Assembly (NCBI GenBank): GCA_028685815.1
Contig: JAQUDG010000010.1
Location: forward strand, 1 to 40,408
DNA: 40,408 bases
Source: Desulfuromonas sp.
Lineage (GTDB): Bacteria; Desulfobacterota; Desulfuromonadia; Desulfuromonadales; Desulfuromonadaceae
Direction of reading: 5' to 3'
Every line of letters starts with the position of its first letter. The first letter of the stretch is position 1. The notes under the pieces are model-generated. The model made no database searches and was not told the origin of the DNA. It was given only the letters and a program-made list of their open reading frames with translations. Below are positions 1 through 40,408 of the stretch, one piece after another. The position numbers were made by a program, and so were the translations under genes.

Positions 1-370
1 CTTATCGCTATCGAGTGGGCAGCCTTGCTTGTCAACTGAAACGCCCGCGGGGGTGTTGGGGCATTTATCTAAGTAATCGGGCACACCATCCTTATCGCTA
101 TCGAGTGGGCAGCCTTGCTTGTCAACCGAAACACCAGCGGGGGTGTTGGGGCATTTGTCTAAGTAATCGGCGACACCGTCGTTATCGCTGTCGAGGGGGC
201 AACCATTCTTATCTACCGCTACCCCTTTTGGAGTGTTGGGGCATTTATCCATATGGTCAAGAACTCCATCGCCATCGCTGTCGAGGGGGCAACCATACTT
301 GTCAACCTGAACACCTGCGGGAGTATTGGGGCACTTGTCGTCCTTATCCAGCACGCCATCACCATCGCTA
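1..370 (-). repeat. Tandem 90-bp coding repeat (thrombospondin type 3 units)
   Basis: The motif tatcgct/catcgct recurs at 3, 93, 183, 273 and 363, an exact 90-bp (30-residue) period. Units 1-90 and 91-180 differ at only about 7 positions, while the units further from the window edge have diverged more. The array probably continues beyond position 1. Confidence 0.85.
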
Positions 371-909
371 TCGCGTTGGACCCCTTTGCCAAAGAAAAAT
401 ACCAGACCTGTCTGGTACAGTAGGCTGTTAGGCTCACCACTGGTGTCAAGCATGTGTTTAACTTCTGCATTCAGAGCGATGTCCTCGCTTAAAAAATACT
501 TAAGCCCGGCACCGTAGTTGAGCTGGCCCTGGTTTTCATCGCCCAAGCCATCCCTACCATTTATTCCAAGGTACCCCAAACCAGCGGTGAGGTAGGGTAC
601 TAGACGTTCTTGCGGCATGAAGTGGTACAAGGCACCGAGGGAAGCGGTATAGAGGTCGCTGTCAGCACCGCTGCGCTGTGGCGCAAAGGATGCATTTAAG
701 TAACTACTCAGATTGGCTGAGTAGTTGTATCCTCCGCCCAAAGTGTAGTTTATTGCTGGGTTAAAGCCAGACGTGCTTTCCTTCTCAAACCCTCCAACCA
801 TTGGGTTAATGAAGAAGCGGCCTTCCTGGGCAGCCTGGTTAGCCTCAAGCGCAAATGTTGCCACTGGGATGCCGCACAGCAGCATCAGTAGTAGAGCTAA
901 GCGTTTCAT
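1..909 (-). CDS. OmpA-like outer-membrane protein with thrombospondin type 3 repeats (3' end outside window)
   Basis: The reading frame is open from the ATG at 909 to the window edge, so only the N-terminal 303 residues are seen. It starts with a signal peptide (MKRLALLLMLLCGIPVATFA). About 130 residues of beta-barrel-like sequence follow, with alternating aromatic and small residues (GGGYNYSANLSSYL, GLGYLGING). Then come Asp-rich repeats of the form DSDGDGVLDxxDKCPNTPxGVxVDxxGCPL, the calcium-binding thrombospondin type 3 motif. This order is typical of OmpA/OprF-type porins, where the repeats link the barrel to a peptidoglycan-binding OmpA domain; that C-terminal domain would lie outside the window and is inferred. 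GGAGG precedes the start by 4-5 bases. The gene is monocistronic as far as can be seen. Confidence 0.85.
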   Translation of the reverse strand, partial: MKRLALLLMLLCGIPVATFALEANQAAQEGRFFINPMVGGFEKESTSGFNPAINYTLGGGYNYSANLSSYLNASFAPQRSGADSDLYTASLGALYHFMPQERLVPYLTAGLGYLGINGRDGLGDENQGQLNYGAGLKYFLSEDIALNAEVKHMLDTSGEPNSLLYQTGLVFFFGKGVQRDSDGDGVLDKDDKCPNTPAGVQVDKYGCPLDSDGDGVLDHMDKCPNTPKGVAVDKNGCPLDSDNDGVADYLDKCPNTPAGVSVDKQGCPLDSDKDGVPDYLDKCPNTPAGVSVDKQGCPLDSDK

Positions 910-1056
910 GGTTCCTCCGACATAAAATAGGGATAAAAACCTGGCGCAAACAAGCTTGGCAGAAATACCGATGTGAGCGGTACCGCTGTTATGCGTCAGA
1001 CAGGCACGTAACCTGGTAAATCCAGTAACGGAAAATTTAGCGCCCGTACAAAAGGG

Positions 1057-1084
1057 ATTGTAGCATATGGCGAACCTAACACAA
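1057..1084 (-). promoter_or_regulatory. Possible sigma-70 promoter for the OmpA-like gene
   Basis: On the minus strand TTGTGT (1084-1079) and TACAAT (1062-1057) are separated by 16 bases, about 150 bases upstream of the start at 909. The -10 is good and the -35 is moderate. This is a visual match only. Confidence 0.35.
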
Positions 1085-1256
1085 TGGGTGCAAAGGGTAA
1101 ATATTGATTGTTGACTAAAACAGGTAATATAATCCGCAGTAAACCCTCCGGCTGAATTCTGCGGTACGGTTGCTGCGCTTTAGCTGGTGGTCAGCGTGAA
1201 GGTAGTGGTGCTGGCGGCAGAAGCGCCTCACTGTAGGAAGGAATAGCTAGCTGGGG

Positions 1257-1311
1257 CTAAAAATAGCAGAGGGATCTCACATTCGCTGCGAGAACTCTGC
1301 GCTATTCGCCT
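1257..1311 (-). terminator. Rho-independent terminator after the PilZ gene
   Basis: On the minus strand AATAGCGCAGAG pairs with CTCTGCTATT, with a small bulge, and the 3' arm runs into a T-rich stretch (TATTTTTA). It sits directly after the stop codon at 1322. Confidence 0.6.
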
Positions 1312-1321
1312 GAACGCAGCA

Positions 1322-1663
1322 TTATGGCACCTCAGGTTTGAATTGTTGGAGGTATTTTACTAGATTGTTGCGTTGCTCGGGGTCCAAGGAGTCGAACTCA
1401 ATCCCTGAAAGGTGCATCCCTGTTTCTGAAGTGCGGGAATGTATCACCATACCGGTAAAGCTGAGAATAGTGTTTGCAAAGCCTATATCCATCTGGATTT
1501 GCAATCCCTCTATCAGCGGAACCCTGGTTTCCATGAGTAGTCCGCTCTCGCTGGCGTCGATGGTGCGCCCCATATCCTGGGTTAAATAGCTGCCATCACC
1601 GCGTACCACATAGTAAACGAGATTCAGAGTTTCAAAACGTAAGTGTTTGCGCCGTTCCTCCAT
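1322..1663 (-). CDS. PilZ domain protein (c-di-GMP receptor family)
   Basis: This 113-residue protein opens with MEERRKHLRFETLNLVYY, the RxxxR motif that in PilZ domains contacts cyclic di-GMP. It continues with DASESGLLMET, matching the second PilZ motif (D/NxSxxG). It is a stand-alone PilZ domain with no output domain attached, so it probably acts by binding a partner. The frame is open further upstream, but the ATG at 1663 has GGAGGA about 7 bases before it and begins where the family normally begins. The start lies 17 bases past the cbiET stop, so it is probably co-transcribed with cbiET and engB. The target is unknown. Confidence 0.85.
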   Translation of the reverse strand: MEERRKHLRFETLNLVYYVVRGDGSYLTQDMGRTIDASESGLLMETRVPLIEGLQIQMDIGFANTILSFTGMVIHSRTSETGMHLSGIEFDSLDPEQRNNLVKYLQQFKPEVP

Positions 1664-1679
1664 TTGCTCTGTCCTCCAG

Positions 1680-2909
1680 TCAGTCCAGTATCGCGCAGTT
1701 GCTCTTCGTGGCCATGATGATATTGACCGGATTCTGCGCCTCAAATATTTTGTAGTCGCTGTAGTTGTTGGTGCGCGCGACATTTATCGTAGTAACCTGA
1801 ATGGTATAACCGTTGTTTTCAAAAAAATCAGCAGCGGCACTCAGAGTATCCAGGGTTGAAGCGGTGAGGACGATGCGCCCATCGGGCTTGAGGCGTTCAT
1901 CAATGGTCTCCAGCAAGCTCCACAGTTTTCCGCCAGAGCCACCAATGAATACTCGATCCGGATCGGGGATGTTTTCAAGGCACGTGGGGGCTTCTCCTTC
2001 GATAATTCTGACGTTGCGCGTAGAAAACTTATTCAGATTGTGGCGCAGGTATCCGAGGTATTCGTTGTTGCGCTCCACTGCGTATATACGTCCGTGGGGG
2101 AGGAGGTAGTCTGCTTCGATGCAGAGGGACCCGCTCCCAGCCCCAATATCCCACAGCGTCATATCGTGGCGTAATTGGAGCTTAGCCAAGGCGATAACCC
2201 GCACCTCCTCGGGAGTGATCTGTTTTTTCAACCCCTGAAATTGCGAGTCACCGATCCCAAGGGTTGGCCGATATTGATCAGCTTTCTTGTCAAAACGTTT
2301 GATAAAAATAAGCACGTTTAAAGGTGATATATCCATCTTGTACAACGCTTTGATGGTTGTCTCTTCAATGCGCTCATCTTTTCCACCTAGGTTTTCACAT
2401 ACGTACACGCTGTAACCTTCGCGCCCACGATGGAGCATCTCTTCGGCGATAGCGCTGGCAGGGCAACTGTCGTGGGTCAACACCGCAACCTTATCGTTGG
2501 CGATGATTCGGTTTACCACCATTCGCAGCGGTAACCCTTCGGCAGAGATGAAGACGGCGTCGTCCCAGGGTTGCTTTATGCGCGCAAAGGCGAATTGTGC
2601 AGAGGTGACATTGGGAACAAATTCGAGATTTTCCTCGGGGATATTACGCAGCAGTTCCCGCCCGATGCTAAAAAATAGTGGGTCACCTGAGGTTAGGACA
2701 ACTACGTCTTCTTGCGCTACGCTGCGCAGGAGGTCGCATAAGTCACTTTCATTGCCCAGTAGCAGCTTTTTCCCCTGTAGATGACTGAAGCGGGCCAACT
2801 GTTTCGCGGTGCCGATAATGACGCCAGCTTGTTCTACTAACTGCAGAGCTCGCTGGCTGAAGCCTTCCTGCCCCTCAATGCCCGCACCTACTACGTGGAT
2901 GGTTCCCAT
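1680..2909 (-). CDS. cbiET: Bifunctional precorrin-6Y methylase / decarboxylase (CbiET)
   Basis: This 409-residue protein joins two SAM-dependent enzymes of cobalamin (corrin ring) synthesis. Residues 1 to about 200 are CbiE-like tetrapyrrole methylase (VVGAGIEG near the start, then LTSGDPLFFSIGRELL). The C-terminal half is CbiT-like, with SAM-binding motif WDIGAGSGSLCIEA and FIGGSGGKL. The fused enzyme (also called CobL) methylates C5 and C15 and decarboxylates the acetate side chain. An earlier ATG at 2942 overlaps the engB stop (ATGA). I prefer 2909 because the family starts there and an AAGGA lies 8 bases upstream. No other cobalamin gene is seen nearby, so this is an isolated pathway gene. 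Confidence 0.9.
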   Translation of the reverse strand: MGTIHVVGAGIEGQEGFSQRALQLVEQAGVIIGTAKQLARFSHLQGKKLLLGNESDLCDLLRSVAQEDVVVLTSGDPLFFSIGRELLRNIPEENLEFVPNVTSAQFAFARIKQPWDDAVFISAEGLPLRMVVNRIIANDKVAVLTHDSCPASAIAEEMLHRGREGYSVYVCENLGGKDERIEETTIKALYKMDISPLNVLIFIKRFDKKADQYRPTLGIGDSQFQGLKKQITPEEVRVIALAKLQLRHDMTLWDIGAGSGSLCIEADYLLPHGRIYAVERNNEYLGYLRHNLNKFSTRNVRIIEGEAPTCLENIPDPDRVFIGGSGGKLWSLLETIDERLKPDGRIVLTASTLDTLSAAADFFENNGYTIQVTTINVARTNNYSDYKIFEAQNPVNIIMATKSNCAILD

Positions 2910-2938
2910 GTTGTTTGTCCTTTTTTCAGTGTTGATGG

Positions 2939-3577
2939 TCATTCAGGTTTTGCTGTGGCACTATCGCTTGGATGGGCTTCAAGCGCCATTCCTTTATCCG
3001 TTATAGCGGTTTCAATCAGCTCCCATACTTCCGCTGCGCCACTGCGCTTCAGTGCCGAGAATAGGGTAAATGCAGCAGTGGGAAGCCCGGTTGCTTCGGC
3101 TATGGCTGCAATACTTTCTTTATGTTGGCTGCGCTTCACCTTATCCGCTTTGGTAATAACTGGAATAGTCATGATGTTGCCTTCTTCAAGCCAGTCCAGA
3201 AGTTGCAGATCTTCAGCGCGCGGAGTGCGGCGAATATCAAACAGCATAACTACCGCACACAGGGTAGGGCGACCCTGTAAATAGCTGAGCACCATGGGAC
3301 CCCACTGTTTTTTTACCGCAAGCGGAACTTTGGCAAAACCGTAGCCGGGTAGGTCGACCATGCTGATGCAGGAGTTGACGCAGAAAAAATTGAGGAGTTG
3401 CGTGCGCCCTGGGGTAGAGGATGTTCTTACTAGGTTTTTGCGCTGAAGCAAAACGTTGAGCAACGAGCTCTTCCCCACATTACTGCGTCCGGCGAAGGCT
3501 ATTTCCGGCATGAGCGCTTCGGGGTAGTGCGCTGGAGCCGTAGCGCTTGTAATGAATTCGGCGGACTTCACATGCAT
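2939..3577 (-). CDS. engB: Ribosome biogenesis GTP-binding protein EngB (YsxC/YihA)
   Basis: This 212-residue TRAFAC GTPase contains the full G-motif set: G1 GRSNVGKSSLLN, G2 TSSTPGRTQ, G3 DLPGYGFAK, G4 TKADK and G5 FSALKRSG. Length and the LPGYGFAK signature are diagnostic of EngB, which acts in assembly of the large ribosomal subunit. The last codons overlap the upstream candidate start of cbiET, so the three genes down to 1322 look like one operon. The start at 3577 has only a weak purine-rich GAGAG stretch upstream. Confidence 0.95.
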   Translation of the reverse strand: MHVKSAEFITSATAPAHYPEALMPEIAFAGRSNVGKSSLLNVLLQRKNLVRTSSTPGRTQLLNFFCVNSCISMVDLPGYGFAKVPLAVKKQWGPMVLSYLQGRPTLCAVVMLFDIRRTPRAEDLQLLDWLEEGNIMTIPVITKADKVKRSQHKESIAAIAEATGLPTAAFTLFSALKRSGAAEVWELIETAITDKGMALEAHPSDSATAKPE

Positions 3578-3674
3578 GGTTGGTTTCTCTCGTGAGCGTT
3601 AAAGTTAAGGCTACATCAACGTGTGGGACAAAGTGCGCGCTTTGGGGTCTTCTGTAGGTAGCCCTCTAGCGGCT

Positions 3675-4484
3675 TCATTGCTCGTGGTTATCGATAAGGA
3701 TAGTGTCATCATCATCTGCGGAGCTTTGATGCGACAACTGGCGCTGGCGATTGCCCGTCAGCAGTTTGCCCTTGTTGTCCATTATCCGTTCATCATCCAG
3801 GATGATCATTCCAGTCTGTTCCACCACATCTTTTTTGTACTGATACTGATATTCCATATTTTTTTTGCGTAGGTTGTAGCTCATAAACATCCAGATTGTG
3901 CCTAAAATAAGTGCCGCCCCAAGCACCACAGCCAGAGCTATCGACACATAAAATATGGTCTCCTCCCCTATGTGACCAATCACCGCCATGATGGTGTCGA
4001 GCTTGTAGCCCACAGCTGCCAGAACGACCAGCAGCAACAACCCGAGTAAAAAGGGGATCTGGCGTATGACATAGATCACCGCGTGAAATTTCTGGATTCG
4101 GCTCTGTTGTTCGGCGGTAGAAAGGTTGCGGCTACCTTCATCCTTGCCGGAGTCTGGGTGATGCCCGTACAAATAGCGATCAAAGCCTAGGATAATTATC
4201 CCCAGCAGGAAGGTTATCGTAAGCGGGACGATGAAGGCGGCAAAGAAAAATGACTTCCATGGGAAGGGGACGTTTTCTGGGCCTAACTGGCTTATGAAGC
4301 TGACAAAAAAGATAAAACCTTCAATAACCCCGATAAGAATAAGGTATTTGATGAAGAGGTCTTTAAGTTCTTCGCGTTCAAACAGGGTAGCAATCCCCTT
4401 CAGGGAGGAGGAATTTTTATTGCTGGATTTGTTTTCCGATTCTGCTGCTCCCTGCGGTTTGCTCTGGTGCTTTTCTTCCGACAC
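3675..4484 (-). CDS. Four-TM membrane protein of unknown function
   Basis: I do not recognise a family. From the GTG at 4484 the protein is 269 residues. A hydrophilic, Ser/Lys/Glu-rich N-terminus of about 40 residues precedes two TM segments (YLILIGVIEGFIFFVSFI; FFFAAFIVPLTITFLLGIIIL). A charged loop follows, then two more TM segments (IPFLLGLLLLVVLAAVGYKL; FYVSIALAVVLGAALILGTIWMF). A C-terminal cytoplasmic tail of about 75 residues ends in an acidic DDDD run. An ATG 36 bases upstream is possible, but the GTG has AGGAG six bases before it. It is separated from metY by about 250 bases and may be transcribed alone. Confidence 0.65.
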   Translation of the reverse strand: MSEEKHQSKPQGAAESENKSSNKNSSSLKGIATLFEREELKDLFIKYLILIGVIEGFIFFVSFISQLGPENVPFPWKSFFFAAFIVPLTITFLLGIIILGFDRYLYGHHPDSGKDEGSRNLSTAEQQSRIQKFHAVIYVIRQIPFLLGLLLLVVLAAVGYKLDTIMAVIGHIGEETIFYVSIALAVVLGAALILGTIWMFMSYNLRKKNMEYQYQYKKDVVEQTGMIILDDERIMDNKGKLLTGNRQRQLSHQSSADDDDTILIDNHEQ

Positions 4485-4548
4485 AATGCTCTCCTGCCTG
4501 TACTTAAATGCAACATTCATTAACGTTTGTATGTTTGAAAATACGCAT

Positions 4549-4563
4549 CCTGAATATTTCAGG
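4549..4563. repeat. Perfect 15-bp palindrome CCTGAATATTTCAGG
   Basis: The two 6-base arms flank TAT, about 65 bases upstream of the start of the membrane-protein gene at 4484. It could be an operator for that gene; nothing more can be read from it. Confidence 0.3.
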
Positions 4564-4737
4564 TTGAAGTCTTTGTTTTGTATCTGAGCTTTAACCGAAA
4601 CCGCCCTGCACCTATCGCAACCTAGCGGGCAAGGCTCTGCCGTGTTGCGTTCTTTGCAGTGGCACTATAAAACATTTCTCCGCTTCTGTCTGTCATAAAT
4701 TCAGGGACTTTTTCTGCCCAGTTTTAGGCAAGGGGGT

Positions 4738-6018
4738 TCAGCTTTTAGCCAACGCCTGCTCTATGTCCGCAATGATATCATCTATGTGTTCGATCCCCAC
4801 CGACAGGCGGATAAGGTCGGGCAAGACGCCGGAGGCCAACTGTTCTTCAGGGCTGAGTTGGCGGTGGGTTGTGCTGGCAGGATGGAGTACGCAACTGCGC
4901 ACATCGCCTACATGTACAACCATGGCAATCAATTGCGTTGCTTCCATAAAGCGGCGTCCAGCATCAATTCCCCCTTTGATTCCAAAGGTCAGCACCCCAC
5001 CTCCTCCTTTGGGAAGATATTTGCAGCTCAGAGGGTAGCTCGGGTGTGATTGTAAGCCAGGGTATGAAACCCAGCTCACTTTGGGGTGCTGTTCCAGAAA
5101 CTTAGCTATCTGTAGGGCGTTGGAGCAGTGTCGCTCCATGCGTACGTGCAGAGTTTCGAGACCATGATTGAACATAAAGGCGTTCATTGGGCCCAGACAC
5201 ATCCCCAGATCACGCAGTAATTGAACCCTAGCCTTGACAATATAAGCCGTCGCACCGAATTTTTCCGTAAAACGCAGGCCGTGGTAGCTAGGGTCTGGTT
5301 CGGTCATTTCAGGGTATTTATCTGCGCTCCATTCGAATGTTCCGCCATCGATGATTACTCCGCCGACGCTGGTGGCATGGCCATCAATGTATTTAGTTGC
5401 GGAATGCACCACGATGTTGGCGCCCAATGTCAGCGGGTTGCACAGGTATGGAGTGGGAAAGGTATTGTCGATAATCAGGGGAACCTGCATTTGTCTGGCC
5501 ACCGTGGCAAACTTCTCAAAATCGAGGACGTTGAGTCCAGGATTCCCGATGGACTCGGCATACAGGAGGCGCGTTTCTGGAGTGAACTTGGCTTTAATCT
5601 CTTCAATGCTGGCGTCGGGATCAACACTGGTGAAACCTATCCCCATCTTGGAAAAGGTGTTGTGAAACAGGGCATGGGTTCCTCCATAGAGGGTGCTGGC
5701 ACTGACAATGTGCTGGCCGCTGCTGCAGATGTTCAGGATAGCCATAGCTATCGCCGCCTGCCCCGAAGATGTTGCCAGCGCTCCGACACCCCCTTCGAGT
5801 TGAGCCATTTTTGCTTCAAACGCAGCCCAGGTTGGATTGCTTATACGAGTGTACATGTGGTCGGCACAGTCTAGATCGAACAGACTCGCAATATGGTCAG
5901 CTTTTTCATATTTATACGTAGTGCTCTGGGTGATGGGAACTATGCGCGGTTCGGTAGCTTTGGGGCGATACCCCCCCTGTATGACTAAGGTTTCAGTCTT
6001 CCAATTTGGATTGATCAT
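4738..6018 (-). CDS. metY: O-acetylhomoserine sulfhydrylase (aminocarboxypropyltransferase)
   Basis: This 426-residue PLP enzyme of the Cys/Met metabolism family makes homocysteine from O-acetylhomoserine and sulfide (direct sulfhydrylation route to methionine). Visible landmarks are TETLVIQGGYRP at the N-terminus, YTRISNPT, the cofactor-stacking YGGTHALF, DNTFPTPYLCNP, and SATKYIDGH with the PLP-binding lysine. The length and the long middle segment are typical of MetY rather than the shorter MetB/MetC. AGGAG lies about 7 bases before the ATG. I looked for a SAM riboswitch in the leader and did not find one. Confidence 0.93.
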   Translation of the reverse strand: MINPNWKTETLVIQGGYRPKATEPRIVPITQSTTYKYEKADHIASLFDLDCADHMYTRISNPTWAAFEAKMAQLEGGVGALATSSGQAAIAMAILNICSSGQHIVSASTLYGGTHALFHNTFSKMGIGFTSVDPDASIEEIKAKFTPETRLLYAESIGNPGLNVLDFEKFATVARQMQVPLIIDNTFPTPYLCNPLTLGANIVVHSATKYIDGHATSVGGVIIDGGTFEWSADKYPEMTEPDPSYHGLRFTEKFGATAYIVKARVQLLRDLGMCLGPMNAFMFNHGLETLHVRMERHCSNALQIAKFLEQHPKVSWVSYPGLQSHPSYPLSCKYLPKGGGGVLTFGIKGGIDAGRRFMEATQLIAMVVHVGDVRSCVLHPASTTHRQLSPEEQLASGVLPDLIRLSVGIEHIDDIIADIEQALAKS

Positions 6019-6743
6019 GGCAGTTCTCCTGCTGTTTTTAGGTATTCATGTGGCTGCATTACTAGCGGCGAGTACATCCATCAAGTAGTATGTGGGAGTT
6101 GGTTTGCTCAATGCCGAGTGGATTAAATGGCGACCTTCGCGTGTATAACGTGGCCAAAGTAGTTGTACTAAAAAGCAATGCTAGCGTTTTTTATATGCCT
6201 TGTCGATATGCAAACGAGCCAGACCGTGCCTGAAATAGATCCTAAGGTTTGTGCACTCGGGCTGGAGTCGGTTATATGAAGGCGCAAAAGTAACGGCACG
6301 TCCTTTTTTTCAATTTAAATTTAAGTTGGAGAAAGTAAGCAGAGCCAAGAGAAAATCATTGAGGCTTTATCGCTTAAGCTAAACTTGAGCTCTTTAGTGA
6401 TATTAAATGGCTGCGAGCTTCTGCGCCACTGTTGCACTGAAACGCAGTTTTACCGCAGTGAAATCTTGACCTCAGCAGCAGATTCTGTTTACATGTCACA
6501 GCTAAAGAGAGGACACGGATACCCGTGTAACTATGGCAATAGCCGCAATATTCACGGTATGGTACTGCCACATCTGTAGATTTGCAGATCTGATATGTCC
6601 TCTTTGGTGTCTCGTAGGAGTATGCCTACGCAAGGTTTCGGGGAAGTGCCGAGCCTAAAGAGGTGTAGGTGATTTTGCCGCGCAGCCCGATTGTCAGGTC
6701 TGGGTGCGTTTTTAATTTTAAAGTTTTGAGGAGGTTTGTAACT
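6019..6743. other. 725-bp divergent intergenic region between metY and the cytochrome cluster
   Basis: The left part (6019 to about 6450) should contain the metY promoter, but I see no clear box. TTGACC at 6466-6471 is a weak -35 candidate for the plus strand. The right part (6504-6663) holds a dense set of inverted repeats described separately. No ORF here looks real. Confidence 0.5.
6504..6663 (+). promoter_or_regulatory. Structured leader with mutually exclusive pairings (candidate riboswitch or attenuator)
   Basis: Segment A (AGAGAGGACA, 6506-6515) can pair over 10 bases, one of them G-U, with segment B (TGTCCTCTTT, 6596-6605). Segment B can instead pair over 7 perfect bases (CCTCTTT, 6599-6605) with segment C (AAAGAGG, 6657-6663). 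The B-C helix would enclose two hairpins: GTAGG/CCTAC (6614-6618/6625-6629) and GGTTTCGG/CCGAGCC (6634-6641/6649-6655, one bulge). Segment A also overlaps the hairpin ACACGG/CCGTGT (6513-6518/6523-6528). It ends 80 bases before the first cytochrome start. It does not match a riboswitch class I know. Confidence 0.45.
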
Positions 6744-7538
6744 ATGAAATGTTTTCGGTACGTCTGCGTCTGTTTTTTCCTAGTACTGGCGATGGGTACT
6801 TATGCCAGTGCCGTGGATATGGGGATGCTCTCCAATGATGACTGTGTCAAATGTCATATCAATGCAGTAAAGGATGTCGATGCCCACGGTGCAGCTCATG
6901 CGCTCATGGGTTGCCAAGATTGTCACTTTGAGCACCCCCCCTTGGGTGAAAATGTGATTCCAGCCTGCGCATTGTGTCATGCCCCCGCAGACAGCGAGCA
7001 CTATACCCTGGAAAATTGTGCTGGATGCCATCATCCACACCACCCTCTTGTGATAGATTTCTCAACCCTAGGCAAGGTGAAGCCCGCATGTCTGAGCTGT
7101 CATCCGGCTCAAGGTAAAGAGATGCAGGAACATCCAAGCATGCACGCCGAACTTGATTGTAGCGCATGCCACTCTGGGCACGGTTTAGGCGCAGGGCAGT
7201 TCCTGAATTGTCTCGATTGTCACTCAGGTCACTCTGCTGAGATGGTAGTTGCGGACTGTACCAAATGCCATAAAGCACACAGTCCGGTTGAGGTCACCTA
7301 TGCTGATAGCCTACCCTCAGTCCTATGTGCTTCATGTCATGGTGCGGTAGCCACTGATCTCAAGGCATCAAGTAAAAAACACTCTGAGCTCACCTGCGCT
7401 TACTGCCATATGGGCGAGCATAAGAACGTTACTGCCTGCGCTGATTGTCATGGTGCGGCGCCCCATGGCAAGGCTATGCATATCAAGTTCCCCAACTGCG
7501 TAGAATGTCATGTTAATCCGCATGCTTTGGCGGAATAA
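6744..7538 (+). CDS. Periplasmic dodecaheme cytochrome c
   Basis: This 264-residue protein has a signal peptide (MKCFRYVCVCFFLVLAMGTYASA) and 12 CXXCH motifs: CVKCH, CQDCH, CALCH, CAGCH, CLSCH, CSACH, CLDCH, CTKCH, CASCH, CAYCH, CADCH and CVECH. They are spaced as three tetraheme units. Further His residues (HSGH, HKAHSP, HHPHHP) can serve as distal ligands, so most hemes are probably bis-His. The open frame extends upstream, but the ATG at 6744 has GAGGAGG upstream and starts the signal peptide. Its closest relative in the window is the next gene, whose last 12 hemes align with this protein throughout. The role is probably periplasmic electron transfer; the partner is unknown. Confidence 0.9.
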   Translation: MKCFRYVCVCFFLVLAMGTYASAVDMGMLSNDDCVKCHINAVKDVDAHGAAHALMGCQDCHFEHPPLGENVIPACALCHAPADSEHYTLENCAGCHHPHHPLVIDFSTLGKVKPACLSCHPAQGKEMQEHPSMHAELDCSACHSGHGLGAGQFLNCLDCHSGHSAEMVVADCTKCHKAHSPVEVTYADSLPSVLCASCHGAVATDLKASSKKHSELTCAYCHMGEHKNVTACADCHGAAPHGKAMHIKFPNCVECHVNPHALAE

Positions 7539-7579
7539 AGAGAAGTGCTTAGCTGCAAATAAGTAAGTAGTTGGATCGG

Positions 7580-7613
7580 CGGCTGCGGTATTTGTTTTGT
7601 GGTGCCGCAGCCG
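7580..7613. terminator. Strong hairpin between the first two cytochrome genes
   Basis: CGGCTGCGG (7580-7588) and CCGCAGCCG (7605-7613) form a perfect 9-bp stem, extendable inward with A-T and G-U pairs. There is no U-run after it on either strand, so it is more likely an mRNA-processing or stability element, or a partial attenuator, than a classic terminator. Confidence 0.45.
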
Positions 7614-7740
7614 TCCCAGTTCTGGACTATTCCAGGATGAATTTGGTGTGATTCGGGGGAGGTGGGCGCAGGTTGATCTGAGCGCTGCCACCGCGAACAC
7701 CGTCGCTAGTAAGCAATAAAGCTGCCACGAAGACCCTAGC

Positions 7741-9090
7741 ATGAGAGCTGTCATGATAAACAATGTGCCTGTGCATAAAAATTTGACCAGAATGTGCGTA
7801 GATATAAGCACTTACGTGGGCTTGTGTATTTGCGTGCCCCTGGTTGTTGTGCTGCTGTTGAGTGCGGGATCAGCGCTGGCAGAAGTGGTGGAAAAGCCTT
7901 TGCTTGATGCGGACTGCATTAAGTGCCACGTCGAACCTTCAGTGCAGATTGCGGAGCACGGCGGCGGGCATCGTACTGCGTTAGGATGTTTTGATTGCCA
8001 CATAGGGCACCCTCCCGCGGCAGAGGCGATTATCCCCGCATGTGCGGACTGCCATGTCCCCGCCGAACATGAACACTATGCACTGGAAGGGTGCGCACGT
8101 TGTCATGTGACGCATGCCCCGGGGGTTGGTGATCTGGCAAAGGTAAATGCAGATGTGCCTGCTGTGTGTTTTACCTGTCATCATGGTGTGGATGTGGAGC
8201 TAAAAGAAATGCCGAGCATGCATGCCGATATGGCCTGTACCGACTGCCACGTGCGCCACGGGCTTGCCGAGGGTGATTTTATGCAGTGCATGCAATGTCA
8301 TGAACCGCATGCAGACACCATGGGTTACACCGATTGTATCGGCTGTCATGCACCACATCAGCCGACCGATTATCGCTGGAGCAAGAAGACCCCTGTGCAG
8401 CAGTGTGCAGCCTGTCATGCAACAGAAGTGGAGAACCTAGCCCGTGTCGGAGGGGCGCATGCTAAAAAAGTTACTTGCAGCGCCTGTCATGCTGATCACC
8501 CCCCTGCTAAAACGGGAGTAATCCCTCTGTGTGCAGAGTGCCATGCGCCGAAGAAATCTGCTCACTACCGCGTAGACAATTGTGCCGCCTGTCATGACCC
8601 CCATGCCCCGATGGAGATTCGTTTGGACGCTGTTTCCCCAGTAAAACCGGTGTGCCTATCGTGCCATGCTGGACCTGGTAAGGAGATGGAGCAACATCCG
8701 AGTATGCATGCCGAGATGGATTGCACGGAATGCCATGCCGAACACGGCAGCGCATCCAGTTGCCTCGATTGTCACTCTGGGCATTCAGACTCAATGACCT
8801 ATGCGCAATGCTTCCAGTGCCATCAGCCCCACAGTCCTAGCTATGTCCAGTATAAAAAAGGGAAGGTAGAGCCTGAATTGTGTGGCAGTTGTCATGCCGA
8901 AGCTTACACCCTGATTGAAGGGAGCTCTACTAAGCATGGCGCGCTGTCGTGTGTGTTCTGCCACCGCCGCACCCACAAGGTGATATTGGAATGTCAGAGC
9001 TGTCACGGTCAACCTCACGATGCTGCTATGCACCGTCAGTTCAGTGATTGCGCCAAGTGCCACCGTGGTGGGCATGATTTGCGCAAGTAG
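7741..9090 (+). CDS. Periplasmic 20-heme cytochrome c
   Basis: This protein of up to 449 residues carries 20 CXXCH motifs after a signal peptide whose core is VGLCICVPLVVVLLLSAGSALA. Hemes 1-8 and 9-16 are two related octaheme halves. Each contains a HPP motif after its second heme, then P-E/K-x-x-HY before its fourth heme, and SMHA before its sixth. Hemes 17-20 form a tetraheme tail like the tail of the upstream 12-heme protein, so the architecture is octaheme + octaheme + tetraheme. The start is uncertain: ATGs at 7741, 7753 and 7792 all lack a clear ribosome binding site; 7741 gives a basic N-region. It lies about 200 bases after the previous cytochrome gene and 36 before the next. Confidence 0.88.
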   Translation: MRAVMINNVPVHKNLTRMCVDISTYVGLCICVPLVVVLLLSAGSALAEVVEKPLLDADCIKCHVEPSVQIAEHGGGHRTALGCFDCHIGHPPAAEAIIPACADCHVPAEHEHYALEGCARCHVTHAPGVGDLAKVNADVPAVCFTCHHGVDVELKEMPSMHADMACTDCHVRHGLAEGDFMQCMQCHEPHADTMGYTDCIGCHAPHQPTDYRWSKKTPVQQCAACHATEVENLARVGGAHAKKVTCSACHADHPPAKTGVIPLCAECHAPKKSAHYRVDNCAACHDPHAPMEIRLDAVSPVKPVCLSCHAGPGKEMEQHPSMHAEMDCTECHAEHGSASSCLDCHSGHSDSMTYAQCFQCHQPHSPSYVQYKKGKVEPELCGSCHAEAYTLIEGSSTKHGALSCVFCHRRTHKVILECQSCHGQPHDAAMHRQFSDCAKCHRGGHDLRK

Positions 9091-9126
9091 GCGATAATTT
9101 CCTTATGAGTCCTTATGAGGCATACA

Positions 9127-9966
9127 ATGAATTTCAGGTACAAGTTTAAAAAAGGTACGCTTAAAGCAGGTGCGGCGTTTGTCTGTGCGGCAATATTGCT
9201 GAGCGTGAGTATCCCGGCGTTTGCGGATATCTACACCCAGGAGATACCTCCGCTAACGGATGTAGAATGTGCGCAGTGCCATGTACCGGTATATGCAGAC
9301 CTTAAAGAGCGTGGCGGAGCACATCAAATGGGATGCCGTGAGTGCCATGCAACCTTCCATAACTTCAGGCGTTCCTTGACCTGGGAGGAGCGTGTGCCTG
9401 GGTGTCAAGAATGTCACGGTACGCCCCACGGAGAACAGGACCCTATGGGCACCTGTCTTGTGTGCCATACAAACTCCCACGCTCCCGCAACAAGTCTAAG
9501 TTCTGCTGAGCTTGAGCCCTATTGCAGCCAGTGTCATCAATCGCAGACTGCCCAGCTAAACAATCCCAGTGCACATACGGATATGGGGTGTGTTGGCTGT
9601 CATGCTGGCGCGCACGGTTATGTGCCGGATTGCACCGAATGTCATGTGGAGCCACACAATCCATTCAAGAGCAACGCCGCATGTACCAGCTGTCATCCGG
9701 TGCATGATGTCAGTGGGCTCAATTACGGAACCCATATTGAAAATGAGGGTTGCAGTTACTGTCACAGCACCCAGGCGCAAGACCTCGGCGCTGGGCATCT
9801 GGCTCACTCCATGCTGAACTGCACGTTTTGCCATGCTGGTACCCACGGTAAAGTGCCCACGTGTCAGGAGTGCCATAATACTCCACATACTTCAGAGATG
9901 CTCGAAGAGTTCAGCGGCTGCGCAGACTGCCATGGTAATGCGCACAACTTGCTGCCCGGATATTAA
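9127..9966 (+). CDS. Periplasmic dodecaheme cytochrome c (second type)
   Basis: This 279-residue protein has a signal peptide (KAGAAFVCAAILLSVSIPAFA) and 12 CXXCH motifs: CAQCH, CRECH, CQECH, CLVCH, CSQCH, CVGCH, CTECH, CTSCH, CSYCH, CTFCH, CQECH and CADCH. It reads as three copies of one tetraheme unit, each with the order CxxCH, then H-M/D-x-G/N-CxxCH, then P-x-C-x-x-CH, then CxxCH. This unit resembles the C-terminal tetraheme tails of the two cytochromes upstream. An in-frame ATG lies at 9115, but the ATG at 9127 has GAGG at proper spacing. It belongs to the same cluster as its neighbours and probably shares their electron-transfer role. Confidence 0.88.
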   Translation: MNFRYKFKKGTLKAGAAFVCAAILLSVSIPAFADIYTQEIPPLTDVECAQCHVPVYADLKERGGAHQMGCRECHATFHNFRRSLTWEERVPGCQECHGTPHGEQDPMGTCLVCHTNSHAPATSLSSAELEPYCSQCHQSQTAQLNNPSAHTDMGCVGCHAGAHGYVPDCTECHVEPHNPFKSNAACTSCHPVHDVSGLNYGTHIENEGCSYCHSTQAQDLGAGHLAHSMLNCTFCHAGTHGKVPTCQECHNTPHTSEMLEEFSGCADCHGNAHNLLPGY

Positions 9967-9986
9967 CAGAAAGCTAAGGTGATTAT

Positions 9987-11114
9987 ATGACAGCGAAAAA
10001 AAAGCTTCTGGTGAATATCTTCCTCTTGCTGGTGTGTGTCACCATTGCGGGGTTGGCGGTCTTGTACAATTACAGCTACAAAATATGCTGGCATTGCGAC
10101 ACAGACGACTACTATGAACGTGGCCGGGCATTTGTGTGCAAGGAGAAGGAAGAGCTGCGCGAGTCGGGACTGGACTTCTTGCGTCTTGCTGCATCAAGGC
10201 AACAGGTGGGGGCGCAACTGCTCCTAGCGGAATGCTATGTGGGGCAACTGCCTCAAGGGTACACTCCGGTTGACGAGCGTGCCTACGCGTGTCTTGCAAC
10301 CAGCCTGGTTACCAACACTGCAGCAGCAAGGCAGTTTTTTAACAAAGCCCACGCGACCCTCGCCACTAGGGAAGGGGTAGAGCCAAAAGTGCAACATAAT
10401 CTCGGTTTGCTACTGGAGGCCGGAATACTCGAGGCTCAAGATGCGCCGCAATTGGCGTTGGAGTACTTTACTCTCGCCGCGCGACAGAGTTACTTTCCTG
10501 CTATGCAGCATTTGGGGATGCTTTACCATAACCGCAGCGCTTACGTCGAGGCGCGTACTTGGTTAGAGCAGGCGGCGGCTCAACACAAAGATATGCAACC
10601 AGCCTTGCTGCTAGGGGACTACTATATGCAAGGCAAGGGTGTGGCTATCGAACTTGAGAAGGCCATGCACTGGTATCGTCAGGCGCTGCTCACGGCTAAA
10701 AAAACTAGCGTCGGGCTTGCCCAGAATGTACAACTTGCTGCAGAAGATGTCCCACGTGCGCGTATGGACATGGCGATGCGCAAACTCCAGCAGGAGCGCA
10801 TGTTTAAGTTTATGACACTGTATTACAGCGTTGGTGGGGATGCTTCAACCTACGAAGTGTACTGCGAGGATAGTCCCGGACTGATGATAGGGACTGTGGA
10901 ACGCAACGTTGAAGGTGTAGTCGCCAACCTGGCTCCGGGGCTAAAACGTTCTGCTGCGGTCGTGACGCCACAAAAGACCTTTAGTTCCATGAATAAGGGG
11001 CTCGATTGGGTCTTGACGGCGTACGCCAAGGGGCGCTATGGCGACTTTACTAAGTTTGATTTCCGCCTACGTAGCCCGCAGGCTAGAGACGGAAACAGGT
11101 TAGATACTGAATAG
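9987..11114 (+). CDS. Membrane-anchored Sel1/TPR repeat protein in the cytochrome cluster
   Basis: This 375-residue protein has one N-terminal TM anchor (LLVNIFLLLVCVTIAGLAVLY), so the rest is probably periplasmic. The middle carries helical repeats of Sel1/TPR type: VQHNLGLLLEAG, ALEYFTLAARQSYFPAMQHLGMLY, ARTWLEQAAAQ, ALLLGDYYMQGKGV and KAMHWYRQALL. The C-terminal third has no recognisable motif. It contains CWHC near residue 34, but no His follows, so this is not a c-heme site; it could be a metal site or disulfide. It starts 20 bases after the last cytochrome gene with AAGGTGAT upstream, so it is the last gene of the cluster. Such scaffolds often assist assembly; that role is inferred. Confidence 0.75.
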   Translation: MTAKKKLLVNIFLLLVCVTIAGLAVLYNYSYKICWHCDTDDYYERGRAFVCKEKEELRESGLDFLRLAASRQQVGAQLLLAECYVGQLPQGYTPVDERAYACLATSLVTNTAAARQFFNKAHATLATREGVEPKVQHNLGLLLEAGILEAQDAPQLALEYFTLAARQSYFPAMQHLGMLYHNRSAYVEARTWLEQAAAQHKDMQPALLLGDYYMQGKGVAIELEKAMHWYRQALLTAKKTSVGLAQNVQLAAEDVPRARMDMAMRKLQQERMFKFMTLYYSVGGDASTYEVYCEDSPGLMIGTVERNVEGVVANLAPGLKRSAAVVTPQKTFSSMNKGLDWVLTAYAKGRYGDFTKFDFRLRSPQARDGNRLDTE

Positions 11115-11137
11115 ACCAAACAAGTATAAGTAATGCT

Positions 11138-11179
11138 AAAAAAGGCCGCTCCCGCTGAGGCAGGAGGCGGTCTTTTTTT
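11138..11179. terminator. Terminator of the cytochrome cluster (possibly bidirectional)
   Basis: GGCCGCTCC (from 11144) pairs with GGAGGCGGTC, with one bulged G, and is followed by seven T residues (11173-11179). It is preceded by an A-run, so it may also stop the convergent MgtC-family gene. Confidence 0.85.
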
Positions 11180-11876
11180 ATTTGTAGCGCACCTTAGTTA
11201 TCCCATTAATTTTTGAAATTTCTGCAATCAGGGTTCTTCCCATGGGCTTTTGACTGTGGGTAATGATGAAATCGTACTGCCTGCGCTGATTTTCGAGGTC
11301 AAGTTCTTGCTCAACGTTGGTAGTTCGTAGTGCATAGCGTTGAAAGATGGTTTTTAAATCTTCAAAGATATCTACCTCTGCTGCACACACCACAGACAAG
11401 CGTAGAAACCTATCCTTGCGAAAGACAGGGTCAAAATATTTCAACCCGAAAAGAGCGAGGAACGCCAGTGCGGTACTGCAGATACCGATACCAACTAGTC
11501 CGAAACCAAAGGCCATGCCGACACCTGCTACATACCACAGGCAGGCTGCCGTGGTAAGTCCGCGTACATTTATCCCTTCTTTGAGAATAACCCCTGCTCC
11601 GAGAAATCCGATACCCGTTACGATTTGAGCCCCTATCCTGCCGGGATCTATCCGTGCAATCCCAGTAGCACTTAAGTGACCGTAGCGAATAAATATACTT
11701 TCCGAGACAATCATCATTAGGCAGGCACCGGTACTTACCAAAACGTGGGTGCGTAGCCCCGCAGGGCGCCCATGTTTTTCTCGCTCAACACCGATAAGGC
11801 CGCCGGCAAAAAATGCAAGCAGCATCTTTACAAGTTGCGCACCAATATCTTCATTGAATAAAAAAGTCTCTGCCAT
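11178..11876 (-). CDS. MgtC/SapB family membrane protein
   Basis: From the ATG at 11876 the protein is 232 residues. The N-terminal half is the MgtC hydrophobic domain: LLAFFAGGLIGVEREKHGRPAGLRTHVLV, then ILKEGINVRGLTTAACLWYVAGVG. About five TM segments are visible. The last 75 residues form a soluble domain (LRLSVVCAAEVDIFEDLKTIF), similar to the ACT-like tail of MgtC proteins. Family members are linked to low-magnesium growth or to modulation of membrane ATPases; many are of unknown role. The open frame continues 53 codons upstream, but those residues do not resemble the family. The stop overlaps the end of the cytochrome terminator, so the two units converge. Confidence 0.88.
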   Translation of the reverse strand: MAETFLFNEDIGAQLVKMLLAFFAGGLIGVEREKHGRPAGLRTHVLVSTGACLMMIVSESIFIRYGHLSATGIARIDPGRIGAQIVTGIGFLGAGVILKEGINVRGLTTAACLWYVAGVGMAFGFGLVGIGICSTALAFLALFGLKYFDPVFRKDRFLRLSVVCAAEVDIFEDLKTIFQRYALRTTNVEQELDLENQRRQYDFIITHSQKPMGRTLIAEISKINGITKVRYK

Positions 11877-12363
11877 TTTGTCCCATTCTGTTTTGCGTGC
11901 GCTGAAAATGGAGGGGGTAGCTGCGAGAATATGTTTTCTTTTTTGGGTTGTTGGCTTCGTTGTATATCCGTTGTTTGTTCCCGCATAGGATTGTACCGCG
12001 AACTTACCAATTATTATGCACGCATATGTTGCCACAAAAGGGAGATTTTGAAAACATTTCCGTGGTAGGTAAGCATGCGGTTTGTAGGTAGCTGTTCTGC
12101 ATTGCGCATTTACATCAAACGGTGTTTGAATAAAGTGAGCATTTTGGTGGACATTAGCGTATAGTGCTTAACCACCATTGGCATAGCTTGTAATGCATAC
12201 ACTTGCAATAGCTGTGTGATTGCAGTAAGTTTCGTTTTCTTTTGTGCCTTAGCTGCGATGGGAAACAAGGTTATAACGAGTAGGTCTGAACGCTAAAGCA
12301 CGTTTCTTAATATTTCAAATACCCCAAATTTAACTCCGACTGCGAAAGATAAGTTTAAATTAT
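11877..12363. other. 487-bp divergent intergenic region
   Basis: It lies between the MgtC-family gene (-) and the dihydrouridine synthase gene (+), is AT-rich, and should contain both promoters. I see no clear boxes, hairpins or RNA gene in it. Confidence 0.5.
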
Positions 12364-13353
12364 ATGCAACTGCCATGGGGAAATATCCCTGAGCCACTTA
12401 TGCTTGCCCCTTTGCAGGGACTTACCAATGCGTCAATGCGCTGTGTTCAAATGGAGCTGGGGGCGCCAGATGTGCTCTTTACCGAATTTGTGTCGGTCAG
12501 CAGCGCATCGAAACACAGATTGGCGCGGCGTGATCTGGAAGAAGTGAGCGCACATCGCCTGGCGGCTCCATTGGTTGTGCAGTTGGTTGGCAACAATGCG
12601 CAAGCTCTCGCCGATGGCGCTTCTATTTTGCAGGACAACGGTATCCAACACCTAAACCTCAACCTAGGGTGTCCTTACGGTAGGATGACCCAGGGAAATA
12701 CCGGAGGCGGTATGTTGCGCGATGTACGCCAGGTGGAAGCTTGTCTGAAGGCCATGCGTCGGGTTGTCCGCGGCAGTTTCTCGGTCAAGGTGCGCTCGGG
12801 CTACGACCGCCACGACCAGATAATGGAGCTGCTGCCGATGTTTGAGGAGTGCGGGGTGGATTTTATTGTCCTTCACCCACGGACCGGTGAGCAGAAATAT
12901 TCTGGGATGGCGGATCATGCCTTGACCCAGCGCGTGGTTGCCGCCACATCTGTACCTGTGGTGGCCAACGGAGACATAACTAGCGCCGACCGGGGGAGTG
13001 CCCTCCTGAAGATGACAAATGCGACTGGCCTAATGCTAGGGCGCGGAGCTGTTTCCGATCCCTGGTTGTTTAAACGCATCCGCTACCAACAAGCAGGGGG
13101 GCTGGACGAGGGTCAGGATGAAGCAAGCGCTGCAGTTCAGCGCCGTACTCAGTTGCGTGATTACCTGTTGCGTCTACTTGAGGCCTACGGGCAGGTATAC
13201 AGGGGTGATCAACAGGTGTTGGCCAAACTGAAGAATGTTGTCCAGTTTATAGACGATGAGGCGCTGCGCCGCTGGTGTGGCAAGGTCATGCGCTGCAGCA
13301 CATTGCGTAGTTTTACCTTGAAGGTAGAATCTCTAGCAGATATGCCAATGTGA
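12364..13353 (+). CDS. dus: tRNA-dihydrouridine synthase
   Basis: This 329-residue FMN enzyme reduces uridines in the tRNA D-loop. The TIM-barrel landmarks are all present: MLAPLQGLTNASMR at the N-terminus, FTEFVS, VVQLVGNN, LNLNLGCPYGR with the catalytic cysteine, VKVRSGYD, LHPRTGEQKYSG, PVVANGDI and GLMLGRGAVSDPWLF. The best fit is the DusB/DusC group, but the exact subclass is not decided. The spacing before ATG has no clear ribosome binding site. It appears monocistronic; about 290 bases separate it from the next gene. Confidence 0.92.
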   Translation: MQLPWGNIPEPLMLAPLQGLTNASMRCVQMELGAPDVLFTEFVSVSSASKHRLARRDLEEVSAHRLAAPLVVQLVGNNAQALADGASILQDNGIQHLNLNLGCPYGRMTQGNTGGGMLRDVRQVEACLKAMRRVVRGSFSVKVRSGYDRHDQIMELLPMFEECGVDFIVLHPRTGEQKYSGMADHALTQRVVAATSVPVVANGDITSADRGSALLKMTNATGLMLGRGAVSDPWLFKRIRYQQAGGLDEGQDEASAAVQRRTQLRDYLLRLLEAYGQVYRGDQQVLAKLKNVVQFIDDEALRRWCGKVMRCSTLRSFTLKVESLADMPM

Positions 13354-13470
13354 AGGTGTGTGGCTCGGGTGATGTAAGTACATAAGGTGAGTAGGGGTTA
13401 GTGCGTAAGCGGGTACAAGCCAGAGGGATTGAAAGATAACCTTTTACCAGCAGCCTTGATCTGTTTGGGT

Positions 13471-13498
13471 TTGACTTGGACTTTGCTGCTGTGATACT
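13471..13498 (+). promoter_or_regulatory. Probable sigma-70 promoter for the nonaheme cytochrome gene
   Basis: TTGACT (13471-13476) and GATACT (13493-13498) are spaced by 16 bases, about 145 bases before the start codon. A 7-bp inverted repeat CAGCAGC (13449-13455) / GCTGCTG (13485-13491) brackets the -35 and could be an operator. Confidence 0.5.
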
Positions 13499-13642
13499 AA
13501 GCCATCTGTATAAAAAAAACATACACTAGGGCAACAGCGTAGGCTACATTCGCTAATGTTAACGGATGGTGGCCTGGTTGATAGGGGTTGCATTGAAGGC
13601 GTGTCAACGCGCAATAGCATTTAAGAACAAAGGAGTCTGTGC

Positions 13643-15484
13643 ATGAAGAGAGGAGTTTCCTTGAGGTTGACGGTGCTTGCCATCGCTGCCATTATGATGT
13701 TGGGCGGAGTCCAGGCAGGGATGGCGGATACGCAGACTTGCCTGATGTGCCATGAAAGCGCGGTAGATTCGCACCAATTTATGGAGTCTGCGCATGGGCG
13801 TAGTGGCATTGAATGTATCGCGTGCCACGTGCTTGAAGATGTCAGCGCCCACATGGAACTCGAGGAGATGCCGGCCACGGTGGACTGTGCCTCCTGCCAT
13901 GCTGATATCGCCGAGCAGCATGATACCAGCGTACACGCACAGATGGGCTTGGAGTGCGTAGCGTGCCACTATTCTATCCACACCCTGCAAAGTGCTTCAG
14001 GAGCGAAACAGGATACCGTAGCTGCCTGCGCTGTCTGTCACGATGCGCAAGCATACAAAATGTCTGTGCATGGCCAGGCGGTTGCATCTGGAAATCAGGA
14101 TAGTGCTTCCTGTATCGACTGCCACGGCGCGCACAATGTGATCGCTCTGTCTGACGCTGATACCAAGTTAGCCAGAAGCTTCCGCGCCGATGTGTGTATT
14201 GCATGTCATGCTGATACGGAGAAAATGGAGCGCAACTCCATTCGCACCGATATCGTATCCACTTATCTGGATAGCTACCACGGTAAAAGCTACCATCTTG
14301 GATACCCGGAACTTACTGCTACCTGCTCTGACTGTCATGGCAGCCACGCCGTGCTGGCGGAAGAAAATCCGGCTTCAACCATCAACATAAACAACCGAGA
14401 TCAGACCTGCGGCGCGTGCCATGAGGGCTCTACCTCGCTCTTTAGCATGTTCTACTCTCACGCTAATCATTCCGATTTTGGACGTTATCCTGTTCTGGTT
14501 ATCACTTTCTGGGCGATGACTACGCTGCTAGTCGGCACCTTCTCGGTGTTCTGGCTCCACTCCATCATGTGGATGATTCGCGGTATCAGGGAGAATAAAG
14601 AGAAAAAGGCTGCCCTTGCCAGCGGAGAAGCACATATCCATATACCCGATGGGCATACGCTTTATCGGCGTTTTGAGCGGCGGCATATCTTCATGCATCT
14701 GCTGGTCATTATCAGCTTTTTGCTACTGTCAGTTACCGGACTTCCGCTCAAGTTTTATAGCCAGCCGTGGGCAAAGGTGATGATTGATTTCTTCGGTGGT
14801 ACCGCAAATGCCGCGTATCTGCATCGCGTGGGTGCGGTCATAACCTTTGTGTACTTTGCTATGGCGCTGGTGATGAGTTTCCACTTCCTCTTCATCCGAA
14901 AAGATCTTCCTGGGATGTGGCTGCAGCGCCTGTTCGGGCCAGATTCATTGATGCCGACATTTCGCGATGTGCGAGATGTTACTGGGATGGTACGCTGGTT
15001 CCTCGGCAAGGGGCCCAAGCCCACGTTTGAACGCTGGACCTACTGGGAGAAATTTGACTTTATCGCGGTATTCTGGGGTATGTTTGCTATCGGTGGATCA
15101 GGGCTCATGCTGTGGTTCCCTGCGTTCTTCGGCACCTTCCTCCCTGGCTGGGTGTTCAACGTAGCCACCATTGTGCACTCGGATGAAGCGTTGCTTGCGA
15201 CTGGATTTATCTTCTCGGTTCACTTCTTCAATACCCACTTACGTCCGGAAAAATTCCCTATGGACTTTGTGGTTTTTAACGGCGAATTGCATAAGGAAGA
15301 ATTCCTTGAAGAACGTGGAGATCAGTGGCGGCGTTATGAGGAGCAGGGGATTACAGAGCAGTTCCTGAAACCGAAACAATCCAGCCCTGTATATAACGTT
15401 GCTCTGCGAACCTTTGGTTTCATTGCAGTAGCCATTGGAGTGACCCTCTTCTTTTTAATTGTTATCTCGTTCCTTGGTGGATAA
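13643..15484 (+). CDS. Nonaheme cytochrome c fused to a cytochrome b membrane domain (CbcL-like architecture)
   Basis: This 613-residue protein has a signal peptide, then a periplasmic region of about 250 residues with nine CXXCH motifs (CLMCH, CIACH, CASCH, CVACH, CAVCH, CIDCH, CIACH, CSDCH, CGACH), then about six TM segments. The membrane part resembles di-heme cytochrome b subunits of the formate dehydrogenase/hydrogenase type. Candidate b-heme histidines are RRHIFMH, YLHRVG, SFHFLF, IVHSDEA and SVHFFNTH. The layout is that of Geobacter CbcL, an inner-membrane quinol dehydrogenase used for low-potential electron acceptors; function here is inferred from layout. AAGGAG precedes the start. 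A terminator follows, so it is probably transcribed alone. Confidence 0.85.
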   Translation: MKRGVSLRLTVLAIAAIMMLGGVQAGMADTQTCLMCHESAVDSHQFMESAHGRSGIECIACHVLEDVSAHMELEEMPATVDCASCHADIAEQHDTSVHAQMGLECVACHYSIHTLQSASGAKQDTVAACAVCHDAQAYKMSVHGQAVASGNQDSASCIDCHGAHNVIALSDADTKLARSFRADVCIACHADTEKMERNSIRTDIVSTYLDSYHGKSYHLGYPELTATCSDCHGSHAVLAEENPASTININNRDQTCGACHEGSTSLFSMFYSHANHSDFGRYPVLVITFWAMTTLLVGTFSVFWLHSIMWMIRGIRENKEKKAALASGEAHIHIPDGHTLYRRFERRHIFMHLLVIISFLLLSVTGLPLKFYSQPWAKVMIDFFGGTANAAYLHRVGAVITFVYFAMALVMSFHFLFIRKDLPGMWLQRLFGPDSLMPTFRDVRDVTGMVRWFLGKGPKPTFERWTYWEKFDFIAVFWGMFAIGGSGLMLWFPAFFGTFLPGWVFNVATIVHSDEALLATGFIFSVHFFNTHLRPEKFPMDFVVFNGELHKEEFLEERGDQWRRYEEQGITEQFLKPKQSSPVYNVALRTFGFIAVAIGVTLFFLIVISFLGG

Positions 15485-15518
15485 GGGCGTTAATAAAAAC
15501 TGGTAAGATATGCTATAA

Positions 15519-15552
15519 GGAAAGGGCCTCCACTTTGGGTGGCCCTTTCTGC
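15519..15552 (+). terminator. Hairpin terminator after the nonaheme cytochrome b/c gene
   Basis: AAAGGGCC pairs with GGCCCTTT across TCCACTTTGGGT, with additional inner pairs. The T-run is short (CTTTCTGCG), so termination may be partial, with readthrough into the small membrane-protein gene. Confidence 0.6.
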
Positions 15553-15565
15553 GTTCGGAGCTACG

Positions 15566-15784
15566 ATGCAAAAATTTGGAATGTTGCTGGCATATCTTGC
15601 CCTTCTGTTTAACCTCGGCGGCGGCATAGCTGCATTGTTCGGGGTGTATCTCATAGCGTTTGGTGCACAGACCGATATGGCAGGGCTTGGAGAAGCGCGT
15701 TCTTTAGGTTACCTGTTTGTGTGTGTGGGGTTGTGTGTCGTCGCATCCGGAGTGCTGATTGCCCGTCATGCTGGACGCAATTGA
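15566..15784 (+). CDS. Small two-TM membrane protein
   Basis: This 72-residue protein has two hydrophobic segments (FGMLLAYLALLFNLGGGIAALFGVYLIAF and LGYLFVCVGLCVVASGVLIA) joined by a short loop (AQTDMAGLGEARS). No family is recognised. An earlier ATG at 15539 falls inside the terminator hairpin; the ATG at 15566 has GGAG six bases upstream. It lies between the nonaheme b/c protein and the heme-type sensor kinase, 42 bases before the latter, so it may belong to the same regulatory or electron-transfer unit. Confidence 0.6.
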   Translation: MQKFGMLLAYLALLFNLGGGIAALFGVYLIAFGAQTDMAGLGEARSLGYLFVCVGLCVVASGVLIARHAGRN

Positions 15785-15826
15785 GACGATGGCAACCTTG
15801 TTTCCCGTGTACTCAAGAGGTCTGAC

Positions 15827-17398
15827 ATGAAAAGCGTGAAATTTTCCCTGCTGTTTAAATTCATGGGCGTAATTGGGGCCGGGTTTCTGGTGGCATCATT
15901 CATTTTTGTGGTCATAAATGTCCGCTTACAGCGCCAATTGACCTTGGAAAACTCGCTGCATGACGCGGATTATCTCAGCGAGGCCATCACTAGGGCCAAC
16001 TTTTATCTGATGCTGAATGACGATCATGTAATGCTGCACCGGATGATCGATGAACTTGCAACCATGGAGGGGATCAGGCGGATTCGCCTCTTCAATAAAG
16101 ATGGAGTGATAAATTTTTCAACGGATGAAGAGGAGAACGGACAGACCTTGGCACTGAGCGCCGAGGGGTGTAGTGGTTGTCATTTGAGCAAGGGGGCACC
16201 CTTGGTGGAGCTCCCATCCGCTGCGCGTGGCCGGACCTTTAAGGATGACAACGGCGAAATGTTTTTAGGGGTCACAAAGCCAATTTACAACGATCCGTCC
16301 TGTTTTACCGCCGCATGCCACTTCCATCCGCCAGACAAGAAACTGCTGGGGATTCTCGATGTGCAGATATCGCTAAAAAAGCGGATGCACCAGGTGGACA
16401 CCTTCCGTAACTTTTTTATCGTGTTGGTGTGCGTATTGCTGATTCTGCTGTTTATGGAACTGCTGGTGTTGACCAAACGTTTTATTATTGCACCGGTGCG
16501 GCGCATTCTTGAACATCAGCGCAAAATATCAGCAGGGGATCTGAGCGGACATATTGAGATAAAATCGCACGATGAGCTCGGAGAGCTGGCCGCTGGGGCA
16601 AACGAGATGACCGCGAGCCTGCGCCTGTCGCGGCAGGAAGTTCAGGCTTGGGCCAACACCCTCGAAGACAAGGTGCAGGAAAGGACGCGCTATATCCAGG
16701 ATATGCAGGCCAATCTGGCACGCTCGGATCGTCTGGCATCATTGGGGAAGCTGGTTGCCGGAATCGCGCATGAGATCAACAATCCTCTCACTGGAATTCT
16801 GACCTATTCCTTAATGGCGGAAGAGCGCGAGGACATTGCTGAAGACCTGCGCGAAGATCTGCGCACCATAACGCATGAAACCCAGCGCTGCGCCGAGATT
16901 GTCCGAGGATTGCTTGATTTCGGGCGGGAATCGATCCCGACTAAAAAACTTACTGCAATAGAGGCTTTGCTGGAAAGAACTCTTGCCCTGCTGGAGCATC
17001 AATCAATCTTTCAGGATATCCTCATCCATCGCAATTACGCTGCAGATATGCCGCAGATCGAAGTAGACCCCAATCAGTTGGAGCAGGTGTTCATGAATTT
17101 ATTTCTTAATGCCGCGCATGCCATGCCAGGAGGAGGGTCGCTCAGCATAGACACTTGGCAGGATAGCGATAAGATGATGATTGCTATTTCCGACAGCGGC
17201 AATGGTATCTCTGTGGAAAACTTAGCCAGGATATTCGATCCATTCTTTTCAACCAAGGATCAGCAGGGTACCGGCCTTGGTCTTTCGGTCTCATATGGAA
17301 TAATTAAAAATCATGGTGGCACCATAGAGGTAGAAAGTACTGAAGGGGCGGGGACCCGTTTTCTGGTTAGTCTGCTCATGGGAGATTTGCTGGCTTAA
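15827..17398 (+). CDS. Sensor histidine kinase with heme-type periplasmic domain
   Basis: This 523-residue membrane kinase has TM1 at about residues 7-30, a periplasmic domain, TM2 at about 190-215, HAMP (PVRRILEHQRKISAGDLSG), a coiled coil, the H-box IAHEINNPLTG with His315, N-box NLFLNAAHA, G1 DSGNGI, F-box FDPFFSTK and G2 GTGLGLSV. The periplasmic domain contains C115-S-G-C-H119, a c-heme attachment motif, and C159-F-T-A-A-C-H165, a CX4CH motif of the kind known in some cytochromes c3. The sensor may therefore bind one or two c-type hemes and report redox state or a gas ligand; this is inferred. AGAGGT precedes the ATG. It converges on the response regulator gene at 17427. Confidence 0.88.
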   Translation: MKSVKFSLLFKFMGVIGAGFLVASFIFVVINVRLQRQLTLENSLHDADYLSEAITRANFYLMLNDDHVMLHRMIDELATMEGIRRIRLFNKDGVINFSTDEEENGQTLALSAEGCSGCHLSKGAPLVELPSAARGRTFKDDNGEMFLGVTKPIYNDPSCFTAACHFHPPDKKLLGILDVQISLKKRMHQVDTFRNFFIVLVCVLLILLFMELLVLTKRFIIAPVRRILEHQRKISAGDLSGHIEIKSHDELGELAAGANEMTASLRLSRQEVQAWANTLEDKVQERTRYIQDMQANLARSDRLASLGKLVAGIAHEINNPLTGILTYSLMAEEREDIAEDLREDLRTITHETQRCAEIVRGLLDFGRESIPTKKLTAIEALLERTLALLEHQSIFQDILIHRNYAADMPQIEVDPNQLEQVFMNLFLNAAHAMPGGGSLSIDTWQDSDKMMIAISDSGNGISVENLARIFDPFFSTKDQQGTGLGLSVSYGIIKNHGGTIEVESTEGAGTRFLVSLLMGDLLA

Positions 17399-17426
17399 AA
17401 GCGGGGGGAGTGGAGCGAGGTAGCGT

Positions 17427-18839
17427 TTAGGTATTGATTTTGTTATCCCGCGCGGAAATGCCCAGCTTTTTCATCATTGCCTGAAAATTAGGGCGTTGCA
17501 TTCCCACTTCTTCTGCCGATCTGGTGATATTCCAGTCGTTGCGTTTGAGTGCCTCTAAAATGAAAATACGCTCAGCCGGGAGTACAGCTTCTTCACGCAG
17601 GCGACGCTTGATCTCCTTAAGCTCTTCGGCGGTCTGTGGGGCGTATTGGCCAAGCTTTATGTTTTCAGAAAGCTCATCATCGACCACACCCAGATCTGCT
17701 GGCATAATCATATCGGTGTCAGATAGCACCACAGCGCGTTCAAGCATGTGCTCTAACTCGCGTACATTCCCGGGGAAATCGTGCTGTTCGAGTAAAGCCA
17801 TAGCTGCTGGGCTCACTCCTATCAGCTCTTTGCCAATTTCACGGGCAAATTTACGCAGAAAATAGCCTACCAGCAGAGGGAGATCCCCCTTGCGTTCACG
17901 CAAGGGAGGGAGATCGATGGGGATGATGTTGAGGCGAAAATACAGGTCTTCCCTGAATTCACCTTTATCGACGAGCTCGCGTAGGTTCTTGTTGGATGCC
18001 GAGATGAGGCGGATATCTATCGGAACTGGTTTAGTCCCCCCGATAGGAGTGACTTCACGTTCCTGAATAACGCGCAGCAATTTTGCTTGAGTCGTAAGAC
18101 TGATATTGGAGATTTCATCTAGGAATAGAGTCCCAGCATCTGCAATCTTAAATAATCCCACTTTAGTGCGCATTGCGCCGGTAAATGAACCCTTTTCGTG
18201 GCCAAAAAGCTCACTTTCAAGCAGACTCTCAGCAAGAGCGGTGCAGTCTACGGCGACAAATGGCTTGTCTCTGCGCGGGCTATGCTCATGGATGGCGCGT
18301 GCAACCAGCTCTTTACCAGTGCCACTTTCACCACTTATCATGACGGTACTGTCGGTAGGCGCAACCTGACTTATGCGGTTATACACCCGCTGCATGGCGA
18401 CACTGTTGCCGATGAAGCGTTCAAAGCCCGTGAGCTTTCCCTCCTCTGCCTCTTCTGCAGGCTCGGAGATTTTAGAGTGATCCAGCGCTCTTTGGGCTAG
18501 TTCCTTAACCTGTTTGGGGGTAAACGGTTTGGATAGGTAGTCGAATGCGCCCTGTTTTATGGCGTCTACCGCTGTTTCTACGGTGGCGTAACCGGTGATG
18601 ATAATTATGGGCACCTTGGGCTGGAGAATTTTTATCGCTTTCAGTACCTCGATGCCGTTCATCCCTGGCATTTTAAGGTCGGTTATTACTAGGTTGAAGG
18701 TTTGCTCCTGAACCTTTTCCAGCGCAGCGTGTCCGCTGTTTACGCAAATAGCTTCGTGGCCATCGCTTTCAAGGATGCGGCGCAAAGCCTCTCGGATTAC
18801 GGCTTCATCATCAACGACCAAGATGCGTGATTGTGGCAT
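17427..18839 (-). CDS. NtrC-family sigma-54-dependent response regulator
   Basis: This 470-residue regulator has a receiver domain ([10 protein letters not shown], phospho-acceptor Asp in [11 protein letters not shown], then KPF). Next is a AAA+ domain with Walker A GESGTGKE, the sigma-54 contact loop [13 protein letters not shown] (GSFTGA in place of GAFTGA), Walker B LFLDEIS and the [10 protein letters not shown] sensor region. A Fis-type helix-turn-helix ends it ([25 protein letters not shown]). It should activate sigma-54 promoters when phosphorylated. It converges with the heme-type kinase, 28 bases apart, and is its likely partner. I looked for clear -24/-12 elements upstream of the cytochrome genes and found none that were convincing. 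Confidence 0.93.
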
Positions 18840-19369
18840 TTAGCAGTCCTCGTATTATATGCAGGGTTTTTTATGTTTTCTCAGAAAATTATTGACTATC
18901 GCAGTGGGCATTGCTCAGGGCTTTTTCATGCGGTCCAAGGTGCGAATTTAATGTATGTGAAATTTATACACTCTTAAACTGTGACTGTACAGTGTAATAT
19001 GGGTCCGCTGTGGTTCAGCGGTGGAGTTCAAGGCGCTGAAATCTGGTTGCATGAGCTTGAGTTGAAGGGTTAATTCGCATCCTTTTGCGTCGAAATCATG
19101 GTGCGGTGGAGGCTGTTTCTAGGCACCGACACCTGTAATGCCCAGCCTACTTTCGCTTAAGGGGAGGTTTAACCGCATTGACCTAGCTATAAGGTTGACA
19201 AGATTGCCTTCTTCTTAACAGTATGCATAGTTTTGTACAAAGAGTTTTAAGTGCGGTATAGGTAAACATGGTCATGGAATATTGGGGGAGTCGGCAGAAC
19301 GAGATCGTCGGCTGCATTTAATGGATGCATAGAATTATATGGTATGAAGGAAGGAGCTGCGGTACGAAG
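18840..19369. other. 530-bp divergent intergenic region upstream of the heptaheme cytochrome
   Basis: It should contain promoters for the response regulator (-) and for the cytochrome/b/sensor operon (+). Visible elements are a hairpin CCGCTG/CAGCGG near 19014-19030, the palindrome CTGTACAG near 18984-18991 followed by TAATAT, and TTGACA at 19195-19200 without a good -10. A weak GG-N10-GC match near 19100 is poor as a sigma-54 site. No gene is seen. Confidence 0.5.
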
Positions 19370-20404
19370 ATGAAACGGATTATGTTATGTAGTGCAGTTG
19401 TGATGCTTCTTACGGCGTGGAGCGTAACCGGCCTGTGGGCTATGGAAACTGCTGACTGCCTGGGATGTCACAACTATGCGGATGAAGTGGGCGACATGAA
19501 CCATGTCGATGAGGTAAAATTTATGGCGACGGCGCATGCTGACATGGGGTGTGATGCGTGTCATGCGGTAACGGAAGAGCATCCGTTTGACGCCGAGACG
19601 GTGGACGCTAGCTCTTCGTGTGACGATTGCCATGCTTCCATTCACAAGACCTATGACACAAGTATTCATGCAGACAAAGCTAGCTGTGTAGACTGTCATA
19701 ACCCGCATGAAGCGTATGCTCCGGTCAATCTGTCTGGAAGGCAGATGAATGATGCATGCGACATGTGCCATGATATGAATGATATGGAAGCGGTACACTC
19801 ACGCTGGTTGCCTGAAACCGGAGTTCATCTCGATGCGGTTCCCTGTATAACCTGCCACAGCTCATCAGATGCTTTTTCCATTACCCTTTACCTGCGCCAT
19901 CGTGATCGTCCGTACACAGATTACGAACTGGCTAGCTATTCTGCCCTGCAGCAGCAGACAGGTTCAGAGGACATCGCCTCTATTATTGATCTGGATGGAG
20001 ATGGTATTATTTCCATCAATGAACTCAATGCGTTTTACGCCAACAATGCACAGCACGGCATGCGTTTGTGGGCCATGATGACTCCTGAGGATGTGGCGCA
20101 CGACTTCACTACCTTTGACAATCGCTGGGATTGTACTTACTGTCACGCCGCTGGCCCCGAAAATATGCAGGAATCCTACCTGGCACTGCCACAGGCAGAT
20201 GGCACTTACAGGCGGTTGCCGTTGGCACAAGGTGCCACCCTCGATGCTCTGTTTGGCACGCCGGACTTCTATATGGTGGGAGCCACCAGGAGCAGCGCCC
20301 TGAATATAGTTGGGTTTTTGATTATACTGGGCGGGTTTGCAATGCCGGTAGGGCACGGAACGTTGCGTTTCCTGACCCGTAAAAATCGCAGAAAGGATCA
20401 CTAA
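19370..20404 (+). CDS. Heptaheme cytochrome c with an EF-hand loop and C-terminal membrane anchor
   Basis: From the ATG at 19370 the protein is 344 residues. It has a signal peptide (MLCSAVVMLLTAWSVTGLWA) and seven CXXCH motifs: CLGCH, CDACH, CDDCH, CVDCH, CDMCH, CITCH and CTYCH. Between hemes 6 and 7 lies a canonical 12-residue EF-hand loop, DLDGDGIISINE, with calcium ligands at positions 1, 3, 5, 9 and 12. A TM segment near the end (LNIVGFLIILGGFAMPVG) and a basic tail anchor it in the inner membrane. The next gene starts four bases later and encodes a cytochrome b, so the two probably form one quinol-linked complex. An upstream ATG (19325) is less likely because it precedes the signal peptide. 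Confidence 0.85.
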   Translation: MKRIMLCSAVVMLLTAWSVTGLWAMETADCLGCHNYADEVGDMNHVDEVKFMATAHADMGCDACHAVTEEHPFDAETVDASSSCDDCHASIHKTYDTSIHADKASCVDCHNPHEAYAPVNLSGRQMNDACDMCHDMNDMEAVHSRWLPETGVHLDAVPCITCHSSSDAFSITLYLRHRDRPYTDYELASYSALQQQTGSEDIASIIDLDGDGIISINELNAFYANNAQHGMRLWAMMTPEDVAHDFTTFDNRWDCTYCHAAGPENMQESYLALPQADGTYRRLPLAQGATLDALFGTPDFYMVGATRSSALNIVGFLIILGGFAMPVGHGTLRFLTRKNRRKDH

Positions 20405-20408
20405 TATT

Positions 20409-21047
20409 ATGGCCACGCAAGAACGGATATATTTAACCCCGACGCCAGTTCGAATCTGGCACTGGTTGAATGCGCTGGGTTTTGTCACTCTGATCACCTC
20501 AGGGGCGCAGATCCGCTTCCCTGACTATATCAATATCTTTGGTACCTACCGAGCGGCGGTAAGTTTGCACCACACTGCAGGTATTGTGGTTACAGTCTCT
20601 TTTGTACTTTGGCTGTTTTACTACGGTGTAATTGCCAGAATGCTTTTTAAACTCTACCTGCCTACCGGTGAAGATCTGAAGAGTGGCGCAGTAAAACAAG
20701 CACTGTACTACTTCTTCTACTATTTTACCGGGACGCGGGAGAATCCGCACCAGGAGTCACCGACCAATAAATTTAACCCTATGCAGAAAGGTGCTTACGT
20801 GGTTATCATGATGCTGATAGTGCCTGTGGTGATCGTAACCGGTATTATCCTGCTGAACATGGGGTCACTGCATAATGTGCTGGTAGCGGTAGGCGGTGTG
20901 CGTGTGGTGGCGGGGGTACATTTCCTTTTGGCGTGCGCTTTGACGGCTTTTATTCCTACCCACTTCTACCTTGCGACCTTAGGACATACACCATTCGCCC
21001 ACTTTAAGCCCATGTGGACTGGCTGGGAAGAGCACGGCGACCACTGA
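20409..21047 (+). CDS. Cytochrome b subunit (b561 / FdnI-like), partner of the heptaheme cytochrome
   Basis: This 212-residue protein has about four TM segments: WHWLNALGFVTLITSGAQI, AGIVVTVSFVLWLFYYGVI, VVIMMLIVPVVIVTGIILLNMG and AGVHFLLACALTAFIPTHFYLA. His residues in RIWHWLN, SLHHTAG, VHFLL and PTHFYL are candidate b-heme ligands, as in hydrogenase, formate dehydrogenase and thiosulfate reductase membrane subunits. It would carry electrons between quinone and the heptaheme protein. AAAGGA precedes the ATG. A strong terminator follows, separating it from the sensor gene downstream. Confidence 0.87.
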   Translation: MATQERIYLTPTPVRIWHWLNALGFVTLITSGAQIRFPDYINIFGTYRAAVSLHHTAGIVVTVSFVLWLFYYGVIARMLFKLYLPTGEDLKSGAVKQALYYFFYYFTGTRENPHQESPTNKFNPMQKGAYVVIMMLIVPVVIVTGIILLNMGSLHNVLVAVGGVRVVAGVHFLLACALTAFIPTHFYLATLGHTPFAHFKPMWTGWEEHGDH

Positions 21048-21074
21048 TCTACTGGTCTGGTTTCAGGTAACTTC

Positions 21075-21107
21075 AGGCAGCGGGGCAGATTGTTCCGCTG
21101 CCTTTTT
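21075..21107 (+). terminator. Rho-independent terminator after the cytochrome b gene
   Basis: GGCAGCGG and CCGCTGCC form a perfect 8-bp stem, followed by TTTTT. Confidence 0.88.
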
Positions 21108-21121
21108 ACAAGGGGTGCCCT

Positions 21122-21922
21122 ATGTCACAACCGTTGGCAAAAAAAACTCTCATACCTGTCGCCATTCTGATGACAGCGTTCATCACGCTGTGTTTTGTTT
21201 TGCTCTATGGCTATCTGCGTAGTCTGGTATATGAAGCAGCGGAAGAGCGCGCCGCATATATGTCGCAGACCTTAGTTCGCTCCACCTCTTATGATATGCT
21301 CAAGGGTGACCATATGGCCCTGCGCCATCTTGTGAGTAACATAGGTGAAAGTCACGATGTCGAACATGTGCGAATCTTTGACAAGCAGGGAACAGTAAAG
21401 TTTTCCTGCCTCAGTGAAGAGGTGGGGATTACCTTGGATTTGCAGGCCGAAAGCTGCAACATCTGTCACAACGCCGCAGTGGTTTTGGATAGCTCTAAGC
21501 GTGAGCGTATTCGTTACTTCAGAAATTCTAGCGGCCAAGAAGTGTTGGGCATGACCATACCCATAACGAATCAGCCTAGTTGCGTCACGGCGCAATGCCA
21601 TCCAGGAACTGAAAATGTCGCCCTGTTGGGTACTGTTGACGTAGGGATCTCCCTTGATGGGCTGCACCAATCTTTAGGCCAGATTATAAAGGGGCTGCTC
21701 GGAGTGTGGCTGCTTGTTGTGGTGCTGGCAATAGGGTTGCTCTCCGTCGTAATACAACGTAATGTTCTTCTCCCAGTGACTAGGCTCATTGAGTATGCCA
21801 AGCAGGTTGACAATGGGATGATGGAAAACGAATACGGATCTGAAGACTGTCTGGAGTTTCGCTATCTTTCAAGCCTTATTAAAAGGCTGGGGATCCATTT
21901 GCGCGATGCCAAAAGAAAATAA
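21122..21922 (+). CDS. Kinase-less membrane sensor with heme-type periplasmic domain and HAMP
   Basis: This 266-residue protein copies the front end of the histidine kinase at 15827. It has TM1 (LIPVAILMTAFITLCFVLLYGYL), a periplasmic domain, TM2 (GLLGVWLLVVVLAIGLLSVVI) and a HAMP-like segment (LLPVTRLIEYAKQVDNG). It then ends without kinase, GGDEF or MCP domain. The periplasmic part has C112-N-I-C-H116 and C154-V-T-A-Q-C-H160, the same CXXCH + CX4CH pair at nearly the same spacing. MLKGDHMALRHLV matches MLNDDHVMLHRMI of the kinase. It may sense the same signal and signal through a partner, or be a remnant that lost its output. It sits between the heptaheme/b pair and a membrane protein. Confidence 0.8.
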   Translation: MSQPLAKKTLIPVAILMTAFITLCFVLLYGYLRSLVYEAAEERAAYMSQTLVRSTSYDMLKGDHMALRHLVSNIGESHDVEHVRIFDKQGTVKFSCLSEEVGITLDLQAESCNICHNAAVVLDSSKRERIRYFRNSSGQEVLGMTIPITNQPSCVTAQCHPGTENVALLGTVDVGISLDGLHQSLGQIIKGLLGVWLLVVVLAIGLLSVVIQRNVLLPVTRLIEYAKQVDNGMMENEYGSEDCLEFRYLSSLIKRLGIHLRDAKRK

Positions 21923-21960
21923 CACGCCGCAGCAACTAGAGGCGGACAGGGATTTTGCGG

Positions 21961-22485
21961 ATGTCGAGTTCTGCCCCATTAAACGACAATGCTGAATTGC
22001 GCCAACCAGAACAGCGCTTGGAACGAATTCAGGCGCACATAGAAGAATTGCGCCGCTTGTCCCATGCAGGTTTGCTTGGACTGGCGGTGTTTGGCGCAAT
22101 CAGTTTGATGGCAGTTTACTTTCAGGACAGCAACATTATGTTGTATCTGTCGCCGCAGACTCGCGACCTGCTGGGTAAGCCACCTTCTGCCGTGATGATA
22201 AATATTGCCCTAGCTGTATATAGCTTTTCGGCCCTGATTTTAGGGATAGGTAGACTTACGGATCAGGAAGAGCGCTATCGGGGCTGGAGTCATATAGGCT
22301 ATCTTAGCGTGTTTTATATTTTCTATGCTTTTGACCATGCTCTGCGGGTCAATGTTGTGGCGGTAATAATCTCCGGTTGCACTATCCTAGGGCTTGAGTA
22401 CTACAGCACCTGGACCAGTGCCAGAAGTGCTATCGCCCGAGAGAATCACATAATGCAACACCTGCGCCGTCAAGTGGATAAATAA
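21961..22485 (+). CDS. Membrane protein with N-terminal coiled coil, unknown function
   Basis: This protein of about 174 residues starts with a charged helix (LRQPEQRLERIQAHIEELRRLSHAG). About four TM segments follow (LLGLAVFGAISLMAVYF; INIALAVYSFSALILGIG; IGYLSVFYIFYAFDHALRV; VVAVIISGCTILGLEYY). No family is recognised. The start is either ATG 21961 or TTG 21955. It begins 38 bases after the kinase-less sensor and is probably co-transcribed with it, so it is a candidate partner for that sensor. Confidence 0.6.
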   Translation: MSSSAPLNDNAELRQPEQRLERIQAHIEELRRLSHAGLLGLAVFGAISLMAVYFQDSNIMLYLSPQTRDLLGKPPSAVMINIALAVYSFSALILGIGRLTDQEERYRGWSHIGYLSVFYIFYAFDHALRVNVVAVIISGCTILGLEYYSTWTSARSAIARENHIMQHLRRQVDK

Positions 22486-22497
22486 TCTACAGGCACA

Positions 22498-22791
22498 TCA
22501 AAGATTCAGATTGCAGTGGCGGCAGCGGCGTCCCCAAGAAGTACTTGCTCCGCGCATATGAAACAACTGGTTGCAACGCGGACAGCGACTGAAACTGACC
22601 AGTACCCCACCAATCCCAGCACCGATAAGCCACAATATTGCTACAATGGTAGCCGTCGGCGGCCCGTTGCCTGCGGTAAAGGCCAGTACAATCGCAGGGA
22701 TGTAGGAAGCAAAAACAATCCATAGAAATAGGCGTTTTTTTCGAATAACCGCTAGTTGCTGCGAATGTTCGGGTTCATGTTGGTTTTCCAT
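22498..22791 (-). CDS. Small membrane protein with C-terminal zinc ribbon (copy 1)
   Basis: This 97-residue protein has a basic patch (RKKRLFLW), two TM segments (IVFASYIPAIVLAFTAG; TIVAILWLIGAGIGGVLVSF) and a C-terminal four-cysteine ribbon CPRC...CRHC with FHM between. A relative lies at 26451-26777 with the same order of elements. GGAG precedes the ATG by about 7 bases. It is convergent with the membrane-protein gene ending at 22485. Function is unknown. Confidence 0.7.
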   Translation of the reverse strand: MENQHEPEHSQQLAVIRKKRLFLWIVFASYIPAIVLAFTAGNGPPTATIVAILWLIGAGIGGVLVSFSRCPRCNQLFHMRGASTSWGRRCRHCNLNL

Positions 22792-22822
22792 GTCAGGTCT
22801 CCTGTGTCAGGGGAGATTTATG

Positions 22823-22878
22823 TATGCGTGTTCCTCGCATACGTAGTTGCTTGAAGTGACGCCCAGAGCGTCATTTTT
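22823..22878. terminator. Two hairpins in the leader of the zinc-ribbon gene
   Basis: GTATGCG/CGCATAC (about 22822-22842, 7 bp) and TGACGC/GCGTCA (22857-22862/22868-22873) followed by TTTTT on the plus strand. The second looks like a plus-strand terminator, though no plus-strand gene directly precedes it. On the minus strand both lie in the 5' leader of the zinc-ribbon gene. Confidence 0.45.
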
Positions 22879-22994
22879 GTGTTTAATCAATTTAACACGA
22901 GTCTAGCTTGGAGTAGAAGAATTATACTTGGGCAAATGGATTTGACCAGTATGATTTGAGTTTTGGTCTTTTGAGGGTAGTTTAAGGAGTGTTT

Positions 22995-23216
22995 ATGTCC
23001 CGTGTATGTGCAATGGCAATAATCATGGTGCTGCTGAATTCATCCGCAGGGCTTGCCGCATTTAATCTAAAGGCAGATGGAGCAGGGGTTTTGGCGTGGA
23101 CGTTCGTAGGCTTTATTGCCCTGTTTGTCATTTCCCATCTTATCCCTGCCTTAATCCAGTGCATCGATATGTTCCGCTGTGTATTTCACCAGCGCGCCCA
23201 GAGCAAAAATCGCTAG
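22995..23216 (+). CDS. Small single-TM protein with N-terminal signal or anchor
   Basis: This 73-residue protein has a hydrophobic N-terminus (VCAMAIIMVLLNSSAGLAA) that looks like a signal peptide, then one TM segment (VLAWTFVGFIALFVISHLIPALI) and a short basic tail. AAGGAG is 5 bases before the ATG and a strong terminator follows, which support expression. No family is recognised. Confidence 0.6.
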   Translation: MSRVCAMAIIMVLLNSSAGLAAFNLKADGAGVLAWTFVGFIALFVISHLIPALIQCIDMFRCVFHQRAQSKNR

Positions 23217-23252
23217 AATTTAGGTTAGCAATATTATGCTACACGCTACAGC

Positions 23253-23279
23253 TAAAGCCGGATTATTCCGGCTTTTTTG
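23253..23279 (+). terminator. Rho-independent terminator
   Basis: AAGCCGGA and TCCGGCTT form the stem around TTAT, followed by TTTT. Confidence 0.9.
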
Positions 23280-23367
23280 TGTAATCACGCCACCTTTCTC
23301 TCTTTATCCACAATGTCAATCACAGCTTTTTTTAACAACATATGGTATCTTGCTGCACCTGTAGTAT

Positions 23368-23377
23368 CAACATGTTG
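23368..23377. promoter_or_regulatory. Palindrome CAACATGTTG upstream of nrdD
   Basis: A perfect 10-bp palindrome about 125 bases before nrdD, followed by TGTTG. It could be an operator. It does not match the NrdR box or a consensus FNR box closely enough to name. Confidence 0.25.
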
Positions 23378-23499
23378 TGTTGTAGTGCTTTACTTATAGA
23401 CGCTCCTTTGCTACATTCCATCCGTCCGCAGGCAGGGTAACGTTTGCAGGAAATCTTACAAGAGTACATCAGTAGAGTGGAAGGTAGGGGAGGTAGATC

Positions 23500-25500
23500 G
23501 TGTTGCAATATATACGTAAGCGTGATGGCAGGCTGGTTGACTTCGAAGTAGATAAAATCAGTGCTGCAGTTAAAAAAGCGGTTCGGGCTGTGGGTGGGCA
23601 CGATATGGAAAAAGCGCAGAGTATAGCGCTTCAGGTGGTGAATACCTTGACGGTTATCTTCAAGGACAAACAGGTCCCCACCGTGGAAAACGTACAGGAT
23701 CTGGTTGAAAAGGAACTAATAGAGGCCGGACACGCGCGTACTGCTAAAGCATATATCCTCTACAGGCAACAACGCGAACAGTTGCGTGCCACTCACTCCT
23801 TTATGCAGGAATCAATCGAAGCCATTGATTCCTACCTGACCCAGGAGGACTGGCGTGTCAAAGAGAACGCCAACATGGGCTATTCGCTGCAGGGTCTTAA
23901 TAACCATATAGCCTCCAATATTACGAGTAATTACTGGCTCAACAAAATTTATCCCGCCGAGGTGTCCGAAGCGCATAAAAATGGAGACTATCATATCCAT
24001 GACCTTGGCATGCTTTCAGTGTATTGCTGTGGTTGGGATCTGAAGGATCTGCTGCTACATGGGTTTACTGGAGCTTACGGAAAAATTCAAAGCGCACCTG
24101 CTAAACATTTTCGTACCGCTCTGGGGCAGATGGTCAACTTTTTCTATACCCTGCAAGGAGAGGCGGCCGGAGCTCAGGCGTTCGCCAGTGTTGATACGTT
24201 GCTGGCCCCTTTTATCCGCTATGATGGGCTTGAATACGCAGATGTAAAGCAGGCGATGCAGGAATTTATCTTCAACATGAATGTGCCGACCCGGGTCGGA
24301 TTTCAAACGCCGTTTACCAATATCACCTTAGATATGACCGTGCCGCGCAATATGGCACATGAGGGGGTAATTATCGGTGGTGCGGTACAAAATGAAGCCT
24401 ACGCTGAATTTCAGGCCGAAATGGATATGTTTAACCGGGCGTTCTGCGAAGTTATGATGAGCGGGGATGCTTCTGGGCGCATATTTACCTTTCCGATCCC
24501 CACGTATAACATAACTTCAGAGCTCGATTGGGAGAGCGACCGTCTCAGGTCTGTCTGGGAGATGACGGCGAAATACGGAACGCCGTATTTTAGTAATTTC
24601 ATCAATTCGGACATGGATCCAGAAGATGCGCGCTCCATGTGCTGCCGGCTGCGCCTCGACAACCGCGAGTTGCGCCGCCGTGGGGGCGGGTTGTTTGGCT
24701 CCAATCCCCTTACCGGCTCAACCGGGGTGGTAACCCTGAATTTGCCTCGGGCTGCGTATCTGGCGCGCACTAAAGAGGAGTTCTTCGCTCGCTTAGGAGA
24801 GTTGATGGCCCTAGCAGCAGCTTCGCTTGAAATAAAACGTAAGCAGCTTGAGCGTTTTACCGAAGACGGTCTGTATCCCTACAGCAAGTTTTATTTAGCG
24901 GGTATCCATGCGCGTCAGGGGCGCTACTGGGATAATCACTTCTCCACCATTGGGCTTATCGGTATGCACGAAGCGGCCTGCAATCTAATCGGTGCTGGGA
25001 TAGATACCCCTGCGGGACATGCGCTAGCGCTGGAAACCTTGGAATACATGCGCACACGCCTGGAAGAGCTGCAGACCCAGACGGGGCATCTCTACAACCT
25101 TGAAGCAACCCCAGCCGAAGGGACCAGTTTCCGTTTGGCGCAGCGCGACCGTGAGGAGTTCCCCGACATCTGCACCTCTGGAGAAGAGCAGCCATACTAT
25201 ACAAACTCGACCCAGTTGCCAGTCGGGGGCACAGATGACATTTTTCAAGCCCTGCAACATCAAGATGCGTTGCAAATAAAGTATACGGGGGGCACTGTGT
25301 TTCATGGGTTTCTGGGCGAGCGTCTGGAGGATTGGCGCAGTGCGCGTCTGTTGGTGCGCCGCATAGCGGAAAACTTCAAGTTACCGTATTTTACTATTAG
25401 CCCAACATTTACCATCTGTCCGGTACATGGATATATTGCCGGAGAGCACTTTGATTGTCCCCATATGGCATCGACCGATGACGCGGATAAAGCCGCATAA
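23500..25500 (+). CDS. nrdD: Anaerobic (class III) ribonucleoside-triphosphate reductase, main body without glycyl-radical tail
   Basis: This 666-residue protein, with GTG start and GGGGAGG upstream, makes deoxynucleotides without oxygen. It has an N-terminal ATP-cone (YIRKRDGRLVDFEVDKISAAV), the core motifs YHIHDLGMLSVYCCGWDL, MCCRLRLDNREL, GGGLFGSNPLTGSTGVVTLNLPR, LYPYSKFYLAG and TNSTQLPV, and the start of the C-terminal zinc-binding region, ICPVHGYIAGEHFDCP. It stops just there. The usual remainder of the zinc site and the glycyl-radical segment (R-V-x-G-[FY]-x-R-P) are absent from this ORF and are encoded by the next, separate ORF at 25520. nrdG follows. The three genes form an operon. 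Confidence 0.93.
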   Translation: MLQYIRKRDGRLVDFEVDKISAAVKKAVRAVGGHDMEKAQSIALQVVNTLTVIFKDKQVPTVENVQDLVEKELIEAGHARTAKAYILYRQQREQLRATHSFMQESIEAIDSYLTQEDWRVKENANMGYSLQGLNNHIASNITSNYWLNKIYPAEVSEAHKNGDYHIHDLGMLSVYCCGWDLKDLLLHGFTGAYGKIQSAPAKHFRTALGQMVNFFYTLQGEAAGAQAFASVDTLLAPFIRYDGLEYADVKQAMQEFIFNMNVPTRVGFQTPFTNITLDMTVPRNMAHEGVIIGGAVQNEAYAEFQAEMDMFNRAFCEVMMSGDASGRIFTFPIPTYNITSELDWESDRLRSVWEMTAKYGTPYFSNFINSDMDPEDARSMCCRLRLDNRELRRRGGGLFGSNPLTGSTGVVTLNLPRAAYLARTKEEFFARLGELMALAAASLEIKRKQLERFTEDGLYPYSKFYLAGIHARQGRYWDNHFSTIGLIGMHEAACNLIGAGIDTPAGHALALETLEYMRTRLEELQTQTGHLYNLEATPAEGTSFRLAQRDREEFPDICTSGEEQPYYTNSTQLPVGGTDDIFQALQHQDALQIKYTGGTVFHGFLGERLEDWRSARLLVRRIAENFKLPYFTISPTFTICPVHGYIAGEHFDCPHMASTDDADKAA

Positions 25501-25519
25501 CAAAGTAAGGAGTATAGCT

Positions 25520-25663
25520 ATGGAACAGAAATGTAAGCATAAAACAGAAGTATATTCAAGAGTTTGTGGTTTCTTCCGTCCAGTACAGCAGTGGAATAAA
25601 GGTAAGCAGGAAGAGTTCGATCAGCGCCGCGAATACGTAGTTGATAAAATAGAGCGACAGTAA
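25520..25663 (+). CDS. Separately encoded NrdD glycyl-radical domain
   Basis: This 47-residue protein contains KTEVYSRVCGFFRPVQQWNK followed by GKQEEFDQRREY, which is the C-terminal glycyl-radical segment of class III reductases; the radical Gly should be the G of RVCGFFRP. A leading KCKHK matches the second half of the zinc site of fused NrdD proteins. AAGGAG with 7-8 bases spacing precedes the ATG, and it starts 20 bases after the nrdD stop and ends 10 bases before nrdG. It should join the main NrdD chain as an exchangeable radical subunit, as YfiD/GrcA does for pyruvate formate-lyase (analogy, inferred). Its frame differs by +1 from nrdD. Confidence 0.85.
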   Translation: MEQKCKHKTEVYSRVCGFFRPVQQWNKGKQEEFDQRREYVVDKIERQ

Positions 25664-25672
25664 GGGGCATCT

Positions 25673-26368
25673 ATGCCGATCAAGGGGTTCCAAGGCACCA
25701 GCCTACTCGATTATCCAGCACATATAGCATCCTTGGTATTCTACTCTGGGTGCAATATGCGCTGTGCATACTGCCATAATGCTGCTCTGGTAGAGACACC
25801 AGAGGCGTATCCAGACATCTGCGCCGAGGATCTATTCGACATGGTGGCGGCGCGGCGTGGATTTATCGATGCAGTTGTAATTTCCGGCGGCGAACCCACC
25901 TTGGATAAAACAATGCCGCAGTTGGTGGAGCGCCTGAAATCTCTTGATTTGCTGATAAAACTCGATACCAATGGTTTAAAGCCACAGGTGGTCGAGGCGC
26001 TGTTGCGAAAAAATTTGCTAGATTTTGTTAGCCTTGATCTTAAAACAGCACCGGAACGTTATTCCGAGCTAGGGGCGCCAACAAATGCTGCTGCGACTCT
26101 GCGCGCAAGCATCGCGCTTCTTGCCGCCGCTGACATTGAGATCGAGTTTCGCACCACATGTATGCCCGGATATGTCGAGATGGAGGATATCCATGCGGTG
26201 GGCGAGTTGATTGAGCGCGCGGGGCCATGGGTGTTGCAACAATTTGTACCCGAGTACGCTCTGGCAGAAGATGCCCGTGTGGTGGTGCCTCATTCTAAGG
26301 CAATGATGCAAGAACTCCTTGCCGCCGCAAGTCCGTATGCCGATACGGTAACCCTGCGCGGTTTGTAG
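25673..26368 (+). CDS. nrdG: Anaerobic ribonucleotide reductase activating protein (radical SAM)
   Basis: This 231-residue enzyme has the radical SAM cluster motif CNMRCAYC at about residue 27, then ISGGEPTLD and LDTNG. N-terminal GFQGTSLLDYPAHIASLVF is typical of NrdG/PFL-activase proteins. It would cleave SAM and abstract hydrogen from the NrdD glycine, which here lies on the 47-residue protein encoded just upstream. AAGGGG precedes the ATG, 10 bases after the preceding stop. Confidence 0.93.
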   Translation: MPIKGFQGTSLLDYPAHIASLVFYSGCNMRCAYCHNAALVETPEAYPDICAEDLFDMVAARRGFIDAVVISGGEPTLDKTMPQLVERLKSLDLLIKLDTNGLKPQVVEALLRKNLLDFVSLDLKTAPERYSELGAPTNAAATLRASIALLAAADIEIEFRTTCMPGYVEMEDIHAVGELIERAGPWVLQQFVPEYALAEDARVVVPHSKAMMQELLAAASPYADTVTLRGL

Positions 26369-26450
26369 GGCAGGGTTGCCGAGGAGCATCTGCGGATTCG
26401 GGGGCTGCGGAATGTTGGGTCGTGGATCTAGAGAGGTACGCTACGAGAAT

Positions 26451-26777
26451 ATGAAGAAAAAAATGGATTACACCAGTCAGATGCGCTCTTTGCGTCGTCG
26501 CCGCCTGTTTTTGTGGGCTTTGATAGCTATCTATATTCCCATGATGTGGTTGGTGCTACACCTCGGGCAGTCTGATCGCGTAGCTGGGGTGTTTTTCGGG
26601 ATATGGGTTGTAGTAGTGGCGTTGGCGGCTAATCTGACCGCCTTTTGCCGTTGCCCCGCCTGCGGCAACTTTTTTCATATGAATGGACCGATCCCCATGT
26701 ATCTGCGCCATTGTCTCCATTGCGGCATGCACATCAGCGGTGATGAGCGGCGCAATCACTTCCATAAGGAAGCTTGA
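26451..26777 (+). CDS. Small membrane protein with C-terminal zinc ribbon (copy 2)
   Basis: This protein of about 108 residues has a basic patch (RRRRLFLW), two TM segments (ALIAIYIPMMWLVLHLG; VFFGIWVVVVALAANLTAF) and a four-cysteine ribbon CPAC...CLHC with FHM between. The order and motifs match the protein at 22498-22791 on the other strand. ATGs at 26451 and 26463 are both possible. It follows nrdG by about 80 bases. Function is unknown. Confidence 0.68.
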   Translation: MKKKMDYTSQMRSLRRRRLFLWALIAIYIPMMWLVLHLGQSDRVAGVFFGIWVVVVALAANLTAFCRCPACGNFFHMNGPIPMYLRHCLHCGMHISGDERRNHFHKEA

Positions 26778-26782
26778 AGGTG

Positions 26783-26819
26783 GCGGACTGCGCTCCGCAC
26801 AGTATAAAGCGCAATCCGC
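26783..26819. terminator. Hairpin between convergent genes
   Basis: GCGGACTGCGCT (26783-26794) pairs with AGCGCAATCCGC (26808-26819) over 11 of 12 positions. No T-run follows. Probably a shared terminator or 3' stabilising hairpin of the zinc-ribbon gene and the crotonase gene. Confidence 0.55.
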
Positions 26820-26832
26820 AACTATCTTTAAA

Positions 26833-27615
26833 TTATCTCCCCTGCCATGCTGGAATGCGTTTTTCTAGAAAGGCGCTGACCCCTTCCACCGCGTCTTCAG
26901 TCGCGCACAGTGTTGCGAATAGATCATCCATAGCGTCTAGCTGAGCATGATACGGAATGTCAGTCATGCGATTAAAGCCCTCTTTGCCAATTTGCAGCGC
27001 TAACGGACTTTTATGCAGCAGTTTTTGCACAAATTGCTGCACTTCTTCCTCCAGCAACTCATCAGGCACCACCTTGTTTACCAACCCCAGCTCTAGGGCG
27101 TGTTGAGCGCTAAAAGGCTGGCCAGTCAGAACCATCTCCATGGTACGTTTTTTGCCCAGAATACGCATCATGGGCACGGCTGGCCCCAGACAGATGAGCC
27201 CAACATTTATGGCAGTGGTGCCGAACTTAGCGCTTTTTGCGGCTATGGTAAAATCTGTCGCAAAGGCGAGTCCAGCACCGTTGGCCATGGCGCTTCCCTT
27301 AACTTCAGAGATGGTCACGGTTTTGAGTTTTGCCAGGGTGTGGTAAAAGGCGTCGATGCGATAAAGAAAGTCGCGGTATTCGCGTTGCGGCTTCCTGTTG
27401 AACTGATCGAGGGAGATTCCGGCGGAAAAATTTTTGCCTTCCGCGCGAATTACGATGACGCGGATAGTTGGGTCATGCTCCATGTCCCAGAGGGCAGCAT
27501 CCAGTTGTTCAGCAAACGGAATGGTGAAAGTGTTAAATGCCTGCGGGCGATTGAGGGTGATGGTGCCGATTGCGCCATCTTTACGCGACAAAATTTCGGT
27601 GTTCACTGATCCCAT
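26833..27615 (-). CDS. Crotonase-fold (enoyl-CoA hydratase/isomerase superfamily) protein lacking both catalytic glutamates
   Basis: From the ATG at 27615 (GGAGG five bases upstream) the protein is 260 residues. The fold landmarks are clear: GTITLNRPQAFNTF, VIVIRAEGKNFSAGISLDQF (oxyanion-hole Gly), KGSAMANGAGLAFATDF and INVGLICLG. At the two places where classic enoyl-CoA hydratases carry catalytic Glu (GGG-x-E and PE-V), this protein has Gly (NGAGLA) and Ala (TTAINVG). It therefore probably does not hydrate enoyl-CoA in the classic way. It may catalyse another crotonase-fold reaction on an acyl-CoA. It stands alone, with its own promoter candidate. Confidence 0.85.
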   Translation of the reverse strand: MGSVNTEILSRKDGAIGTITLNRPQAFNTFTIPFAEQLDAALWDMEHDPTIRVIVIRAEGKNFSAGISLDQFNRKPQREYRDFLYRIDAFYHTLAKLKTVTISEVKGSAMANGAGLAFATDFTIAAKSAKFGTTAINVGLICLGPAVPMMRILGKKRTMEMVLTGQPFSAQHALELGLVNKVVPDELLEEEVQQFVQKLLHKSPLALQIGKEGFNRMTDIPYHAQLDAMDDLFATLCATEDAVEGVSAFLEKRIPAWQGR

Positions 27616-27659
27616 ATAAACCTCCATCACAAGTTGTAGAACAGCGTTTAATTTTCGCC

Positions 27660-27688
27660 ATAATATAGCATGCATCGGCTAGGCGCAA
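27660..27688 (-). promoter_or_regulatory. Probable sigma-70 promoter for the crotonase-fold gene
   Basis: On the minus strand TTGCGC (27688-27683) and TATTAT (27665-27660) are 17 bases apart, about 45 bases before the start codon. Confidence 0.5.
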
Positions 27689-27926
27689 CTGCAGATATGT
27701 ATCTCTAGCTTGTCGGAATAGTGACAATTGTCCGTGTCTAAGAAAGAAATACAGTTTTATGTTTATTGGTTGTGCCACTATTTAGTGGATTTTACTTATA
27801 CAGTTAAGGCAGATGCGCTGGGCAAGGTAGAGGGGTGCGGGAATAGCGGGGCAGAAATCTTACCTTGCTCTAGGGGTCAAGTTGGGCGCAATCGGGTTGA
27901 GATGTGGGTAGATATAATGCAGATAT

Positions 27927-27960
27927 AAAAAAAGCCCTGTACAGAGTACAGGGCCTTTTT
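27927..27960. terminator. Terminator of cspA, able to work in both directions
   Basis: CCCTGTAC and GTACAGGG form the stem. On the minus strand it is followed by TTTTTTT (27933-27927) and on the plus strand by TTTTT. A second palindrome AGTACCTTTAAGGTACT lies at 27973-27989 between it and the cspA stop. Confidence 0.9.
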
Positions 27961-27995
27961 GAATGAAAAGCAAGTACCTTTAAGGTACTCTCTTT

Positions 27996-28196
27996 TTAGA
28001 TTTTGCTGACGTTAGCGGCTTGAGGACCTTTTTGCCCGTCGGTAATTTCAAACTCTACTCGGTCGCCTTCTGCGAGAGACTTGAAGCCGTCTCCACTGAT
28101 TGCAGAGAAATGTACAAATACATCGGGGCCACCATCTTGCTCAATGAAACCAAAACCTTTTGCGTCATTGAACCACTTTACTGAACCTTGTGCCAT
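27996..28196 (-). CDS. cspA: Cold-shock protein (CspA family)
   Basis: This 66-residue single cold-shock domain protein has RNP1 (KGFGFIEQ) and RNP2 (VFVHFSAI), the RNA/ssDNA-binding motifs, and [14 protein letters not shown] at the N-terminus. It acts as an RNA chaperone. AAAGGAG lies before the ATG. In the leader a hairpin CCGAT/ATCGG (28218-28222/28227-28231 in plus coordinates) sits just ahead of the ribosome binding site, and more than 200 bases of leader separate it from ftsK. Long structured leaders often regulate csp mRNAs; here that is inferred. Confidence 0.95.
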
Positions 28197-28414
28197 TGTT
28201 TCGAACTCCTTTTGTTGCCGATCTGTATCGGTCTATTACTTCATTTTCAGCCGGATTTCCGTGGAACGTTGCGTACCATAAGTCAAAGGATCTCCGCACT
28301 AAACTGAAAATATGAGCCAACCTATCACGAGAAGAACTGTTACCGCAAGCAATATTTTACTGTTTGTGAAGTTTTTTGTAATTATTGTATGTTGGCGTGC
28401 GTGGATAGGTAGAT

Positions 28415-30724
28415 TTATTCATGGGTAGAAATAAGCACTTCACGTCCCTTGCTGGTTCCATCGGATGGGCCCACGATCCCCTCTTTTTCCATTTGCTCAA
28501 TTATGCGTGCGGCGCGATTGTAGCCAATACGTAGGCGGCGCTGAACCATAGAGATGGAAGCCTGCTGTGCCTGAGACACAAGGGCGACGGCCTCGTCCCA
28601 GCGCTCATCATACTCAGCGTCACCGTTATCTGCGTCTGGGTCGTTCTCCGGCAAGGGGGTGAGGATGGCGCTGTCGTATTCCGGCTTGGCTTGCTTTGCA
28701 AGAAATTCCACCACGCGCTGAACCTCCAGTTCAGAGACAAATGCGCCATGGACACGCTGCAGACTCCCGGTCCCTGGTGGAAGAAACAACATGTCTCCCA
28801 TCCCGAGGAGCGTCTCTGCCCCCATGCTGTCAAGAATGGTTCTGGAATCGATGCGTGAAAAAACCTTAAAGGATATGCGCGTCGGGAAGTTAGCCTTGAT
28901 AAGACCAGTGATAACGTCAACGCTGGGGCGCTGGGTAGCAAGGATTAGATGGATCCCCGCTGCGCGTGCCATCTGTGCAAGGCGAGCAATATGTTCTTCA
29001 ATTTCGCGTCCAGCAACCATCATGAGGTCTGCAAGCTCGTCCACAATCACAACTAGATGAGGAAGATGCTCATGCTCAAGTTCTTCGATGGTGCTGGAGG
29101 TTTGGTTCAATTGCGCATCGAAGGCTACTGCAGAAGGATCCATTCCCATGGCATCTAGTGAATCGGTCTCATCTCCCTGCGCCGCAGTTACCGCCTCGAG
29201 TCGGGCTAGGCGCTCTTTGTCTTTTCGCTCTGTGGCCAGTTTTTTGTTGTAACCGTCAATGTTGCGTACCCCTTTATCCGCCATGAGCTTATAGCGTCGT
29301 TCCATTTCGCGCACGGCCCATCCCAGTGCCAGGGATGCTTTTTTTGGATCGGTGACTACAGGAAGCAATAAGTGGGGAACTCCTTCGTATATCGAAAGTT
29401 CCAGCATTTTTGGATCGACCAGAATCAGGCGCACATCTTCGGGGGTAGCCTTGTAGAGAAGTGAGAGGATCATGGTGTTGATGGATACGGACTTGCCGCT
29501 ACCGGTGGAGCCAGCCACCAACAGGTGTGGCATTTTAGTCAGATCGGTGACAATAGGCTGGCCAAAGATATCTTTTCCCAGTGCCAAGGGCAGCCTGCCC
29601 CCGTGCCTGAGGAACTGATCCGAGCCGATTATATCCTTGAGGTATAGGGTCTCGCGTGAGTCATTGGGAATTTCTATCCCCACTACGCCGCGTCCGGGGA
29701 TAGGGGCGACAATGCGGATGGAGGTCGCGCGCAGCGCCATGGATAGATCATCAGACAGTCCAGCAATTTTGTTGACTTTGATGCCCGGCGCTGGAGCGAA
29801 TTCGAACATGGTAACCACCGGACCAGGTTTTACTTCCACCACCTCGCCGTTGACGTTGAAATCCTTGAGTTTGTTTTCGAGGACACGTGCCATCTCCATC
29901 AACGCTTCCCGATCCACCGGCGGCGCGACTTCACCATCGTAATCCAGCAGCGACAGCGGTGGCATCTGGTAGTCGCCGGAGTTCTGAATGAAATCAAACT
30001 GGGGCTGAATCTCCATTTCTGTAGCGGGTTTTTTAGCCTTGATTTTTTTTCTCTCGGTGGTTTTACTCTTCGGCGTTGGAGTGTTTATAACCAGCTCTGC
30101 GCTTTTGTTTTTTTCTTTTTCAGCGCGCTGTAACGTTTTTTTGGTCTGGCGTTGTTCCTGCCGATGCGCCATTTGTTCACTGATGCCGGCAAAAAACAAG
30201 GTAAGGGAGAATCTGGTCATGATCATGGCAGAGATTGTACATCCTGCGAGCAGAATCAGGGCCGATCCAGCAGTATTGAGATACCCGGATAGGAAATTAT
30301 GCAGTAGGCGGCCGACGGCACCGCCAGCTTCAACAATTTTTTCTCCATTCAAATGGATGTTTTGCAAGCGGATGGCTAAGAGTCCATCGCAGCACAGCAC
30401 AAAGACAGCAAAAGAAGCAAGTTTGTATGCGCGCAGCTTTATTGGGTGTGCGCGTAGCAGGCGCCAGCCCAGAAAAAAGCACACCAGTGGAAGGAGCAAC
30501 GCGGGGACGCCGATGCCTTGATAAAGGATGTCAGCGAGATGTGCCCCAACAATACCGCCGAAATTATGGACATGCTCCGAGGCTAGATTATTGTTAAAAG
30601 AGGGGTCAGCGTTGTTGAAGGAAACTAGGCACAGCAGCAGATAGATACCTGTCGTCAGCCAGGTTAGAGCGATAATTTCACGCCGCAGGCGTTGCAGTCG
30701 CGTGGTGTCAGGGGTCTTTTCCAT
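28415..30724 (-). CDS. ftsK: DNA translocase FtsK
   Basis: This 769-residue protein has four N-terminal TM segments, a short charged linker (about residues 190-240; RAEKEKNKS, TTERKKIKAKK), then the alpha/beta motor domain with VNKIAGLSDDLSMAL, Walker A GSTGSGKS near residue 411, LVDPKMLELSIYEGVPHLL, Walker B VVIVDELADLMM, and ATQRPSVDVITGLIKANFP. The C-terminal gamma winged helix follows (QASISMVQRRLRIGYNRAARIIEQME). FtsK pumps DNA at the septum and activates XerCD. An insertion of about 55 residues, acidic and Gln-rich, lies between Walker A and B (after NIDGYNKKLATERK). ATG 30724 is preferred to an upstream TTG at 30739; neither has a clear ribosome binding site. Confidence 0.95.
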   Translation of the reverse strand: MEKTPDTTRLQRLRREIIALTWLTTGIYLLLCLVSFNNADPSFNNNLASEHVHNFGGIVGAHLADILYQGIGVPALLLPLVCFFLGWRLLRAHPIKLRAYKLASFAVFVLCCDGLLAIRLQNIHLNGEKIVEAGGAVGRLLHNFLSGYLNTAGSALILLAGCTISAMIMTRFSLTLFFAGISEQMAHRQEQRQTKKTLQRAEKEKNKSAELVINTPTPKSKTTERKKIKAKKPATEMEIQPQFDFIQNSGDYQMPPLSLLDYDGEVAPPVDREALMEMARVLENKLKDFNVNGEVVEVKPGPVVTMFEFAPAPGIKVNKIAGLSDDLSMALRATSIRIVAPIPGRGVVGIEIPNDSRETLYLKDIIGSDQFLRHGGRLPLALGKDIFGQPIVTDLTKMPHLLVAGSTGSGKSVSINTMILSLLYKATPEDVRLILVDPKMLELSIYEGVPHLLLPVVTDPKKASLALGWAVREMERRYKLMADKGVRNIDGYNKKLATERKDKERLARLEAVTAAQGDETDSLDAMGMDPSAVAFDAQLNQTSSTIEELEHEHLPHLVVIVDELADLMMVAGREIEEHIARLAQMARAAGIHLILATQRPSVDVITGLIKANFPTRISFKVFSRIDSRTILDSMGAETLLGMGDMLFLPPGTGSLQRVHGAFVSELEVQRVVEFLAKQAKPEYDSAILTPLPENDPDADNGDAEYDERWDEAVALVSQAQQASISMVQRRLRIGYNRAARIIEQMEKEGIVGPSDGTSKGREVLISTHE

Positions 30725-30773
30725 GGGTAGGTAACTCAAAAAAAAGGAGATGATGCGCAGCTAAGTCAGGGCG

Positions 30774-31562
30774 CTAAGATAGTATAAATACCGCACATGC
30801 TACAGCCCAGCAATACAGAGCAAATACCCGTAGGCGCTGGCGTGCCAGAATGCCCAGCAGCATGCGAATAGCGACCATTCCACTTAGAAATGCCATGGCG
30901 CCGCCAGCCAGATAGGCTGGAAGTTGTTCCGAGGGTAGGTTCTGCATGTCACCTAGCGATAGCAGTGCGGCCCCAAGTATGGCAGGCAGCGACAATAAGA
31001 AAGAAAAACGCGCAGCGGTGACGGCATCAACGCCGCGAAACAACAGAACCGCAATGGTTGAACCTGAACGAGAGATCCCTGGAATGATAGCCAGCCCCTG
31101 CACCAGACCGGTAATAAATGCATCAGTGAAGGTGAGATTGTCTATTGTACGTTTGCCGTTGCGCCATTGTTGCGCGGCAAACAAGAACGCGCCGGTTATC
31201 AGCAGCATCGCTGCCACCAGTAAGACATTGTGAAACATCGCGGCAATTGAATCTTTAAACGTCAGGCCGATGATCGCCGTTGGGATAGAGCCGAAAACAA
31301 TAAGGAGGAGTAGCTTGCGGTATTCTGCGCCTTGCGGTTCCTTGTTCCAGGGGGCACGGAGTAGATTTTTTATATCGTTATTGAAATAAAGAATTACCGC
31401 CGCGAGGGTGCCGACGTGGAGAATAATATCAAAAAGAAGACCCGGCTGCTCAAAGTCGGGGAGGAAGTGCTGCGCGATGGCTAGATGGCCAGAGGAGGAG
31501 ACCGGAAGAAATTCAGTCAAGCCCTGTAGTAGGCCAAGATAAATTGCGTGGACCATATCCAT
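30774..31562 (-). CDS. uppP: Undecaprenyl-diphosphatase
   Basis: This 262-residue membrane phosphatase recycles undecaprenyl carrier lipid for cell-wall synthesis and confers bacitracin tolerance. Key motifs are GLLQGLTEFLPVSSSGHLAI near the N-terminus and IIPGISRSGSTI, with about eight TM segments. The ATG at 31562 starts where the family starts; the open frame further upstream overlaps the RNase J gene and is not used. It lies 22 bases after the RNase J stop, so both are probably co-transcribed, with ftsK next. Confidence 0.93.
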   Translation of the reverse strand: MDMVHAIYLGLLQGLTEFLPVSSSGHLAIAQHFLPDFEQPGLLFDIILHVGTLAAVILYFNNDIKNLLRAPWNKEPQGAEYRKLLLLIVFGSIPTAIIGLTFKDSIAAMFHNVLLVAAMLLITGAFLFAAQQWRNGKRTIDNLTFTDAFITGLVQGLAIIPGISRSGSTIAVLLFRGVDAVTAARFSFLLSLPAILGAALLSLGDMQNLPSEQLPAYLAGGAMAFLSGMVAIRMLLGILARQRLRVFALYCWAVACAVFILS

Positions 31563-31584
31563 GGTAAAAACATCCTTTGTTAGC

Positions 31585-33306
31585 TTAGTGGTAGAGTATT
31601 GCTGGAACGATCTGGGGCCGATACCCAAGTATTTGTTTGCAGGTCTTGGCGCTAATATCCTGAATAACCATTTGTAGTGATGGGTGCTGCGTCGCTGTTG
31701 GTGCGGGGGGCGTGTCTGCCGCCACCTCTGCGGGTAACTGTGCAAGCATCTCTTTTATACGGGAGTTTATTTCGGCCCTTAGCAGCGGGTGCACTGTATC
31801 ATTGTTGATGCCGTGAAAGTGGATTATCGGTTCTGCGCTCAGTTGCATTAATTGGTTGTTCACGCAAAGACATACCAGCACACAGCCGCCTGTCCCCATG
31901 CGTTTACGCTCCTGAAGCTGCGTTGGCGCAATTGAAGTCAGGGTGTGCATCTCAATGGGTTTGGGAGTGCAGGGTATGGGCTGTTCCCCTTTGAATCCGT
32001 TGCGTGACAGTACCACTGCCGTCCCATCCTGAAGAACTAGGGTGTTTTGCGCCGCGACGCCACATTCCTGTGCTAGTTTAGCATGTTGAACCAGGTGGCG
32101 CATCTCACCGTGAAGCGGGATGAAAAATTGTGGTCTGATTAGGGAGATTAGTTGTCGTAATTCTTCGGCGCAGGCATGGCCGCTGACATGTACGCGCGCA
32201 TCGGCACCGCTGTAGATCTGCGCACCAAGGTGGCTCAGCTGGTTCATGAGGGTGTTGAGCTGGACCTCATTGCCGGGGATGGTGCGAGCGGAGATGATTA
32301 CAGTATCGTCAGGGTGGATATCAAAATTTGGGTGCGTTCCCATCGCAATCCTGAGCATGGCACTACCGGGCTCGCCCTGGCAGCCAGAGACTATTATGCA
32401 CAGTCTGTTTCTGTCTAGATGCTCCGCTGCGTGAATGTCAATGATAACGTCAGAGCCGACACACAGATGTCCAGTTATGCGTGCAGCATTTACATTGCTG
32501 ATTAAACCGCGCCCAAGTAGGACAACCTTGCGCCCTGCCTGCTGTGCGGTTTCGAGCGCCAACTGGATACGGAGGATATTGGAGGAAAAGGTGGAGAGGT
32601 ACACGGCTGCGCCACATGTGTGCATGATATGCTCAAAAGTGGGGCGCAGTGAACGCTCTGAGCCGCTGAATCCGGGCTGTGCCGCATTAGTGGAATCAGC
32701 TAAAAGGGCAAGTACCCCAGTTTCGGCATAGCGTGCCAGGGTGGCAATATCGGTGGCTACTTCATCAATAGGAGCGCTGTCCAGCTTGAAATCACCGCTA
32801 TGAATGATGCACCCGGCCGTGGTTGTTATTGCCAGCCCCACCCCAGCTGGGATGGAGTGGGCGACGCTGAAGGGCTCAACCTGAAAAGGGCCACAGGTAA
32901 ATTGCTGGCGCGGATGGATCGCCTGTAGCGGACTGGAGCCGGAAAATCCACGTTCGCGGAGGCGGGAGCGAACCAACTCAAGCGTGAAAGGGGTAGCGAA
33001 GATGACAGGGTTGCCCAGATCGTTGAGTAAGAAGGGCAGAGCGCCGATGTGATCTTCGTGCCCATGGGTGATAACTATGCCACATATCCTGCTGCGATGC
33101 TGTTGCAGCCAGGTTATGTCCGGTACGATGAAGTCCACTCCCCAGGCCTCTGGGCCATTAAACTTTAAGCCACAGTCAACGATCAATATGCTGTCCATGT
33201 GTTCTATCACGAGCATATTCATCCCGATTTCACCCGCACCACCAAGGGGAAGAATGCGGATAAGGTCGTCTTTTGCGCTGATATCGGTGCCGTCGTGGGT
33301 ATGCAT
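31585..33306 (-). CDS. rnj: Ribonuclease J
   Basis: This 573-residue metallo-beta-lactamase/beta-CASP nuclease has ILPLGGAGEIGMNM at the N-terminus, the zinc site HGHEDHIGALP, IIHSGDFKLD, LLADSTNA, the beta-CASP motifs STFSSNILR and VSGCQGEPGSAMLR, and HVSGHACAEEL. It combines 5'-3' exonuclease and endonuclease activity in mRNA decay and rRNA processing. The C-terminal domain (QLPAEVAADTPPAP linker) is somewhat variable. It heads a minus-strand run with uppP and ftsK. Confidence 0.94.
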   Translation of the reverse strand: MHTHDGTDISAKDDLIRILPLGGAGEIGMNMLVIEHMDSILIVDCGLKFNGPEAWGVDFIVPDITWLQQHRSRICGIVITHGHEDHIGALPFLLNDLGNPVIFATPFTLELVRSRLRERGFSGSSPLQAIHPRQQFTCGPFQVEPFSVAHSIPAGVGLAITTTAGCIIHSGDFKLDSAPIDEVATDIATLARYAETGVLALLADSTNAAQPGFSGSERSLRPTFEHIMHTCGAAVYLSTFSSNILRIQLALETAQQAGRKVVLLGRGLISNVNAARITGHLCVGSDVIIDIHAAEHLDRNRLCIIVSGCQGEPGSAMLRIAMGTHPNFDIHPDDTVIISARTIPGNEVQLNTLMNQLSHLGAQIYSGADARVHVSGHACAEELRQLISLIRPQFFIPLHGEMRHLVQHAKLAQECGVAAQNTLVLQDGTAVVLSRNGFKGEQPIPCTPKPIEMHTLTSIAPTQLQERKRMGTGGCVLVCLCVNNQLMQLSAEPIIHFHGINNDTVHPLLRAEINSRIKEMLAQLPAEVAADTPPAPTATQHPSLQMVIQDISAKTCKQILGYRPQIVPAILYH

Positions 33307-33506
33307 ATGGAATTTGCCTAAGTAGGTTTATCTGTGGCCTCAACGCCGTTATGGGCCTAGTGACAGCGGGAATGCTTTACCTCCTGGTCACTTTTTGTGC
33401 AGTAACGCGCGAAACCCTACACTTTAAGGGCCAATTTTACAATATTTCAATCCAATGGCACGAAGATGTGACTGTTAAAAAACGCAACCACACAGTGCTG
33501 TTTTAG

Positions 33507-33535
33507 TTGACAGTGTCGTCTAGCTCCGGTAACTT
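33507..33535 (+). promoter_or_regulatory. Probable sigma-70 promoter for rpsU
   Basis: TTGACA (33507-33512) and TAACTT (33530-33535) are spaced 17 bases apart, about 55 bases before the rpsU start. Confidence 0.55.
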
Positions 33536-33590
33536 ACCCACCCCGCGCTGTAAGAAAAAGCGGAGTATGACGGAAGCGAGGTGAAGAGAA

Positions 33591-33785
33591 TTGGAAATAC
33601 AAGTAATGGACAACAACGTGGAAAAAGCTATCCGCGTGCTGAAGCGTAAACTGCAGCAGGAGGGACTTTTCCGCGAGATGAAACGTCGCAAGTTTTACGA
33701 GAAGCCGAGCGTCAAGCGGAAGCGTAAAGAAAAAGAGGCTCAGCGTCGTCTGCGGAAGAAGATGCGCCAGATGCAGAGCTACTGA
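33591..33785 (+). CDS. rpsU: Ribosomal protein S21
   Basis: This 64-residue, very basic protein matches S21: VEKAIRVLKRKLQQEGLFREMKRRKFYEKPS followed by RKRKEKEAQRR. It belongs to the small subunit and helps start translation. I use the TTG start at 33591 because MEIQVMDNN fits the family N-terminus and GAGGTG lies just upstream; the ATG at 33606 would remove the first beta strand. Confidence 0.93.
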   Translation: MEIQVMDNNVEKAIRVLKRKLQQEGLFREMKRRKFYEKPSVKRKRKEKEAQRRLRKKMRQMQSY

Positions 33786-33850
33786 TAAGCCAAGATCTTT
33801 GGCACCGGTAAAGTCAAGCCCATAAATACGCGGCTTGTTCAGCTTCAACA

Positions 33851-33883
33851 AAAAAGGGTGGTCATATATGACCACCCTTTTTT
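33851..33883. terminator. Terminator after rpsU
   Basis: GGGTGGTCAT and ATGACCACCC form a 10-bp stem, flanked by an A-run before and TTTTTT after, so it can act in both directions. Confidence 0.92.
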
Positions 33884-33967
33884 GTTGTCAAACACCTGAT
33901 AGTTGATACTGTAGAGCGCGTGTAGCTGGATTTGTTCGGGTTTAAGCAGGAAACTCAGGGAGTTTGC

Positions 33968-34738
33968 GTGGCCTTAACGCTTTTTTTCATCAGCTGTATA
34001 GGTGGGCTTGTCTCCGGCCTGCTCGGGGTGGGTGGTGCTGTGGTTCTTATCCCTCTGCTGCTCTCTATTCCGCCTTTGCTTGGGGTCGGAGCCCTAGACA
34101 TCCACAGTGTCAGTGCGATCACCATGATTCAGGTGCTGGCAACTTCGACGCTGGGAACATTCATTCACCGCCGCGCCGGAAATATCCACACGCCTAGCAT
34201 TATAACAATCGGCCTGCCGATGGGGTTGTGCGCCTTGTTGGGTGCAGTGCTTTCCAGCTATGTAGCTGCTGATGTGTTGCTGATTGTGTTTGGGGTTTTG
34301 GTTCTAGTTCCGTTTTTTATCTTTCCACCGAAGGAAAAGACTGCCTCTAACGACAGAGCAGGTTCCTTCCGTCCGCACTCGCGCGGGGGGGTGGTTATAG
34401 GCGCAGCAGTCGGCCTGGTCTCCGGCCTGGTTGGCGCAGGTGGAGGGTTTGTTCTGGTGCCACTGCTGGTTACAGTGCTTAACTTTCCGCTTAAAATGGC
34501 TGTGGGTTCGAGTCTTGGCATCGTGCTTATCGGGGCGTTGCTGGGCTCTGCGGGGAAAATCGCCACGCTACAGGTACAGTGGAGTTACGCCGTGCCGGTT
34601 CTGCTTGGCTCTGTGCCCATGGTTCATCTCGGTTCAAGCTTATGTCGGCATCTTCCCGCCCGTTATATCCGCTTTATGTTCCTGACGCTGCTGATTCTGG
34701 TCGCGTTGGATACCTGGAAAAATATTCTATTGCATTAA
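33968..34738 (+). CDS. TauE/SafE-family membrane permease
   Basis: This 256-residue protein has two related halves, each with a glycine-rich motif (GGLVSGLLGVGGAVVLIPLL and GAAVGLVSGLVGAGGGFVLVPLL) and about eight TM segments. That is the TauE/SafE (DUF81) arrangement, often sulfite, sulfonate or other organic-anion export. The substrate here is unknown. GGGAG at 33957-33962 places the start at GTG 33968; a TTG at 33932 is less likely. Confidence 0.85.
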   Translation: MALTLFFISCIGGLVSGLLGVGGAVVLIPLLLSIPPLLGVGALDIHSVSAITMIQVLATSTLGTFIHRRAGNIHTPSIITIGLPMGLCALLGAVLSSYVAADVLLIVFGVLVLVPFFIFPPKEKTASNDRAGSFRPHSRGGVVIGAAVGLVSGLVGAGGGFVLVPLLVTVLNFPLKMAVGSSLGIVLIGALLGSAGKIATLQVQWSYAVPVLLGSVPMVHLGSSLCRHLPARYIRFMFLTLLILVALDTWKNILLH

Positions 34739-34760
34739 GGATGAACGTAGATAACGTTTC

Positions 34761-34824
34761 TATGCCGAACAGCCTCTGTACCGTATTGTTCTATACGGTT
34801 TGAACTATAGATAAGTTCGGCATA
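34761..34824 (+). promoter_or_regulatory. Nested inverted repeats in the antiporter leader
   Basis: A perfect 10-bp pair TATGCCGAAC (34761-34770) / GTTCGGCATA (34815-34824) encloses a second perfect 7-bp hairpin ACCGTAT/ATACGGT (34780-34786/34793-34799). The antiporter start is 31 bases downstream. It may be a terminator of the permease gene or a regulatory leader; the T-run is weak. Confidence 0.45.
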
Positions 34825-34854
34825 TACGATGCTCGACTCAGGAGATGTCCGGTT

Positions 34855-36546
34855 ATGGAAGCACTTAGCTCTAATCAGGTAACAGTCATGTTTTTATCCC
34901 TGGCCGTGCTGTTGTGCGTGGCTAGAGTGCTAGGTGAGCTTGCTCTGCGCTTGCGTCAACCCTCTGTCTTGGGGGAACTTCTGGCCGGAGTTATTCTTGG
35001 TCCCACCATCCTTGGCCGTATCGCTCCGAATATCAACACGGCGCTGTTTCCTCTCCATGGAGTCAATGCCATAGCACTTGAAAGCATATCCACCCTGGCC
35101 ATCGGGTTGTTTCTTCTGGTGGCGGGGATGGAAGTGGATTTATCCACAGCGTGGAAACAGGGAAAAATCGGCGGGAAGATAGGGTTGACTAGCATCGTTA
35201 TTCCCTTTTCGGTTGCCGTTGTGGCGGCGTTTCTCATCCCTGAAGTCTTGGGGCGCAAGCCAGATTCAGATCCGTTGGTATTTGCCCTGTTCTTTGCCAT
35301 CGCCATCTCCATTTCCGCTTTGCCCATTATTGCCAGAACCCTGATTGACATGGGGTTGTACCGCAGTGATCTCGGAATGGTGGTGATCAGCGCCGCTATC
35401 CTTAACGATATCATCGGCTGGGTGGTATTTGCGGTTATCCTTGGCTTCATAAGTGGGTCGAGTGGCGCTGGGGCAGATATCGCAGTAACTCTGGCGATGA
35501 CCTTGATCTTTATCGTCGGAATGCTGACGTTTGGACGTTATTTGATTCATCGGGTGCTTCCCTTTGTGCAAGCTTATACACGCTGGCCCAGTGGCGAGCT
35601 GAGTTTCGCCTTGATACTGGGGTTGCTGGGGGCGGCCTTTACCGAGTTGATCGGGATCCACGCTATCTTAGGTGCGTTTATTGTTGGGGTTGCTATTGGT
35701 GACTCATCCCACTTGCGTGAGCGCAGTCGCGTAATTATTGGCGATTTTGTCTCCTTTATTTTTGCTCCAGTGTTTTTCGCCAGTATTGGTTTGAAGGTGG
35801 ATTTTTTTGCCCATTTCGACCCAGTGCTGGTGCTGGTAGTGCTACTGCTGGCTTGTGTCTGCAAGCTTATTGGTGGAACCCTGGGAGCGCGCTGGGGCGG
35901 CATGGGGCGCGATGAGTCTCTGGCAGTGGGGTTTGCCATGGTTTCTGTTGGAGCCATGGGGATTATCGTGGGGATAATTGCGCTCAACGCCGGCATTATT
36001 GACGAACGGCTGTTTATCGCTCTAGTTATTATGGCTATGGTCACCTCCATGATCAGTGGTCCCTTTATGCGCTTGATATTGCACAAAGAAAAGAAGTGTT
36101 TGCTGCATGAGGTGCTCTCGTCAAAACTGTTTGTGCAAGATTTGACCGCAGTAACGCGGCGCCAGGTGATTCGTGAGCTGACCTTAGCGGTCAGTGAAGT
36201 GGGGGATATTGATGCTGCGGCGCTGGAAACAGCCGTATGGGAACGGGAAGTGCTGATGAGCACTGGGGTCGGCAATAGAGTGGCCCTACCTCATGCGCGG
36301 ATTGTCGGACTTAAACAGGTGTGGGTGGTGGTGGGAATGTCCTGCCGCGGGATTGACTTTGATGCCCCCGATGGGAAGCTGGCCAACCTTATTTTCCTAG
36401 TACTAACTCCTGCAGAAGATCCCGGCATCCAATTAGATATAGTTGCGCAGATTGCTCGTCTTTTTCGCACTCAAAGATGCGTTGATGCAGCGTTGCGCAC
36501 TGAGAACTTTACCGACTTTCTCGCCCTGTTGCATACAGAGGCGTAG
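34855..36546 (+). CDS. CPA2-type cation/proton antiporter fused to a PTS EIIA-like domain
   Basis: This 563-residue protein has an N-terminal antiporter domain of about 410 residues with about 12 TM segments (GELLAGVILGPTILGRIAP, LFLLVAGMEVD, ILNDIIGWVVF with the Asp site). The last 145 residues are a soluble domain resembling EIIA of the fructose/nitrogen type (VLMSTGVGNRVALPHARI, with the His normally phosphorylated in LPHA; then LVLTPAEDPGIQLDIVAQIARLF). The tail could let phosphotransferase state control ion transport; this is inferred. AGGAG precedes the ATG by about 9 bases. A terminator follows. Confidence 0.88.
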   Translation: MEALSSNQVTVMFLSLAVLLCVARVLGELALRLRQPSVLGELLAGVILGPTILGRIAPNINTALFPLHGVNAIALESISTLAIGLFLLVAGMEVDLSTAWKQGKIGGKIGLTSIVIPFSVAVVAAFLIPEVLGRKPDSDPLVFALFFAIAISISALPIIARTLIDMGLYRSDLGMVVISAAILNDIIGWVVFAVILGFISGSSGAGADIAVTLAMTLIFIVGMLTFGRYLIHRVLPFVQAYTRWPSGELSFALILGLLGAAFTELIGIHAILGAFIVGVAIGDSSHLRERSRVIIGDFVSFIFAPVFFASIGLKVDFFAHFDPVLVLVVLLLACVCKLIGGTLGARWGGMGRDESLAVGFAMVSVGAMGIIVGIIALNAGIIDERLFIALVIMAMVTSMISGPFMRLILHKEKKCLLHEVLSSKLFVQDLTAVTRRQVIRELTLAVSEVGDIDAAALETAVWEREVLMSTGVGNRVALPHARIVGLKQVWVVVGMSCRGIDFDAPDGKLANLIFLVLTPAEDPGIQLDIVAQIARLFRTQRCVDAALRTENFTDFLALLHTEA

Positions 36547-36557
36547 CCATTACACCT

Positions 36558-36592
36558 AAAAAAAGTGCGGTATCCTTAACTCGATACCGCAC
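36558..36592. terminator. Terminator shared by the antiporter and gap genes
   Basis: GTGCGGTATC (36565-36574) and GATACCGCAC (36583-36592) form a perfect 10-bp stem. On the minus strand it runs into TTTTTTT (36564-36558), so it serves gap best. Confidence 0.9.
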
Positions 36593-36618
36593 GTGTGTTG
36601 TACAAGATGGCAAGGCTA

Positions 36619-38058
36619 TCAGGGCAGGGTGGGAAGCTTTAGCCCCGCCAGTTCTTCCAGAAGGCCAACCACTTGGCAGCTGTAGCCATATTCGTTGTCA
36701 TACCAGACATATAGCACGCAGCGATCGCCTTCCACTATGGTTGCCAGTGAATCAAACACCCCAGCATAGCTCGAACCAACAAAGTCACTCGACACCACCT
36801 CTGGTGAATTGGTGTAGTCGATCTGATCCTGCAACTCCGAGTTCAGCGAGACATCGCGAAGGTGCGCGTTTAACTCCTCAACGGTGGTTTTGTTTTTAAG
36901 GCTGAGATTTAAAATTGCCATGGAGACATTCGGCGTTGGAACCCGAATCGCGTTGCCGGTAAGCTTACCCTGCAGTTCCGGTAGAGCTTTTGCCACCGCC
37001 TTAGCCGCACCAGTTTCGGTCAGAACCATATTCAGCGGTGCGCTGCGCCCACGCCGTGGCTTGGGGTGGTAGTTGTCAATAAGGTTCTGGTCATTGGTGT
37101 ATGAGTGGCAGGTCTCTACATGCCCGTTTACAATGCCGAAGCGGTCATGGATAGCTTTCAATACTGGGACAATGGCGTTGGTAGTGCAACTGGCAGCGGA
37201 GTAGATATCTTCACCTGTGCGGATCAGTTCATTGTTTACGCCATAAACGATATTGGGGATATCACCCTTGCCCGGCGCGGTGAGAATAATCTTTGACACC
37301 CCTTTGGCTTGGAGGTGGCGCCCCAGTCCGTCGCGATCACGCCATTTGCCGGTGTTGTCAATCACGATGGCATCTTCAATGCCGTAAGCAGTGTAGTCAA
37401 TGCTTTCGGGCGCATCTGAATAGATGATTTTGATCATATTGCCATTGGCAATGATGGCGTTTTCTTCTACATCAATCTGAATGACGCCGTTAAAGCGTCC
37501 GTGCACCGAGTCGCGGCGTAGTAGGCTCGCGCGCTTGACCAGGTCGTCTTCACTTCCTTTGCGCACCACTGCAGCGCGTAGACGCAGTTTATCTCCGCCG
37601 CCGGTCTGTTCTATGAGGATGCGAGCTAGCAGACGTCCGATGCGGCCGAAGCCATACAGAACTACATCGCGAGGTTTGCTCAGCAGCGGGGCGGAGCCGG
37701 TATTCATCGAATCCAGCTGCGCTTTGACATAGGTAGTGACGTCTGTTTTTCCAGCATCCTGCTTGAAGGCGAGGGTTAGTTTGCCTAGATCTATCTTGCA
37801 TGCAGCTAGATCTAGTTTGCTCAGAGCCTTGAGCACCGGAAAGCTGTCACGTACCGAAATTTCACTTTGGACAATTTGGCGCGCGAAGCGATGGGCGCGC
37901 AAAATACCTATGGGCTGGCGGTTGTTTAGTCTGTGACCGTAGATGGTAATGATAATCCCACGATTACGGTACAAATCTCCGATGATGGGTACCATCTCTT
38001 CGGCAATTTCTGCCCGTTGAGACCAGTCCGTGAAGTACTCTTGTGCTTTTGTCTTCAT
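36619..38058 (-). CDS. gap: Glyceraldehyde-3-phosphate dehydrogenase, long form
   Basis: This 479-residue enzyme has an N-terminal extension of about 125 residues before the Rossmann domain (VVLYGFGRIGRLLARIL). The catalytic Cys is in SAASCTTNAIVPVLKAI, with the His region HSYTNDQN, then PTPNVSMAILN and WYDNEYGYSCQVV. The normal enzyme is about 335 residues; this longer group is known in several proteobacteria and may favour gluconeogenesis, but direction here is not shown. The extension (VPIIGDLYRNRGIIITIYG) has no motif I can name. A hairpin is present in the leader at 38103-38138. Confidence 0.93.
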   Translation of the reverse strand: MKTKAQEYFTDWSQRAEIAEEMVPIIGDLYRNRGIIITIYGHRLNNRQPIGILRAHRFARQIVQSEISVRDSFPVLKALSKLDLAACKIDLGKLTLAFKQDAGKTDVTTYVKAQLDSMNTGSAPLLSKPRDVVLYGFGRIGRLLARILIEQTGGGDKLRLRAAVVRKGSEDDLVKRASLLRRDSVHGRFNGVIQIDVEENAIIANGNMIKIIYSDAPESIDYTAYGIEDAIVIDNTGKWRDRDGLGRHLQAKGVSKIILTAPGKGDIPNIVYGVNNELIRTGEDIYSAASCTTNAIVPVLKAIHDRFGIVNGHVETCHSYTNDQNLIDNYHPKPRRGRSAPLNMVLTETGAAKAVAKALPELQGKLTGNAIRVPTPNVSMAILNLSLKNKTTVEELNAHLRDVSLNSELQDQIDYTNSPEVVSSDFVGSSYAGVFDSLATIVEGDRCVLYVWYDNEYGYSCQVVGLLEELAGLKLPTLP

Positions 38059-38102
38059 GTGTGAAGCCCTTTTGTAGAGGTAAATAACCAGGTTTTTTAG
38101 GT

Positions 38103-38138
38103 AGATACCTTGGCGGTATCAGCGCTGCCAAAGTATCT
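38103..38138. repeat. Hairpin in the gap leader
   Basis: AGATACCTTGGC (38103-38114) pairs with GCCAAAGTATCT (38127-38138) over 11 of 12 positions around a 12-base loop. A competing hairpin GATACC/GGTATC (38104-38109/38115-38120) overlaps it. No T-run follows on either strand. It lies 45 bases upstream of the gap start and 80 bases after the epimerase stop. Confidence 0.45.
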
Positions 38139-38217
38139 CGCGTATCCTAATGCAGAGGTGGAATATTTTCAAGCCCTACGGGCGGAGTAAGGTTCTTCTC
38201 ATTTTCAGGTAGACAAA

Positions 38218-39117
38218 TCAGTCGCGCTTCCGGTTGGTGCTGTGTTGTAACGCCCCTTCTAGGTCTGGATGGGAGAAGCGAAACCCGCTGTCTAGGAGCT
38301 TCTGCGGCAGCACGCGCGCGCTTGAGAGCAGTAGCGCGTTGGCCATTTCACCTAAAATCAGGCGCAGCGCTAGAGCAGGTGCGGGGAGCACCGCAGGGCG
38401 CTGTAGGAGTTTGCCTAGGATCAGGGTGAACTCTTTGTTGCGCACCGACTGCGGCGCTACAAAATTTACTGGCCCGCTTAGAGACGTTTTATCGATAATA
38501 TGGGCTACTGCGCTACACAGATCGTCGATGTGGATCCAGCTCATGAATTGGCGCCCACTGCCAGCAGGGCCCCCAAGCCCTAAGCGAAAAGGGAATAGCA
38601 TCTTGCTCAAGGCTCCGCCGTTAGGGCTCAAAACCATACCCAAGCGCATATTGACTGTGCGTATACCGGCTTCGATAGCAGGGGCGCAGGCGGCCTCCCA
38701 TTCTTGACAGACCTGGGAGAGAAAACCCGAGCCCGGAGAGCTTTGTTCCGTCAACTCTTCATCACCCCTGTCGCCGTAGAAACCGACAGCGGAGCAGCAG
38801 ATAAACAGTTCAGGCTTTACTTCTTTTTCGCTCAGGCACTGTGCCAGCAACGTCGTTCCACTGACGCGACTCATGCGGATTCGTTCTTTTTTTGCTGCGT
38901 TCCAACGTCCGGATGCAATGTTCTCTCCCGCAAGGTGGATCACTGCATCGAAATGCGGGTTTGCGCCCCAGTCAAGCTCGCCCGTGCTTATATCCCACCA
39001 GGGGTGTTCTTTACTCCGAGTGCGTGCCAAGGAGACCACGGTGTGTCTGCGGCTTTGCAGATACGTTGTTAAGGCGGTTCCAACCAGCCCAGATGCTCCC
39101 GTAATAAGAATGCGCAT
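38218..39117 (-). CDS. TIGR01777 / YfcH-like NAD-dependent epimerase-type protein
   Basis: This 299-residue SDR protein has N-terminal ITGASGLVGTALTTYL (NAD-binding), then VIHLAGENIASGRW, SAVGFYGDRGDEEL, MRLGMVLSPNGGAL, and a C-terminal GxxxRVLPQKLLDSGFRFSHPDLEGAL. This is the YfcH type; substrate is not known for the family. AAGGAG precedes the ATG. It lies upstream of gap on the same strand, 160 bases apart. Confidence 0.9.
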   Translation of the reverse strand: MRILITGASGLVGTALTTYLQSRRHTVVSLARTRSKEHPWWDISTGELDWGANPHFDAVIHLAGENIASGRWNAAKKERIRMSRVSGTTLLAQCLSEKEVKPELFICCSAVGFYGDRGDEELTEQSSPGSGFLSQVCQEWEAACAPAIEAGIRTVNMRLGMVLSPNGGALSKMLFPFRLGLGGPAGSGRQFMSWIHIDDLCSAVAHIIDKTSLSGPVNFVAPQSVRNKEFTLILGKLLQRPAVLPAPALALRLILGEMANALLLSSARVLPQKLLDSGFRFSHPDLEGALQHSTNRKRD

Positions 39118-39443
39118 GGCTTTCTCCTTCTCAGATTAGTTTTGTCACTGGCTCATTTTTTATTAACTCTTAAGTAGTTAGTTGTGGTTTTGTTTTTGTA
39201 GGGAATATACATTCGCTGGGTTTTAGCCGCGCACGGTAGATGCTGGCGCGTTGCAGAATTGCAGTGGTTGCACAAGTTCGTAGTATACATTAGACTCGTC
39301 GTTACGCAGAGCATACATGAGCTCACGGGGCTTTATGCATGGCCAAAGGCCAGTAAGTGTGTTTGTGTGTAAACTGCAGTGAGTGAAAAATAAAAATACT
39401 GTAACTGCGTTTTTATTCCCAGCATGCGGAGGTACATAGAACT
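39118..39443. other. 326-bp divergent intergenic region
   Basis: It should contain promoters for the epimerase (-) and aldolase (+) genes. TTGCAC (about 39269) and TATACAT (about 39286) are too close to be a standard pair. A short hairpin TGGCC/GGCCA lies at 39341-39353. No gene is seen. Confidence 0.45.
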
Positions 39444-40408
39444 ATGGCAGAACCAATCCACTACAGCAAGCTTGGCCTGGTAAATACCAGAGAGATGTTT
39501 GCGCGCGCTTTTGAGGGCGGCTACGCTATCCCAGCGTATAATTTTAACAATATGGAGCAATTACAAGCCATCGTGACTGCATGCGTCGAGGGGCGCTCGC
39601 CGGTGATTATCCAGGTCAGCAAGGGTGCGCGGGATTATGCCAATGCCACCATGTTGCGCCATATGGCTATGGGGGCAGTTGAGATGAGCCGTCAGATGGG
39701 GGTTGATTTGCCTATAAGCCTCCATCTGGACCATGGGGATTCATTTGAACTGTGCAAATCCTGCATTGACTCCGGTTTTTCTTCCGTCATGATTGACGGC
39801 TCTCACCTGGAATATGCCGACAATGTGGCGCTGACGCGGAAGGTAGTTGAGTACGCCCACCAGTTTGATGTTACTGTCGAAGGGGAGCTTGGGGTGCTGG
39901 CCGGCATTGAGGACGATGTTGTGGCGGAGGAGTCAACCTACACTCAACCAGAAGAGGTGGAGGATTTTGTGTCCAAAACCGGAGTTGATTCCCTGGCCAT
40001 ATCTATCGGGACCAGTCACGGTGCATATAAGTTTAAGCTAGAAGAGGGGGAGGAGGTGCCACCCCTGCGTTTTGATATTCTATCTGAGGTGGAAAAACGT
40101 ATCCCCAGCTTTCCGATTGTGCTGCATGGTGCTTCAAGCGTAGTTCAGGAGTACGTCCGCCTGATCAACCAGTATGGAGGCAAGCTTGACGGTGCGGTGG
40201 GTGTGCCGGAAGAGCAACTGCGTAAAGCAGCTAGGAGCGCGGTATGCAAAATAAATATTGACTCCGATGGGCGCTTGGCAATGACTGCAAAAATCAGGGA
40301 GTTCCTAGCGAAAAACCCGACAGAGTTTGATCCACGCAAATATATGGGAGCTGCACGCGCCGAGTTGATTGAGCTGATGAAGCACAAAAACGCAGCGGTA
40401 CTTGGCAG
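39444..40408 (+). CDS. fba: Class II (zinc) ketose-bisphosphate aldolase, truncated by window end
   Basis: At least 321 residues are present and the frame is open to the edge. Visible motifs: AIPAYNFNNMEQLQAI at the N-terminus, LHLDHGDSFELCKSCIDSGFSSVMIDGSHL (zinc ligand His and the class II signature), EGELGVLAG, IGTSHGAYK and VLHGASSV (further zinc/phosphate sites), and KINIDSDGRLAMT. It is most likely fructose-1,6-bisphosphate aldolase of glycolysis/gluconeogenesis, with gap encoded nearby on the opposite strand. GGAGG lies about 11 bases before the ATG. Confidence 0.92.
   Translation, partial: MAEPIHYSKLGLVNTREMFARAFEGGYAIPAYNFNNMEQLQAIVTACVEGRSPVIIQVSKGARDYANATMLRHMAMGAVEMSRQMGVDLPISLHLDHGDSFELCKSCIDSGFSSVMIDGSHLEYADNVALTRKVVEYAHQFDVTVEGELGVLAGIEDDVVAEESTYTQPEEVEDFVSKTGVDSLAISIGTSHGAYKFKLEEGEEVPPLRFDILSEVEKRIPSFPIVLHGASSVVQEYVRLINQYGGKLDGAVGVPEEQLRKAARSAVCKINIDSDGRLAMTAKIREFLAKNPTEFDPRKYMGAARAELIELMKHKNAAVLG

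Follow-up and report, generated by a model that had tools for sequence, protein, structure and literature searches.

An octaheme-repeat series of putatively exported multiheme cytochromes in a Desulfuromonas locus and its relatives

Known cytochrome wires gain length either through polymerisation of protomers or through repetition of a triheme unit. Such repetition gives the 12 and 27 hemes of GSU1996 and GSU2210 of Geobacter, for which a role as periplasmic wire or capacitor has been proposed (PMC10138318), and OmcX homologs with 11–12 hemes have been proposed as filament formers encoded beside OetABI, with high expression in ANME partners (PMC5539420; PMC10553843). Large multiheme cytochromes are also known from ANME, with 86 motifs in ANME-2c (PMC9012536). 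Here we describe three neighbouring cytochrome genes (A, B and C) in a stretch of 40,408 nucleotides from Desulfuromonas sp. (contig JAQUDG010000010.1; hereafter the window), together with their relatives, some of which are giants of 49–77 hemes. Like GSU1996 and GSU2210, each product is a single chain of repeated heme units, but the Geobacter proteins are strings of triheme c7 units, each containing a single His-Met heme, and spend 26 residues per heme, whereas A, B and C are built of tetraheme and octaheme units with a second His at every heme and about 19.5 residues per heme. The small tetraheme cytochromes (Cytochrom_c3_2) have PF14537 in common with A, B and C, but are single tetraheme proteins rather than concatenated ones; the MtrA/DmsE decahemes are likewise bis-His wires, but have 10 hemes and no fold match to our model of A; and the ANME large cytochromes reach heme totals comparable to those of the giants, but carry S-layer and other domains that the giants lack. 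The closest named candidates for the A and C dodecahemes are the OmcX homologs of Geobacter and of ANME-partner sulfate reducers, which form a tandem pair of ~12-heme proteins near Oet/OmcS-type clusters, as does an A/C-type pair on contig C166; from heme number and gene context, the dodecaheme pair from which A, B and C would derive is probably of the OmcX type. The open-licence OmcX literature makes no mention of a 20-heme or 49–77-heme form, and we found no description of an octaheme-repeat series in the open-licence literature; large cytochromes and repeated triheme wires are already known.

The CXXCH counts of 12, 20 and 12 in an earlier note on this DNA agreed with our own (Table 1). N-terminal signal sequences were present on all three proteins and a lipobox was absent from the window copies. 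The ribosome site of A is AGGAGG, and orthologs suggest that the true start of B may be the Met at 7792. The chains are compact, at about 19.2–19.6 residues per heme, and all three exceeded the Pfam gathering cut-off of 25 for PF14537 (Cytochrom_c3_2; 40.6, 67.0 and 46.3 bits for A, B and C, respectively), a match that assigns them to the cytochrome c3/c7 superfamily. An NCBIfam search of A, B and C returned no equivalog at its cut-off. The MtrA/DmsE decaheme family (TIGR03508, cut-off 192.2) was considered and rejected, with scores of 28.9 (A), 65.3 (B) and 24.5 bits (C) and heme counts of 12, 20 and 12, as was membership among the c7 polymers, with a period of 4 and 8 and none at 3 or 6, and with TIGR04257 missing all three proteins.

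Table 1 Features of the cytochrome locus and its surroundings in the window.
Feature	Coordinates	Strand	Basis
O-acetylhomoserine sulfhydrylase gene, upstream neighbour	4738..6018	-	NCBIfam TIGR01326 above cut-off
A: secreted dodecaheme cytochrome, units I-II-T	6744..7538	+	264 aa; 12 CXXCH, signal peptide
15-bp hairpin between A and B	7577..7613	+	RNA fold, region z-score -2.5
B: secreted 20-heme cytochrome, units I-II-I-II-T	7741..9090	+	449 aa; 20 CXXCH
C: secreted dodecaheme cytochrome, diverged I-II-T	9115..9966	+	283 aa; 12 CXXCH, unit profiles
D: membrane-anchored Sel1-repeat protein, conserved CxxC	9987..11114	+	Sel1 match; co-conserved with C
CbcL-like inner-membrane protein	13643..15484	+	9 CXXCH, predicted TM helices, C-terminal membrane domain
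7-heme cytochrome, pairs with next gene	19325..20404	+	
Cytochrome b561-type membrane subunit	20409..21047	+	PF01292

To assess the repeat structure, inter-heme linkers were compared at each heme lag against permuted linkers, with CXXCH excluded, so that motif spacing does not explain the periodicity recovered. Linkers resembled one another at lags of 8 and 4 in B (P = 0.0005 and P = 0.014, respectively) and in A (P = 0.0125 and P = 0.04), and at a lag of 4 in C (P = 0.0055), with no other lag significant in any of the three. Unit identities, computed without the C/C/H residues of the motifs, placed A1, B1 and B3 in one type (type I; A1 is 40% identical to B1 and 39% to B3), A2, B2 and B4 in a second (type II; A2 is 41% identical to B2 and 40% to B4) and A3 and B5 in a tail type (28% identity). 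Across same-type units identities were ~33–41% (33–38% for the repeats inside B), and out-of-register stretches mostly gave 12–25%, the exception being stretches shifted by one heme, which still have most of the unit in common. The similarity of the units thus goes beyond CXXCH spacing, and the alignment of B hemes 9–20 with A hemes 1–12 proposed in the earlier note held (39, 40 and 28% for B3, B4 and B5 against A1, A2 and A3), with hemes 1–8 of B matching the first octaheme of A as well as the second octaheme of B does. The same note had taken C for three copies of the tail-type unit, which the profiles contradict: C2 is clearly type II and C3 clearly tail, C1 is closer to type I than to the tail by a narrow margin in profile–profile comparison, and the 12-heme profile of A covers the whole of C. 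C is, on these profiles, a diverged A-type protein, and the general rule read from the unit comparisons is (I-II)n-T, tetraheme types I and II in alternation with a tail at the end, with n = 1, 2 and 1 in A, B and C.

Conserved histidines allow the ligation of the hemes to be read directly. An alignment of the 12-heme module across 99 sequences has among its invariant columns the 12 motifs and exactly 12 further His, one per heme, which rules out the His-Met heme per domain of the c7 polymers; in C, 12 motif and 13 other His were invariant, in B there were 21 other invariant His, and in eight giants a His was present in all linkers except one. These residues would provide bis-His ligation at every heme, with which a wire of variable length, as the earlier note had envisaged, is consistent. 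An AlphaFold2 model of A from the 99-row alignment of the 12-heme module reached a pLDDT of 91.8 and a pTM of 0.77; a model of B built with 13 orthologs was poor (pLDDT 48) and was set aside. Compared with solved structures, the model of A had no significant fold match, the weak nearest folds being NrfH and the Shewanella small tetraheme cytochrome (1m1p). In sequence–profile searches the best solved structure was 6r2q chain A (E = 1e-11), which we take to be MtrA (the label of the file differs), and the Geobacter dodecaheme 3ov0 and others matched at E values of 1e-10 to 1e-11, all of these profile matches being at the level of the superfamily.

Across relatives, heme counts fit whole units, with 154 of the 169 complete family members carrying exactly 8, 12 or 20 hemes (eight proteins with a different spacing pattern, of the 26-heme type and similar, were left out of the 169 by hand), against a multiple of four in 7 of 45 unrelated multiheme proteins from the same loci. 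The 26-heme proteins gave a weak family-profile score and were rejected as members, their spacing pattern being different. The counts in the family form a ladder of 8, 12, 20, 49, 53, 57, 65, 73 and 77 hemes. Ten giants have 4k+1 hemes, and they do so because of one common extra heme, which lies in the seventh unit counted from the C-terminus, where the spacing runs 24,12,18, and is followed by the same 24 hemes; a giant of 72 hemes has this extra heme and has lost one heme elsewhere. Three further non-fitting counts were explained by a fusion (25 hemes) and a giant split between frames (54 and 16 hemes). The former is an apparent in-frame fusion of B without its tail to an 8-heme C (L067, 6845-8692), and the latter a giant in two overlapping frames, probably through a frameshift in the metagenome assembly (L166, 3244-7457). 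One 10-heme family member (L081, 1826-2473) departs from the tetraheme count.

An 8-heme indel shows the gain and loss of entire blocks directly. The B orthologs at loci L170 and L171, from related species, are ~85% identical and have a common signal peptide, and one of them lacks precisely eight hemes, in frame, with the breakpoint falling on the heme-3 motif, in a stretch homologous between units I-1 and I-2. Both sequences are metagenome assemblies; exact repeats in the longer gene reach 11 bp at most, so an assembler is unlikely to have produced the 12-heme B by collapsing repeats. A tree of single tetraheme units, with short columns and many weak forks, set type I apart from type II and tail and grouped unit types and positions across species; units of the giants clustered, across species, by position counted from the C-terminus, which makes the N-terminal part the variable one. 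Together, the clean indel, the ladder and the tree bear out the growth by whole-unit duplication that the earlier note had proposed, and refine its tetraheme view in that the main unit of growth is, from these comparisons, the octaheme (type I + type II). The 20-heme proteins of three other genomes, ordered I-II-II-II-T by spacing, are on this evidence independent expansions by a different route (L041, 9089-10390; L042, 8673-9929; L047, 8963-10288); they lie beside 9- to 14-heme cytochromes.

Within the family of the window (Desulfuromonadaceae), the A-B-C order with 12, 20 and 12 hemes recurred in 12 other genomes (in one of which the contig stops within C); the only sampled genome of the same genus had A and a truncated B. 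Loci labelled Desulfobulbaceae, and similar ones, carried 12/20/12 or 12/20/8 hemes, the 8-heme C having the spacing of C without its middle unit. Twenty hemes were counted for B in every one of 12 orthologs from the same family and at nine loci of Desulfobulbaceae type. In other Desulfuromonadales a single giant gene stands before C in place of A and B, with 77 (three genomes), 73, 72, 65, 57 (three), 53 or 49 hemes; the giants consist only of the repeated heme unit, two of them are carried by contigs at least about 3.5 Mb long (G032 and G051), and a 57-heme one belongs to Malonomonas rubra DSM 5091, a cultured species. Behind C, the gene for D is present in A-B-C loci as well as in five giant loci (the Malonomonas-type giants had no D match), and an M1 peptidase gene adjoins an A-B-C locus and also giant loci, so that those giants occupy a syntenic place. 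In a phylum-wide sample, the module was found in 48 of 395 genomes, mostly as adjacent A-type and C-type dodecahemes, which suggests that the 12+12 pair is the ancestral state. The homologs examined in other families of the class did not have the ExtABCD context of an ExtB porin with 5-heme and 12-heme lipoproteins.

The surroundings of the genes point towards extracellular electron transfer. In the window, no porin adjoins the A-B-C cassette and an OetABI-type cluster is absent; in several Desulfuromonas-type genomes, A-B-C-D is followed by genes for a likely porin, for a protein with 10 hemes and for a 10–13-heme lipoprotein. An A/C-type pair on contig C166 of the window's own genome is accompanied by a likely beta-barrel porin, a PPIase, an LpoB/CsgG-like protein and a 26-heme lipoprotein, a cluster resembling the Oet/OmcS-secretion clusters (PMC10553843; PMC5539420; PMC12977616), and an OmcS homolog (E = 1e-60) is encoded close to one A-type gene. 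This Oet/OmcS-like setting and the porin-type neighbours support a putative role in extracellular electron transfer. The stretch of C166 at locus L037 (558-10968) encodes 12-heme, 12-heme lipoprotein, beta-barrel, PPIase, 26-heme lipoprotein and 7-heme products; at another locus (L196), two cytochromes beside the A/C pair had no match to solved structures. The CbcL-like protein of the window has CbcL architecture as in PMC9129911 and is a likely electron source; a histidine kinase and a sigma-54 regulator are encoded beside it. Its gene, a two-component system and the pair of 7-heme and cytochrome b561 genes all lie downstream of the A-B-C cassette. D has Cys34 and Cys37 conserved in 98% of homologs, in a CxxC that lies after the membrane anchor, and may serve these cytochromes in assembly or docking. 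The strong hairpin between A and B, with no T-run behind its stem, is possibly an RNA processing or attenuation site and could allow expression of A to differ from that of B-C-D. A minus-strand ORF similar in size to the sulfhydrylase gene lies upstream of A in related loci. Further along the window (23500-26368) are an ordinary anaerobic ribonucleotide reductase gene and, downstream of it, a radical-SAM protein gene.

With moderate confidence, we favour the reading that A, B and C are exported and serve as wires in extracellular electron transfer, having descended from an A/C-type dodecaheme pair by unit recombination. They would be soluble exported multiheme wires of one tetraheme fold, (I-II)n-T, and bis-His ligation at each heme together with the minimal chain makes one continuous heme stack per protein most likely. 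Electrons would probably run from inner-membrane quinol oxidases (for example, the CbcL-like protein) through A, B and C to outer-membrane porin–cytochrome conduits. The ancestor would have been a pair of dodecahemes of A and C type, with B and the 49–77-heme giants arising from an A-type protein as homologous units recombined, usually an octaheme at a time, and with the N-terminal unit and the tail kept as caps during expansion. Of this scheme, the repeats, the distribution of heme counts, the conserved ligands, the order of the genes and the single 8-heme indel are observed; heme stacking, the direction of flow, location and selection on length are what we infer.

For scale, MtrA with 10 hemes measures about 104 angstroms (PMC4245776), and GSU1996 with 12 hemes about 12 nm, going by a title cited in PMC9129911. 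At ~1 nm per heme, extended A and C would thus span ~12 nm, B ~20 nm and the giants 49–77 nm. The periplasm is usually 20–30 nm wide. B alone could about bridge this width and extended giants would exceed it, so that a periplasmic bridge is the first choice for A-B-C, and the giants may act as an extracellular cable; a purely periplasmic role would sit badly with extended giants. Giants too long for the periplasm, if extended, would suit a different arrangement, in which dodecahemes of OmcX type would build filaments, and B and the giants would be covalent chains of the same protomer acting outside the cell, all the more as OmcX homologs beside OetABI are proposed filament formers (PMC5539420; PMC10553843) and an A/C-type pair adjoins an Oet/OmcS-type cluster. 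However, the resemblance to OmcX is one of context and heme number, the window genes are not adjacent to a secretion block and a Sec signal is no evidence for crossing the outer membrane, and we regard this arrangement as unlikely. Were the additional hemes to provide charge capacity rather than reach, the proteins would act as periplasmic electron stores, a capacitor role that has been put forward for GSU1996 and further periplasmic cytochromes rich in heme (PMC10138318) and one that the large heme totals in all loci would suit; but expression level alone could raise capacity, and the conserved order of unlike lengths (12, 20, 12) suggests specific roles, making storage a quite improbable account. 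That length is without function, heme-rich stretches merely expanding through neutral repeat instability, is very improbable: recombination between repeats clearly occurs and giants range from 49 to 77 hemes, yet B keeps its 20 hemes across the orthologs and loci counted above, and its repeats have diverged as far as they have with all ligands kept, which argues that length is maintained.

Returning to exported wires as the preferred reading, we suggest tentatively, as a possibility for the giants, that they are single-polypeptide wires reaching tens of nanometres if extended, with the octaheme repeat number setting length and recombination adjusting it. If so, they would correspond to polymerised cytochrome filaments with the protomers covalently linked, and the window's 20-heme B would be the short member of the same series. 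At a locus that is syntenic for the most part, duplication and deletion of the compact bis-His octaheme block have produced natural forms with 12, 20 and 49–77 hemes, including in Malonomonas rubra, a cultured species; the series would thus offer a natural experiment on length versus conduction, storage and reach across the envelope, in a family that would record how evolution lengthens a biological wire. Outside the family, ORFs of over 2700 aa with 45 and 57 CXXCH were also seen (L102, 6605-14836; L109, 1727-10036).
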